Source: an uncultured Pelagibacteraceae bacterium | Lineage (GTDB): Bacteria > Pseudomonadota > Alphaproteobacteria > Pelagibacterales > Pelagibacteraceae | Length of the DNA stretch: 54,636 nt | Direction of reading: 5' to 3' | Assembly: GCA_902569615.1 (NCBI GenBank) | Contig: CACFUX010000004.1 | Coordinates: 1-54,636 of the forward strand | Part shown: positions 1 to 54,636 of the stretch, piece after piece | How positions within the stretch are numbered: the first letter of the stretch is position 1 | How the letters are laid out: each line of letters starts with the position of its first letter | The notes under the pieces: generated by a model | The model's database searches: none | What the model saw: the letters and a program-made list of their open reading frames with translations, nothing else | What the model was told of the DNA's origin: nothing | Position numbers and translations under genes: made by a program

Positions 1-743
1 TTTACATTTCAAAAGGGGTAATATCAAAAGAAGAAATTAAATTTGAAAATTTTTTTAAATCTGATGAATGTGTTGATAATTTACAAGCAGGAAGAATGGT
101 TAATTTTTCATTTGAAAATGAAAATGGAATTTTACTATCAATTGGTGGTGAACCATGGGACTCACCAACGCTTAAATCACAAAAAAAAAATTCTATAATA
201 GGAAAAGTATTATTTATTAATGAAAGTGGTCAATATAAAATTTTTTCAATAGGCCATAGAACGCCTCAAGGATTAACTTATTCTCAAAATAATATTATTT
301 CAACTGAGCATGGACCTGATGGTGGAGATGAAATTAATAAAATAGAATTTAATAAAAATTATGGATGGCCTCTAGCATCATATGGAAGACATTATTCTAA
401 AATTAATAAAAAAAACAAAACTCCATACCTAAAAGATCACAAAAGTAATAATTTTGAAGAACCTGTATTTACTTTTTTAAAAGGCATTGGAATTTCACAA
501 ATAATTCATATTCCAAATACTTTTTACAGATTATGGAACAATAATTTTATTGTTGCTTCACTTAATGCTGGTTCATTATTTAGATTAAAATTTGACGAAA
601 AATTTAGCAAAGCAATATATTATGAAAAAATTTTTATTAATCAAAGAATTCGAGATTTAAAATTTTCAGAAAAATTAAATAGTATAGTATTAACTTTAGA
701 AGACAAACAGGAACTTGGTATATTTAAAGTGCAAGATCAGTAA
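1..743 (+). CDS. PQQ-dependent sugar dehydrogenase (GSDH family), 5'-truncated by window edge
   Basis: The reading frame is open from base 3 to the stop at 741-743, so the ATG at 96 in the ORF track is internal and the true start lies outside the window. The visible part is the C-terminal half of a glucose/sorbosone dehydrogenase beta-propeller. It shows the family signature HGPDGGDEINKIEF followed by NYGWPLASYGRHY, and upstream the LQAGRM stretch that precedes the blade with IGGEPWDSP. Known members oxidise aldose sugars with pyrroloquinoline quinone in the periplasm; the signal peptide cannot be checked here. The next gene starts at the base after the stop, so the two are probably cotranscribed. 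The substrate is unknown, and a non-enzymatic or soluble aldose dehydrogenase-like role is possible. Confidence 0.85.
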   Translation, partial: YISKGVISKEEIKFENFFKSDECVDNLQAGRMVNFSFENENGILLSIGGEPWDSPTLKSQKKNSIIGKVLFINESGQYKIFSIGHRTPQGLTYSQNNIISTEHGPDGGDEINKIEFNKNYGWPLASYGRHYSKINKKNKTPYLKDHKSNNFEEPVFTFLKGIGISQIIHIPNTFYRLWNNNFIVASLNAGSLFRLKFDEKFSKAIYYEKIFINQRIRDLKFSEKLNSIVLTLEDKQELGIFKVQDQ

Positions 744-1760
744 ATGAAATCAATCAAAAGTTTATTAATAATTTTTTCTATTACTATAATTTTATTAGAA
801 ATAGTTGCTAAATTTTATGAAAATAGATTAGAAGTATATAATATATGGCCTGTATCAGAATTGAATAAAAAAAAAGAAATTATTCTTAAAAAAAATTTTG
901 AAATTCATTTTACAGATTTTTCAGTTTTTACTGATCAAAATAGACTAAGAGTTAAATCTAGTGACCAAAATAGAATAATTGAGAAAAAAAACAAAAAAAT
1001 TTTATTAATTGGAGACTCTTTACCTTTTGGCTGGAATGTAGATTACGAAAATTCAATCGGAGGAAATTTAGAAAAATTGTCCAATTATTTAGTTTTGAAT
1101 GGAGCTATACCTTCGTATTCATTGAAACAGAGCAGAATAAGACTAGAAGAATATTTAATAAATTTTAAAAATATTAAACTGATTTATTTTCAAGCCTTAG
1201 ATCCTGCACTTCAATATTCCACAATGAAAGGGGACTGGGATGAAGATATTAATTGGAGCAATATGAATTATATTACTAATTTAAAAGAAAAATTTATATT
1301 TAAGTATGACTCAGTTCCAATTTATGGAGAAATTAATATTATTAAAATTATTCAAAAAATTTATCTAAAATATTTTTACCAAGAATCAAAAAAAGTTTTC
1401 ACCAATAGGTCAAATTATTCAGACTCTTTATTCAAGAATCATATACAAAAAGAAATTGAAAAAATTTACGAAATAAAAAGTAAAAAATCAATATTAGTTT
1501 TAGGTTCTCCTGTGACAAAAGAATTTTTTAGAAACATTTCTAATAATAATTTAAATACTCAAGACAAAGTACTTCTAAAATATGGTACAGAATTAAAACA
1601 ATTTGGAAAAGAATATAAAGATGTTTTTTACATAGATTTTATTAAAATATTTGAAGGCTATACTCCAGATCAGATATTTATTGATAATTGTTGTCATTTT
1701 TCTCCTACGTCAAACAAAATAATAGCTGAAAATCTAATAAATATTTTAAAAAATTATTAA
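744..1760 (+). CDS. SGNH/GDSL hydrolase-like protein with N-terminal membrane anchor
   Basis: The protein has 338 residues. A hydrophobic segment at about residues 5-22 looks like a membrane anchor or uncleaved signal. KKILLIGDSLPFGW at about residue 85-98 gives the block I GDS serine motif of SGNH hydrolases. Near the C terminus DNCCHFSPTSNKIIAENL resembles block V, carrying the Asp/His of the catalytic dyad and the usual tail helix. Such proteins are esterases, or O-acetyl transfer partners in envelope polysaccharide modification; which applies here cannot be read from sequence. The ATG directly follows the stop of the sugar dehydrogenase gene, so cotranscription is likely. The closest family is uncertain, and the catalytic assignment rests on the GDS and D-H motifs only. 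Confidence 0.65.
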   Translation: MKSIKSLLIIFSITIILLEIVAKFYENRLEVYNIWPVSELNKKKEIILKKNFEIHFTDFSVFTDQNRLRVKSSDQNRIIEKKNKKILLIGDSLPFGWNVDYENSIGGNLEKLSNYLVLNGAIPSYSLKQSRIRLEEYLINFKNIKLIYFQALDPALQYSTMKGDWDEDINWSNMNYITNLKEKFIFKYDSVPIYGEINIIKIIQKIYLKYFYQESKKVFTNRSNYSDSLFKNHIQKEIEKIYEIKSKKSILVLGSPVTKEFFRNISNNNLNTQDKVLLKYGTELKQFGKEYKDVFYIDFIKIFEGYTPDQIFIDNCCHFSPTSNKIIAENLINILKNY

Positions 1761-1780
1761 AAATTGAATTTTATGATTTC

Positions 1781-1866
1781 TGGTGCGGTTAGAGAGATTT
1801 GAACTCTCACGGGCGAAGCCCACATGGCCCTCAACCATGCCTGTCTACCAATTTCAGCATAACCGC
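1781..1866 (-). tRNA. tRNA-Leu (anticodon GAG)
   Basis: The reverse complement folds as a class II tRNA. The acceptor GCGGTTA pairs with TAACCGC, and CCA is encoded. The anticodon stem CATGG/CCATG encloses loop TTGAGGG, giving anticodon GAG. A variable arm follows, with GGGC-TTCG-CCC pairing as expected for leucine tRNAs, and the T arm contains GTTCAAATC. It lies on the strand opposite to the flanking genes. Confidence 0.95.
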
Positions 1867-1878
1867 TTTTCGTGCGTC

Positions 1879-1907
1879 AGATTAAGTTAATGACAATTTA
1901 ATTTCAA
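1879..1907 (-). promoter_or_regulatory. Candidate sigma-70 promoter for tRNA-Leu
   Basis: On the minus strand TTGAAA and TAATCT are separated by 17 bases. They are followed by the GC-rich discriminator GACGCACG just upstream of the tRNA 5' end. A GC-rich discriminator is typical of stringently controlled stable-RNA promoters. The -10 match is only partial, so this is an inference. Confidence 0.35.
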
Positions 1908-1923
1908 GTTGGTAAGTTTTGAT

Positions 1924-2913
1924 ATGGAGATTAATTCAGAAATTAAAAAAGCTACAGATTCTATATACCAAAAAGTATCAAAAACTATTCCAGAAATGGA
2001 GTGGCTAGTTCATGCTCCATATATTTATAAAATCAACAAATTAAAAAAAGAAAAGAATGCTGTAATTCTTGCTCATAATTACCAAACACCAGAAATATAT
2101 CATGGAATTTCTGATTTTTCAGCAGACTCTTTGGCGCTTGCAGTTGAAGCCGCAAAAACAAAAGCAGATATTATAGTAATGTGTGGAGTTCACTTTATGG
2201 CTGAGACAGCAAAATTAATGAGTCCGAATAAAAAAGTTCTTTTACCTGACATGTATGCTGGTTGTTCATTATCTTCATCGATTAATGGAGAAGATGTAAG
2301 AAATTTAAAAAAAAAATATCCAGGTGTTCCTGTGGTTTCATATGTAAATACTTCAGCAGATGTAAAAGCAGAAACTGATGTCTGTTGTACATCAGCTAAT
2401 GCAGTCAAAATTGTAGAATCTTTAGGAGTAAAAAAAGTTATATTTTTACCTGATGACTATTTAGCAAAATATGTAGCTTCAAAAACTGATATTGAAATAA
2501 TTTCTTGGAGAGGAACGTGTGAGGTTCATGAGCAGTTTAATGATTATGAAATAAATGAAATCAGGAAAAATAACCCGGGGATTAAAATAATTGCACATCC
2601 AGAATGTCCTCCAGATGTAATAAAAGCTAGTGACTTCGCTGGATCTACTAGCGGCATGATTAAATACGTTAAAGATAATCAACCACAAAAAGTTATGATG
2701 GTAACAGAATGTTCTATGAGTGATAATGTTCAAATTGATAATCCAAATGTAAAATTTATTCGTCCATGCAATTTATGTCCTCATATGAAAAAAATTACAT
2801 TACCAAAAATATTAGATTGTTTAGAAAACGAGTCTAACGAAATAATAATGGATACTAATACTATAGAAAAAGCTAGAAAATCTGTAGAAAGAATGACAGA
2901 AATAGGCAGATAA
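1924..2913 (+). CDS. nadA: Quinolinate synthase NadA
   Basis: Condenses iminoaspartate with dihydroxyacetone phosphate to quinolinate in de novo NAD synthesis, using a [4Fe-4S] cluster in the cytoplasm. The sequence shows the three-fold NadA repeat pattern: AVILAHNYQTPEIYHG near the N terminus, VVSYVNTSADVKAETDVCCTS in the middle, and HPECPPDV, GSTSGMI and PCNLCPHMKKITL towards the C terminus. The cysteines in MYAGCS, HPECP and PCNLC are the likely cluster ligands. The ORF track begins at a TTG at 1909. I prefer the ATG at 1924, which gives 329 residues and has a purine-rich GGTAAG about 7 bases upstream. nadC follows 5 bases downstream, so the pair forms an operon. No nadB (aspartate oxidase) is present in the window. 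Confidence 0.95.
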   Translation: MEINSEIKKATDSIYQKVSKTIPEMEWLVHAPYIYKINKLKKEKNAVILAHNYQTPEIYHGISDFSADSLALAVEAAKTKADIIVMCGVHFMAETAKLMSPNKKVLLPDMYAGCSLSSSINGEDVRNLKKKYPGVPVVSYVNTSADVKAETDVCCTSANAVKIVESLGVKKVIFLPDDYLAKYVASKTDIEIISWRGTCEVHEQFNDYEINEIRKNNPGIKIIAHPECPPDVIKASDFAGSTSGMIKYVKDNQPQKVMMVTECSMSDNVQIDNPNVKFIRPCNLCPHMKKITLPKILDCLENESNEIIMDTNTIEKARKSVERMTEIGR

Positions 2914-2918
2914 ACTCT

Positions 2919-3752
2919 GTGTCAAAGATTCAATTAAGTAAAAACTTTATTAAATCTTCTTGCAAACTAGCTTTAAATGAAGATCTTTTTCCATCAGGCG
3001 ATATAACTTCTGATATTATTGATAATAACCAAATAAAAAAAATTAAATTAATTAGTAATCAGAAATGCATTATAGGTGGTATGGATTTTTTTAAGGAAAC
3101 TTTCAGACTTATAGATAGAAAAATTAAATGTAAAATAAAAAAAAAAGATGGTTTGGAAATTAAAAAAGGATCTGTAGTAGCTATAATAGAAGGAAATATT
3201 AAAAATATACTTTCTGGAGAAAGAGTGGCGTTAAACTTTATTTCTCATATCTCTGGTATAGCAACAAAAACAAACCAATTTGTAAAAAAAGCAAATAAAA
3301 CGAAAATTTGTTGTACCAGAAAAACAATTCCCAATTTAAGAGTAATTCAAAAATATGCTGTCAAATTAGGGGGAGGGATAAATCATAGATTTAATTTAAG
3401 TGATGAATTTTTGATTAAAGATAATCACATTGGTTTTACAAAAAATTTCGAAAATTTAGTAAAAAAATCTATTAAATTAAAAAGAGGAAAAAAAATAACT
3501 GTTGAAGTAGATAATCTAAAACAGTTTAAAAAAATTTTTGGACTAAAATTTGATAGAATTTTATTTGATAATATGAATCCAAATTTAATTAAAAAAGGTG
3601 TTAAGTTGGCAAGAAATTTATATGAAACTGAGGCATCTGGAGGAGTAAATCTTCAAAACATAAGTAAGATCGCATCAACAGGTGTTGATAGAATATCTAT
3701 TGGTGAGCTAACACATTCTGTTAATGCAATTGATTTTAAGTTGGAAATTTAG
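2919..3752 (+). CDS. nadC: Nicotinate-nucleotide pyrophosphorylase (carboxylating) NadC
   Basis: Quinolinate phosphoribosyltransferase converts quinolinate and PRPP to nicotinate mononucleotide, the step after NadA. The 277-residue length is normal. Family motifs are GDITSDII near residue 25, the GERVALNFISHISGIAT helix, the active-site CTRKTIPNLR and KLGGGINHRFNLSDEFLIKDNH, and the C-terminal EASGGVNLQNI and GVDRISIGELTHS. The start is GTG at 2919, giving the N terminus MSKIQLSKNF; no ATG is available nearby. It lies 5 bases after nadA and converges on ppdK, with only 17 bases between their stops. Confidence 0.95.
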   Translation: MSKIQLSKNFIKSSCKLALNEDLFPSGDITSDIIDNNQIKKIKLISNQKCIIGGMDFFKETFRLIDRKIKCKIKKKDGLEIKKGSVVAIIEGNIKNILSGERVALNFISHISGIATKTNQFVKKANKTKICCTRKTIPNLRVIQKYAVKLGGGINHRFNLSDEFLIKDNHIGFTKNFENLVKKSIKLKRGKKITVEVDNLKQFKKIFGLKFDRILFDNMNPNLIKKGVKLARNLYETEASGGVNLQNISKIASTGVDRISIGELTHSVNAIDFKLEI

Positions 3753-3769
3753 ACTTATAAAAATATAGA

Positions 3770-6430
3770 TTAATTTTTTTTAATATGAGCTTGGGCTGCT
3801 GCTAGTCTTGCAACTGGCACTCTATAAGGTGAGCATGAAACATAATTTAGTCCTGCTTTGGAACAGAAAGAAATACTTTTAGGATCGCCCCCATGCTCTC
3901 CGCAAATTCCTAATTTAATTGATTTTTTTTGTTTTTTTCCTTTTTCAGATGCTACTTCAATTAGTTCGCCAACACCTTCATCAATTGAAATAAAAGGATC
4001 AATTTCAAATATTTTGTTCTCTATATAATCATTTAAAAACTTGCCACTATCATCTCTACTAATACCAAAAGTAGTTTGAGTTAAATCGTTTGTTCCAAAA
4101 CTAAAAAAATCTGCATGTTTTGCAATATCTCCGGCTTTGATAGCTGCTCTAGGTAATTCAATCATTGTGCCAACTAAATAATGTATTTTTGTATTACTAT
4201 TTTTTTGTACATTCTCAGCAACTCTTACAACTAATTCTTTCATAATTTTTATTTCAGCCTCAGTTGAAACTAGAGGTATCATAATTTCTGGAAAAGCAGA
4301 TTTTATTTTTTTCTTTTTTAAATCAGTTAATGCCTCGAAAATTGCTCTACATTGCATTTCATAAATTTCTGGAAAAGAAATTCCTAACCTGCACCCTCTA
4401 TGTCCGAGCATTGGATTATGTTCATGTAGTTCATTGATTCTAGCCTCAATATCTTTTACAGGTAATTTGAATGCATTTGCTAACTCATTTATTTCCTTTT
4501 CTGTCTTTGGAAGAAACTCATGAAGTGGTGGGTCTAATAATCTGACAGTAACAGGCAATCCACTCATAATTTTAAATATTTCAATAAAATCATTTTTTTG
4601 ATGAGGTAAAAGCTTTTGTAATGCTTTACTTCTATCCTCTATTGTTTTTGAAAGAATCATCTCTCTTACAGATAAAATTCTTTCTTCATCAAAAAACATA
4701 TGCTCTGTTCTACACAAGCCTATTCCTTCCGCACCAAAATCTCTTGCTGTTTTTGTATCTAACGGTGTTTCAGAGTTTGTTCTTACCTTAAGTTTTCTGA
4801 AACTATCAGCCCAACTCATTAGTTTTGAAAAATCTCCAGAAATTTCTGGTTTAACTTTTGGAACTTCTCCTTGAATGATTCTTCCAGTTGATCCATCAAT
4901 TGTAATTAAATCTCCTTCTTTTATCTCTACAGATGAAGTTTTGAAAATTTTTTTATCATAATTTATGTCAATTTCACTTGAGCCTGAAACACAAGGTCTA
5001 CCCATTCCTCTTGCTACAACTGCTGCATGACTTGTCATTCCTCCTCTTGCAGTTAAAATCCCCTTGGCTGCATGCATACCGTGTATATCCTCTGGAGAAG
5101 TTTCTACTCTAACTAAAATCGTTTCTTGCATAATTTCATTTAATCTTTCTGCTTCATCAGAGGAAAAAACTACTTTACCACTCGCAGCACCAGGCGAAGC
5201 GGGCAATCCCTTGGCAATAACGTTTATTTTGGAACTTTCATTTAAAGTTGGGTGTAGAAGTGTATCTAAAGAATGTGGGTCTATTCTCATAATAGCTTCT
5301 TTTTTTGAAATTAATTTTTCCTTAACCATATCTACTGCAATCTTTACTGCTGATTTGGCTGTCCTTTTTCCAGATCTTGTTTGCAGTATCCAAAGTTTTT
5401 TATTTTCAACTGTGAACTCTACATCTTGCATATCTCTATAATATTTTTCCAAATTTTTTAGAATTTTTTCTAATTGTTTAAAGACTTTATACATAGATTC
5501 TTCCATTGATTTTTCACTGGCTTTAGATTCTATTCTTGCTTTTTTTGTTATGTATTGGGGTGTTCTTGTTCCTGCAACAACATCTTCTCCTTGAGCATTA
5601 ATTAAATATTCTCCATAAATTTCTTTTAAACCTGTGGATGGGTTTCTGGTAAAGACTACTCCAGTAGCGCAGTCTTGGCCCATATTTCCAAAAACCATTA
5701 ATTGAACATTAACTGCTGTTCCCCACTCTGATGGAATTTGATTAAGTTTTCTATAAACTTTTGCTCTTTTACTTTCCCAAGATAAAAATACAGCTGATAT
5801 TGCACCTATTAATTGCTCATAAACATCCTGAGGAAATTCTTTTTTTGTTTTTTCTTTAATAATATTTTTAAAATCTTTAATAAGTCCATCCCAATCATTT
5901 TCATCTAAATCAGTATCTAACAAAACTCCCTTTGTAAGCTTATAATTTTCTATTAACTCTTCAAAATTATAACTTTCAACACCTAAAACAACATTGGCAT
6001 ACATTTGAATAAATCTTCTATAACTATCTTTTGCAAATCGTAAATTTGAAGTTTTTTTTGCCAAGGCTATAACTGTTTTATCGTTTAAACCTAAATTAAG
6101 TATAGTATCCATCATACCAGGCATTGAAACCCTAGCGCCTGATCTAACTGATACTAATAATGGATTCTTTAAATCTCCAAATATTTTACCACTTTCTTTT
6201 TCAATATTTTTTATTTCAGTTTTTATTTGTTTTAATATTTTTGGAGCGATTTTTTTTTTATTTTTATAAAATAGATCACAAACCTCAGTCGAAATAGTAA
6301 ACCCTGAAGGAACTGGATATCCTAATCTTCCCATTTCTGCAAGATTTGCGCCCTTTCCTCCCAAAATATTTTTTGGTTTTTTTATTTTTTTTGTATTTTT
6401 TGATTTAAAATTAAAAACTACTTTTTTCAC
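3770..6430 (-). CDS. ppdK: Pyruvate, phosphate dikinase
   Basis: Interconverts pyruvate, ATP and phosphate with phosphoenolpyruvate, AMP and pyrophosphate. At 886 residues it is full length. The N-terminal ATP-grasp part contains GGKGANLAEMGRLGYPVPSGF and SVRSGARVSMPGMMDTILN. The central swivel domain carries the phosphohistidine motif GGMTSHAAVVARGMGRPCV. The C-terminal TIM barrel carries GIGLCRTEHMFF, NPMLGHRGCRLG, SFGTNDLTQTTFG and LGICGEHGGDP. In streamlined marine alphaproteobacteria this reversible enzyme is known to serve PEP synthesis, and no pyruvate kinase is seen in this window. The gene ends the minus-strand group S49 peptidase-glyQ-glyS-ppdK, with 2 bases to glyS. Confidence 0.97.
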   Translation of the reverse strand: MKKVVFNFKSKNTKKIKKPKNILGGKGANLAEMGRLGYPVPSGFTISTEVCDLFYKNKKKIAPKILKQIKTEIKNIEKESGKIFGDLKNPLLVSVRSGARVSMPGMMDTILNLGLNDKTVIALAKKTSNLRFAKDSYRRFIQMYANVVLGVESYNFEELIENYKLTKGVLLDTDLDENDWDGLIKDFKNIIKEKTKKEFPQDVYEQLIGAISAVFLSWESKRAKVYRKLNQIPSEWGTAVNVQLMVFGNMGQDCATGVVFTRNPSTGLKEIYGEYLINAQGEDVVAGTRTPQYITKKARIESKASEKSMEESMYKVFKQLEKILKNLEKYYRDMQDVEFTVENKKLWILQTRSGKRTAKSAVKIAVDMVKEKLISKKEAIMRIDPHSLDTLLHPTLNESSKINVIAKGLPASPGAASGKVVFSSDEAERLNEIMQETILVRVETSPEDIHGMHAAKGILTARGGMTSHAAVVARGMGRPCVSGSSEIDINYDKKIFKTSSVEIKEGDLITIDGSTGRIIQGEVPKVKPEISGDFSKLMSWADSFRKLKVRTNSETPLDTKTARDFGAEGIGLCRTEHMFFDEERILSVREMILSKTIEDRSKALQKLLPHQKNDFIEIFKIMSGLPVTVRLLDPPLHEFLPKTEKEINELANAFKLPVKDIEARINELHEHNPMLGHRGCRLGISFPEIYEMQCRAIFEALTDLKKKKIKSAFPEIMIPLVSTEAEIKIMKELVVRVAENVQKNSNTKIHYLVGTMIELPRAAIKAGDIAKHADFFSFGTNDLTQTTFGISRDDSGKFLNDYIENKIFEIDPFISIDEGVGELIEVASEKGKKQKKSIKLGICGEHGGDPKSISFCSKAGLNYVSCSPYRVPVARLAAAQAHIKKN

Positions 6431-6432
6431 AG

Positions 6433-8499
6433 CTAACTTTCTATTTTTGAAAAATTAAAAAAATTATCAAAGGTTTTACACATCATTTGCAAAAGTTCTA
6501 GCCTATTTTTTTTAATTAACTCATCTTGGTCATTTACTATCACATTATCAAAAAACTCATCTAGCTCTTTTCTAAATGATGATAGTATTTTTAATGTAGC
6601 CTCGTTATCACCTTCTCTACCAATACTTGTGAAATCTTTTCTTATTTCATGAATTTTTTTATAAAGTTTCTTTTCAAATTCATTTTTAAATAGGCCAGGG
6701 TCAGCAGAACCTGTTAAATCTATATTGTTGGTTTTTAATTCATTTAATAAAATATTTGATGCTCTTTTGTAGCAAAAAATTATGTCTTTTCCGACATCTT
6801 TTGTAATTATTTTATTTAAAGTTAAAGTTTTTTTATAGATGCTCAAAATTTTATCAATGTTGTAATCAATTAATGCACTTTCAATAATATCGTTTCTTAT
6901 TTCTTTTTCTTTCATAAAATTTTTAAATCTATCATGAAGAAAATCTAAAAGATCCTTTTGGATATTTTTCATATCAAAATTTATATTTTGCTCACTGTAT
7001 AATTGGCAGCTGTAATTGATCAAATCTCTTAATTTCATTTCTTTATTATTTTCTAAAATCATTTTTAATAAACCGATTGCAAATCTTCTTAAAGCATATG
7101 GATCTTTTGAGCTGGTAGGTTTCAAATTTAATCCAAAGAAACCTACAAGTGTATCCAGTTTATCACTTAAGGATAATGCAATGCTGTAAGGTTTTTTTGG
7201 AATTTTACTTTCATATCCGGTTGGTAAATAATGCTCACTTACAGCGATACAAACTTCTTTTTCAAAACCCTGGGCTTCAGCAAAATATCCACCAAGCACG
7301 CCTTGCAATTCTGGAAATTCTCCAACTAAGTCAGATAGCAGATCTACTTTGCATATTGATGATGCAATTTCTATTTTTTCTTTGCTAATTAATAGTTCAT
7401 CAGAAATTAAGCTACTTAACTTTCTTATTCTTTGAACTTTGTCATAATAACTACCTAAACCTTTAAAATAATTTATATTTTTTAATTTTGATATTTGTTT
7501 TACTAAATTTTGAGATTTATCTTTATTCCAAAAAAATTCTGCATCGCTAAGTCTAGCTTCAATTACCCTTTCGTTTCCAATTTTTATAAACCCTTTTTTA
7601 TCGATTGAATCAGCTACAACAAAAAAATTATTTGTTATTTGATTTTTATTATCAAAGGTTGGAAAATATCTTTGATGTTGTTGCATTGTTATTGTGATAA
7701 TTTCTTTAGGAATATCTAAATATTTTTTATTAAAAGAACAGAATAATATTTTTGGTTTTTCAACTATATTGGTTACTTCATTTAGTAATTTATCATTAAA
7801 CTCAACATGAACGTTTTTTTTACTTGAAAGATCTATTAATTTTTTTTTTATTTTTAATTTTCTTGAATCGTGATCAATAATCACATTTATTTTTTTAAAA
7901 TATAAAAAGTATGATCTAGCATTTTTGAATACCTTTATTTTTTCCTCAAAATCTTTATCTATATATGTATAGTTTGAGCTTGTCAGATGGTGAAATTCAA
8001 ATTTTAGAGGCTTATTATCAAAGATTGCTAATATAGATTTTAATGGTCTACCCCAATAAAGATTATAATCTCCCCATTTCATCGATTTTTTCCAAGATAA
8101 ACTTTGAAGTATTAATGGAATATTATTTTTTAAAATATCCTCCGATTTTACTTTTCTTGATGGTTTTTTGTAAAAATAGAATTCACCCTTGTCCGTTTTT
8201 TTTTTATAAATATCCTTATCTTTTATGTAATTTGATTTTAAAAACCCTTCCATGGCCTCGCTCGGGGCTTTAATATTTGGCCCTCTTATTTCTTCAGATT
8301 TTTGATAAGTCTCTCTCTCAATCTTTTTACAAAATAAAACCAATCTATTGGGTGTAGAAAAAATTTTAGTATCACTGTTATAATTTATATTCTCTTTTTC
8401 TAAAAAACTTTTAAAATTTGTAAGTAAGTTTAATCTTGCTGATGATTGTAAATTTGAAGGTATTTCTTCACTAAATAATTCAAGTAAAAATTCAGCCAT
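6433..8499 (-). CDS. glyS: Glycyl-tRNA synthetase beta subunit
   Basis: Beta chain of the alpha2beta2 bacterial glycyl-tRNA synthetase, contributing tRNA binding and an HD-like region. The ORF track extends to 8586, but family comparison puts the start at the ATG at 8499. This gives MAEFLLELFSEEIPSNLQ, the canonical GlyS N terminus, and 688 residues. The extra 29 upstream residues would overlap glyQ. Typical segments include GPNIKAPSEAMEGFL, MKWGDYNLYWGRPLKSI, LPTGYESKIPKKPYSIALSLSDKLDTL and KDPYALRRFAIGLLK. One base separates it from the glyQ stop, so the two are translationally adjacent, as the complex requires both. Confidence 0.95.
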   Translation of the reverse strand: MAEFLLELFSEEIPSNLQSSARLNLLTNFKSFLEKENINYNSDTKIFSTPNRLVLFCKKIERETYQKSEEIRGPNIKAPSEAMEGFLKSNYIKDKDIYKKKTDKGEFYFYKKPSRKVKSEDILKNNIPLILQSLSWKKSMKWGDYNLYWGRPLKSILAIFDNKPLKFEFHHLTSSNYTYIDKDFEEKIKVFKNARSYFLYFKKINVIIDHDSRKLKIKKKLIDLSSKKNVHVEFNDKLLNEVTNIVEKPKILFCSFNKKYLDIPKEIITITMQQHQRYFPTFDNKNQITNNFFVVADSIDKKGFIKIGNERVIEARLSDAEFFWNKDKSQNLVKQISKLKNINYFKGLGSYYDKVQRIRKLSSLISDELLISKEKIEIASSICKVDLLSDLVGEFPELQGVLGGYFAEAQGFEKEVCIAVSEHYLPTGYESKIPKKPYSIALSLSDKLDTLVGFFGLNLKPTSSKDPYALRRFAIGLLKMILENNKEMKLRDLINYSCQLYSEQNINFDMKNIQKDLLDFLHDRFKNFMKEKEIRNDIIESALIDYNIDKILSIYKKTLTLNKIITKDVGKDIIFCYKRASNILLNELKTNNIDLTGSADPGLFKNEFEKKLYKKIHEIRKDFTSIGREGDNEATLKILSSFRKELDEFFDNVIVNDQDELIKKNRLELLQMMCKTFDNFFNFSKIES

Positions 8500-8500
8500 T

Positions 8501-9382
8501 TTATTTTTGACTTTCAAGCCAAACTTGTCCAATCCCTTTTGTAAGCTCTCTAATCCTTGATATATATTCGGCTCTTTGGGCAACACTTATTGCGCCTCTT
8601 GCATCAAGTATATTAAATATATGGCTAGCTTTTAAACATTGATCGTATGCTGGTAAGCATAATTTGTTGTTTATTAGAAATTTAGACTCTTTCTCAGTCA
8701 TATCAAAAATTTTAAATAAATTATCTGTATTAGCTAATTCAAAATTATATTTTGAAAATTCTTTTTCAGATTGATGAAAAACATCTCTATATAAAACACC
8801 TTCATTATTCCATTCTAGGTCAAAAACATTTTTTTTCTCTTGAATAAACATGCAAAGCCTTTCTAAGCCATAAGTCAATTCAACTGATATTGGATTACAA
8901 TCTATTCCAGCCATTTGCTGAAAGTAAGTAAATTGAGTTACTTCCATTCCATCGCACCAGACTTCCCAACCAAGTCCTGCAGCTCCAAGTGTCGGGCTCT
9001 CCCAGTCATCTTCTACAAATCTTATATCATGCTCATTATGCTTTATACCGATTGATAAAAGGCTATTTAAATAAAGTTTTTTTATATTTTTTGGTGATGG
9101 TTTGATTAGAACTTGAAACTGGTAGTAATGTTGAAGTCTATTTGGGTTTTCACCGTACCTTCCATCAGTGGGTCTTCTTGATGGCTGAACATATGCAGTT
9201 TTCCATGGCTTATCCCCTAGTGATCTAAGAGTCGTTGCTGGATGAAATGTTCCAGCACCTACTTCTAAATCATAAGGCTGTAGAATTAAACATCCTTGCT
9301 TACTCCAATATTTTTGGAGATTCAAAATCGTATCCTGAAATGAATGAAATTTTGATTTTTTGATTTTTTTTTTAGAAACCAT
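8501..9382 (-). CDS. glyQ: Glycyl-tRNA synthetase alpha subunit
   Basis: Catalytic class II core of heterotetrameric glycyl-tRNA synthetase, which charges tRNA-Gly. The 293-residue protein matches the usual length. It opens with [34 protein letters not shown] and shows [25 protein letters not shown], the class II motif 2 area, then [21 protein letters not shown] and the C-terminal [15 protein letters not shown]. It starts inside the last bases of the upstream S49 peptidase gene (11-base overlap) and precedes glyS by one base. Confidence 0.97.
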
Positions 9383-10178
9383 ATCTTTGCCAGATAGATC
9401 TTTCCTCTAAAACACTAATTGCTTGTTCAGTATGATTTTCCGAAGATAATTTTCTAGCAAGCCAGCCTTTTGCTTTTTCAAATTTTTTAATTATTACTTT
9501 GTCTCCAAATTTCTCTTTCAGTATTTGATCTGCATTTCCAATTCCGTCGATTAAGCCAAGATCTTTTGCTTTTCTTCCAGACCAAAATTCACCAGAAAAT
9601 AATTCTATTCCACTATCTTTTTTTAACTTAGTTGATCTACTTTTTTCTACAACATCAATAAAATCTTTATGTAAATCTAGTTGAATAGATTTTAATCTTT
9701 CAATGTCTTCTTTTTTTTCATCCATGAAAGGATCTAAAGTGCTTTTATTTTTACCAGCAGTATAAACTCTTCTTTGAACCCCAATTTTATTAATTAAATC
9801 TTTAAATCCAAAAGATGAATAAATTACACCTATTGAACCAACTATAGAACTCTGGTTTGCATAAATTTCATCACCCGCACAAGCTATTAAATATCCTCCA
9901 GAAGCAGCGACGTCTTCCATAAAAACAATTACTTTCTTTTTATTTTTTTTTGCTTGGCTTCTTATAAAATCATGAATAAGATGTGACTGTACTGGTGAAC
10001 CACCAGGTGAATTAATAGATATTGCAACAGCAGGTGACTTTTTAATAGAAAAAGCTTTTTTTATAATCTCTTCTTGTCCTGCAAAATCGATGCCTTGTTT
10101 AAACTTGCCTACATTTCCAATAACACCACTTAACTTAATGTGCGGAATAATTTTTTTTTTTTTAAAAAAAGAGAACAT
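9372..10178 (-). CDS. S49 family peptidase (SppA/SohB-like)
   Basis: A member of the ClpP/crotonase-fold S49 serine peptidases that degrade signal peptides or membrane protein fragments. The 268 residues contain a single S49 domain. HIKLSGVIG opens it, [12 protein letters not shown] follows, [18 protein letters not shown] carries the likely nucleophilic serine, and the lysine in the [14 protein letters not shown] stretch is the probable general base. [21 protein letters not shown] is the typical C-terminal block. No convincing transmembrane segment precedes the domain, because MFSFFKKKK is too short. It is therefore the short alphaproteobacterial form, likely peripheral. It is the first gene of the minus-strand run towards glyQ, glyS and ppdK, and a promoter can be proposed upstream. 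Confidence 0.85.
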
Positions 10179-10218
10179 TAATAATGCTTATAAAATTTTT
10201 GATTTAATATAAAGTCTC

Positions 10219-10246
10219 CTTATAGTTGAAGTTTAAGGTGCGTCAA
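10219..10246 (-). promoter_or_regulatory. Candidate promoter for the S49 peptidase-glyQS-ppdK group
   Basis: On the minus strand TTGACG (-35) and TATAAG (-10) are separated by 16 bases in the 110-base divergent space, about 40 bases before the peptidase start codon. TTGACG matches consensus at five of six positions and TATAAG also at five of six. Confidence 0.45.
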
Positions 10247-10254
10247 TTGATAAG

Positions 10255-10260
10255 TATAAT
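10255..10260 (+). promoter_or_regulatory. Candidate -10 element for the polyprenyl synthetase gene
   Basis: A perfect TATAAT lies 28 bases before the ATG at 10289 in the divergent space. The -35 region 17 bases upstream (TTTAAG) is poor. An alternative is TTGATA (10247-10252) with TATACT (10272-10277) at 19-base spacing. Confidence 0.35.
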
Positions 10261-10288
10261 ATTGTGTTAATTATACTAGTTTAAATGG

Positions 10289-11302
10289 ATGGGAACAGTT
10301 GTTCAGTTAAAAAATCGTATAAATAATTCATATTCAGAGCTCAAAAATTCAGTTGAAGAGAAATTAATTTTAGTTGAAGAAAAAATCAAATCCAAATTAT
10401 CTAGCAAAGTAAGTTTGGTTGATGAAATGACAAGCTACCATTTAAGAACTGGAGGAAAAAGATTGAGAGCACTTTTAACATTAGGTTCGGCTAAAATTTG
10501 TGGATATTCTAAAGGCAGTAGAGATGTAAATTTAGCTGCTTGCGTCGAATTAATTCATGCTGCAACTCTTATGCACGATGATGTAATTGATAACAGCGAA
10601 ATAAGAAGGAAAAAAAAAACATTAAACAGTATTTGGGGAAATCAATCATCAATTTTGGTTGGTGATTATTTATTAAGCAGATGCTTTCAAATAATGGTTG
10701 AAGATGGAAATCTAGAAGTATTAAAACTTTTATCTTACACTTCAGCTGAAATTTCTCAAGGTGAAGTATTACAACTACAGCATAAAGGTGAAATAGACAT
10801 GTTAGAAGAAACGTACTTGAAAATAATTTCATCAAAAACTGCTTCACTTTTTGCTGCAGCAACAAAAGTTGGTTCTATTTTAGCAAATAAAGAAAGTAAA
10901 ATTAAAGAAGCTTTAGAATTTTATGGAAAAAATCTCGGACTTACATTTCAAATAGCTGATGATACTTTGGATTATAATTCAGAACTTAAATTCTTTGGAA
11001 AAAAAATAGGAAATGATTTTTATGAAGGAAAAGTTACATTGCCAATTATTCTGTTATATCAAAAAGCTAATTCAAATGAAAAAATAAAATTGAAAGAGCT
11101 ATTTGAAAAAAAAGAGAGAAATGAAGAGGATCTAAAAAAAGTTTTACAAATGATTAAAAATTATAATATAATTTCTGAATGTTATACAAAAGCAGAATAT
11201 TTTATTAATCTTGCCTCCAACTCACTTAGTATATTTGGAGACACAAAAGAAAAAGAAATACTCAAAAATTTAACTTCTTTTAGTTTGGAAAGATCTTTTT
11301 AA
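10289..11302 (+). CDS. ispB: Polyprenyl diphosphate synthase (octaprenyl-type)
   Basis: A trans-isoprenyl diphosphate synthase that elongates farnesyl diphosphate to the long chain used for ubiquinone side chains. It has 337 residues. GGKRLRALLTLGSAKICG is the substrate-binding lead-in. LMHDDVIDNSEIRR is the first aspartate-rich motif (DDxxD) and GLTFQIADDTLDY the second. Length and the small residues before the first motif fit the IspB group rather than IspA, which is encoded separately at 14958-15830. The gene stands alone on the plus strand, and its stop overlaps the stop of the convergent pdxH in the palindrome TTAA. The exact chain length is inferred, not shown. Confidence 0.88.
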   Translation: MGTVVQLKNRINNSYSELKNSVEEKLILVEEKIKSKLSSKVSLVDEMTSYHLRTGGKRLRALLTLGSAKICGYSKGSRDVNLAACVELIHAATLMHDDVIDNSEIRRKKKTLNSIWGNQSSILVGDYLLSRCFQIMVEDGNLEVLKLLSYTSAEISQGEVLQLQHKGEIDMLEETYLKIISSKTASLFAAATKVGSILANKESKIKEALEFYGKNLGLTFQIADDTLDYNSELKFFGKKIGNDFYEGKVTLPIILLYQKANSNEKIKLKELFEKKERNEEDLKKVLQMIKNYNIISECYTKAEYFINLASNSLSIFGDTKEKEILKNLTSFSLERSF

Positions 11303-11925
11303 GGGCTTAAAAGATTTTTTTCCCAATCCTTATCATTTTTTTTAGTATAGCGTAATCTTTCATGTATTCTATCTTTGCCATCAAGCCAAAACTCAATTTC
11401 ATGTGGATCTAAGTTCCATCCTGACCAATATTTTGGTCTTGGAATATCTTTTTCATTTGGATATTGTTTTTTAAAATCTTCAATTGATTTTAACAGCTCA
11501 GCTCTGGATTTTAAAATAGAACTTTGATTTGAAGCCCAGGCTCCTATTCTACTTCCATAAGATCTACTTTTGTAATAGTTGTCTGCATCGATATCTGAAA
11601 CGTTTGTTAATTTTCCAGTTATTCTTACTTGCCTTAATAATGATTTCCAATGAAAACACATTGATGCATTTGGATTAGATTTTATTTCACTACTTTTTTG
11701 ACTATTTAAATTTGTATAAAAAACAAATCCATTCATGCCGAAGTCCTTTAGCAAAACCATTCTTGCAGATGGAACACCATTTTTTCCAGCTGTAGCTAAA
11801 GCTAACGCATTTGGATCGTTAATTTCACTTTTTTTTGCCTCTTTAAACCACTCTCTAAATAAATCTATTGGATTTTCTAAATCCTTAAAGCAATTATCTA
11901 GCCCTAATGAGTTTTTTTGATTCAT
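11299..11925 (-). CDS. pdxH: Pyridoxamine 5'-phosphate oxidase
   Basis: FMN-dependent oxidation of pyridoxamine or pyridoxine 5'-phosphate to pyridoxal 5'-phosphate, the final step of PLP synthesis and salvage. The 208 residues match the family length. [25 protein letters not shown] and [16 protein letters not shown] form the FMN-binding barrel. [13 protein letters not shown] and [30 protein letters not shown] are characteristic of PdxH, the C-terminal RxHxR being the PLP-contact motif. It is a single-gene unit divergent from aroC, with 33 bases between start codons, and convergent with the polyprenyl synthase gene through overlapping stop codons. Confidence 0.95.
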
Positions 11926-11945
11926 AATTTCAACAAAATAATTTA

Positions 11946-11951
11946 TATAAT
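11946..11951 (+). promoter_or_regulatory. Candidate -10 hexamer immediately upstream of aroC
   Basis: A perfect TATAAT ends 7 bases before the aroC ATG. Transcription would then begin at or next to the start codon, which would fit a leaderless mRNA. No Shine-Dalgarno sequence is visible. No good -35 is seen at 17 bases, so the call is tentative. Confidence 0.35.
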
Positions 11952-11958
11952 ATATTTA

Positions 11959-13041
11959 ATGTCATTTAATACATTTGGAAAGATATTTCGATTCACAACT
12001 TGGGGAGAGTCTCATGGTCCAGCAATAGGGTGTGTTGTTGATGGATGTCCTCCAAATATCAAAATTAGTGAAAATGATCTGCAACATGAATTAAATAAAA
12101 GAAAACCAGGTCAATCTAAATTTACTACTCAAAGAAAAGAAGACGATAAAGTAATTATTTTATCAGGTACTTTTGAAGGAAAAACAACTGGTACGCCTAT
12201 ATCAATGATTATTTATAATAAAGATATGAGGTCAAGAGACTATGAAACAATAAAAAATAAATTCAGACCTGGTCATGCTGATTATACATACTTCAAAAAA
12301 TATGGAATAAGAGATTATCGTGGAGGTGGGAGGCAATCAGCTAGAGAAACTGCATCTAGAGTTGCTGCTGGAGCAATCGCAAAAAAAGTTTTAGAAAATA
12401 AATTAGGAAAAAAATACAAAGCAATTGGGGCTGTTATTCAACTTGGTATTCTTGGATGTGATACAAATAAATGGGATGATAAAACTATAAGTAAAAATCC
12501 ATTCTTTTGTCCAGATAAATCAATATTAAAACTATGGGAAAAATATTTACTTGGTATAAGAAAATCTGGATCTTCTTGTGGAGCAATAATTGAGGTTAGA
12601 GTAAAAGGAGTTCCTGTTGGACTAGGCGCTCCTATTTATTCTAAATTAGATATGGACTTGGCGTCTGCAATGATGAGCATAAATGCTGTAAAAGGTGTCA
12701 ACATTGGTTCAGGTATGAATTCGGCATTTTTAACTGGGGAACAAAATTCTGATGAAATTATTCAAAAAGGAAAATCGCCAATTTTTAAATCTAACAATGC
12801 CGGTGGAATACTTGGGGGAATTTCAAGTGGACAAGACATTATAATATCATTTGCTGTTAAACCAACTTCATCTATTTTAAATTCGAGAAAAACAATAGAT
12901 AAGTTTGGTAAGAATACCTCAATATCTGTAAAAGGAAGACATGATCCATGTGTAGGTATTAGAGCAGTTCCAATTGGAGAAGCAATGACCCATTGTGTAA
13001 TATTGGACCATTATTTAATGAATAAAGCTCAATGTGAATAG
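11959..13041 (+). CDS. aroC: Chorismate synthase
   Basis: Last step of the shikimate pathway, converting 5-enolpyruvylshikimate 3-phosphate to chorismate with reduced FMN. The ORF track starts at 11917. The conserved N terminus [20 protein letters not shown] fixes the real start at the ATG at 11959, giving 360 residues. Signatures are [64 protein letters not shown] and [17 protein letters not shown]. It is a lone plus-strand gene between divergent pdxH and convergent dxs. The promoter must lie in 33 bases of intergenic DNA or inside pdxH. Confidence 0.96.
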
Positions 13042-13047
13042 TAAATT

Positions 13048-14961
13048 TTAGTTCTGTTTTTGAACTATTATTTTTGAATTTAATGTATCAAAAACTTTTG
13101 ATACGATTGCATCAGCATCTAGACCGGCATCTTTATACATGATCTCTGGTTTATTATGATCTATAAATTTGTCAGGCAAAATCATTGATCTAAACTTTAA
13201 GTTATTATCTAACAAATTTTTCTCAGATAAAAATTGACTAACATGTGAGCCAAAACCACCTATTGAACCTTCTTCTATTGTAATTATAGCTTCATGGTCA
13301 GTTGCTATTTGCCAAATTAAATTTTCATCAAGTGGTTTTGCAAATCTTGCGTCAACTAATGTAACCTTAATACCTTTTTTATTCAATTTTTCATTAGCTA
13401 ATAAACATTCTTTTAATCTTGCTCCAAAATTAATTAAAGCAACTTTTTTTCCTTCAAGAATTATCCTACCCTTTCCTATATTTATCTTTTCATCAATATC
13501 TGGAAGCTCAATTCCAATACCAGTTCCTCTAGGATATCTTAGAGCAGAAGGATTATTGTTTATTTCTACTGATGTATTAATCATCCTTACAAGTTCAGCT
13601 TCATCGCTTGCTGCCATAACAATAAAATTAGGTAGTGTAGATAAGTAAGTGATATCAAATGAACCAGCATGTGTTGGACCATCTGCCCCTACAAGTCCGG
13701 CTCTATCAATTGCGAACCTTACAGGAAGGTTTTGTATAGCTACATCGTGAACAACTTGATCATACGCCCTTTGTAAAAAAGTAGAATATATTGCTGCATA
13801 TGGTTTATAACCTTCTGTAGCTAAACCAGCAGCAAAAGTTACAGCATGCTGTTCTGCAATACCTACATCAAACATTCTATTTGGAAACTTCTTTGAAAAT
13901 AAATCCATACCTGTCCCTGATGGCATAGCTGCAGTTATACCAATAATTTTACTATCTTTTTCAGCATGCTTTATAAGAGTATTTGCAAAAACTTTTGTGT
14001 ATGAAGGAACATTTGATTTACTTTTTTCTTGAATTCCGGTTTTAATATTAAATTTTGATACACCATGATATTTATCATGTGACTTTTCTGCAAATTCATA
14101 TCCTTTACCTTTTTCTGTTTTAATATGAATCATTATTGGTCCATCATGATTTAATTTTTTAGCATTTTGTAAAACTGGAACTAAACCATCTAAATCATAT
14201 CCGTCAATTGGACCAACATAATAAAATCCTAAAGAATTAAATAACGTGCCTCCAGTTACAGCTGATCTAAGAAAATCTTCTGCTTTTCCAGCTTTATCAC
14301 TAAATCTTTTTGAAAATGCAGAAATTATAAGTTTAAATGTTTCTCTTAAGCTGAAATAAACTTTCCCTGACAACAGCTTTGCAAGATATGTGCTCATAGC
14401 ACCAACTGGTTTCGCAATGGACATATCATTATCATTTAATATTACTATCATTTTTGTTTTTGATGATCCTGCATTATTCATTGCCTCATAGGCCATACCA
14501 GCACTTATCGCTCCATCACCAATTATAGACACTACTTGATTTGATTTTTTTTCTAGTTTGTTTGCAGTTGCAATACCAAGCGCAGCAGAAATTGATGTTG
14601 AGCTGTGAGCAGCTCCAAATGGATCATATTCACTCTCTGATCTTTTTGTAAAACCTGAAAGTCCCATTCCTTGTCTAAGTGTTCTTATTTTATCTTTTCT
14701 TCCAGTCAATATCTTATGAGGATATGTTTGATGTCCAACATCCCAAATAATTTTGTCTTTTGGGGCATCAAATACATAATGTAAAGCAATTGTTAATTCT
14801 ACTACACCCAAACCAGCCCCAAGATGGCCGCCTGTAACAGATACAGCGTCAATCATTTCTTGTCTTACTTCTTCAGCTAATATTTTAAGCTCTGATATTT
14901 TAAGTTTTTTAATATCGGATGGAAAATTTATTTCATCTAAATATTGATATTGTTTTTTCAT
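13048..14961 (-). CDS. dxs: 1-deoxy-D-xylulose-5-phosphate synthase
   Basis: Thiamine diphosphate enzyme joining pyruvate and glyceraldehyde 3-phosphate, the first step of the non-mevalonate isoprenoid pathway. It has 637 residues. [21 protein letters not shown] and [15 protein letters not shown] are at the N terminus. [21 protein letters not shown], followed by [10 protein letters not shown], is the thiamine-binding motif. [18 protein letters not shown] and [17 protein letters not shown] are the transketolase-like pyrimidine-domain blocks. It overlaps ispA by 4 bases, so xseB-ispA-dxs is an operon, the usual proteobacterial arrangement that also supplies precursor to the neighbouring polyprenyl synthase. 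Confidence 0.97.
13049..13075 (+). terminator. Weak hairpin plus T-tract after aroC
   Basis: TAGTTC, a seven-base loop TGTTTTT, GAACTA and then TTATTTTT could act as a Rho-independent terminator for aroC. The stem has six pairs with only two G-C pairs, and it lies in the 3' end of the convergent dxs gene. Confidence 0.35.
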
Positions 14962-15830
14962 TTTTCTCTTTCAAAAATAAATAGAATAGTTTTTTTTAAA
15001 TTTTCACTTTTTTTTCCATAATAATCTATTTTATTTAAAATGTTATTTTTTATTTTAATATTATATTTAATAGTATTTTTATAACCTAGTAAACTGATTA
15101 AAGTAGCTTTCCCCTTTTTTTTATCTTTTTTTGTTTTCTTTCCAGCTTTTTTTGAAATACCCTTATAATCAATTAAATCATCTGTTATCTGAAATAATAA
15201 TCCAATTTCATAACCGATATTTTCAAAAAATCTTACAACATTTATCTTCTCATTTGCAATTAACGCTGGAGCCATGCAACAAAATGCAAATAATTTCCCA
15301 GTTTTTTTTATTTGCATTTCAACTATTTTACTTTTTTGGATTTTTTTCTTTTCATAACTTAAATCTAAATATTGACCACCTGCAATTCCTGTATGGCCTG
15401 AACATTTAGAAATCAGGTTTATCAATTTATTCTTAGTTTTTTCTTTTAATAATAAACTTCTGTCACTAAGTATCTCAAATGCTAATGTTAATAATGAGTT
15501 TCCAGCTAATACTGCAGTCGACTCACCAAATTTTTTATGAGTTGATAACTTTCCTCTTCTTATAGAATCATTGTCCATGCAAGGTAGGTCATCATGAATT
15601 AAAGAATAAGCATGTATACACTCAACTGCTGCTCCTATTTTGATTAATGAAGAGTAATTTAAATTAAATATTTTTCCAACATCTAACAAAATTTTAGATC
15701 TTATTTTTTTGCCACCAGGCAATAAACCGTATTTCATTGATCTTACTAGTTCTGTTTTTGACTGTTTTTTTATGTAGAAGTTTAAAAATTTATTTGTATC
15801 ACTAGCAATGTTGTTCAAATTTTTAATCAT
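14958..15830 (-). CDS. ispA: Short-chain polyprenyl diphosphate synthase (farnesyl/geranylgeranyl type)
   Basis: Condenses IPP with allylic diphosphates. The 290-residue protein has [21 protein letters not shown], the first aspartate motif [17 protein letters not shown] (DDxxxxD, the bacterial FPP synthase form) and the second motif [14 protein letters not shown]. The [16 protein letters not shown] stretch matches the conserved lysine-threonine block after it. The gene sits between xseB (8-base overlap) and dxs (4-base overlap), the typical xseB-ispA-dxs order. That order supports farnesyl diphosphate synthase, but product length could also be C20. Confidence 0.93.
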
Positions 15831-16062
15831 TTTTTTTTATTATTTTGCTAATTTTATTTTTTGTTTCTAATGAGATATTTTTTGATTTGGCCTGGAATTT
15901 TTTTTCTATAATATTATTCAGTTTTATTAATTTTTGATAATCTTCTATTGAATTTTCCAAGTTCTTTTCTTTCTCTAAATTTTCTATTATCTTATTTACC
16001 TCAATAGTTAACTCTTCTAGTGATTTTAATTCAATATTGTTTTGAAAATTTTTATCTTTCAT
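15823..16062 (-). CDS. xseB: Exodeoxyribonuclease VII small subunit
   Basis: Small helical subunit that binds XseA to form the single-strand-specific exonuclease VII. The 79-residue sequence has the family core LKSLEELTIEVNKIIENLEKEK followed by SIEDYQKLIKLNNIIEKKFQ, matching the usual LEELE-IV-LE-G--LEESL--YE-G--L pattern. Similarity is weakened by lysine- and asparagine-rich drift, but position upstream of ispA-dxs confirms it. The xseA gene is not in the window. Its ATG is only 20 bases from the divergent start at 16083, and no Shine-Dalgarno is visible. Confidence 0.85.
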   Translation of the reverse strand: MKDKNFQNNIELKSLEELTIEVNKIIENLEKEKNLENSIEDYQKLIKLNNIIEKKFQAKSKNISLETKNKISKIIKKND

Positions 16063-16082
16063 ATATTAGTTGGTGATAATAC

Positions 16083-17015
16083 ATGAATAATAATCTTGCA
16101 AATATTAAAAAAAGCATCTTTTTTTTAAACAAAAACGATTGTGTAGCTATACCAACAGAAACTGTCTATGGCTTGGCGGCAAATGCATATTCTAGTATAG
16201 CAGTAAAAAAAATCTATAATTTAAAAAAAAGACCAAAAAATAATCCTTTAATAGTTCATTATTCAGGTTTGAAACAACTAGAAAAAGATTGTGTAATAAA
16301 TAAGAATTTTTTTATTTTGTATAAAAAATTTTGTCCAGGACCAATTACATTTGTTTTAAAACTTAAAAAAGATAGCCATATTTCAAAAATTGTTACAAAT
16401 AACAAAAGAACAATAGCAGTAAGATTCCCAAAAAATAATTTAACTCAAAAACTTCTTAAACTTTTAAAATATCCCCTTGCTGCTCCAAGCGCAAATATCT
16501 CTACAAAAATAAGTCCAGTTTCCAAAGAAGATGTGCGAGAGGAATTCGGAAATAAAATTAAATTTATACTTGATGGTGGCAGATCTAGAATTGGGCTAGA
16601 ATCTACGATAATTAGTTTAGTCAATAAACCAAAAATATTAAGACTTGGAGGAATAGAAAGAGCAAAAATTAATAAAGTTTTAAAAAAAAATATTAGATAT
16701 GTTATCAAAAATAAAAAAATAAATGCACCAGGTCAATTTAAACTCCATTATTCACCTGGAATTCCTATAAGATTAAATGCTAAAAATTCAAAAACTAATG
16801 AGGCATTTATTCTAATTAAAAAAAGAAAAAAATCTTCTATAAATTATTTTTATTTGAGTAAAACTAAAGATTTTAAACAAGCTGCTAAAAATTTGTATAA
16901 GATTTTAAGATTAATTAAGAATAAAAATTATGAAAGTATTGCTGTTGAAAAAATTCCAAAAATTGGATTTGGAGAAGCAATTAACGATAGATTAAAAAAG
17001 GCATCGGGAAAATAA
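16083..17015 (+). CDS. L-threonylcarbamoyladenylate synthase, Sua5 type
   Basis: Makes threonylcarbamoyl-AMP from threonine, bicarbonate and ATP, the precursor for t6A37 in ANN-decoding tRNAs. The 310 residues comprise a YrdC/TsaC-like domain and a C-terminal Sua5 extension. The first carries CVAIPTETVYGLAANAYSSIAV, IYNLKKRPKNNPLIVHY, PGPITFVLK, RFPKNNLTQKLLK and PLAAPSANIS. The second begins after the linker APGQFKLHYSPGIPIRL, which is diagnostic of Sua5 as opposed to the short TsaC. It overlaps the following ABC transporter gene by one base (TAATG). GGTG a few bases before the ATG may be a weak ribosome-binding site. Confidence 0.93.
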   Translation: MNNNLANIKKSIFFLNKNDCVAIPTETVYGLAANAYSSIAVKKIYNLKKRPKNNPLIVHYSGLKQLEKDCVINKNFFILYKKFCPGPITFVLKLKKDSHISKIVTNNKRTIAVRFPKNNLTQKLLKLLKYPLAAPSANISTKISPVSKEDVREEFGNKIKFILDGGRSRIGLESTIISLVNKPKILRLGGIERAKINKVLKKNIRYVIKNKKINAPGQFKLHYSPGIPIRLNAKNSKTNEAFILIKKRKKSSINYFYLSKTKDFKQAAKNLYKILRLIKNKNYESIAVEKIPKIGFGEAINDRLKKASGK

Positions 17016-17737
17016 TGCAAAGCTCTATAAAAGTTATCAATCTAAAAAAATCTTATGGAACTAAAGAGGCTGTAAAAAATATAAACTTCGAAATTAAAGA
17101 AAACGAGATTATTGGTTTACTTGGTCCAAATGGATGTGGAAAAACTACTACTATTGGAATGATATTGGGTTTATTAAAACCATCAGGTGGCGAAGTATTA
17201 ATTAATGGAATTAAAATAGAACAAAATCCAATTAAAATTTTACAAAAAATAAATTTTATTTCTCCATATATTGAATTACCAAAAAAATTAACTGTAAAAC
17301 AAAATTTGATTGTGTATGGTAAGCTTTACTCGGTTAAGAAGTTGAATGAAAAAATAGATTACTTGGTAAGCAAATTAAGATTAGAGAGTTTGCTTAATAG
17401 AGTTACTGGGGAATTATCTTCTGGACAAAAAAATAGAATAAGTTTAGCAAAAGCAATAATAAATGATCCTAGTGTATTGCTTCTTGACGAACCTACAGCG
17501 TCTTTAGATCCTGAAGTAGGAGATTTTGTAAGAACATTTTTAGAAAATTATAAAAAAGAAAGAAAAGTATCAATTTTATTAGCCTCTCATAATATGGATG
17601 AAGTCACTAGACTGTGTTCATCAATAATGATGATGAAAAATGGGTTGATAATAGATCAAGGTAAACCGAATGATTTAATTAAAAAACATGGAAGAAAAAA
17701 TTTAGAGGAAGTTTTTTTAAAACTTGTAAGGAGCTAA
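17015..17737 (+). CDS. ABC-2 type transporter, ATP-binding subunit
   Basis: Nucleotide-binding protein of an exporter. It has 240 residues with Walker A GPNGCGKTTTIG near residue 35-46, signature ELSSGQKNRISLAKAI near 137, Walker B VLLLDEPTASLDPE near 158 and H-loop LLASHNMDEV near 190. The compact single domain followed directly by a six-helix permease is the DrrA/NodI/CcmA-like arrangement. The substrate is unknown; drug, lipid or polysaccharide export are all possible. It starts on the last base of the preceding stop codon and is followed by the permease with one base between. Confidence 0.9.
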   Translation: MQSSIKVINLKKSYGTKEAVKNINFEIKENEIIGLLGPNGCGKTTTIGMILGLLKPSGGEVLINGIKIEQNPIKILQKINFISPYIELPKKLTVKQNLIVYGKLYSVKKLNEKIDYLVSKLRLESLLNRVTGELSSGQKNRISLAKAIINDPSVLLLDEPTASLDPEVGDFVRTFLENYKKERKVSILLASHNMDEVTRLCSSIMMMKNGLIIDQGKPNDLIKKHGRKNLEEVFLKLVRS

Positions 17738-17738
17738 G

Positions 17739-18530
17739 ATGAATTTAGGTAGAATGTATGGATTATTTTTGAGACATTTTTTTTTAATAACTAGATCTTT
17801 TCCAAGAATCTTAGATCTGGTTTATTGGCCAACTATACAGATAACATTATGGGGATTTATATCTAACTTTTTTTCTACTTATAGTTCTTATTATAGCAAT
17901 GCAGTTGGAGTTATACTAACATGTGCAATACTTTATGACTTCCTATTTAGAACTAGTATTGGTTTTAATATGTTATTTTTAGAAGAAATATGGAGTAGAA
18001 ATTTCACAAACTTATTTATTGCTCCAATTAAAAAAAGTGAAATTTTAATTTCATTAATATTTACTGCTTTAATTAGAGCTCTTATCGGTTTAATCCCAGC
18101 AATTTTATTGACGTCTCCTTTGTTTGGAATTTCTGTATTAGATTTAGGTTTAAGTTTGTTTTTGTTATTCTTAAGTCTTTATATATTTGGAATAACTTTG
18201 GGTATACTAGTATCCTCAGGATTACTAAGATTTGGACCGTCATTTGAAAACATAGCCTGGTCAACAATGTTTTTGTTAGCACCGTTTGGATGTATTTATT
18301 ATCCTATAGAAATATTACCTGAAATATTTCAAAAAATTGCTTATATGCTTCCACTTGTTTATATATTTGAAGAAGCAAGAAGCATTTTGATTGATGGAAT
18401 GGTAAACGTAGAAAGTATTTTAAAAGCCTTTTATTTAAATGGTTTGTATTTATTTATATCAGTTTGTTTATTTTATTATTCTTTCAGTAAGGCTCGAAAA
18501 AAAGGCACTTTAATCAATATCGGTGAATAA
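17739..18530 (+). CDS. ABC-2 type transporter, permease subunit
   Basis: The 263-residue membrane protein has about six hydrophobic segments, beginning with the YGLFLRHFFLITRSFPRILD amphipathic lead-in typical of ABC-2 permeases. Conserved ABC-2 blocks are visible: FLEEIWSRNFTNLFIAPIKK in the cytoplasmic loop, and GCIYYPIEILPEIFQKIAYMLPLVYIFEEAR near the C-terminal half. It follows the ATPase gene by one base, so the pair makes a half-transporter that probably works as a dimer. The substrate cannot be inferred. tRNA-Arg lies immediately downstream on the other strand. Confidence 0.88.
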   Translation: MNLGRMYGLFLRHFFLITRSFPRILDLVYWPTIQITLWGFISNFFSTYSSYYSNAVGVILTCAILYDFLFRTSIGFNMLFLEEIWSRNFTNLFIAPIKKSEILISLIFTALIRALIGLIPAILLTSPLFGISVLDLGLSLFLLFLSLYIFGITLGILVSSGLLRFGPSFENIAWSTMFLLAPFGCIYYPIEILPEIFQKIAYMLPLVYIFEEARSILIDGMVNVESILKAFYLNGLYLFISVCLFYYSFSKARKKGTLINIGE

Positions 18531-18531
18531 A

Positions 18532-18608
18532 TGGTGCGCCTGCTAGGAGTCGAACCCAGAACCTCCTGATCCGAAGTCAGGCGCTCTATCCAGTTGAGCT
18601 ACAAGCGC
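18532..18608 (-). tRNA. tRNA-Arg (anticodon TCG)
   Basis: The reverse complement folds as a 77-base tRNA with encoded CCA. The acceptor GCGCTTG pairs with CAGGCGC through one G-T pair. The anticodon stem CCTGA/TCAGG has loop CTTCGGA, giving anticodon TCG. The T arm is CTGGGTTCGACTCCTAG. It lies antisense between the plus-strand permease and rluD genes. Confidence 0.95.
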
Positions 18609-18631
18609 ATATAGTATTAATATTATAATTT

Positions 18632-19612
18632 ATGAAAAATATCATTAATTTAATTGTTAAAGACGAAGAAAAATTTCAAAGAGTAGATCAATTTATATCA
18701 AATAAAGAAAAAGATCTTAGTAGGACTAGAATAAAAAATTTAATCTTAAAAAAAAAGTTAAAAATAAACGACAAAACTATTACTGATCCATCTAAAAAAA
18801 TTTATACTGAAGATTATATTGAGTTTGAAATACCAGAACCACAGAAAGCTTCATTAAAACCATTTAACTTTAAATTAGAGATTGTATATGAAGACAAAGA
18901 TTTATTAGTTGTGAATAAACCTGCTGGAATATCTATGCACCCAGGACCAGGTAATTATGATAAAACTTTAGTTAATGCACTTATTAATTATGATAGTAAA
19001 AATTTATCTAGTATCGGTGATGAACTAAGACCTGGTATTGTTCATAGAATAGATAAAGATACATCTGGTTTAGTTGTGATAGCAAAAAATAATTTAAGTC
19101 ATGAAAAATTATCAAATCAGTTTAGTGAGCACTCAATAAAAAGAATCTATCAAACACTTATTTGGGGTAAATTAAGACCTCAAGTTGGTCAAATTCAAAC
19201 GCTCATAACACGAAGCTCAAAAAATAGACAACTTATGGAAGTTGGGATAGCTAAAGGAAAAAAAGCAATTACAAATTATAAAACACTAAAAGTCTTTGAA
19301 AATGAAAAGATTCCTACTTTTAGCTTAATAGAATGTAGACTTGAAACTGGAAGAACTCACCAAATAAGAGTCCACATGAGCCATAAAGGAAATAACATCT
19401 TAGGAGATAGAAAGTATAAAAAAAAATTTAAAAAAATTAAAGGTATAAATTCAGATTTAGAAAAATTAATAATAAATTTAAATAGACAATTTTTACATGC
19501 AAAAGTATTGGGATTTATTCATCCAAAATCGCAAAAAAAATTACAATTTAATTCACTTTTGCCGAGTGATCTTGAAAATATTTTAAAAACATTAAGAAAA
19601 CTAAGCAAATAA
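18632..19612 (+). CDS. rluD: 23S rRNA pseudouridine synthase, RluD family
   Basis: Converts uridines in the helix 69 loop of 23S rRNA to pseudouridine if orthologous to RluD. The 326 residues contain an N-terminal S4-like RNA-binding domain (RVDQFISNKEKDLSRTRIKNLI) and the RluA-family catalytic domain. The latter has VVNKPAGISMHPGPGN, the catalytic PGIVHRIDKDTSGLVVIAK with its essential aspartate, and LETGRTHQIRVHMSHKG-NILGDRKY. It is followed by rpoH after 43 bases, a common alphaproteobacterial neighbour. RluC-like specificity is less likely given this context. Confidence 0.9.
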   Translation: MKNIINLIVKDEEKFQRVDQFISNKEKDLSRTRIKNLILKKKLKINDKTITDPSKKIYTEDYIEFEIPEPQKASLKPFNFKLEIVYEDKDLLVVNKPAGISMHPGPGNYDKTLVNALINYDSKNLSSIGDELRPGIVHRIDKDTSGLVVIAKNNLSHEKLSNQFSEHSIKRIYQTLIWGKLRPQVGQIQTLITRSSKNRQLMEVGIAKGKKAITNYKTLKVFENEKIPTFSLIECRLETGRTHQIRVHMSHKGNNILGDRKYKKKFKKIKGINSDLEKLIINLNRQFLHAKVLGFIHPKSQKKLQFNSLLPSDLENILKTLRKLSK

Positions 19613-19655
19613 AATGATTGTAAAATTAATTTTCTTAACTAAATAAATAAGCAAA

Positions 19656-20549
19656 ATGAGTACTACAAAAAACTATAATTTGCCTGCACTTTCAAATGAG
19701 GGTGGCCTTTCAGCTTACTTGGCACAAATAAAAAAATTCCCGATGCTAGATGCTGAAGAAGAATATATGCTAGCAAAAAATTGGAAAAAAACTGGAAATT
19801 TAAAATCTGCAGAAAAACTTGTAACAAGTCATCTTAGATTGGTTGCTAAAATAGCAATGGGATATAAAGGATATGGGTTACCAATAAATGAGATGATATC
19901 TGAAGGTAATGTAGGACTTATGCAAGCTGTAAAAAAATTTGAGCCAGAAAAAGGTTTTAGATTAGCAACGTATGCTATGTGGTGGATCAAAGCCGCTATT
20001 CAAGAATATATTTTGAGATCTTGGAGTTTAGTTAAAATTGGGACTACGACTGCACAAAAAAAACTATTCTTTAATTTAAAAAAAATAAAAAATCAGATAG
20101 CTCCAAAAAGCGAAGGCGATTTAAGAAATGAGCATGTAGAGGAGATAGCAAATAAATTAGATGTTAGTGAAGAAGAAGTAATAACGATGAATAGAAGATT
20201 ATCTGGAAAAGAACATTCTTTAAATGCTCCTCTTGGGGAAGATGGAGATCAATGGCAAGACTGGATTGTTGACAAAGAAATGGACCAAGAATTAAAGTTT
20301 GCTCAAAAAGAAGAAATGGATCAGAGAAAAGACCTTTTAAAAGACTCAATTAAGATTTTAAATGAAAGAGAAAAAGACATTTTATATTTAAGAAGGCTAA
20401 CTGATGAGCCTTCGACTTTAGAAGAATTAAGTAAAAAATTTAAAATTAGTAGAGAAAGAATAAGACAAATAGAAAATAAGGCTTTCGAAAAATTACAAAA
20501 ACATATGCTTAACTCGGCAAAATCAAAAAATCTTCTACCTGCTAACTAG
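19656..20549 (+). CDS. rpoH: RNA polymerase sigma-32 (heat shock) factor RpoH
   Basis: Directs RNA polymerase to heat-shock promoters. The 297 residues contain region 1.2/2 ([37 protein letters not shown]-like block, [29 protein letters not shown]). The RpoH-box [12 protein letters not shown] distinguishes sigma-32 from the housekeeping factor. Region 4 has [14 protein letters not shown] and the helix-turn-helix [20 protein letters not shown]. Its stop codon overlaps that of convergent purA in the palindrome CTAG. The chaperone and protease target ftsH is also in this window, but no clear sigma-32 promoter was recognised upstream of it. Confidence 0.95.
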
Positions 20550-21838
20550 TTCTTAAAAGGATCAATTATTAAAATAGTATCATTTCTTTCTGGGCTTGTA
20601 GAAATGCTCGCAACTTTTGTTTCTACAAATTTTTCTAATTCTTTAATATAATTTTTCGCATTATCTGGGAGCTCATCAAATTTTTTTATTCCTTTTGTTG
20701 AACTATTCCAACCTTGAAAACTTTTATATACAGGTTTAGCTTTTATTTGATCTTCTACCGAAGCTGGTAAATAATCTATTTTTTTTCCATTAACTTCATA
20801 TGCTACACACATTTTAATTTCTTTTAAGTGATCTAAAACATCTAATTTAGTTAATGCTATTCCATCTATACCTGAAATTTTTATAGTTTGTCTAACTAAA
20901 ACACCATCAAACCACCCACATCTTCTTTTTCTGCTTGTAACTGTACCAAATTCTTTTCCTATACTTCCTAATTTTTCTCCTATCTCATCAGTAAGTTCTG
21001 TTGGGAAAGGTCCCTCACCAACTCTGGTGGTATAAGCTTTTGTAATTCCTAAAACATAATTTATTGAATTTGGTCCACAACCAGACCCTGTGGCAGCTGA
21101 TGAAGCTACTGTATTTGAAGAAGTAACAAATGGATAAGTACCATGATCAACATCAAGTAAGACACCTTGAGCCCCTTCAAATAATATTTTTTTTTCTTGT
21201 GATTTAAATTCGTCTATTTTTTTCCATACAGGTTGAGAATATTTTAAAATTTCAGGTGCTATTTTTAGTAAATCTTGTTTAAGTTTATCTTTTTTATAAA
21301 TTTCTTTTCCTAGTCCTTTCCTTATTGCATTATGATGCATTAAAACTACTTCTAATCTATTATCAAGATTTTCTTCAGAAATTAAATCCATAACTCTTAT
21401 TGATCTTCTTCCAATTTTATCTTCGTATGCTGGACCAATTCCGCGTCTTGTAGTACCTATTTTTGATTTACCAGCAGCATCTTCTCTTATTTCATCCATT
21501 TCTCTATGAAATGGCAAAATTAAATTTGCAGCCTCTGATATTATTAAGTTTTGTTGATTTATTTCAACTCCTTTTGATTTAATTTCTCTAATCTCATCTA
21601 GTAAAGCCCAAGGATCAATAACAACACCATTTCCAATAATCGAAATTTTGTTTTTTCTAACAACTCCTGACGGCAATAATCTTAATTTATATGTAACTCC
21701 ATCTATTACTAAAGTATGTCCTGCGTTGTGTCCTCCCTGAAATCTGATAACAATATCTGCCTCACTGGATAACCAATCAACAATCTTTCCTTTTCCTTCA
21801 TCACCCCACTGGGATCCAACAACAACTATATTTTTCAT
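20546..21838 (-). CDS. purA: Adenylosuccinate synthetase
   Basis: GTP-dependent joining of IMP and aspartate, the first committed step to AMP. The 430 residues begin with the P-loop-like [18 protein letters not shown], then [74 protein letters not shown] and [13 protein letters not shown], all family landmarks. It lies at the end of the minus-strand run ftsH-folP-glmM-thiD-purA, overlapping thiD by 4 bases. Confidence 0.97.
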
Positions 21839-22647
21839 CTAAATTTATTATTTATATTTATTATACTTAAATGATTTATTGGTCCATGACCCTTGCCATA
21901 CTTTGGTCCTGTGCCAATAGAATGGTTAACATAATTAATTGCCATCTCACAAGATTTCTTTAATGTTTTTCCACATGAATAATATGTGGCAATGGCAGTA
22001 GATAAAGTGCATCCTGTGCCATGTGTATTTTTTGTATTAATTTTTTTATTTTTAAAAACTGATATTTCATTTTTATTTAAAAAAATATCTTGCATAATTT
22101 TTGATTTTAGATGACCGCCCTTTATTAATACATTTTTTGCTCCTAAACCAATTAAGGTTTTTCCCGCAAAAATCATATCGTTTATTGAAGATATTTTAGT
22201 TTTAGTCAAAATTTCTGCTTCAGGAATATTTGGTGTTATTAAACTGACTTTTTTCATTAGATTATTTTTTAAAATTTTTATTGAATTATTATCAATTAAT
22301 TTAGCTCCTCCCTTAGCAACCATTACTGGATCTAAAATTATTTTTTTTATACTCAACTTATTTAAGGATTCTAAAACTGCATTAATCACATTCTCGGAAT
22401 GAAGCATTCCAATTTTTATTGCATCAGGTTTAATATCTTTTGATGTAATCTCTATTTGCTTTGATATTTCTCTTGGTGATATAGGTATAATAGATTTTAC
22501 ACCAGTAGTATTTTGAACAGTAACAGTAGTTATCGCGGTCATAGCATATGAACCAAGTACGGTAGCTGTTTTAATATCTGCTTGTATTCCTGCTCCACCA
22601 GAAGAGTCTGATCCTGCAATTATTAAAATTTTAGAATTTGGTTTCAA
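21835..22647 (-). CDS. thiD: Hydroxymethylpyrimidine/phosphomethylpyrimidine kinase
   Basis: Phosphorylates HMP and HMP-phosphate to supply the pyrimidine half of thiamine. The 270-residue ribokinase-fold protein shows [21 protein letters not shown] at the N terminus, the [12 protein letters not shown] strand, [35 protein letters not shown] and the anion-hole motif [20 protein letters not shown]. No thiC is in the window. Pelagibacter is reported to require exogenous HMP, so ThiD probably acts on imported precursor. It overlaps purA and glmM by 4 bases each. Confidence 0.95.
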
Positions 22648-23978
22648 TATTTTATCGATCGTTTAATTATTTTAATACATTTTAAAATTAAGTTCTTATT
22701 ATGTGACTCTCCCATAATTCTAATCTTTGGTTCAGTGCCAGATTTTCTAACCAAAAGTCTACCATTTTTTCCCATTATTTTATTTGCTTTTTTAATTGCT
22801 TTTTTACACTTTAGTTTATTTAGTATGTTTTTATCTTTTACAATAATATTTTCTAGAATTTGAGGCATAGGTTTAAAAACATTTAATAATTCACTAGCTT
22901 TTTTTCCTTTTCTCATAGAAAACAAAACTTCTAGAGCTACTAACAAACCATCACCTGTTGTAGCAAATTTTCCTAATATAATATGTCCTGATTGTTCTCC
23001 TCCAAGGTTAAACATATTCTTTTGCATTTTTTCTTTTACATATCTATCTCCAACATTGGCTCTTATAAATTTTATTTTTCTCTCTTTAAAATATTTTTGC
23101 AATCCATAGTTTGACATTAAAGTTCCAATTACTCCACCTCTTAGTATTTTTTTTCTTTTCCATCTATCAGCAAGCATTGCAATAATTTGGTCGCCATCTA
23201 CAATTTTTCCTTTTTCATCACACAAAATAATTCTATCTGCGTCACCATCCAATGCTATTCCTAAATCTACTTTATGTTTTTTTACTAAAAATTTAATTTT
23301 TTTAGGAAATGTAGATCCACAATTTTTATTAATATTTATACCATTAGGTGATGTACCAACATTATAAACTTTAGCACCCAATAACTCTAGAAGCTTTGGT
23401 CCAGACTTATATCCAGCTCCATTTGCACAATCGATAGCTATTTTAATTCCTTTTAAATTAAATTTATTTGGAAAATTAGATTTTAATATTTTTATGTATG
23501 TATCATTTGCATTTTCTAGCCTTTTTACCCTACCAAGAATATTTGGTTTAGATAAATTTTTTGCAATTTTTGAGTCTATTAACTTTTCAATTTTTTTTTC
23601 AATTTTATCAGAAAGTTTTAAACCATCGGGCCCAAATAATTTTAGTCCATTATCAAAATATGGATTATGTGATGCTGTTATCATAATGCCCATATTTGCT
23701 CTCATTCTTTTTGTTAGCATTGCTAAACCATTAGTTGGCAAAGGTCCAAGAGTATAAACATGCATTCCGGCAGATGCTAAACCTGATACTAAAGCTGGTT
23801 CTAAAGTGTAGCCAGACAACCTTGTATCTTTGGCAATAATTGCCGTTTGCTTATTTTTTTTTAAATTCTTAAAATAAGTACCAGCGGCCAAACCAAACTT
23901 AAAAAACATTTCTCCATTGATATTTCCTTGGTTTACTTTTCCTCTAATACCATCAGTTCCAAAATATTTTTTTGGCAT
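22644..23978 (-). CDS. glmM: Phosphoglucosamine mutase
   Basis: Interconverts glucosamine 6-phosphate and glucosamine 1-phosphate on the way to UDP-GlcNAc for peptidoglycan and lipid A. The 444 residues are full length. KYFGTDGIRGKVNQG opens the protein, and GIMITASHNPYFDNGLKLFG carries the phosphorylated serine. ALDGDADRIILCDEKGKIVDGD is the metal-binding loop, GGEQSGHIILGKFATTGDGL binds sugar and VRKSGTEPKIRIMGE binds phosphate. The order ftsH-folP-glmM is a widely conserved proteobacterial cluster; here they overlap by 1 base or are 6 bases apart. Confidence 0.97.
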   Translation of the reverse strand: MPKKYFGTDGIRGKVNQGNINGEMFFKFGLAAGTYFKNLKKNKQTAIIAKDTRLSGYTLEPALVSGLASAGMHVYTLGPLPTNGLAMLTKRMRANMGIMITASHNPYFDNGLKLFGPDGLKLSDKIEKKIEKLIDSKIAKNLSKPNILGRVKRLENANDTYIKILKSNFPNKFNLKGIKIAIDCANGAGYKSGPKLLELLGAKVYNVGTSPNGININKNCGSTFPKKIKFLVKKHKVDLGIALDGDADRIILCDEKGKIVDGDQIIAMLADRWKRKKILRGGVIGTLMSNYGLQKYFKERKIKFIRANVGDRYVKEKMQKNMFNLGGEQSGHIILGKFATTGDGLLVALEVLFSMRKGKKASELLNVFKPMPQILENIIVKDKNILNKLKCKKAIKKANKIMGKNGRLLVRKSGTEPKIRIMGESHNKNLILKCIKIIKRSIKY

Positions 23979-25030
23979 TATTTAAAATTTAATGATTTAA
24001 AAACTTTCAAGCTTTGGTTTACTTCATTTACATCATGAATCCTTAATATTTGAACTCCTTGTGTCATTGCATATAAACTAGATGAGATTGTACCACCTAA
24101 CCTTTCTTTGCTATCGTTATTTCCAGATAAATCCTTTATAAATTTTTTTCTAGAAGTTCCTAACATTATAGGAAATCCGAGAGAGTGAAAAATAGAAATA
24201 TTATTTAATAAGGTAATATTATGTTTCAACTTTTTACCAAAACCAATTCCTGGATCTAAAACAATATTGTTATGCTTTATTCCCATATGTCTTAATTTTT
24301 TTAATTTATGTTCAAAAAAGTCATAAATATCCAAAAGAACATTTTTATATCTTGGATTTTTTTGCATAACTTTTGGAGTTCCTTGCATATGATGAATGAC
24401 AAATGGCACTTTATGCTTTTTTAAAACAAAAACAGTTTTATCATCATAACTTAAACCTGAAACATCATTTATTAAATTTATGTTATTTTTTATCCCTTCT
24501 TCCATAATCCAGCTTTTTCGAGTATCTAAAGAAATAAATTTATTTAATTTTTTTATTTTTTTTAAAGTTTTGTTTATTCTTTTCCACTCTACACTTTTAT
24601 CAATATCTTTAGCTCCTGGTCTTGTTGATTCTCCTCCAATATCTAAAATTTTAGATCCTTTTTTAATTAAATATTTTGCACGATTAAATCCTTGATTATT
24701 TTTATTATATTTACCTCCATCTGAAAAACTATCTGGTGTTAAATTTACTATTCCCATTATAATAGGAGAATTTAAAAAATTTAGGCCTTTAAATCTTTTT
24801 TTTCGTGTAATTAACTTAATATCTTCTTTTAATTTTTTTTTTATTTTATTACTTTGTTTCTTAATCTCGCTGATATGGATTTTTTTTTTATTTTTTCTAT
24901 TTATAATTTCTATACTATCAAACGATATTGAATTGCTTCCATTTAATGGTAGTGCTAATTTTTTTTTTATTTTTTCTTTTGATGCTGAACCATAATAAAA
25001 ATTACACGCTCGTGTGTAATATTTTATCAT
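23978..25030 (-). CDS. folP: Dihydropteroate synthase
   Basis: Joins p-aminobenzoate to the pterin diphosphate in folate synthesis. The catalytic TIM barrel runs from about residue 88 (SPIIMGIVNLTPDSFSDGG) through ILDIGGESTRPGAKDI, LINDVSGLSYDD, HHMQGTPKVMQKNPRY, VLDPGIGFGKKLKHN and MLGTSRKKFIKDLSG to RIHDVNEVNQ. The first roughly 85 residues, lysine-rich and beginning MIKYYTRACNFYYG, are an extension beyond the usual 280-residue enzyme. Similar extensions occur in other alphaproteobacterial FolP proteins and their role is unknown to me. Six bases separate it from the ftsH stop, and it overlaps glmM by one base. Confidence 0.95.
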   Translation of the reverse strand: MIKYYTRACNFYYGSASKEKIKKKLALPLNGSNSISFDSIEIINRKNKKKIHISEIKKQSNKIKKKLKEDIKLITRKKRFKGLNFLNSPIIMGIVNLTPDSFSDGGKYNKNNQGFNRAKYLIKKGSKILDIGGESTRPGAKDIDKSVEWKRINKTLKKIKKLNKFISLDTRKSWIMEEGIKNNINLINDVSGLSYDDKTVFVLKKHKVPFVIHHMQGTPKVMQKNPRYKNVLLDIYDFFEHKLKKLRHMGIKHNNIVLDPGIGFGKKLKHNITLLNNISIFHSLGFPIMLGTSRKKFIKDLSGNNDSKERLGGTISSSLYAMTQGVQILRIHDVNEVNQSLKVFKSLNFK

Positions 25031-25036
25031 TTTGAT

Positions 25037-26941
25037 CTAGTGAACTATTTTAGGTTTTAATCCTATCGAGCCAAGAGCTGAGGAATCTTTATCTTCTTCA
25101 ACTTTTAAATCTTCTTTGTTTGTTGGATATTTGTTATTATTTATTATATTTTCAATTTCTTCACCAGTTAAAGTTTCATAAGTTAGTAAAGCTTTAGCTA
25201 TTTTATGCAAATCATCAATTTTGCTTGACAAAATTTGTTTTGCTTGATTGTAACCTTCATCAACTAATTTTCTTATTTCTTTATCTATTTTTTGAGCTAC
25301 AGCCTCTGAAACACTCTGAGTTTGAGTTACTGATCTTCCAAGAAATACTTCTTCTTGATTCTCTCCATATTCTACAGGGCCTAACTCTTCACTCATTCCA
25401 TACTTTGTTACCATTGCTCTAGCAAGTTGAGTGGCTTGATTTATATCTGAACCACTTCCGCCTCCAGCACCAGTTGATATATTGTCTTTACCAAATATTA
25501 TCTCTTCTGCTACTCTACCTCCAAAACAAACTGCTAATCGAGCTTTAAGATATTTAATAGAATGACCATGTTTATCTCGTTCTGGTAAATTCATAACCAT
25601 TCCAAGTGCTCTACCTCTGGGTATTATAGTTGCTTTATGAATTGGATCATAGCTTGGCATATTGAATGAAACCAAAGCATGTCCACCCTCGTGATATGCT
25701 GTTAATTTTTTTTCATCTTCTGTCATGACCATTGATCTTCTTTCTGCACCCATCATGACTTTGTCTTTTGCCTCTTCGAACTCTTGATTAGTAACAATCC
25801 TTTTATTTTTTCTTGCTGCTAGTAAAGCAGATTCATTAACTAAATTTGCTAAATCTGCCCCTGAAAAACCTGGCGTACCTCTTGCAACAGTTCTTAAATT
25901 TACATCTGGTGCCATCGAAATTTTCTTAGCGTGCACTTTAAGAATTTTTTCTCTTCCAAGAATATCAGGATTTGAAACAACAACTTGTCTATCAAATCTT
26001 CCTGGCCTTAAAAGTGCTGGGTCTAAAACATCTGGTCTATTTGTTGCAGCAATAATTATTACTCCTTCATTAGTGTCAAAACCATCCATCTCTACTAATA
26101 ATTGATTTAAAGTTTGCTCTCTTTCATCATTTCCACCTCCAAGACCTGCGCCTCTACTTCTGCCGACTGCATCTATTTCATCTATAAAAATTATACATGG
26201 TGAATGTTTTTTTCCTTGTTCAAACATGTCTCTTACTCTTGATGCTCCTACACCTACAAACATTTCAACAAAGTCCGAGCCTGAAATTGTAAAAAAAGGA
26301 ACTCCAGCTTCGCCAGCAATAGCTCTTGCTAGTAAAGTTTTTCCTGTACCAGGAGGACCAACTAATAAACATCCTCTTGGAATTTTACCTCCAAGTCTAC
26401 TAAATTTTTTTGGATCTCTTAAAAATTCTACTACCTCTTCTACTTCTTCTTTAGCTTCTTCAACTCCAGCTACATCGTTAAATGTAACTTTGCCTTTTAA
26501 TTCATTCATCATTTTAGCTTTAGATCTTCCAAAGCCCATGGCTCCACCTTTTCCTCCTTGCATTTGTCTCATAAAAAATATCCAAACTGCAATTAATAAT
26601 AACATTGGAAACCAAGAGAGAAGAACCCCTAGAACTGATGGCATTTTTTCTTCTATAGGTGATGCTGAAATACTAACTCCTTTGCTTGATAATTTTTCAA
26701 TTAAATTGGGATCATTTGGAGAGAAGGTTGAAAATTTTTCTCCGTTTGACATTACTCCATTAATATTATTTCCCTGTATCTCAACTTGAACTACTCTTCC
26801 ATTGTCAACTTCTGATAAAAATTCTGAAAATATAATATTGTTTTTTTGAGAAACTGAACCCTGAGGGTTTTTAAACATGTTGTACAATCCAATAGTTAAA
26901 AAAACTATCACAGCCCACATCATTAAATTTTTAAAATTCAT
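25037..26941 (-). CDS. ftsH: ATP-dependent zinc metalloprotease FtsH
   Basis: Membrane-anchored AAA+ protease that degrades membrane proteins and regulators. The 634 residues have an N-terminal membrane segment (about 6-22), a short periplasmic domain and a second membrane segment (about 106-124, [19 protein letters not shown]). The AAA module follows, with Walker [20 protein letters not shown], Walker B IIFIDEID and [23 protein letters not shown]. The protease domain has the zinc motif HEGGHALV and the third ligand region in [14 protein letters not shown]. It heads the folP-glmM-thiD-purA run. RpoH, a classical FtsH substrate in other proteobacteria, is encoded 4.5 kb away. Confidence 0.98.
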
Positions 26942-26962
26942 AACCCTAAAGTAAGAATTATT

Positions 26963-26976
26963 CTTGTTTTAACAAG
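26963..26976. repeat. 14-bp inverted repeat upstream of ftsH
   Basis: CTTGTT-TT-AACAAG is a perfect 6-bp inverted repeat with a 2-base centre, 22 bases upstream of the ftsH start codon. On the minus strand it is followed by AATAATTC, not a T-tract, so it is not a good terminator. It could be an operator or chance in AT-rich DNA. Confidence 0.3.
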
Positions 26977-27005
26977 TGCTAAATTGTTGCAAAAATGTCT
27001 TTTTT

Positions 27006-28049
27006 TCACTTTTCTTTATAAATTATAAAAGAATTATTGATTTTTTCTAATATACACCCTGAAATATTAATTTTTTTAATCTGATTAGAGTGAAGTTTTG
27101 ATAATAATTCTACAACACTCTTGCCTCTTGGCGGATAATATCTATTACCTATTTTTTTAAATAAAATAATTATTGATCTAAAAACAATTTCGTGGGGTTG
27201 ATTAAAAAAATCTTTGCTTAAAATACAATATTTTCTATCATTAAAATATTTTGAATTATTTTTAATATTTAAATCTACATAATAGTTTATAGTAAAATTA
27301 GAATCTCTAAGATTATCAACTGTTATTTTGAATTTTTCTAAACTAAAACCTTCAGATCTTAAATTTTTAAATAAATTTCTAATTCTAATTCTTTTAAAAT
27401 TTATATTTTTATTTGAAGAGTCTTCTATACTAAAGTTAAATATTTTGTTTGTCACATAAACTAATTTATCCTTTTTAAAACCAATTAAGGGTCTTAGAAT
27501 TTTTAATTTATCATTATAATTTGTTCTTACTTCACTGAATGAAGCTAGGCCTTTTAAACCAGAACCTCTAGTAAGTCTTAATAAGAAATTTTCATATAAA
27601 TCATCTAAATGATGTGCAACAAAAATAAAATTTGTTCTGTCTTTTTTACATTCTTCCATTATTAAATTATATCTTTTTGTTCTTGCTATAGATTGAATAT
27701 TTGTTTTTGGTTTTTTTCCATTCCATTTTAAAATTTTACAATTAATATTAAATTTTTTTAGTAAATATTTTAATTTTTTTGCTTCGATTGATGACTCTTT
27801 TCTTAGCTTATGATCAACATGATAAAAATTAACTTTCATGTTATTTAAAATTGAATAAACTTTAGAAAAAAAGGCTAAAGCTAAACTGTCATTTCCGCCT
27901 GAAATAGCTACAGAAAAATTTGAATTATTCAAATTAGATTTTACTAATTTGTCAAAATCTTTATAAATTTTATTAATAAATGGATTTCTTAGATGAGATA
28001 ATAATTTATTATGAGTTTTCTTTTTTACACTCAAACTTTTTTTCTTCAT
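27006..28049 (-). CDS. tilS: tRNA(Ile)-lysidine synthase
   Basis: Modifies C34 of the CAU-anticodon isoleucine tRNA to lysidine so that it reads AUA, an abundant codon in this AT-rich genome. The 347 residues hold an N-type ATP pyrophosphatase domain with FSVAISGGNDSLALAFF (SGGxDS P-loop) near residue 46, NFYHVDHKLRKESSIEA, and the family block VAHHLDDLYENFLLRLTRGSGLKGL. The C-terminal half is divergent. The start shown overlaps cpoB by 41 bases; a later TTG is possible, but the lysine-rich leader has no other Met before the P-loop. Its position between cpoB and ftsH is conserved among alphaproteobacteria. Confidence 0.92.
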   Translation of the reverse strand: MKKKSLSVKKKTHNKLLSHLRNPFINKIYKDFDKLVKSNLNNSNFSVAISGGNDSLALAFFSKVYSILNNMKVNFYHVDHKLRKESSIEAKKLKYLLKKFNINCKILKWNGKKPKTNIQSIARTKRYNLIMEECKKDRTNFIFVAHHLDDLYENFLLRLTRGSGLKGLASFSEVRTNYNDKLKILRPLIGFKKDKLVYVTNKIFNFSIEDSSNKNINFKRIRIRNLFKNLRSEGFSLEKFKITVDNLRDSNFTINYYVDLNIKNNSKYFNDRKYCILSKDFFNQPHEIVFRSIIILFKKIGNRYYPPRGKSVVELLSKLHSNQIKKINISGCILEKINNSFIIYKEK

Positions 28050-29013
28050 ACTTTGCTTTTTGAAGAACAGATTGATTTGCTTTAGGATATTGTTTTTGAA
28101 CGCCAGTAATCATCAAGCAACCCTGATCTTTTTCTCCTATTTGAACTAATGATACTCCAAGTTTTAATAAATTTATAGGAGCCTTTTCACTTTTTGGATA
28201 TTTTTGATAACCCTCCAAGTATGCAGAAGCTGCGTCAGTGTATAATTGTCTAATCCTAAAAGTTTCAGCATACCAGTATTGAGCACTTCCAGCTAACTGA
28301 TGTTCTGGATTAACATTAACAAACTCTCTAAATGCTCTCTCAGCAGTATTATAATCACCTACTTTTAATAAACTTGTTGCAAATTCATATTGTTCATCAA
28401 TTGAACCTTCGGGTAAAATTTTTTCTTCTACTTGAAATGTTTCTGTAACAACTGTTGCTGTTGTATCTATAGATTGAGTAATTTGATTTTCTAAACTTGT
28501 TTCTGTATCTTTATATGTAATTGAACCTAAATCTTGGGGTTGAGACGAACCAGGAAGAATTTTTTCTCCACTTTGATCCGTAATAGAAGATAATTGATTA
28601 TCTACACCAACATTATTTAGAGTTGATCCACTTTCAAGTTGTTGAAATCTTAATTGATTGTCCGCCTGAACTTTTGAAAGTCTCGATGATAATTTATCAA
28701 TTTTGAAGTTTATTTCCTCAAATTTGTTTGTAAGTTCTTGAAATTGTTTTTCAATTTGAGATAATTTAAGCAAATGTCTTGTTAAAACTTCTTCAGAATT
28801 TTGATCAATTTCACTAACACTATTAGTAGAATTTTCGTTTGAAGAAAAGTTATCAGAATAGACTGCTCTTTCCAAAGTTTTCAAATCTTTCTGCATTAAT
28901 TCAATAATCTCATTTAAGTTGTGATTATCAGTAAATGATTTTTTCGGAAAACTAACTATTGATAAAATCAAAAGTATATAAAAATTAAATTTTATTTTAG
29001 GCATCAGTTTCAT
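28009..29013 (-). CDS. cpoB: Tol-Pal system coordinator CpoB (YbgF)
   Basis: Periplasmic protein linking Tol-Pal constriction with peptidoglycan synthesis. The 334-residue protein has a hydrophobic signal segment (about 8-24). A heptad-rich region then extends to about residue 130 (LKLSQIEKQFQELTNKFEEINFKIDKLSSRL), as in the trimerising coiled coil of CpoB. After a Ser/Thr/Gln-rich linker come C-terminal TPR repeats (YEFATSLLKVGDYNTAERAFREFV, AQYWYAETFRIRQLYTDAASAY). It lies downstream of pal but is separated by a strong terminator hairpin, so it may be expressed at a lower level than pal or from its own promoter. Confidence 0.88.
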   Translation of the reverse strand: MKLMPKIKFNFYILLILSIVSFPKKSFTDNHNLNEIIELMQKDLKTLERAVYSDNFSSNENSTNSVSEIDQNSEEVLTRHLLKLSQIEKQFQELTNKFEEINFKIDKLSSRLSKVQADNQLRFQQLESGSTLNNVGVDNQLSSITDQSGEKILPGSSQPQDLGSITYKDTETSLENQITQSIDTTATVVTETFQVEEKILPEGSIDEQYEFATSLLKVGDYNTAERAFREFVNVNPEHQLAGSAQYWYAETFRIRQLYTDAASAYLEGYQKYPKSEKAPINLLKLGVSLVQIGEKDQGCLMITGVQKQYPKANQSVLQKAKYEEKKFECKKENS

Positions 29014-29036
29014 TTGTAATTATAATAATGGCAAAA

Positions 29037-29074
29037 AAAAGACCCCAAATACCTGGATGGTTTTGGGGTCTTTT
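29037..29074 (-). terminator. Rho-independent terminator between pal and cpoB
   Basis: On the minus strand AAAAGACCCCAAAA, loop, TTTGGGGTCTTTTTTTT forms a stem of about 12-13 pairs with a GGGGTC/GACCCC core and a run of T. It is the strongest GC hairpin I see in the window. It stands 15 bases after the pal stop and 23 bases before the cpoB start, and would stop or attenuate transcription leaving pal. Confidence 0.88.
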
Positions 29075-29089
29075 ATAAATTTAACTTTT

Positions 29090-29572
29090 TTAATTAGCTT
29101 TGACTGTTACTGATCTTCTATTTTTTGACCATGCTAATGGGTTAGATCCTGAATCAACAGGTCTCTCTTTACCATAACTAATAACAGAAATTCTTGCTGA
29201 AGATATTCCGTAAGTCATTAAATAATCTTTAGCTGAGTTTGCTCTACGCTCACCAAGTGCCAAGTTATATTCTCTTGTTCCTCTTTCGTCAGCGTGACCT
29301 TCTAGAACTACGTTTATTTCAGGATTTTTTCTTAACCAAGCTGCTTGTTTTCTCAAAGTCTCTCTAGAAGCAGTTGTAAGAACTGATTCATTTGTAGCAA
29401 AGAAAACTCTATCTGGAACACCGTCAGCTAAATATTCAACTGTGTCAGTTCCTGTATAAACGTCACCCTGTATTTGTGAGTCAATTTTAGTTGTTTGTGT
29501 TGCACAAGACGTCAGCACAAAGCCTAAAAACATTATCATAAAAATGTTTTTGTTAATTTTCCCTAAATTCAT
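29090..29572 (-). CDS. pal: Peptidoglycan-associated lipoprotein Pal
   Basis: Outer-membrane lipoprotein that binds peptidoglycan and TolB. The 160 residues start with a signal peptide ending in the lipobox LTSC (lipidated cysteine about residue 23). The OmpA-like domain has VFFATNESVLTTASRETLRKQAAWL and the peptidoglycan-binding signature VVLEGHADERGTREYNLALGERRANSAKDYL, ending with ISYGKERPV-WSKNRRSVTV. AGGAG sits a few bases before the ATG, one of the few clear Shine-Dalgarno sequences in the window. A 90-base gap separates it from tolB, so a separate promoter is plausible. Confidence 0.97.
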   Translation of the reverse strand: MNLGKINKNIFMIMFLGFVLTSCATQTTKIDSQIQGDVYTGTDTVEYLADGVPDRVFFATNESVLTTASRETLRKQAAWLRKNPEINVVLEGHADERGTREYNLALGERRANSAKDYLMTYGISSARISVISYGKERPVDSGSNPLAWSKNRRSVTVKAN

Positions 29573-29662
29573 TACTGCTCCTTAATTCTGTTTTTATTAA
29601 CTTTTTCACACCTAAATAGATCTTACAAGCTTAAAAATCAATATATTTTATTGAAAAAACTA

Positions 29663-31006
29663 CTAATTACTTAATAAAGACGACCAAGATGGGTCGGAAG
29701 CGTCGGTTTCTGTCTCAACAAGCCTCTCATTATAGCCTGTTAAATCGATTGACCAAAGTTTAGCTGAAAATCCTTCACCTTTACTATTTGTTTTTGTCTC
29801 TCTATAAAAAATTAGAACCCTACCGTTTGGCGACCATGAAGGTGCTTCCTGGTAATAATTTTCTGTTAAAAGTCTTTCGCCCTTACCATCAGTTCTCATC
29901 ACTCCAATATAAAATTTTCCTTTATGCAGTTTTGTAAAAGCAATAAGATCTCCTCTAGGAGACCATACAGGTGTTCCATATAAACCTTTTCCAAATGAAA
30001 TTCTTTTAACATTTTTGCCATTACTATTCATAACATATATTTGTTGATAACCACTTCTATCAGAATTAAATGCAATATATTTTCCATCAGGCGAATAAGA
30101 AGGGGATGTATCTATTGAAGGATGATTTGTAATTCTTTCTACAATTCTATTTTCAAGATCCATTGTATAAATATCCGAATTTCCATCCATTGCAAAACTC
30201 ATTATAATTTTTTTTCCATTTGGAGAAAATCTTGGTGCAAAAGTCATTCCAGGAAAATCACCAACAACTTCTTGAATTCCTGTTTCAATATCGAGTAAGT
30301 AAACTCTTGGAAGATTTTTAAAATACGACAAGTATGTAACCATTTGATTTGTAGGATTAAACCTTGGTGTTAAAACTAATTCATTTCCTAATGTTAAATA
30401 CTTTGTGTTAAAACCATCTTGATCCATAATCGCTAATTTTTTTACTCTTTGTGTCTTTGGCCCTTTTTCAGAGACATAAATAATTCTTGTATCAAAGTAA
30501 CCTTTTTCACCAGTTAATCTTTCATAAACTTTATCTGAAATTATGTGTCCAACCCTTCTCCAATTTTTTGGTACCGTTGTAAAAGCTAAAGCCAACATTT
30601 CTTTTCCAGCTAAAACATCCCATAACCTAAATTCAACTCTCAATTTTCCATCTTGAAAATTAACTTTGCCTGTAATTAATCCTTGTGCCTTTATTAATGC
30701 CCAGTCTTCAAATCTTGGTTTTAAGTGAGCAATATCTGGTTTTTGTAAAAATGCCTCTTTATCCAAAGGATTGAATAAACCAGATTTTTTTAAATTATTT
30801 TCAACGACTTTAGAAATTTCTAAACCTAAATCTTCTATCTTTAATCGTTTTTTTAAAGCTTCTTTATCTTCGTCACTGGATGATAAAGATGAAACTGCTA
30901 CAGGCAATGGACTAAGGTTACCTCTTGTTATATCCACCTCAATTAAAGCAAAAGAATTTAGAGGAAATAAAATTAAAAAAATTGTAAAAAGCTTTTTGTA
31001 AATCAT
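29663..31006 (-). CDS. tolB: Tol-Pal system beta-propeller protein TolB
   Basis: Periplasmic propeller that contacts Pal and TolA. The 447 residues open with a signal peptide ([18 protein letters not shown]). The N-terminal TolB domain follows ([28 protein letters not shown]) and then six propeller blades with repeated [42 protein letters not shown] and [10 protein letters not shown] motifs. It overlaps the tolA stop by 4 bases, placing it in one transcript with tolQRA. Confidence 0.97.
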
Positions 31007-31812
31007 CCTTCTAGCATCTCCCTAGCATCAAAATTTAATTGTAAATCTTTCCATCTTTCATAACCTGTGGTTGGAACTCTAAGAGGTTGACAAAGTTGAA
31101 TTGCCCTCAAAGCACTTTCTGCTAAAACTTTATAGAAAGCTTGTCCAGGTTTGTTCATTCTAGCGTGATCTAATATCTCTGTTTTAATAACTGATCCATC
31201 TGGTTTCAATTTTAACTTTATCCTTACAAGTAAATTTTCATTATAAGGTAATCCTAAAGGTATACTCCAACAACCAAAAATTTGTGCTTTAAGAGCGTCC
31301 TCTTCATTTAACGTTAATCCAGATAAATTCATACTTGAATCTTGTGATTGAGTTACTTTATCGCTTTTTTTAGTGGTTTCTGCTAGATCTTCTTTCGATT
31401 TATCAATCAATGCTGCTATCGTATTAGGATCAAACATTTCATCTTTTTCAAATTCAGAGACTTGTTTAATCTCATCATCTATTTTTTCTGGGTTTTGTTT
31501 TTTTTCCTCAATTTTTTTAATATTTTCCTTTTTTTCATCAGGAAGAGGTACTGCATCAGGTTTTTCTTTTTTTACTTTTTTTGGAGGTGCTTGTTCAGAA
31601 ACTAATTTTTCTTGTTCTTTCTTAACTTTTTCTATTATTTTTTTTGCCTTTGGAGCAAAAGGAATATTTGTTTGATCGGTAATTTGTATTAATTCCACAG
31701 AAATAATTGGAGGTAAATCAATTGGTTTTTTAACTAAAAGTGGAAGACTGAGTGTTGCAGTAAATATTAGCAACACATGCATGCTCGAAGAAATAATAAT
31801 ATTTTTGTACAC
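31003..31812 (-). CDS. tolA: Tol-Pal energy-transducing protein TolA
   Basis: Transduces proton-motive force from TolQR to the outer membrane. The 269-residue protein has one N-terminal membrane helix with the SxxxH-like sequence [16 protein letters not shown] (about 8-25), which contacts TolQ. A long Lys/Glu/Pro-rich charged domain runs to about residue 130. A compact C-terminal TolA/TonB-like domain (about 175-269) contains [22 protein letters not shown] and [14 protein letters not shown]. The assignment rests on architecture and on position between tolR and tolB, since TolA sequences are poorly conserved. Confidence 0.9.
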
Positions 31813-31815
31813 TCA

Positions 31816-32232
31816 CTATCTTTCTTTATATGGCTCAGAAATTAATGCGACTTTAGTAAATCCAGAACCAGATAACATTCCCATTATTTCTAAAACTCTT
31901 CCATAATTAATTGTTTTGTCACCTCTCACATATATTCTAGTATCTGTTCTATTTTTTGAAACAGCTAAAATTTTAGCTATTATTTTATCATACTCTACTT
32001 TTGACTCTTGTATAAAAATTTCTCCTTTTGAATTGATTGTTAAAGTTAATGGTTCTTGCTCCTCTGGCAATGAGTCTGCTGAACTTTCGGGTAAATCAAC
32101 TTGAACTCCAACTGTAAGTAAAGGGGCGGTAACCATAAATATAATTAGTAAAACCAACATCACATCAACGAAAGGTGTTACATTAATTTCATTTATTGGT
32201 TCTCTAGTTGAACTTTTAAATTTAAATGCCAT
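31816..32232 (-). CDS. tolR: Tol-Pal system protein TolR (ExbD/TolR family)
   Basis: Small inner-membrane partner of the TolQ proton channel. The 138 residues have a cytoplasmic start (REPINEINVTPFVDVMLVLLIIFMV), whose membrane helix contains the essential aspartate of the VTPFVD motif. The periplasmic domain ends in IYVRGDKTINYGRVLEIMGMLSGSGFTKVALISE, typical of the family. Three bases separate it from both tolQ and tolA. Confidence 0.97.
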   Translation of the reverse strand: MAFKFKSSTREPINEINVTPFVDVMLVLLIIFMVTAPLLTVGVQVDLPESSADSLPEEQEPLTLTINSKGEIFIQESKVEYDKIIAKILAVSKNRTDTRIYVRGDKTINYGRVLEIMGMLSGSGFTKVALISEPYKER

Positions 32233-32235
32233 TAA

Positions 32236-32910
32236 TTAAATTATTGATGTAAATCTTTTTGAAAAAGACTCAAGTTTCTGAAAATATTTTTTAGAATCGC
32301 TGCTAAATTTATTGTAAGCTACAACAGCTGGTATTGCAGCTAATAGACCTAAGGCAGTAGCAAACAGTGCTTCTGCTATTCCTGGTGCAACAATTGCCAA
32401 ACTGGTATTTCTTGAAATTGCAATAGATTGGAAAGAATTCATTATACCCCAAACAGTTCCAAATAAACCTATAAAAGGAGCGGTAGATCCAACGGTAGCT
32501 AAAAAAGTATAACTCTTTTCAATAGTATTCATTTGTTTTTCAATACTGACTTGCAACATACTTTCAAGTTTGTTTGACAAATTTGATTTTGACCTTGATT
32601 TTACAATGACTTGCATTGTGTCCTTAAATACATTTGCCATAGGATCATCTATTTTATCTGGTAAAGTATTATAAAAATTTTCTGCAGATCTAGATTTCCA
32701 AAACTTATTTTCAAATTCTTCTGAACTTTTATTAATTTTTTTAAAAAGACGATACTTTTCTATAATAATTGCCCATGAAAAGATCGACGATGCTATCAAT
32801 ATTATGATAACAGATTTCACAATGATGTCTGCTCTTATAAATAAATTTAAAATTGAAAAATCAGCGCTACTTGCGAGACCTACTGCTTGTGATGAGATAT
32901 CTGCTTCCAT
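32236..32910 (-). CDS. tolQ: Tol-Pal system protein TolQ (MotA/TolQ/ExbB family)
   Basis: Proton-channel subunit of the Tol motor. The 224 residues have an N-terminal membrane helix (about 30-50, IVKSVIIILIASSIFSWAIIIEKY), a large cytoplasmic loop and two further helices. The conserved block LATVGSTAPFIGLFGTVWGIMNSFQSIA and the helix VAPGIAEALFATALGLLAAIPAVVAYN line the channel. First gene of the tol operon. In many alphaproteobacteria ruvA, ruvB and ybgC lie between ruvC and tolQ; here only 53 bases remain. Confidence 0.97.
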   Translation of the reverse strand: MEADISSQAVGLASSADFSILNLFIRADIIVKSVIIILIASSIFSWAIIIEKYRLFKKINKSSEEFENKFWKSRSAENFYNTLPDKIDDPMANVFKDTMQVIVKSRSKSNLSNKLESMLQVSIEKQMNTIEKSYTFLATVGSTAPFIGLFGTVWGIMNSFQSIAISRNTSLAIVAPGIAEALFATALGLLAAIPAVVAYNKFSSDSKKYFQKLESFSKRFTSII

Positions 32911-32963
32911 TCAAAGTGTTTCACACTAAAATGTGTCATCAATTTGGCTTAAATAACTGTTAT

Positions 32964-33458
32964 TTATTCTTGTTTTTTATAAGTATTATAAAAAAAACTA
33001 GCAATTAAAATTGCATCAGCTTTATTTGAGTCTTTTTTTCTAGATAATTGCCCTGAAATATAAGGAAAAATTTCAATAACTTTAGTTCTGCTTGCATCTT
33101 TTTCTGTTTTAATTAAACCAAAATATTTTTTCCACTTTGCGGGTCTTACAAAGTGCATGGATAATTGCATAGCTGAACATATTCCCTTTAAAACACCAAA
33201 AGACTGACCAAAATTAAACATGCTGGTAACGCCTTGTCCTGGCATAGCTGAAACTTGTTCTATAACAACAATTATATCTTTTTTTGGAACTCCATTAATT
33301 CTTTTAGAAATTTCATTGTATATTTGTGGTCCATTTACTTGTCTTTTATTTTTCTTTCCGTCAGCCATAACTGGCATTTCAACTATTTCAGCAACTTGGC
33401 CATTTTCAAAAAAGCAAATAGCTCCTGAAATACCTGGGTCTATACCTATTATTAACAT
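32964..33458 (-). CDS. ruvC: RuvC-like Holliday-junction resolvase, phage-type variant
   Basis: RNase H-fold nuclease predicted to cut Holliday junctions. The 164 residues show the acidic catalytic residues: Asp in LIIGIDPGISGAI, Glu in IIVVIEQVSAMPGQGVTSMF, and Asp in KKDSNKADAILIASFF. The sequence around the second acidic residue (MPGQGVTSMFNFGQSFGVLKG), the PAKWKKYFGL stretch and the KDASR block differ from canonical RuvC. To my recollection they match the RuvC-like proteins common in phages and some bacteria. The gene nevertheless occupies the canonical yebC-ruvC locus. ruvA and ruvB are not in the window. Function as the cellular resolvase is likely but inferred. Confidence 0.82.
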   Translation of the reverse strand: MLIIGIDPGISGAICFFENGQVAEIVEMPVMADGKKNKRQVNGPQIYNEISKRINGVPKKDIIVVIEQVSAMPGQGVTSMFNFGQSFGVLKGICSAMQLSMHFVRPAKWKKYFGLIKTEKDASRTKVIEIFPYISGQLSRKKDSNKADAILIASFFYNTYKKQE

Positions 33459-33467
33459 TAATTTTTT

Positions 33468-34184
33468 TTATAATTTCGCATTAGTATAAACATTTTGTAC
33501 ATCATCATCGTCGTCTAATATCGATAAAAAATTTATTATTTCTTCCTTTTCTACAGGCAATAACTCAATTTTGTTTAAAGGAACCCATTCAATTTCAGTA
33601 GATAAAAAATTTGAAATGGTATTTTCTAATTTTTTTTTAACATTATATATTTCGCTCATATCACACTGAATTTCATGAAAATGCTTATTTGAAAAACATT
33701 CGATTGCACCTGAATTTATTGTTAAGTCCAATATTTTATCTTCTGTCGCTTCAGTTAAGTCAATTTTTATTACCCCTAATTGCTGAAAATTATGTGATGC
33801 AGCTCCTTGAGTTCCCAAATTTCCTCCATTCTTTTGAAAAATAGTTCTTAAATTTGATGCTGTTCTATTTTTATTATCAGTTAAAGTCTCTACTATAACT
33901 GCAACTTTTTTTGGTCCAAACCCTTCATATCTCATGCTTTCATAATTTGATGCATTACTAATTTGGGATTTTTCAATTGCTCTTTGAATATTTTCTTTAG
34001 GCATATTTGATGACCTCGCTGATTGTATGGCAGATCTTAACCTTGAATTCATATCTGGATTTTTATCGCCTAATTTTGCGGCAATAGTAATTTCTCTTGA
34101 GAGTTTAGAAAAAAGATTTGATCGAGCCTTGTCTGCTTTTCCCTTTTTATGTTTTATTCCAGCCCAATGAGAATGCCCTGCCAT
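33468..34184 (-). CDS. yebC: YebC/PmpR family regulatory protein
   Basis: A TACO1/YebC family protein. Members have been described as transcriptional regulators and, more recently, as ribosome-associated factors easing translation of difficult proline-rich stretches. The 238-residue protein has MAGHSHWAGIKHKKGKADKARSNLFSKLSREI, SAIQSARSSNMPKENIQRAIEKS, YEGFGPKKVAVIVETLTDNKNRT and GGNLGTQGAASHNF, all strongly conserved. It lies directly upstream of the ruvC-like gene (9 bases), the common proteobacterial pairing. Confidence 0.95.
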   Translation of the reverse strand: MAGHSHWAGIKHKKGKADKARSNLFSKLSREITIAAKLGDKNPDMNSRLRSAIQSARSSNMPKENIQRAIEKSQISNASNYESMRYEGFGPKKVAVIVETLTDNKNRTASNLRTIFQKNGGNLGTQGAASHNFQQLGVIKIDLTEATEDKILDLTINSGAIECFSNKHFHEIQCDMSEIYNVKKKLENTISNFLSTEIEWVPLNKIELLPVEKEEIINFLSILDDDDDVQNVYTNAKL

Positions 34185-34193
34185 AAATATAAA

Positions 34194-34994
34194 TTATTTA
34201 TTTAATTCTCCACCTTTAATGAAGGACTCAACTTTGTTTGCCAAACCATTTGATATGTTACATTCAACTATGAGTCCACACAAAGTTCCTTCTCCTTCTG
34301 CAGGGTAATGTTTTTGCGACTCTTTTTTTAAAAAACGATTTAAAGAATTTATTTTATCCATTCCAATAACAGAATTATAATCACCACACATTCCAGCATC
34401 AGTTAAATAAGCTGTTCCATTTAATAAAATTCTACAATCATTTGTTGGAACATGTGTATGTGTTCCAACTAGCAATGTCGCTTTACCATCAAAAAAATGT
34501 CCCATGGCCATTTTTTCACTTGTTATTTCTCCGTGAAAATCAACTACTAAAAAGTCATAATCTTTTTTTAACTTATATTTATTTAAAAATTTATTAGCTG
34601 TTTCAAAAACGTTTTCACATTTTTTCATAAAAACATTGCCCATTAAATTTAAAACACCAACTTTAAAACCTTTTTTAGTCTTAAAAATTCCAAATCCCTT
34701 ACCGGGTGAATTAGATGTTAAGTTTTCGGGTCGTAAAAGTCTAGACTCTCTCTCTATATGATTTGTTGTTTCTTTTTGGTCCCATACATGATTTCCAGTA
34801 GTGATAACATCTACACCTAAAGAAAATAATTCATTTGAAATTTCTTCAGTTATACCTACACCTTGATCAGCAGCATTTTCACCATTTACAACAACAAAAT
34901 CAATATTTTTATCTTGAATAGTTTCTTTTAAATTTTTATTAATTGCTATTCTTCCAGACTTTCCAACTATATCACCTAAAAAAAAAATTTTCAT
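34194..34994 (-). CDS. YmdB-type metallophosphoesterase (TIGR00282 family)
   Basis: Calcineurin-like metallophosphoesterase of the family typified by Bacillus YmdB, which hydrolyses 2',3'-cyclic nucleotides. The 266 residues carry the metal ligands in the family motifs FFLGDIVGKSGR, VVNGENAADQGVG, ITTGNHVWDQKE, DFHGEITSEKMAMGH and VGTHTHVPTNDCRILLNGTAYLTDAGMCG. It overlaps the upstream cyclo-ligase gene by 4 bases and precedes yebC by 9 bases. The biological substrate in this organism is unknown. Confidence 0.9.
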   Translation of the reverse strand: MKIFFLGDIVGKSGRIAINKNLKETIQDKNIDFVVVNGENAADQGVGITEEISNELFSLGVDVITTGNHVWDQKETTNHIERESRLLRPENLTSNSPGKGFGIFKTKKGFKVGVLNLMGNVFMKKCENVFETANKFLNKYKLKKDYDFLVVDFHGEITSEKMAMGHFFDGKATLLVGTHTHVPTNDCRILLNGTAYLTDAGMCGDYNSVIGMDKINSLNRFLKKESQKHYPAEGEGTLCGLIVECNISNGLANKVESFIKGGELNK

Positions 34995-35530
34995 TTTAAA
35001 ATATATTTTTCAGTTATAATTATATCTAATTTTTTATCAAATTTATTTATTGGAACTTTATTTATTTTTTGAAAAGAATAAGCGACCCCCACTTTTAAAA
35101 TATTTTTTTTTATTAGATATTTTTCAATATATCTATCGTAATATCCTCCTCCATATCCTATCCTAAATAATTTTTTATCAAAAGCTACCAAAGGAACTAA
35201 GATTATTTCAGGAATTACTTTTTTAATCTTTTCTGGTTCAGGTATTCCAAGTTTATTTAATTTTAATAAATCATTAAATGTCCATAAATAAAAATCCATT
35301 TGTTTATTTTTCTTTATTACTGGTAAACAAATTTTATAACCTTTTTTTTCTAATTCATTTAAAAAATTTAATGTATCTACTTCAAAATTTACTGGATAAT
35401 AACCACCAATTGTTTTGAATTTATTTTTTTGTAATTTTTTAAAAATTTCTGAAAAAGAAAAATTTATATCTTTATTTCCTTTTTTTTTTCTAATATTTAA
35501 TATTTTTTTTCTTATTGTTGATTTTAACAC
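34991..35530 (-). CDS. 5-formyltetrahydrofolate cyclo-ligase
   Basis: Converts 5-formyl-THF to 5,10-methenyl-THF with ATP, recycling a folate by-product. The 179-residue protein shows the N-terminal basic block (STIRKKILNIRKKK), YYPVNFEVDTLNFLN, the PEPEKIKKVIPEIILVPLVAFDKK region and the nucleotide-binding RIGYGGGYYDRYIEKY. It follows zapA after 3 bases, the common zapA-fau pairing, but without the 6S RNA that often lies between them. Confidence 0.9.
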   Translation of the reverse strand: MLKSTIRKKILNIRKKKGNKDINFSFSEIFKKLQKNKFKTIGGYYPVNFEVDTLNFLNELEKKGYKICLPVIKKNKQMDFYLWTFNDLLKLNKLGIPEPEKIKKVIPEIILVPLVAFDKKLFRIGYGGGYYDRYIEKYLIKKNILKVGVAYSFQKINKVPINKFDKKLDIIITEKYILK

Positions 35531-35533
35531 AGA

Positions 35534-35980
35534 TTACTGTAGTGAATTTTCAGAATCAATTTTAGTTAAAAAATTCTCGATTTGATTAGCAGCTTTTTCG
35601 ATTACTTTTTCATATTCTAATCTATTTTCATTTAATTGATCTTTCATTTTTTTTTGCTCTTCACTTAAATTATTAATCTCTTTTTCTTTTTTTTCTTTAT
35701 ATTCATAAACGAGTGATTTTAATTCTTTAAATTTTTCTGTCAAAATATTTAATTCTTTTGCCTTTTGTTCAATTTTTTTTTTAGTTTCAAAATATTCATC
35801 CATTGTTGTTATCGATGTAATTAGTAAGAGTTTATTTTCTCCAATATTTCCAAGGGAAGATTTTAATTTGTCGAATTTTTCATTTAAATGTAAAGAAAGC
35901 TCTTCTAGGTGCTCCTCTTGTCCATCTTCGCATGACAATAAAAATTCTTTATTATTAAATTTAATATTTACATTTGCCAT
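35534..35980 (-). CDS. zapA: Cell division protein ZapA
   Basis: Z-ring associated protein that cross-links FtsZ filaments. The 148 residues have the N-terminal ZapA domain ([37 protein letters not shown]), followed by a long coiled coil from about residue 60 to the end, longer than in the roughly 110-residue E. coli protein. It overlaps the preceding coiled-coil gene by 13 bases. Confidence 0.88.
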   Translation of the reverse strand: MANVNIKFNNKEFLLSCEDGQEEHLEELSLHLNEKFDKLKSSLGNIGENKLLLITSITTMDEYFETKKKIEQKAKELNILTEKFKELKSLVYEYKEKKEKEINNLSEEQKKMKDQLNENRLEYEKVIEKAANQIENFLTKIDSENSLQ

Positions 35981-36291
35981 TTATCTATCTCTTTTAACAA
36001 ACTATCTGTTTCTTGATTTAATTCATCAATTTTATCTGAAAATTCCATCTCTTTTTTTGCCTCAGTTTCTTTTTTGTTGTTTAAATCGTCTATTTTTAAC
36101 TTAAGCTTTTTATGCTCTTCCTGAAGCTCCTCATATTTCATTTCTAAAGTGTTCTTTTCAATTTCTAATTGATTTTTTTGTTGGTCCAAGTTTGTAATTG
36201 TTTCTTTAAAATTTAATTTTTGGGGATTTATTGAATTCAATTTTTCTAAAGCTTGATTTAGTTTTTTTTCTTTTTCGTGAGAAGAATTCAT
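35968..36291 (-). CDS. Coiled-coil protein, DUF4164-like
   Basis: A 107-residue protein if started at the ATG at 36291 ([18 protein letters not shown]); the ORF track gives 119 residues from 36327. Nearly the whole length is heptad-rich Lys/Glu/Leu sequence ([28 protein letters not shown]), with no enzymatic motif, signal peptide or membrane segment. Its position directly upstream of zapA and divergent from transketolase matches the small coiled-coil DUF4164 genes of other alphaproteobacteria. A role in division together with ZapA is therefore inferred from context only. Confidence 0.7.
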
Positions 36292-36300
36292 ATATATATG

Positions 36301-36308
36301 ATTATAAT
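36301..36308. promoter_or_regulatory. Palindromic -10 region between zapA-side gene and tkt
   Basis: ATTATAAT is its own reverse complement and gives a perfect TATAAT on both strands: plus strand 36303-36308 towards tkt and minus strand 36306-36301 towards the coiled-coil/zapA genes. Only 53 bases separate the two start codons. No convincing -35 was found for either direction. Confidence 0.4.
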
Positions 36309-36335
36309 AATAAATTGATTCACCCAAGTCTACAT

Positions 36336-36339
36336 AGGA
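36336..36339 (+). promoter_or_regulatory. Shine-Dalgarno AGGA setting the TTG start of tkt
   Basis: AGGA lies five bases before the TTG at 36345 and is the only good ribosome-binding site near the conserved N terminus. It supports TTG initiation rather than the far-upstream ATG in the ORF track. Confidence 0.6.
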
Positions 36340-36344
36340 TATTT

Positions 36345-38288
36345 TTGAATAAAAACTATAAAGATTTATCCAACGCTATAAGGTTTTTGTCCATGGATGC
36401 TGTACAAAAAGCTAACTCTGGGCACCCTGGTATGCCAATGGGAATGGCAGACGTTGCAACAGTATTATTTAAAAACTTTTTAAGATTTGACCCAGAAGAT
36501 CCTAGTTGGATTAATAGGGACAGATTTGTTCTCTCTGCGGGACATGGGTCAATGCTTTTATACTCTTTACTCTATTTAACTGGATATAAAAGTGTTTCAT
36601 TAAATGATATCAAAAATTTCAGACAATTAGATTCTATTTGTGCAGGACACCCAGAATATCATCCAAATTCTGGAATAGAAACTACCACTGGACCTCTGGG
36701 GCAAGGAATATCAAATGCAGTTGGATTTGCATTAGCTGAAGAAATTTTAAAAAAAAAAGTAGGAAAAAATATTATTAATCATAAAACTTATGTCCTGGCT
36801 GGTGATGGATGTTTGATGGAGGGTATAAGTCATGAAGCATTGAGTTTAGCCGGACATTTAAAATTAAAAAATCTTATTCTTTTATTTGATAATAATTCTA
36901 TATCAATTGATGGTCCAACTAGTTTAGCAGTTTCTGATGATCATGAAAAAAGATTTAAAAGTTATGGTTGGAATTATTTAAAGATTAATGGTCATAATTA
37001 TAAAGAAATTACAAAAGCTTTAAAGAAAGCACAAAAATCTAATAAGCCTATTGCAATTTCTTGTAAGACAACAATTGGTTATGGATCTCCAAATAAAGGT
37101 GGCAAAGCCTCAGCTCATGGAAGTCCTTTGGGTGAAGATGAAATAAAACTTGTCAGAAAAAAACTAAAATGGAATTCTGAACCTTTTAAGATACCACATG
37201 AAATATTAGATAAGTGGAGAAAAATTGGAAAAAATGCTTCACAAAAATCTAAAAAAAATAAGAACAAATATAAGAAAATTTTTTCAAATTTTAAAAATTT
37301 AAAATCGTTTAAAAATTTAATTGAAAAAACAAAAAATGACTATTTAAAAAACTCAAAACCTTTAGCTACAAGAAAATCATCTGAAATGTTTTTAAACATT
37401 ATAACTAAATTACCAAATCTTATTGGTGGTTCTGCTGATCTAGCTGGCTCAAACAATACTAAGACCAAAGATCATAGAATAATAAAACCAGGAAATTTTT
37501 CTGGAAACTATATTCACTACGGAGTTAGAGAGCATGCGATGTGCGGAATAATGAATGGAATTGCATTACACAGTGATTTAATTCCTTATGGTGGTACATT
37601 TTTAATATTCAGTGATTATTGTAAACCATCAATCAGATTGGCAGCGATGATGAGACAAAAAGTTATATATGTGTTTACACATGATTCAATTGGGTTAGGA
37701 GAAGATGGTCCAACCCATCAACCTATTGAGCAATTAACAAGTTTAAGATCTATTCCAAATTTAAATGTTTTTAGACCCTCAGATACAATTGAAACTTTTG
37801 AATGCTGGCAATTAGCACTCGAAAGTAAAGATACACCAAGTGTAATAGCTTTAACCAGACAAGGAATTAATCCTGTAAGAGTTAAAAGTTCTTCCAAAAA
37901 TGAATCGTCTGCTGGCGCTTATGAAATTTTAAGGACTGGAGACAATATTAATGTTACAATTTTAGCAACGGGGTCAGAAACTAGTTTGGCCTGTGATGTA
38001 GGTCATAAATTAGCCACAGATGGTATTTATTCCAAAATAATATCAATGCCTTGTCACAAATTATTCGATCAACAAAGTGAAGGTTATAAAAAGAAAATCT
38101 TAGGTGAAACTAAACTTGTTGTATCTGTAGAGGCCTCTGAAACAGATTTTTGGAAAAAGTATACAAGTAATAATGGATTAAATTTTGGAATTAATAATTT
38201 TGGAAAAAGTGCTCCATACAAAAAAATATACGATCATTTTGAATTAAATTCAGAAAATATAACTAAAAAGATTAAAGAAAAAATATGA
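36345..38288 (+). CDS. tkt: Transketolase
   Basis: Thiamine diphosphate enzyme moving two-carbon units between sugar phosphates in the pentose phosphate pathway. The ORF track starts at 36231 inside the divergent gene. Alignment to the usual N terminus ([26 protein letters not shown]) and an AGGA five bases upstream indicate a TTG start at 36345, giving 647 residues. Motifs are [58 protein letters not shown] with [11 protein letters not shown] (thiamine binding), [16 protein letters not shown] and [20 protein letters not shown]. First gene of the plus-strand operon tkt-gap-pgk-fba-thiE-efp. Confidence 0.95.
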
Positions 38289-39286
38289 AGATAAAAGTTG
38301 GAATCAACGGAATGGGAAGAATAGGAAGAATGATTATTCGATCTATTATTGAGAGCAAAAACAAAAAAATTGAAATAAAACATATTAATAATAGAACAAA
38401 TTCTGAGGCTTGCTCAACTCTTCTAAAATATGATTCAATTCATGGAAAATTTAGTGCTGATATAAGTTTTGATGATAAACACTTATTTATCAATAAAAAT
38501 AAAATTACTTTTAGCCAAGAAACAAATTTAAATAATATTAATTGGAAAAAGTATGATGTTGATTATGTTTTTGAATGTACCGGTAAATTTAATTCGAAAG
38601 ACAAATTAGAACCTCATCTAAGTAATGGGGCAAAAAAAGTTATTGTTTCGGCTCCATGCAAAAATGCTGATAAAACTATTGTTTATGGAGTGAATGAGTC
38701 GAAATTAAAAAAAAACGACAAAATTATTTCTGCTGCATCTTGTACCACTAATTGTCTTGCACCAGTAGCTCATGTTCTAAATGAAAATTTTGAAATTGAA
38801 AAAGGTTTTATGACAACAATTCATGCTTTCACAAGTGATCAAAGAATTTTAGATAATTCTCACAAAGATCCAAGAAGAGCTAGATCTGCAAGCCAATCTA
38901 TTGTACCAACATCAACTGGTGCGTCAAAAGCGATTGGTGAAATTATACCTGCTCTAAAAGGTAAATTAGAAGGTATAGCAATGAGAGTGCCTACTCCAAA
39001 TGTTTCTTTAGTTGAACTTATTTTTTGTACAAAAAAAGATTTAAGTATTGAAAAAATTAATTCAGCATTTCATAACTTTAGCAAAAAAAATAAGATTCTT
39101 GAAATCACAAAAGAAAAACTTGTATCTATAGACTTTAATCACAATCCTGCTTCATCAATTGTTGATGCTAGTTTAACAAATGTAGTTGGAAAAAATATGG
39201 GTAAAATTTCAGCTTGGTACGATAATGAGTGGGGTTTTTCAAATAGGATGTGCGATATAGCAGAATATCTTCATAAGATTTCTTAA
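38285..39286 (+). CDS. gap: Glyceraldehyde-3-phosphate dehydrogenase, probably NADP-using
   Basis: Interconverts glyceraldehyde 3-phosphate and 1,3-bisphosphoglycerate. The 333 residues have the Rossmann start [18 protein letters not shown] and the active site [17 protein letters not shown] with its catalytic cysteine. [25 protein letters not shown] and [15 protein letters not shown] follow. The residue that normally fixes NAD (Asp of the AINDL-type loop) is replaced: the loop reads [12 protein letters not shown], with Asn and then Arg. The second specificity spot reads DNSHKD rather than DLPHKD. These changes suggest NADP preference and a gluconeogenic role. It overlaps tkt by 4 bases (ATGA) and pgk by 1 base. 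Confidence 0.96.
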
Positions 39287-40464
39287 TGAACAGTATCAAA
39301 AATCATGAAAATCTTAATCAAAAAAAAGTTTTATTAAGATTAGATTTAAATGTTCCATTAAAAAATGGAGCGATAACAGATCAAACACGAATTAATAAGA
39401 TCTTACCAATAATTGAATTTTTACTAAATAATAATTCTAAGATAATAGTAGTTTCACATGTAGGACGTCCAAAAGGAAAAGTAAATAAAGATTTATCTCT
39501 TAAACCAATTTGTGAAAATTTAGAAACAAAAATTAACAAAAAAATTAGAATGATTAATGATGATATTTTTAAATTAAGAAAAGAGGATTTGTTTAAAGAC
39601 ACTAATGATCAAATAGTTTTTTTAGAGAATATAAGATTTTATGAAGAAGAAGAAAAAAACGATACTTCTTTTGCAAAACATTTGGCCGGACTTGCTGATT
39701 TGTATGTCAATGACGCGTTTTCTTGCTCCCACAGGGCACACGCATCTGTAAGTAAAATAACAGAGTTTCTTCCTGCTTTTGCTGGAATACAATTAGAAAC
39801 AGAAATAAATGCTTTAAAAAAAGTTACATCTGAAATTAAAAAACCAATTACTTGTATTATTGGTGGGTCAAAAATTTCAACAAAAATTGGAATAATTAAA
39901 AACTTAATACCCATATTTGATAATATTATCATTGTTGGTGGAATGGCTAATAATATTCTTAGTCACAAAGGAAGCCAAATAGGTAAATCAATTAAAGAAG
40001 AAAATTGTGAAATGATAATTAAAGAAATCTTTGAAACTTCAAAAAATCATTCTTGTGAAATAATATATCCAGAAGACGTTATGGTTGGAAAAAATGTGGA
40101 TAGTTCATCAGAAGTCAAAGAACTAAATAATATAGAGGATAACGATTTAATATTAGATATTGGGCCAAAAACAGTAAATAAAATTAAAAATATTATTAAA
40201 ATTAGTGAAACAATCCTGTGGAATGGTCCAGCAGGATATTTTGAGAATCCAAATTTTGCAAATGGTAGTTATGAAATTGCAAAAGCAATTATTAAAAAAA
40301 ATAAAGACAAATCAATTTACTCTGTTGTTGGAGGAGGAGATACAATCGCCTTAATAAATAAAATTAATGCAATCGAAAATTTCAATTTTGTTTCAACTGC
40401 TGGTGGTGCATTTTTAGAATATCTTGAAGGAAAAGAACTTCCTGGTATAAAAGCTCTAAATTAA
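39286..40464 (+). CDS. pgk: Phosphoglycerate kinase
   Basis: Transfers phosphate between 1,3-bisphosphoglycerate and ADP, reversible in glycolysis and gluconeogenesis. The 392-residue protein shows KKVLLRLDLNVPLKNGAITDQTRI, VVSHVGRPKGK, FLENIRFYEEEEKND, YVNDAFSCSHRAHASV, the hinge CIIGGSKISTKIGI, LWNGPAGYFENPNFANGS and SVVGGGDTIALINK. Its ATG shares one base with the gap stop (TAATG), and fba follows after one base. Confidence 0.97.
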   Translation: MNSIKNHENLNQKKVLLRLDLNVPLKNGAITDQTRINKILPIIEFLLNNNSKIIVVSHVGRPKGKVNKDLSLKPICENLETKINKKIRMINDDIFKLRKEDLFKDTNDQIVFLENIRFYEEEEKNDTSFAKHLAGLADLYVNDAFSCSHRAHASVSKITEFLPAFAGIQLETEINALKKVTSEIKKPITCIIGGSKISTKIGIIKNLIPIFDNIIIVGGMANNILSHKGSQIGKSIKEENCEMIIKEIFETSKNHSCEIIYPEDVMVGKNVDSSSEVKELNNIEDNDLILDIGPKTVNKIKNIIKISETILWNGPAGYFENPNFANGSYEIAKAIIKKNKDKSIYSVVGGGDTIALINKINAIENFNFVSTAGGAFLEYLEGKELPGIKALN

Positions 40465-40465
40465 T

Positions 40466-41473
40466 ATGTCAGAATTAAATAACATCGCCCTAAAAATTAT
40501 AGAAAAAGGTAAAGGGATTTTAGCTGCTGATGAAAGTACTGGAACAATGACAAAAAGATTAGATTCTGTAAATGTTCCATCAACACCAGAAAATAGACTG
40601 CTGTTTAGAGAGACCTTATTTAGCGCAACAAGTATGACTGAATGTATTGGGGGTGTAATTTTATATGATGAAACAATAAAACAATTATCCTCAAAAAAAA
40701 ATAAGATCCCTGAATTAATTTCAAATATGGGTGCAGCCCCAGGAATAAAAGTTGATACAGGTGCTAAAGCTCTAGCTGGCTCACTAGATGAAAAAGTTAC
40801 AGAGGGTTTAGATGGATTAAGAGAGAGATTAAAAGAATATTACAAACTTGGGGCAAAATTTACAAAATGGAGAGGTGTTTACAGCATATCTAAGAATTAC
40901 CCGAGTAAACTTTCAATTGAGGCTAACGCTCACGCTTTAGCGAGATATTCTGCATTGGTTCAAGAATGTAATATGGTTCCAATAGTTGAGCCAGAAGTCT
41001 TAATGGACGGTGAACATTCAGCAAAAGAGTGTTATGAAAAAACTTCAAATGTAATCAAAAAATGCTTTGAGGAATTAATTTTGCATAAAGTTGATTTGAC
41101 AGGAATTATACTGAAGCCTAATATGATTCTATCTGGAAATAAATCTAAAGATAAAATTTCAAATGAAGAGGTGGCTAAGTTAACTTTGGAATGTTTAAAA
41201 AATTCAGTACCTTCAGAAGTTCCTGGAATTACTTTTTTATCTGGGGGTCAATCAGAAATAGAAGCAACTGAAAATTTAAATCTGATTAATAAGTATAATA
41301 ATACTAATTTTATAATGAGCTACTCCTATGGGAGAGCCCTTCAACAAAGCGCCTTAAAATTTTGGGCAAAAGATATTCAAAATATTGATGGTACTCAAAA
41401 GGTTTTTAACCACCGAGCAAAAATGAATACGTTAGCTGCTCAAGGAAAATGGTCTAAAGATCTTGAGATTTAA
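40466..41473 (+). CDS. Fructose-bisphosphate aldolase, class I
   Basis: Schiff-base aldolase joining dihydroxyacetone phosphate and glyceraldehyde 3-phosphate. The 335 residues resemble the animal/plant-type class I enzyme: GKGILAADESTGTMTKRL, FTKWRGVYSI with one active-site lysine, NMVPIVEPEVLMDGEHS, TGIILKPNMILSG carrying the Schiff-base lysine, FLSGGQSE and MSYSYGRALQQSALKFW. No zinc-dependent class II enzyme is in the window. It lies between pgk (1-base gap) and thiE (11-base overlap). Confidence 0.95.
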   Translation: MSELNNIALKIIEKGKGILAADESTGTMTKRLDSVNVPSTPENRLLFRETLFSATSMTECIGGVILYDETIKQLSSKKNKIPELISNMGAAPGIKVDTGAKALAGSLDEKVTEGLDGLRERLKEYYKLGAKFTKWRGVYSISKNYPSKLSIEANAHALARYSALVQECNMVPIVEPEVLMDGEHSAKECYEKTSNVIKKCFEELILHKVDLTGIILKPNMILSGNKSKDKISNEEVAKLTLECLKNSVPSEVPGITFLSGGQSEIEATENLNLINKYNNTNFIMSYSYGRALQQSALKFWAKDIQNIDGTQKVFNHRAKMNTLAAQGKWSKDLEI

Positions 41474-42077
41474 TAAAAAAAAATTCATCTATCTCATTTC
41501 ACCGCTCAAAATAAACAAAATTTTTTACTATCATTTACCCATCGTTTTAGATCAAAAAAAAGTAAGTTTTTTTCAATTAAGACTTAAAAAAGAAAATTTC
41601 AAAAAAAAATTAACTATTGGAAGAAAAATAAAGAAAATATGTAAAAAGTTTAACGTTAAATTTTTAGTAAATGATGATGTTTATCTCGCAAAAAAATTGA
41701 ACGCTGATGGTTGTCATTTGGGTCAAAAAGATATGAATATCTTTGAAGCAAGAAGAATAATTGGAAAAAAAATAATAGGAATCACCTGTCATAACTCAAT
41801 TAAATTAGCAAAAGTTGCTATAAAAAGTAAAGCTGATTACTTAGCTTTTGGAGCTTTCAATAAATCAAAAACTAAGAAGATTAAATACAGGGCATCTATC
41901 AATTTATTAAAAAAAGCCAGAAAGATAACAAAATCTCCAATAGTTGCTATTGGCGGTATTAATTCAAACAACTATAAAAAACTCTTGTTGAATAAAGCAA
42001 ACTTTTTAGCTATTTCAGGCTACATTTGGAATAATAAAAAACTAAATCCAAGAGAAGCTATAAAAAAATTAAAATGA
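41463..42077 (+). CDS. thiE: Thiamine-phosphate synthase (ThiE/TenI family)
   Basis: Predicted to couple HMP diphosphate with thiazole phosphate to make thiamine phosphate. The 204-residue TIM-barrel protein has FFQLRLKK, FLVNDDVYLAKKLNADGCHLGQKDM, IGITCHNSIKLAKVA, DYLAFGAFN and SPIVAIGGINSNNYKKLL. The segment that is GPVFPTxTK in typical ThiE reads GAFNKSKTKK here, so the phosphate-binding loop is divergent and a TenI-like role cannot be excluded. It overlaps the aldolase gene by 11 bases and efp by 4. With thiD at 21.8 kb it covers the late thiamine steps. Confidence 0.82.
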   Translation: MRFNKKKFIYLISPLKINKIFYYHLPIVLDQKKVSFFQLRLKKENFKKKLTIGRKIKKICKKFNVKFLVNDDVYLAKKLNADGCHLGQKDMNIFEARRIIGKKIIGITCHNSIKLAKVAIKSKADYLAFGAFNKSKTKKIKYRASINLLKKARKITKSPIVAIGGINSNNYKKLLLNKANFLAISGYIWNNKKLNPREAIKKLK

Positions 42078-42634
42078 AAATATCTGGAAATGAGATTAAA
42101 CCTGGAATGCTTTTAGAACATAAAGATGATTTATGGGAAGTACTTAAAACTCAGCATGTAAAACCTGGTAAAGGTGGTGCATTTAATCAAGTTGAAATGA
42201 AAAGTGTTAATAAGGGAACAAAATTAAATGAAAGATTTAGATCAAGTGATGATGTAGAAAAGGCTTCAATTGATGAAATTAATTTTAATTATTTATATGA
42301 AAATGAGGCAGAATATTATTTTATTGATCAAAAAACTTTTGAACAAATTAATATAAAAAAAGAAATTGTTGGCGAAAAAGGTAAATTTTTAAAAGAAGAA
42401 TTGGAAGTAAAAATAAGTTTTTATGAGGAAAACCCAATCGCTATTGAATTACCAAACCAAGTCCAATGTAAAATAGAAAGTACAGACGCAGCTTTAAAAG
42501 GCCAAACAGTTTCATCATCCTATAAGCCAGCAATATTAGATAATGGGGTAAAAATTCAAGTTCCACCATTTATTGAAAGTGGAGATGAAATAATCGTTGA
42601 TACAAGATCAATTGAGTATGTAAGAAAATTATAA
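42074..42634 (+). CDS. efp: Translation elongation factor P
   Basis: Relieves ribosome stalling at polyproline. The 186 residues comprise the usual three beta-barrel domains: KISGNEIKPGMLLEHKDDLWEVLKTQHVKPGKGGAFNQVEMKS with the conserved lysine of the KPGKGGAF tip that is modified in many bacteria, then ENEAEYYFIDQKTFEQ, and PNQVQCKIESTDAALKGQTVSSSYKPAILDNG in the C-terminal OB domains. It overlaps thiE by 4 bases. Confidence 0.97.
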   Translation: MKISGNEIKPGMLLEHKDDLWEVLKTQHVKPGKGGAFNQVEMKSVNKGTKLNERFRSSDDVEKASIDEINFNYLYENEAEYYFIDQKTFEQINIKKEIVGEKGKFLKEELEVKISFYEENPIAIELPNQVQCKIESTDAALKGQTVSSSYKPAILDNGVKIQVPPFIESGDEIIVDTRSIEYVRKL

Positions 42635-42638
42635 AATC

Positions 42639-43379
42639 ATGAATTCAATATCAGCAAATTTAAATATTATGATAAAGGCTGCTGAGAAAGCATCTAAAAT
42701 ATTGATCAGGGACTTTGGAGAATTAGAAAAACTTCAAGTATCTTCGAAAGGACCTTTGGACTTCGTGACTAATTCAGATAAAAAAGTTGAAAAGGTAATT
42801 CTTAACGAACTATCAAAATCTAGAAAAAATTACAGTATTTTAAGTGAAGAAATTGGTGAAATAAAAAATTCAGATAGAGATAATTTTTGGATTATAGATC
42901 CAATAGATGGTACAACAAATTTTATGCATGGCGTTCCTCATTTTGCAATATCTATTGCTTTAAAAACAAATAATGAAATTGTTTCTGGATTAATTCTAGA
43001 CCCAATAAAAAATGAAATGTTCTACGCTGAAAAAAACAATGGAGCATTCTTTAATAACCAAAGAATTAGAGTTTCAAAAAAAAGAAATTTAGATCAATGT
43101 TTATTTGCGACAGGCGGTAAGAGTGAATTTAAATCCAAACTCAATACTAGAAGATCTGGTAGTGCTGCTCTTGATATGGCATATGTTGGGGCGGGAAGAT
43201 ATGATGGACATTTTCAAAAGAATTTAAAAATTTGGGACGTTGCGGCTGGTGTAATTATTATCAAAGAAGCAGGTGGTAAAGTTAATGAAATTGATAGCAG
43301 TAATAGCAAAGATTTAAATATTATTGCTGGAAGTAATTCAATATATGATAAAATGCTGGAGACTTTAGGTAACTTTTAA
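42639..43379 (+). CDS. suhB: Inositol monophosphatase family protein (SuhB-like)
   Basis: Mg-dependent phosphatase of the FIG superfamily. The 246 residues show the metal-binding motifs [34 protein letters not shown] and the C-terminal [19 protein letters not shown]. The first gives the Glu and the second the DPIDGT aspartates. In E. coli SuhB also acts in rRNA transcription antitermination; whether it does here is unknown. It follows efp by 4 bases, an arrangement shared with other alphaproteobacteria. Confidence 0.9.
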
Positions 43380-43414
43380 TTGTTTTTAAAAATTGTTTTG
43401 CTATAAACCCTGCT

Positions 43415-43645
43415 ATGAAAAAAAAAATACACCCTAAATATCATAAAATAAAAGTGGAAATGACTGATGGGTCACAATTTGAAACTAGATCAACCTGGGG
43501 AGCAGAAGGTGAAATATTAAAATTAGAAATTGATCCAATTTCTCACTCGGCTTGGACTGGAGGAAAACAAAAAATTTTAGATAAAGGTAGAGTTAGTAAA
43601 TTCAATAAAAAATTCCAAAATTTTAGATCTGAGAAAAAAAATTAA
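43415..43645 (+). CDS. rpmE: 50S ribosomal protein L31
   Basis: The 76-residue protein has the type A L31 pattern [44 protein letters not shown] and [13 protein letters not shown]. It contains no cysteine, so it is the zinc-independent form. It overlaps the following trcR-like gene by one base (TAATG) and is preceded by a 35-base gap. Confidence 0.95.
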
Positions 43646-44223
43646 TGACTAATGCTCCCTTAATGCCAATGGCAACAGCTGTTTGGCTAGTTGAAAATAC
43701 AACATTGACTTTTAAGCAGATAGCTAACTTCTGCAACCTTCACGAAGTCGAAATACAAGGAATTGCTGATGGAGAAGTTGGTAAAGGTATTGTTGGATAT
43801 AATCCAATAATTGCAGGTCAGCTTACAAAAGAAGAAATTGAATTATCTTCAAAAGATAATTCGAGACCTCTTAACTTAAATAATTACAATGTAGACATTA
43901 AAAGTACTAATAACAAGACTAAGAAATATGTTCCGCTATCTAAAAGACAAGATAAACCGGATTCGGCTTTGTGGCTAATTAGACAATACTCAAATTTGAA
44001 AGACTCTCAAATTGCAAAATTAGTTAGTGTTACAAAAAACTCAGTAGTAGCAATTAGAAATAAAAGTTATTGGAATTATAATAGTCTTAATCCGAAAGAT
44101 CCTGTTGCAATAGGATTAATTACACAAAAAGAACTTCAAGATGCGATAGAAAAAGCTGAAAGAAGAATTAAAAGAGAAAAAAAACTTAAAGAAAAAGAAG
44201 CTTCAAATAAAAATAAAAATTAA
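43645..44223 (+). CDS. trcR: Cell cycle transcriptional regulator TrcR (DUF1013)
   Basis: The 192 residues begin TNAPLMPMATAVWLVENTTLTFKQIANFCNLHEVEIQGIADGEVGKGI, the DUF1013 family signature known only from alphaproteobacteria. A second similar helix-turn-helix-like repeat follows (SALWLIRQYSNLKDSQIAKLVSVTKNSVVAIRN). The end (about 165-192) is highly charged. In Caulobacter the family member TrcR is described as a cell-cycle transcription regulator. The target genes in SAR11 are not known to me. It starts on the last base of the rpmE stop codon. Confidence 0.88.
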   Translation: MTNAPLMPMATAVWLVENTTLTFKQIANFCNLHEVEIQGIADGEVGKGIVGYNPIIAGQLTKEEIELSSKDNSRPLNLNNYNVDIKSTNNKTKKYVPLSKRQDKPDSALWLIRQYSNLKDSQIAKLVSVTKNSVVAIRNKSYWNYNSLNPKDPVAIGLITQKELQDAIEKAERRIKREKKLKEKEASNKNKN

Positions 44224-44252
44224 AAAATCAATATAGACAATTAAATTTTTAA

Positions 44253-44288
44253 ATGATAAGAACACTTTTTTTTGGAGGTAGTTATTAA
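44253..44288 (+). other. Possible 11-codon leader ORF overlapping the rpsU start
   Basis: ATG at 44253 opens MIRTLFFGGSY and stops at TAA 44286-44288. Its stop overlaps by one base the proposed ATT start of rpsU, and the rpsU Shine-Dalgarno lies inside it. It has no clear ribosome-binding site of its own, so translation is speculative. Confidence 0.2.
44274..44278 (+). promoter_or_regulatory. Perfect Shine-Dalgarno GGAGG of rpsU
   Basis: GGAGG is placed five bases before ATT at 44284. It overlaps the TTG used by the ORF track (44272), so that TTG cannot be served by it. It therefore argues for initiation at 44284. Confidence 0.75.
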
Positions 44289-44478
44289 AATAGAAGTAAA
44301 AGACAATAATATAGAGCAAGCACTAAGAGTGCTAAAAAGAAAACTTCAACGTGACGGTTTTTTTAAAATAATAAAATTAAAGAATACTTATGAAAAACCA
44401 TCAGAAAAAAAGAAAAGAATTCTTCAAGAAAATATTAAAAGAGTAAAAAAGTTAAACAAAATTAAAAATAGATATTAA
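44284..44478 (+). CDS. rpsU: 30S ribosomal protein S21, apparent ATT start
   Basis: Small basic 30S protein that helps the ribosome engage Shine-Dalgarno sequences. The body VKDNNIEQALRVLKRKLQRDGFF, YEKPSEKKKRILQENIKRVKK is typical S21. The ORF track starts at TTG 44272, which overlaps the GGAGG. Aligned with other alphaproteobacterial S21 proteins (MQVLVRDNNVDQAL), the initiator position falls on the codon ATT at 44284 (IKIEVKDNNIEQAL), giving 64 residues with a five-base spacer to GGAGG. There is no ATG or GTG in frame nearby. ATT initiation is rare and is best known from infC, so sequencing error or the upstream TTG remain alternatives. Confidence 0.85.
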   Translation: MKIEVKDNNIEQALRVLKRKLQRDGFFKIIKLKNTYEKPSEKKKRILQENIKRVKKLNKIKNRY

Positions 44479-44484
44479 ATTTAC

Positions 44485-44561
44485 CGCGGGGTGGAGCAGC
44501 CTGGTAGCTCGCAAGGCTCATAACCTTGAGGTCGGCGGTTCAAATCCGTCCCCCGCAACCA
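44485..44561 (+). tRNA. Initiator tRNA-fMet (anticodon CAT)
   Basis: A 77-base tRNA with encoded CCA. The acceptor CGCGGGG faces CCCCGCA, giving the unpaired C1-A72 that marks the bacterial initiator. The anticodon stem is CAAGG/CCTTG with loop CTCATAA, giving CAT, and the T arm contains GGTTCAAATCC. The sequence is close to the E. coli initiator. It lies 6 bases after rpsU. Confidence 0.97.
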
Positions 44562-44565
44562 ATTA

Positions 44566-45261
44566 TTAAATTTTAAATTTAGATTTTTTACTATCAATTA
44601 AAAAATTTTTTACTGTCTCAGTCGTAAGGCTATTAAATGACTTTCCAAATTTTTCAATTTTTTCAATGATAGATGGAGGAATAGTAATTATATGGCAGCC
44701 AAGTTGTTTTGCTTGTAAATAATTATATGGCTCTCTAACACTTGCCCAAAGTATTTGAACATTTTTAAACTTTTTTGCCATTGAAATACTTTTTTTAAAT
44801 TCAGGGACTGGATCTTTTCCTACATCTGCTGCCCTTCCTGCAAAAATTGAAATAATTACTTTAGTTTTTTTGTCTACAACTTTAAGAATTTTTTTTGTTT
44901 GTTCATAATTATAAACAGCCGTAATATTTAATTTAACTTTCTTTTTGTTAAGTTCTTTAATTATTTTTCCCATAAACATACCCTTTGAATTAACTATAGG
45001 AATTTTTACATAAATATTTTTTCCCCAATTATTAATTTTCAAAGCTTGCTTTTTCATTTCTAAATAATTATCTCCAAATACTTCAAGTGAGACAGGTTTT
45101 TTTTTACAGATTTTTAGTATTTTTTTTGAATAAGATTTGTAGTCTTTTGCACCAGCTCTTCTCATTAAAGTTGGATTTGTTGTAAAACCTTTAACAATTT
45201 TTTTTTTATTAAATTTTTTAATTTTATTTAGTTCAGCAATATCACAAAAAATTTTAATCAT
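44566..45261 (-). CDS. Transaldolase family protein (short, TalC/FSA-like)
   Basis: The 231-residue single-barrel protein belongs to the short transaldolase/fructose-6-phosphate aldolase group. It has IFCDIAELNKIKKF, KGFTTNPTLMRRAG, ISLEVFGDN-type strand PVSLEVFGDN, YVKIPIVNSKG with the Schiff-base lysine, LNITAVYNYEQTKKIL, FAGRAADVGKDPVP and ILWASVREPYNYLQAKQLGCHIITIPP. It could serve the pentose phosphate pathway together with tkt. Its placement next to two envelope-glycan-type genes instead suggests a sugar-precursor role. Nine bases separate it from the upstream glycosyltransferase, so they are likely cotranscribed. Confidence 0.85.
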   Translation of the reverse strand: MIKIFCDIAELNKIKKFNKKKIVKGFTTNPTLMRRAGAKDYKSYSKKILKICKKKPVSLEVFGDNYLEMKKQALKINNWGKNIYVKIPIVNSKGMFMGKIIKELNKKKVKLNITAVYNYEQTKKILKVVDKKTKVIISIFAGRAADVGKDPVPEFKKSISMAKKFKNVQILWASVREPYNYLQAKQLGCHIITIPPSIIEKIEKFGKSFNSLTTETVKNFLIDSKKSKFKI

Positions 45262-45270
45262 AAAAAATTA

Positions 45271-46005
45271 CTAAAGTACTCTTAATAGTTTATATTTAAA
45301 AATTTTAAAGAAAAATCTGATTGCATAAACAATATGAAAAGAAGATTTTTCAGTTCCATAAAAAGTTTTAATTGGAATTTCTTTTATATAAAGATTATTA
45401 TTTACAAGTTGTAATCTTAGATCAATGTCGAAACAAAAATTATTATCACAATTAAAGAAAAAATTTTTATTTATTGTTTTTAAATTATATGCCCAGTATC
45501 CTGTGTGACAGTCAGTAAACTTTGTATTAAACAAAAAGTTAAAAAATTTGGTAAGAACGATATTTCCTAAAAATTTATAAAATGGCATTTTGCCTTTTAT
45601 TGCTGATTCTTTTTTCATCATTCTAGAACCTGAAACTGCTGAATATTTATTTGAACTCTTTATAACATTAAGCATTTTTGAAATATATTTTGGATTATAC
45701 TGATTATCGCCATGGAGCATTAATGCATAATCAAATTTTCTTTTAAAAGCATATGACAAGCATTTTTTAATATTGCCTCCATATCCTAAATTTTTTTTAT
45801 TAAAATTAATTTTTATTTTTGATCCATACTTAGATTTTGCAAGATTAATATACTTTACTGTAACTTTATCGTCAGAATCATCGTCACTTATATAAATTTC
45901 AAAATTATGTTTTGATAAATATTTAAAAGGAATTTTTTTAATTAAATTTAATATTCTAAAAGATGCTTTGTAAGTAACTATAAATATTAGTATTTTTTTT
46001 TTCAT
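45271..46005 (-). CDS. Glycosyltransferase family 2
   Basis: The 244-residue GT-A fold enzyme resembles dolichyl/polyprenyl-phosphate sugar synthases. It begins KKKILIFIVTYKASFRILNLIKKI, continues with EIYISDDDSDD (nucleotide-binding acidic loop) and NLGYGGNIKKCLSYAFKRKFDYALMLHGDNQYNPKYI, whose HGDNQ stretch is the likely DxD-type metal site. SRMMKKESAIKGKMPFYKFLGN follows. There is no C-terminal membrane domain. The neighbouring membrane protein has GT-C features, which would fit a lipid-linked sugar donor and transferase pair. The actual sugar is unknown. Confidence 0.83.
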   Translation of the reverse strand: MKKKILIFIVTYKASFRILNLIKKIPFKYLSKHNFEIYISDDDSDDKVTVKYINLAKSKYGSKIKINFNKKNLGYGGNIKKCLSYAFKRKFDYALMLHGDNQYNPKYISKMLNVIKSSNKYSAVSGSRMMKKESAIKGKMPFYKFLGNIVLTKFFNFLFNTKFTDCHTGYWAYNLKTINKNFFFNCDNNFCFDIDLRLQLVNNNLYIKEIPIKTFYGTEKSSFHIVYAIRFFFKIFKYKLLRVL

Positions 46006-46064
46006 AATTTTGGAGCTGATGTAACTTATTTAATAAATATATCAAACTCAAATATCTTAAATCA

Positions 46065-47324
46065 TTAAATAACACTATTTTTTATAATTCTTAATAAAAT
46101 AAATCCAAAATAAAAGCCATAAAGATAAAATAAATTTATATTTTTTTTAAAAAAATATCCACTTAGAGAACTATAAAAAACTGTAAAAAATAAAATTAAT
46201 ATTAATGGATCATAGTATTTATGATAAATTGTATTTTGTACATTTGATAGTATTAAAACGAAAATAATTAAAAAATTATTCAAATTTTTATAAGAAAAAT
46301 ATAGAATTAACATCAGAGATAAAAAGCTGAAAATATAAAAAATAAAGTTATCATTTAAAAAAAAATTTGATATTTGAAAAAAGACTCCACCACCAGTAAA
46401 ATTTGTAGAATAATTAAAAAAAGGTAAGCACAAAATAAATAATATTATTGTGAATAATATAATTTTTTTCAAATTTTGAAAAAAATCATTTAGAAATTCT
46501 TTATTTATTATAAAAGGAAGCATATGAAACATAAATATCGAGCCTATAATAAGTATTTTATTTGACAAATTATAACTTAACCCAATCAACTCTTTATTAT
46601 TGGTACCAGGTGTGTTTGCAGTCAAAAAATTTATATCTAAAATAAAAATGTAATAAAAAGCTGGTAAAGACATTATTGCAGAAAAAATACTAATATTAAT
46701 TAAAAATCTTAAATTTGATATTTTCAAATAGTTATAAAAAAAATAAATTATAAAAACAGAAAAATTGGGACTAATGTAAGAAGATATAATTAAATAAATT
46801 AAATTTTTCCAAACATGTATATTAGAATTATTTTGTTTAAATTTTAAATATTCGTAAATAGAAAGAGTAAAAAAAATAAGTCCAATGATTCTTGAATCTG
46901 GCCATATAGCTAAAGATCTAAATGTAGGTGATAAAAAAATAACTAAAGATAAAGTTATTAAAATGTTTTTGCTAATTTCACTAAATTTTAAAATTAAACA
47001 TTTATAAAATATATAAATCAATAAAAGTGAAATATTAAGATGTATAAATCTAATATAATCATATGAAAAACCTAATTTTAAAAATTGACCAAGAAATACT
47101 GGATATAAAGGAGAATGCCTGTGCCCATAGTTTTCATAATTTAAAAGTGTTTTTTTTAAATTTACTGCTGAATCTTTAATGACTGGATAATTTGTTCCAT
47201 GCCAGTCCATGGTAGCTCCAAAATTTAGATCTTCACCAAAGATAAAACCTACAACTAAAGAAGAATACAAAATAAACGATAAGGATATCGTGTATCTGTA
47301 ATTATTTAACAATTTATCTATCAC
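46065..47324 (-). CDS. Polytopic membrane protein, probable GT-C glycosyltransferase
   Basis: The 419 residues are dominated by about ten to twelve hydrophobic segments, with Phe/Ile/Asn-rich composition. After the first helix a loop holds acidic GEDLNFGATMDWHGTNYP, and HRHSPLYPVFLGQFLKLGFSYDYIRFIH follows, resembling the first-loop acidic residue and H-x-PLYP segment of GT39/ArnT-like GT-C enzymes. LAIWPDSRIIGLIFFTLSIYEYLK is also seen in that superfamily. No family can be assigned with certainty. A 59-base gap precedes the GT2 gene, and a terminator separates it from the pnt operon upstream. Confidence 0.55.
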   Translation of the reverse strand: MIDKLLNNYRYTISLSFILYSSLVVGFIFGEDLNFGATMDWHGTNYPVIKDSAVNLKKTLLNYENYGHRHSPLYPVFLGQFLKLGFSYDYIRFIHLNISLLLIYIFYKCLILKFSEISKNILITLSLVIFLSPTFRSLAIWPDSRIIGLIFFTLSIYEYLKFKQNNSNIHVWKNLIYLIISSYISPNFSVFIIYFFYNYLKISNLRFLINISIFSAIMSLPAFYYIFILDINFLTANTPGTNNKELIGLSYNLSNKILIIGSIFMFHMLPFIINKEFLNDFFQNLKKIILFTIILFILCLPFFNYSTNFTGGGVFFQISNFFLNDNFIFYIFSFLSLMLILYFSYKNLNNFLIIFVLILSNVQNTIYHKYYDPLILILFFTVFYSSLSGYFFKKNINLFYLYGFYFGFILLRIIKNSVI

Positions 47325-47336
47325 TTAATTATTTTT

Positions 47337-47363
47337 GAAAAAAAACTTTATATAATTTAAAGT
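47337..47363 (-). terminator. Terminator at the end of the pnt operon
   Basis: On the minus strand ACTTTA, loop AATTATA, TAAAGT is followed by eight T. The hairpin overlaps the pntB stop codon. The stem is six pairs with one G-C per arm, but the T-tract and the position at the operon end support the call. Confidence 0.5.
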
Positions 47364-48754
47364 AATTTTGAAATATCTTCTGTCATTTTTTTAGCATCCG
47401 CAAATAACATTAATGTATTATCTCTATAAAATAAATCGTTATCTATACCGGCATAACCAGGTGAAAGACTTCTTTTTACAAACAAAACTGATTTTGATTT
47501 TTCCACATCTAAAATTGGCATTCCATATATAGGACTTTGAGGATCTGTTTTGGCAATTGGGTTTGTTACATCATTTGCTCCAATTACATATGCAACATCG
47601 CAGTTGGCAAAATCATTATTTATTTCTTCTAATTCAAATACCTCATCATATGGAACATTTGCTTCAGCAAGCAACACGTTCATATGGCCAGGCATTCTTC
47701 CTGCAACAGGATGAATTGCATAAGATACTTTAACGCCATTTTTTTTTAAAGCATCTACCATTTCTCTTAGTGCATGCTGAGCCTGAGCTACAGCCATTCC
47801 ATATCCTGGAACTATTATAACTGAAGAGGCATTTTTCATTAAAAATGCTGCATCATCAGCATTACCACTTTTTACAGGTTTTTGCTCTTTTGAGTCTTTT
47901 GAAGAAGATTGATCTGTAGCTCCCCAACCTCCAAGTATAACATTAAAGAATGAACGGTTCATTCCCTTGCACATAATGTATGATAATATTGCTCCTGAAG
48001 AGCCTACTAATGCACCTGTAATTATTAATGCAGTGTTTTCTAAAGTAAAACCTATGCCTGCCGCTGCCCATCCAGAATAAGAGTTTAGCATTGATATAAC
48101 TACTGGCATATCTGCTCCACCAATTGGAATAATTATTAAAATTCCTACTAAAAATGAAATTACTACTACAGTCCAAAATAAATTATTTGATTGAGTTTTA
48201 CATAAGAAAAATATTAGTCCAACTAAACTAATCCCTAAAATTAAGTTTAATAAATGCTGTCCAGAAAAAGTAATGGGAGATCCTGACATTATTCCTCTTA
48301 ATTTTAAAAAAGCTATAATTGAACCTGTAAAAGTAATCGCTCCAATCGATGCTCCTAGCGACATCTCAATTAAACTTGCTATTTTAATATTCCCTGGAGA
48401 ACCTAAATTAAATACTTCTGGATTTAAAAAAGCTGAAATAGCTACAAAAACAGCTGCGAGACCTACTAAGCTATGAAATCCAGCAACAAGCTCTGGCATG
48501 GCTGTCATTGGAATTTTAAAAGCAATAAATGCACCTATTGATCCACCAATTAAAAGTAAAATTATTAGATATAAAAAACCTGTTGAAAAATTTCCCACTG
48601 AAATTATTGTAACAATAATTGCTATTGCCATTCCAACTATTCCAAACAAATTTCCCTGCCTGGATGTTTCTGGTGATGAAAGTCCTCTAAGAGCTAAAAT
48701 AAAAAGTATTCCAGAAATTAGATAAAATACTGCTAATAAATTTGCAGAAATCAT
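47357..48754 (-). CDS. pntB: NAD(P) transhydrogenase subunit beta
   Basis: Membrane and NADP-binding subunit of the proton-translocating transhydrogenase, which uses proton-motive force to make NADPH from NADH. The 465 residues have about nine N-terminal helices (AVFYLISGILFILALRGLSSPETSRQGN, LVAGFHSLVGLAAVFVA, GSIIAFLKLRGIMSG). The NADP domain III follows, with VIIVPGYGMAVAQAQHALREMVDALK, HPVAGRMPGHMNVLLAEANVPYD, DVAYVIGANDVTNP and VLFVKRSLSPGYAGIDN. It overlaps pntA2 by 4 bases. Confidence 0.97.
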   Translation of the reverse strand: MISANLLAVFYLISGILFILALRGLSSPETSRQGNLFGIVGMAIAIIVTIISVGNFSTGFLYLIILLLIGGSIGAFIAFKIPMTAMPELVAGFHSLVGLAAVFVAISAFLNPEVFNLGSPGNIKIASLIEMSLGASIGAITFTGSIIAFLKLRGIMSGSPITFSGQHLLNLILGISLVGLIFFLCKTQSNNLFWTVVVISFLVGILIIIPIGGADMPVVISMLNSYSGWAAAGIGFTLENTALIITGALVGSSGAILSYIMCKGMNRSFFNVILGGWGATDQSSSKDSKEQKPVKSGNADDAAFLMKNASSVIIVPGYGMAVAQAQHALREMVDALKKNGVKVSYAIHPVAGRMPGHMNVLLAEANVPYDEVFELEEINNDFANCDVAYVIGANDVTNPIAKTDPQSPIYGMPILDVEKSKSVLFVKRSLSPGYAGIDNDLFYRDNTLMLFADAKKMTEDISKLL

Positions 48755-49062
48755 TTTTTATCCTTCTTCTTCTTTTTGTACATAGCTAGCATTCTCTGTG
48801 TAACTAAAAATCCACCAAAAATATTAACAGCTGCTAAAATTATTGCTAAATAACCAAATATATTTGCTGTATCAAATACATTGCTATTTTCTCCCGCTAA
48901 TGCAGCAATAATAGCTCCAACTATAATTACTGATGAAATAGCGTTTGTAACTGACATAAGAGGAGTATGTAATGATGGAGTAACACTCCAAACAACATAA
49001 TATCCTATAAAAATAGAAAGTATAAAAATGCTTAATCTAAATATAAATGGGTCAATTTCCAT
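48751..49062 (-). CDS. NAD(P) transhydrogenase subunit alpha 2 (membrane part)
   Basis: A 103-residue protein corresponding to the C-terminal membrane domain of E. coli PntA, encoded as a separate gene as in Rhodospirillum-type transhydrogenases. Three hydrophobic helices are visible. PFIFRLSIFILSIFIGYYVVWSVTPSLHTPLMSVTNAISSVIIVGAIIA contains the conserved HTPLMSVTNAISS motif, and IFGYLAIILAAVNIFGGFLVTQRML ends it. It lies between pntA1 (4-base gap) and pntB (overlap). Confidence 0.95.
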   Translation of the reverse strand: MEIDPFIFRLSIFILSIFIGYYVVWSVTPSLHTPLMSVTNAISSVIIVGAIIAALAGENSNVFDTANIFGYLAIILAAVNIFGGFLVTQRMLAMYKKKKKDKK

Positions 49063-49066
49063 AAGT

Positions 49067-50155
49067 TTACTTTAATATTGTTTTTGCAATAATTTCGTCC
49101 TCCAAATTAATATTAATTTTCTTATTATCTTTATCATATAAATTAGAGACAAAATTAAATACATTTTTTGCATAAAGATTTGATGATGAAACTGGCAATT
49201 TATTTAAAATGTTACTTTCACCCATAATTTTAACACCATTTTTTTCAACTATTTTATCTACTTCGCTAAACGCAACATTACCACCTTGGACTGCAGCCAA
49301 ATCATATATTATAGATCCAGGACGTAAGTTTTGTAACATTTTTTCTGTAATTATTAATGGAGCTTTTTTTCCTGGAATCAAAGCAGTGCAGATCACAATA
49401 TCAATCTTTTTTAGTGTTTCACTTAATAGTTCTTCTTGTTTCATCTTAAATTCATTTGATGCCTCTTTAGCATACCCTCCTTCAGTTTCTAAATTTTCCT
49501 CTCCTTCAACAACTAAAAACTTTCCTCCCAGACTTTCTACTTGCTCTTTTGATGCTGCTCTTACATCAGTTGCAAATACAATGGCTCCCATTCTTTTTGC
49601 TGTTGCAATAGCTTGCAAACCTGCAACGCCTGCACCAACAATCAAAATTTTTGCTGCAGGTATTGTTCCTGCTGCAGTCATCATCATTGGTATAGCCTTT
49701 TCAAAAACAGAAAATGATTCTACGACAGCTTTGTATCCAGCTAAATTAGCTTGTGATGAAAGTATATCCATTGATTGAGCTCTAGTTATTCTTGGTAATA
49801 GTTCTAGTGAAAACATGTTAACATTCTTATTTACCAACTGATCAATTTTATTTTTATTTTCGTAGGGATTTAAAACACCAATATAAGTTTGGTTAGACCT
49901 TAAAAGAGAAGTTTTGTCTTCATCTAGCAGATTCATTTGAATGATAATATCGCAATCTTGAATCAATTTTTTATCATCACTGACAAATTTTACACCAGCT
50001 TCTTTAAACTCTTCCTCTCCAAAACCTATATGATTTCCATAATTTTCACTTAATTGAATTTCAAACCCTAAATTAATATATTTTTTTGCAATTTCAGGGG
50101 TTATTGAAACTCTTTTTTCTAATTCTTTGTTTTCTGATACAGAGCCTATTATCAT
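49067..50155 (-). CDS. pntA: NAD(P) transhydrogenase subunit alpha 1 (NAD-binding part)
   Basis: Soluble NAD(H)-binding domain I of the transhydrogenase, related to alanine dehydrogenase. The 362 residues show ENKELEKRVSITPEIAKKYINLGFEI at the N terminus, ELLPRITRAQSMDILSSQANLAGYKAV, the Rossmann GAGVAGLQAIATAKRMGAIVFATDVR, and IVICTALIPGKKAPLIITEKML with YDLAAVQGGNVAFSE. First of the three pnt genes, 11 bases after rpmJ. Confidence 0.96.
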   Translation of the reverse strand: MIIGSVSENKELEKRVSITPEIAKKYINLGFEIQLSENYGNHIGFGEEEFKEAGVKFVSDDKKLIQDCDIIIQMNLLDEDKTSLLRSNQTYIGVLNPYENKNKIDQLVNKNVNMFSLELLPRITRAQSMDILSSQANLAGYKAVVESFSVFEKAIPMMMTAAGTIPAAKILIVGAGVAGLQAIATAKRMGAIVFATDVRAASKEQVESLGGKFLVVEGEENLETEGGYAKEASNEFKMKQEELLSETLKKIDIVICTALIPGKKAPLIITEKMLQNLRPGSIIYDLAAVQGGNVAFSEVDKIVEKNGVKIMGESNILNKLPVSSSNLYAKNVFNFVSNLYDKDNKKININLEDEIIAKTILK

Positions 50156-50166
50156 AAAACTATAGA

Positions 50167-50292
50167 TTATTTTTGTCTTGCTTTAAACTTGGGATTTTTT
50201 TTATTTATAATGTAAACTCTTCCTCTTCTTCTGACTAATTTAGAATTAAGATCTCTTTTTTTTAAGGATTTAAGTGAGCTTGCTATTTTCAT
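50167..50292 (-). CDS. rpmJ: 50S ribosomal protein L36
   Basis: The ORF track extends to 50415 through the 5S rRNA gene. The real protein is the 41 residues from the ATG at 50292, [41 protein letters not shown]. This is the cysteine-free, zinc-independent L36 type. Its start codon is only 12 bases from the 5S rRNA 3' end. The only purine-rich candidate ribosome-binding sequence (CCAGGC) is the 3' strand of the 5S terminal helix. It reads on into the pnt operon after 11 bases. Confidence 0.93.
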
Positions 50293-50304
50293 AAATTTTA
50301 TTAA

Positions 50305-50420
50305 GCCTGGCAATGTCCTACTCTTCCATGTCTTAAGACAAAGTACCATCGGCGCTGAAAGGCTTGACTTCCGAGTTCGGAATGGGATCGGGTATTGCCC
50401 TTTCGCAATAATCACCAGGC
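50305..50420 (-). rRNA. rrf: 5S ribosomal RNA, unlinked copy
   Basis: The minus strand begins GCCTGGTGATTATTGCG and ends ACATTGCCAGGC, so GCCTGG pairs with CCAGGC in the terminal helix. Internal signatures CCCGATCCCATTCCGAACTC, GGAAGTCAAGC and CGCCGATGGTACT are those of bacterial 5S rRNA, and the length is 116 bases. No 16S or 23S is present in the window. From memory, Pelagibacter genomes have their 5S separated from 16S-23S by a hypervariable island, which matches what follows to the right. Confidence 0.95.
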
Positions 50421-50426
50421 AAAAAA

Positions 50427-50455
50427 TATATAGAAGATAAAATAATAATTGTAAA
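50427..50455 (-). promoter_or_regulatory. Candidate promoter of the 5S rRNA gene
   Basis: On the minus strand TTTACA (-35) and TATATA (-10) are exactly 17 bases apart. The -10 ends 6 bases before the mature 5S 5' end, so transcription would start at or next to the mature terminus. This would let the isolated 5S be transcribed independently. Confidence 0.55.
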
Positions 50456-50472
50456 CTTTTTTTATATCGCGT

Positions 50473-51138
50473 TTATGTAAATAAATGACCAATAATACTA
50501 GTTAATATTAAAAAACCATCTTTTAATGCATTTACTTTTTTAAAACCTCCTATCCTTGATCTTTCAAATGATGGAATACATTTATAACTTAACCCAGACT
50601 TTTTTGCCTTTATTGGTAATTCAACACATAATCTAAAATCTGTTGATTTTAATTTTAGAGACTTAACTGATCTAGTATTTGCTAGAATATATGTAAATAA
50701 TATGTCTGATATTTTTAAATTAAATAGAAAATTACCGAGAAAAGAAAAAATTTTATTTCCTAAAAGAGTAATAAAGGTATCGTCTTCGCTACCACCACCA
50801 GGCTTTGCATATCTAGAAGTAAAAACCAAATCTAAATTTTTGCATAATTTTAACATTCTATTCAAATACTTTGGATCCATTGATCCATCAGCGTTGATGA
50901 TGCAAAAATATTTTGTCTTAGTGCTATTTATACCTTCAATTATTGCATTTCCGTATCCTAATTTTTTTTGCTTAAAAATTTCAACTTCTTTAAATTTTTT
51001 TAGTGAATTAATCGTTTTAGTGTCATCCTTTTGTAAAACAATTTTTTTTTTACATTTATATTTTTTTAGTTCTTTTAAAAAAATTGGAAGAGACTCAGAT
51101 TCTCTTTTACTTGGGATTATTAAAGTTAAATCTTTCAT
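50473..51138 (-). CDS. Glycosyltransferase family 2
   Basis: The 221-residue GT-A fold protein starts KDLTLIIPSKRESESLPIFLKELKKY. It has KKLGYGNAIIEGINSTKTKYFCIINADGSMDPKYLNRML, whose NADGS is the DxD-type metal motif, followed by the DPM1-like SRYAKPGGGSED. The tail is moderately hydrophobic with no clear multi-helix domain. It is the last gene of the sugar cluster gmd-fcl-epimerase-GT. The acceptor and donor are unknown; a polyprenyl-phosphate sugar synthase is one possibility. Confidence 0.82.
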   Translation of the reverse strand: MKDLTLIIPSKRESESLPIFLKELKKYKCKKKIVLQKDDTKTINSLKKFKEVEIFKQKKLGYGNAIIEGINSTKTKYFCIINADGSMDPKYLNRMLKLCKNLDLVFTSRYAKPGGGSEDDTFITLLGNKIFSFLGNFLFNLKISDILFTYILANTRSVKSLKLKSTDFRLCVELPIKAKKSGLSYKCIPSFERSRIGGFKKVNALKDGFLILTSIIGHLFT

Positions 51139-51145
51139 TATAATT

Positions 51146-52030
51146 TTAAGATATATTTTTCTTAAAATGATTTATATAAGATTTTAGATTTTTTCTACCA
51201 AAAATTTTATAAACTTTATTTGATAAATTCATTTCTGTAAGAGCAGAAGCATAACGTTCACCTGATCTTTTTGGTAAAAATTTAATTTTATTAGTAAATA
51301 GCTTAGCAACTTCTAATATGGAATAACTTGTTTTATTTGAAACACTATAATGTCTATTTTTATTTTTTTTCCATGCAAAATAAACTGCCTCAATTGTATC
51401 ATCAATATGAGTGAACCTTCTTGTTTGAGAGCCAGGTCTTACAACAGTTAATGGTTTTTTTTGTTTGTACAAAAACTCAAAAATTCCAATTACAGTAGCC
51501 ATATCTCCTTTGCATATTTGCTTTGGGCCATAAACATTATAAAAATAAATTATTTCAAATTTTAAATTAAACCATTTTTTTAAATTTTCTAATAATTCGA
51601 TATTTTTTGATTTCGTAAAAGCATAGGGTGATAAATCTTTATCTTTTCCAGAATTGCCTAAGCTTGCCGATGTAGCTGAATAAACTAATTTTATTTTATT
51701 TAATAGACAAAAATTAAATACAGCTTTTGATGCAATTGAATTTGAATCAAAGCATTGATCAAATTTTTTAAAACTTTGGTATATTCTAGAAAATTCTCCA
51801 AAATGAAAAACTGTATGAATTTTATTTTTATTTTTATTTAATAGTCGAAAAATATATTTTGTATTTGATTTTAAATATTTAACTCTTATATTTTTTATAT
51901 GATTAGATTTTGATCCTGAGGAATAATTATCAATACTAATTATTTTAAAACTTGTTTTCTTTAACAAGTATCTGATCAAATTTGAGCCAACAAAACCTGC
52001 GCCCCCGGTTACTACTAACAATTTTTTCAT
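51146..52030 (-). CDS. NAD-dependent sugar-nucleotide epimerase/dehydratase (GalE-like SDR)
   Basis: Extended SDR of 294 residues. The NAD-binding motif is LLVVTGGAGFVGSNLIRYLLKK, with DNYSSGSKSN after it. VYSATSASLGN gives the serine/threonine region, SPYAFTKSKNIELL the catalytic YxxxK, and FYNVYGPKQ the typical substrate loop lead. RRFTHIDDTIEAVYFAW is the C-terminal RxFxHVDD block. Probably a 4-epimerase or 4,6-dehydratase acting on a nucleotide sugar; the exact substrate is not readable. Adjacent to fcl with a one-base overlap and 7 bases from the GT2 gene. Confidence 0.85.
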   Translation of the reverse strand: MKKLLVVTGGAGFVGSNLIRYLLKKTSFKIISIDNYSSGSKSNHIKNIRVKYLKSNTKYIFRLLNKNKNKIHTVFHFGEFSRIYQSFKKFDQCFDSNSIASKAVFNFCLLNKIKLVYSATSASLGNSGKDKDLSPYAFTKSKNIELLENLKKWFNLKFEIIYFYNVYGPKQICKGDMATVIGIFEFLYKQKKPLTVVRPGSQTRRFTHIDDTIEAVYFAWKKNKNRHYSVSNKTSYSILEVAKLFTNKIKFLPKRSGERYASALTEMNLSNKVYKIFGRKNLKSYINHFKKNIS

Positions 52031-52959
52031 TATTTTAATTTTAAATATTCTAAGTAAACTTTTTTAAAAGATTCATCTAATTTAGTTTTTGCTTTCCAGC
52101 CATATTTATTTGCTATTGTTAAATCGAGTTTTTTTCTTAGCATTCCATTGGGTTTACTCAAATCATATTTAATCTTTAAATTTATATTAAGTTTTTTCAT
52201 TATAAATTTTGCAAAATCTTCAATAGTTTTTTCTAATCCACTACCGATATTGATGAAATTTTCCTTAGTTCTTTTTTTCATAAAAAAAACACATGCGTCA
52301 GCAAAATCTTCTACATAAAGTAATTCTCTTTTAGGTTTTCCATTTCCCCACAAAATAACAGATTTTTTACCACTAGTTTTTGCTTTATGTATTTTTTTTA
52401 TAAGTGCAGGAAAAAAATGTGAGCTTTTAAGATCATAGTTATCATTTGATCCAAACATATTTGCCGGCATAAGGGTTTTATAATTTAATTTATATTGTTT
52501 GCTATATTCCATACACATTTTAACCCCTGCTATTTTTGCAATTGAATAAGCATCATTAGTTTCCTCCAAAGGGCCTGTCATGAAATAACTTTCTTTTATT
52601 GGCTGCTTAGTTTTTTTTGGATAAATACAACTAGATCCTAAAAATATTAGGTTTTTTACTCCTGACAAATAAGAGCTATGAATAATATTCGATTGTATTG
52701 TTAAATTTTCATATAAGAAATTTGCTTTAAAATTATTATTAGCTAAAATTCCGCCTACCTTTGCAGCTGCTATAATTACTATTTTAGGTTTAGTTTTTTT
52801 AAAAAATTTTTCAACTTTGATTTGATCTAATAAATTTAATTTCTTTTTTGAAATAGTAATTATTTTTTTGTATCCATCTTTTTCTAATCTTTTCAGAATT
52901 GCAGAACCTACCATCCCATTGTGTCCTGCTAAAAAAATCTTACTATTTTTTGAAATCAT
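52030..52959 (-). CDS. fcl: GDP-L-fucose synthase
   Basis: Epimerase-reductase turning GDP-4-keto-6-deoxy-mannose into GDP-L-fucose. The 309-residue SDR opens with KIFLAGHNGMVGSAILKRL and shows AAAKVGGILANNNF, LGSSCIYPK, PLEETNDAYSIAKIAGVKMC (YxxxK), LMPANMFGSNDNYD and GNGKPKRELLYVEDFADACVFFM, all diagnostic for the WcaG/Fcl family. It abuts gmd with a one-base overlap, and gmd provides its substrate. Confidence 0.95.
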   Translation of the reverse strand: MISKNSKIFLAGHNGMVGSAILKRLEKDGYKKIITISKKKLNLLDQIKVEKFFKKTKPKIVIIAAAKVGGILANNNFKANFLYENLTIQSNIIHSSYLSGVKNLIFLGSSCIYPKKTKQPIKESYFMTGPLEETNDAYSIAKIAGVKMCMEYSKQYKLNYKTLMPANMFGSNDNYDLKSSHFFPALIKKIHKAKTSGKKSVILWGNGKPKRELLYVEDFADACVFFMKKRTKENFINIGSGLEKTIEDFAKFIMKKLNINLKIKYDLSKPNGMLRKKLDLTIANKYGWKAKTKLDESFKKVYLEYLKLK

Positions 52960-53996
52960 TACTTAAAAATATGCTTTAACTCATTTTCTATCATTTCGTC
53001 TATGAGCATATTTATATTTATTTTTGGTTTCCATTTAAGGTCTTTTCTAGCTTTCCTTGAATCTCCTAAAAGTGTATTTACATCTAATGGTCTAAAATAA
53101 TTTTTATCACATTCTATTATTAATTTATTATTTTGATCATAAGCTTTTTCATTAATTCCTTTACCTTTCCATTTTAATTTTATTTTTAATTTTTTTGCAA
53201 CTAAGTTTACAAAATATTTAATTGAATATTGCTTTCCAGTAGAAATTATAAAATCGTCTGGTTTTTTGTGTTGAAGTATTTTCCACATTGCTAAACAATA
53301 ATCTTTTGCATGCCCCCAGTCTCTTCTAGCATAAAGATTGCCTAAAAATAATTTTTTTTGTTTTCCAAATTTTATCTTACACATTGCAGCAACAATTTTT
53401 TTTGTAACAAATGTTTCTCCTCTTCGAGAACTTTCATGATTAAATAAAATTCCGTTTGAAGCAAAAATATTATAAGCTTCTCTATAATTTTTTGTAATCC
53501 AATGAGCATACACTTTTGCAACTCCATATGGGCTTAATGGATAAAATGGTGTTTTTTCATTTTGAGGAGTTGTTTGAACTTTTCCAAACATTTCTGATGT
53601 TCCTGCTTGATAAAACTTAGTTTTTTTTTCAAAACTATGAAATTTTATAGCTTCTAAAATTCTTAGAGCGCCAAGTGCATCAGCATTAGCAGTATATTCT
53701 GGAACTTCAAATGATACTGCAACATGTGATTGGGCTGCTAAATTGTATATTTCATCTGGTTTAATTTTTTTTATTATTTGTGAAACCGAAGTTGAGTCTG
53801 TTACATCACCATAGTGTAAAATTAGATTTCTTTTTTTTTGGTGTGGGTCTTGGTATAAGTGATCTATTCTATTTGTATTAATTGAAGATGATCTTCTTTT
53901 TACACCGTGAACTTCATATTTTTTTTTCAATAATAACTCTGCTAAATAAGAACCATCCTGACCCGTAATACCAAATATTAAAGCTTTTTTTTTCAT
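52959..53996 (-). CDS. gmd: GDP-mannose 4,6-dehydratase
   Basis: First committed step to GDP-fucose and related deoxysugars. The 345 residues contain KALIFGITGQDGSYLAELLLKKKYEVHGVKRRSSSINT, YNLAAQSHVAVSFEVPEYT, FYQAGTSEMFGKVQTTPQNEKTPFYPLSPYGVAKVYAHWIT with YxxxK, ILFNHESSRRGETFVTKKI, ARRDWGHAKDYCLAMW and RPLDVNTLLGDSRKARKDLKWKP, which together are unambiguous for Gmd. It overlaps the upstream SDR gene by 4 bases. Confidence 0.97.
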   Translation of the reverse strand: MKKKALIFGITGQDGSYLAELLLKKKYEVHGVKRRSSSINTNRIDHLYQDPHQKKRNLILHYGDVTDSTSVSQIIKKIKPDEIYNLAAQSHVAVSFEVPEYTANADALGALRILEAIKFHSFEKKTKFYQAGTSEMFGKVQTTPQNEKTPFYPLSPYGVAKVYAHWITKNYREAYNIFASNGILFNHESSRRGETFVTKKIVAAMCKIKFGKQKKLFLGNLYARRDWGHAKDYCLAMWKILQHKKPDDFIISTGKQYSIKYFVNLVAKKLKIKLKWKGKGINEKAYDQNNKLIIECDKNYFRPLDVNTLLGDSRKARKDLKWKPKININMLIDEMIENELKHIFK

Positions 53997-54636
53997 AACT
54001 TTTTTTTGAAATAAATTTTACTTATTTTTTTACAATATTTTTCTAAATCATTAATTGAATATTTAAAACTTATTATTTTCATTAATTTCTTATTATTTAA
54101 TGTAAAATTATCTTTATTTCTAAGATTCTTTTTTAATTTAACGATTTTACATTTATTTTTGTTATAATAATTTAACCATTTTATAATTTTATTTATATAA
54201 ATTTTTTTTCCTATTGAGATGTTATATACGCCAAAGATATCTTTTTTTATAGAAAAATATATGATTTCTGAAAATTTCTTTATTGAAATAAAATCTTTAT
54301 AATTTTTCCCATTATCAAAAATTATTCCTTTTTTTGCCAAATAAAAAAAATGATCAATAAATGTTTGATGGACTTTTCTTTTATTATTTTCTTTTGGAAG
54401 TCCAACAATATTGGAAACTCTATAAATTAAAACTTTGTATTTAAGAATATAATTTAAATTTTTTTCTGTAATTAATTTATTTTTTGAATAATTACATTGA
54501 GGATTTGGAGTGCTATTTTCTTTAATATCATATTTTGGAGTATAAATTTTTCTAGTACTAAAAAAAATATATTTAATATCAAGATTTCTTATTTTTTTTG
54601 CAATAATTAAATCATTATCCAGCTTAGTATTATATT
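53993..54636 (-). CDS. SDR-family nucleotide-sugar epimerase/reductase, truncated by window edge
   Basis: The ORF track lists 115 residues from a TTG at 54340, but the frame has no stop up to the window end, so this is the C-terminal part of a longer gene. Upstream translation reads IKYIFFSTRKIYTP (central SDR strand with active-site serine/threonine), NYSKNKLITEKNL (YxxxK) and KVLIYRVSNIVGLPKENN. These are hallmarks of extended SDR enzymes acting on nucleotide sugars. The remaining C-terminal domain is divergent and lysine-rich. It overlaps gmd by 4 bases and belongs to the same surface-sugar cluster. The substrate is unknown. Confidence 0.8.
   Translation of the reverse strand, partial: YNTKLDNDLIIAKKIRNLDIKYIFFSTRKIYTPKYDIKENSTPNPQCNYSKNKLITEKNLNYILKYKVLIYRVSNIVGLPKENNKRKVHQTFIDHFFYLAKKGIIFDNGKNYKDFISIKKFSEIIYFSIKKDIFGVYNISIGKKIYINKIIKWLNYYNKNKCKIVKLKKNLRNKDNFTLNNKKLMKIISFKYSINDLEKYCKKISKIYFKKKL

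Follow-up and report, generated by a model that had tools for sequence, protein, structure and literature searches.

The window, that is, the whole 54,636-bp stretch of DNA analyzed here, is contig C4 of a 928-kb assembly (73% complete) of an uncultured Pelagibacteraceae bacterium. It belongs to SAR11, which is among the most abundant bacteria of the sea. The open reading frame at 32964-33458 on the minus strand begins with ATG, encodes 164 amino acids, and is a real gene, for a Holliday junction resolvase of the MOC1/phage type with an RNase H fold, as assigned from PHROG_1770, the sequence and fold of MOC1, and a tree. Its upstream neighbour is yebC (33468-34184, minus strand), identified as an edge of the ruvCAB slot by synteny in SAR11 and canonical loci. 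Neighbourhood comparison identified a conserved ymdB-like phosphodiesterase gene (34194-34994), tolQ (32236-32910) as the downstream edge of the slot, and tolR (31816-32232), all on the minus strand, giving the order ymdB, yebC, resolvase, tolQ, and tolR. The preliminary description had placed the gene between yebC and tolQ, and it indeed lies 9 bp from the former and 53 bp from the latter. That alphaproteobacteria carry ruvC at this place also proved correct, as yebC adjoins ruvC in 28 of 30 canonical loci. The yebC synteny of the resolvase is kept in 109 of 110 SAR11 loci.

The resolvase gene is under strong purifying selection. Comparison of the window gene with eight close relatives gave dN values of 0.06-0.10 and dS values of 0.7-1.6, and 43 residues were invariant across the alignment of 128 SAR11 homologues. 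The GC3 of the gene (0.16) is like that of its neighbours (0.14-0.19). In one genome (G137, L100 3499-3989), the resolvase, tolQ, and tolR were all frame-broken, most likely through assembly errors.

The protein matched PHROG_1770 'Holliday junction resolvase' over its full length (residues 1-162, 2.5e-35). The Pfam RuvC model PF02075 gave no match to it, and the score with NCBIfam RuvC NF000711 was 16.5 bits, where 163 are required; these results bear out the earlier claim that the protein stands apart from canonical RuvC. The best sequence match in the set of solved structures was MOC1 (monokaryotic chloroplast 1), the Holliday junction resolvase of plant chloroplasts, at 5.5e-14 with the single sequence (NtMOC1) and 4.2e-32 with a profile. 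An AlphaFold model built from 73 sequences (pLDDT 92.5, pTM 0.89) gave the same picture: ranks 1-12 of the fold comparison were all MOC1, with RuvC from rank 13 downward, and the TM score was about 0.87 to MOC1 junction complexes and about 0.5-0.7 to RuvC entries. The protein does not belong to the RecU type, as no RecU family was found among the sequence matches and the model has the MOC1/RuvC RNase H fold.

The phylogeny, which had been named beforehand as the refutation check, comprised 97 proteins, including 26 alphaproteobacterial RuvC, 16 SAR11 proteins, 53 viral or prophage proteins, and two plant MOC1. All 26 alphaproteobacterial RuvC fell on one side of a 100/100 branch, so that the window protein stands outside canonical alphaproteobacterial RuvC, and all 16 SAR11 proteins formed one clade (100/99) on the phage/MOC1 side. 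The closest viral sequences share 48% identity with the SAR11 resolvase and named phages 42% or less, indicating that the transfer is old or that the donor is unsampled.

The three sequence blocks that had been taken as typical of phage RuvC-like proteins are all present, namely MPGQGVTSMFNFGQSFG (residues 72-88), PAKWKKYFGL (residues 106-115), and KDASR (residues 120-124), and they agree with the majority consensus (AMPGQGVTSMFNFG, WKKxxGL, and KDASR) of a set of 73 sequences from SAR11 and viruses. These blocks are characteristic of phage MOC1-type proteins. The active site could be located by alignment with NtMOC1, whose catalytic tetrad is D116/D118/E175/E258. The first catalytic Asp, D7 of a GIDPG motif (33438-33440, minus strand), corresponds to D116 and is Asp in every SAR11 sequence reaching that far and in nearly all viral homologues. 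The catalytic Glu, E67, corresponds to E175 and begins the segment EQVSAMPGQGV (residues 67-77; 33228-33260, minus strand), which includes the base-recognition loop and in which the NtMOC1 loop positions Y180 and D183 are M72 and Q75. The C-terminal active-site segment DSNKAD, from D143 to D148 (33015-33032, minus strand), ends in the counterpart of E258. In addition, K120 of the KDASR block (33099-33101, minus strand), an invariant basic residue, is Lys in 128 of 128 SAR11 and 89 of 89 viral sequences in the alignment. Thus D7, E67, and D148 of the tetrad are conserved, whereas D118 is replaced by Gly9, likewise Gly in all 89 viral members compared. The position of ZmMOC1 H253 is S144 in the window protein and varies across SAR11. 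As D118 is replaced and S144 is not conserved, metal coordination must differ in detail from that of the plant enzyme. D143, N145, K146, and D148 are invariant in the 128 SAR11 copies and position 144 varies, which suggests a lineage-specific active-site edge in SAR11.

The resolvase gene was found in 87 of 147 Pelagibacterales genomes, all of them members of the Pelagibacteraceae (family f1), of which 94 genomes were sampled. Seven Pelagibacteraceae genomes are without the gene and one more has a mere fragment of it; yebC is likewise missing or partial in all eight, indicating that the locus is unassembled there and that the gene is fixed in the family. Both searches recommended in the preliminary description, for a second, canonical ruvC and for ruvA and ruvB, were run, and neither yielded one in the 147 Pelagibacterales genomes: no genome had a canonical RuvC above the PF02075 cut-off (one SAR11 copy scored 20.4 bits), none had RuvA, and none had a protein of RuvB grade. 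RuvB_N matches occurred in nearly every genome and were rejected as RuvB: these AAA+ proteins, most of them encoded by frames of roughly 420-450 or 550-600 aa, reached at most 33.9 bits, versus 409-554 bits for held-out true RuvB. The complete genome G011 (1,308,759 bp, minus an 8-kb masked stretch) was searched with models of RuvA, RuvB, and RuvC derived from loci of alphaproteobacteria, on which held-out true RuvA and RuvB score 238-554 bits; it contained no RuvA and no RuvC, and its best RuvB score was 27 bits. Canonical RuvC was present in 316 of 337 genomes of a class-wide alphaproteobacterial sample. Only three other alphaproteobacterial genomes matched the resolvase family, each on a phage-like contig or a short piece of a contig, and these genomes also have canonical RuvC.

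The usual order of this region in alphaproteobacteria is yebC-ruvCAB-ybgC-tolQ. In the genera g2, g3, and g4, ybgC lies between the resolvase gene and tolQ, and the resolvase therefore occupies the exact place of ruvC-ruvA-ruvB. The whole of ruvCAB has been replaced, not ruvC alone. The preliminary description had spoken of a loss of RuvAB contacts, which understates the case, as RuvA and RuvB are themselves absent. In summary of its standing in the genome, the gene belongs to the phage/MOC1-type RNase H-fold group, and occupies the ruvCAB slot as a single-copy, fixed, vertically inherited gene under purifying selection. Taken together, these results make it very probable that it is the cellular Holliday junction resolvase of the Pelagibacteraceae, taken up from a phage ahead of the radiation of the family, and that it sits at the precise site from which ruvC-ruvA-ruvB disappeared. 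The direction of transfer would be from phage to host.

Three other explanations were weighed against this one. The protein might be a fast-evolving canonical RuvC, inherited vertically, whose RuvAB contacts disappeared once RuvA and RuvB had been deleted. Its chromosomal slot is identical and there is a faint similarity to RuvC models (the 16.5 and 20.4 bits given above), although this is expected of any RNase H-fold resolvase; the protein nevertheless groups with the phage MOC1-type at 100/100, its AMPGQG, W109, and KDASR blocks are common to phages and not to RuvC, its model is closer to MOC1 than to RuvC, and in the sister family this slot is taken by a nuclease of unrelated type, so that it is demonstrably replaceable. 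A divergent vertical RuvC was rejected on the tree and fold, and we regard it as very improbable. Of the two alternatives in the preliminary description, in-place replacement is thus supported by the tree and the ruvCAB slot, while ancient divergence of RuvC is contradicted, barring a model error that imitates this result, by the placement of the protein in the phage/MOC1 half. It is less credible still, to the point of being negligible, that the gene is contamination in the assembly or a transient remnant of a prophage. The family is common in phages and its only matches in other alphaproteobacteria are the three on phage-like contigs or short fragments, but those genomes retain canonical RuvC and SAR11 does not. 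Moreover, the SAR11 gene is fixed in its family with the synteny described above, none of the viral loci contains yebC or tolQ, and the gene has host-like GC3 and is strongly selected; synteny and selection rule this origin out.

The third explanation, that the nuclease is retained for another role, phage-related or fork-specific, and that RuvX/YqgF or RecG-dependent replication removes junctions, seems unlikely, if less so than the other two. RuvX/YqgF, another possible resolvase, is present together with RecA and RecG in the complete genome G011, and YqgF has been mentioned as possibly standing in for RuvC and RecU in genomes without either (PMC1193525). However, RuvX accompanies RuvC in most bacteria (PMC1193525) and is therefore no specific substitute, and in the Pelagibacteraceae and in families f2, f30, f127, and f23, where ruvC was lost, a resolvase-type gene, of differing families, occupies exactly this position. 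Different resolvase families in one slot where ruvC was lost are the outcome expected from selection for one function, which favours the reading as a cellular resolvase.

The sister family f2 has neither the MOC1-type gene nor canonical RuvC. Its yebC-tolQ slot is occupied by a PD-(D/E)XK protein of 124-127 aa (PDDEXK_15/Hjc-like; e.g., L041 2318-2698, plus strand); 43 f2 genomes have it and none of the Pelagibacteraceae genomes does. This nuclease scored over the cut-off of PF24608 'Phage putative PDDEXK endonuclease', under that of Hjc, and matched PHROG_244 at 2e-20, and it has relatives in 109 viral stretches, with up to 58% identity. None was found in other alphaproteobacteria, in a sample searched without a positive control. 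In the RuvC-less families f30, f127, and f23, the slot holds a third type, PHROG_2002 'Holliday junction resolvase' (L303 2262-2570, L304 2265-2558, L306 1128-1496, L307 2234-2560, and L308 1143-1469), with 17 viral relatives of up to 78% identity; genome G174 of f30 is a single contig of 1,410,127 bp. Family f45, also without RuvC, has a larger PF24608 (PDDEXK_15) protein of 168 aa between yebC and tilS (L301 1745-2251, before tilS, and L302 945-1451), for which a search for viral relatives returned none. In f97, f93, and some other alphaproteobacteria without a RuvC match (L305, L309, L310, L311, L312, and L313), there was no obvious nuclease beside yebC.

These results suggest that the yebC-side ruvCAB slot of ruvC-less alphaproteobacteria is probably a replacement site, where the whole of RuvABC was lost and its function assumed by single-gene phage-type resolvases. 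It would have received at least three unrelated fillers, i.e., the MOC1-type of the Pelagibacteraceae, the PDDEXK_15/Hjc-like nuclease of f2, and the PHROG_2002 type of f30, f127, and f23, with that of f45 possibly a fourth. In a single-gene yebC tree, f1, f2, f30, f127, and f23 group together weakly (89/82), in a setting where AT-rich sequences can attract each other. This weak grouping would be compatible both with a single ancestral loss of ruvCAB followed by swaps and with several losses.

The expected mechanism can be drawn from the plant enzyme. MOC1 is a dimer that cuts the junction with its catalytic tetrad, and Y180 and D183 of its base-recognition loop enter the crossover first, D183 reading cytosine (PMC7078210). 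By analogy, the SAR11 resolvase would act as a dimer, open the four-way junction, insert its AMPGQG loop at the crossover, and nick two strands symmetrically with Mg2+. Its base preference may be other than the cytosine of the plant enzyme, because the cytosine-reading Asp is Gln75. Branch migration could be carried out by RecG, as the RuvAB motor is missing. The function is thus likely to be Mg-dependent Holliday junction resolution with RecG as the branch migrator. Two predictions follow for the 164-aa protein: that it cuts junctions without RuvAB, and that its base preference is set by Gln75 and not by Asp. SAR11 RecG (L379 3989-6052) scores just under the NCBIfam equivalog cut-offs and is without the usual DEQHRFG motif. 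A search of G011 for the DE.HRFG motif was empty; a loss of RecG there was rejected, since other motifs and NCBIfam detect it.

RuvAB together with a RuvC or RecU resolvase is described as nearly ubiquitous in bacteria, and Firmicutes have RecU in place of RuvC with RuvAB retained (PMC1193525). The SAR11 protein resembles RecU in being a non-homologous resolvase that substitutes for RuvC, and differs in that RecU works with the RuvAB kept by Firmicutes, whereas SAR11 is also without RuvAB. With RuvC (PF02075, part of RuvABC), it has in common the RNase H fold, the DPG motif, the chromosomal position, and the presumed job, although it lies outside the RuvC family by sequence and phylogeny and has no RuvA or RuvB partner. 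It shares with the phage resolvases of PHROG_1770 (e.g., those of Salmonella phage epsilon15, Enterobacter phage Tyrion, and Microcystis phage Mwe-JY08) the sequence family, AMPGQGV and KDASR, and size, at identities of up to 42% for named phages and 48% for viral contigs. Unlike these, it is fixed as a gene of the host, and its last Asp is preceded by NK (residues 145-146), a lineage-specific pair in place of the GR that most viruses have.

The capture of phage recombination genes by hosts is known (PMC8987985). SAR11 is known to recombine very promiscuously and is reported to be without RecBCD, RecF, and MutSL, and the report of these features is silent on how SAR11 junctions are resolved (PMC12374537). 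Our literature search, outside which subscription papers mostly lay, returned nothing connecting SAR11 with ruvABC loss or with this resolvase; an earlier remark on missing ruvABC is possible. The protein belongs to a known family; what appears to be new is that a whole resolvasome was lost and that one slot was filled in different ways. These results name a candidate junction-resolving enzyme for SAR11, whose type is known elsewhere from phages and chloroplasts, and take RuvAB out of the picture. They also provide a natural experiment, in which lineages minus RuvABC carry different resolvases in one chromosomal slot. If the reading of the slot as a replacement site is true, some of the most abundant heterotrophs of the ocean would recombine via phage-derived, RuvAB-independent junction enzymes.

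As its best sequence and fold match, MOC1 (PDB 6kvo and 6jrf) is the closest structural reference for the SAR11 protein, with which it shares the catalytic D7/E67/D148, K120, and a domain of about 160 aa; the CDD name cd22992 is attached to a phage relative. The two differ as follows: identity is 25-29%; the SAR11 protein has Gly for D118, Met for Y180, and Gln for D183, with variation across SAR11 at the position of ZmMOC1 H253; and its gene is bacterial, located in the chromosome at the ruvCAB slot. In the tree, plant MOC1 formed a group (93/89, long branch) with sequences from a Planktothrix phage and from a viral contig (L320 and L195), hinting that chloroplast MOC1 is possibly of cyanophage origin.
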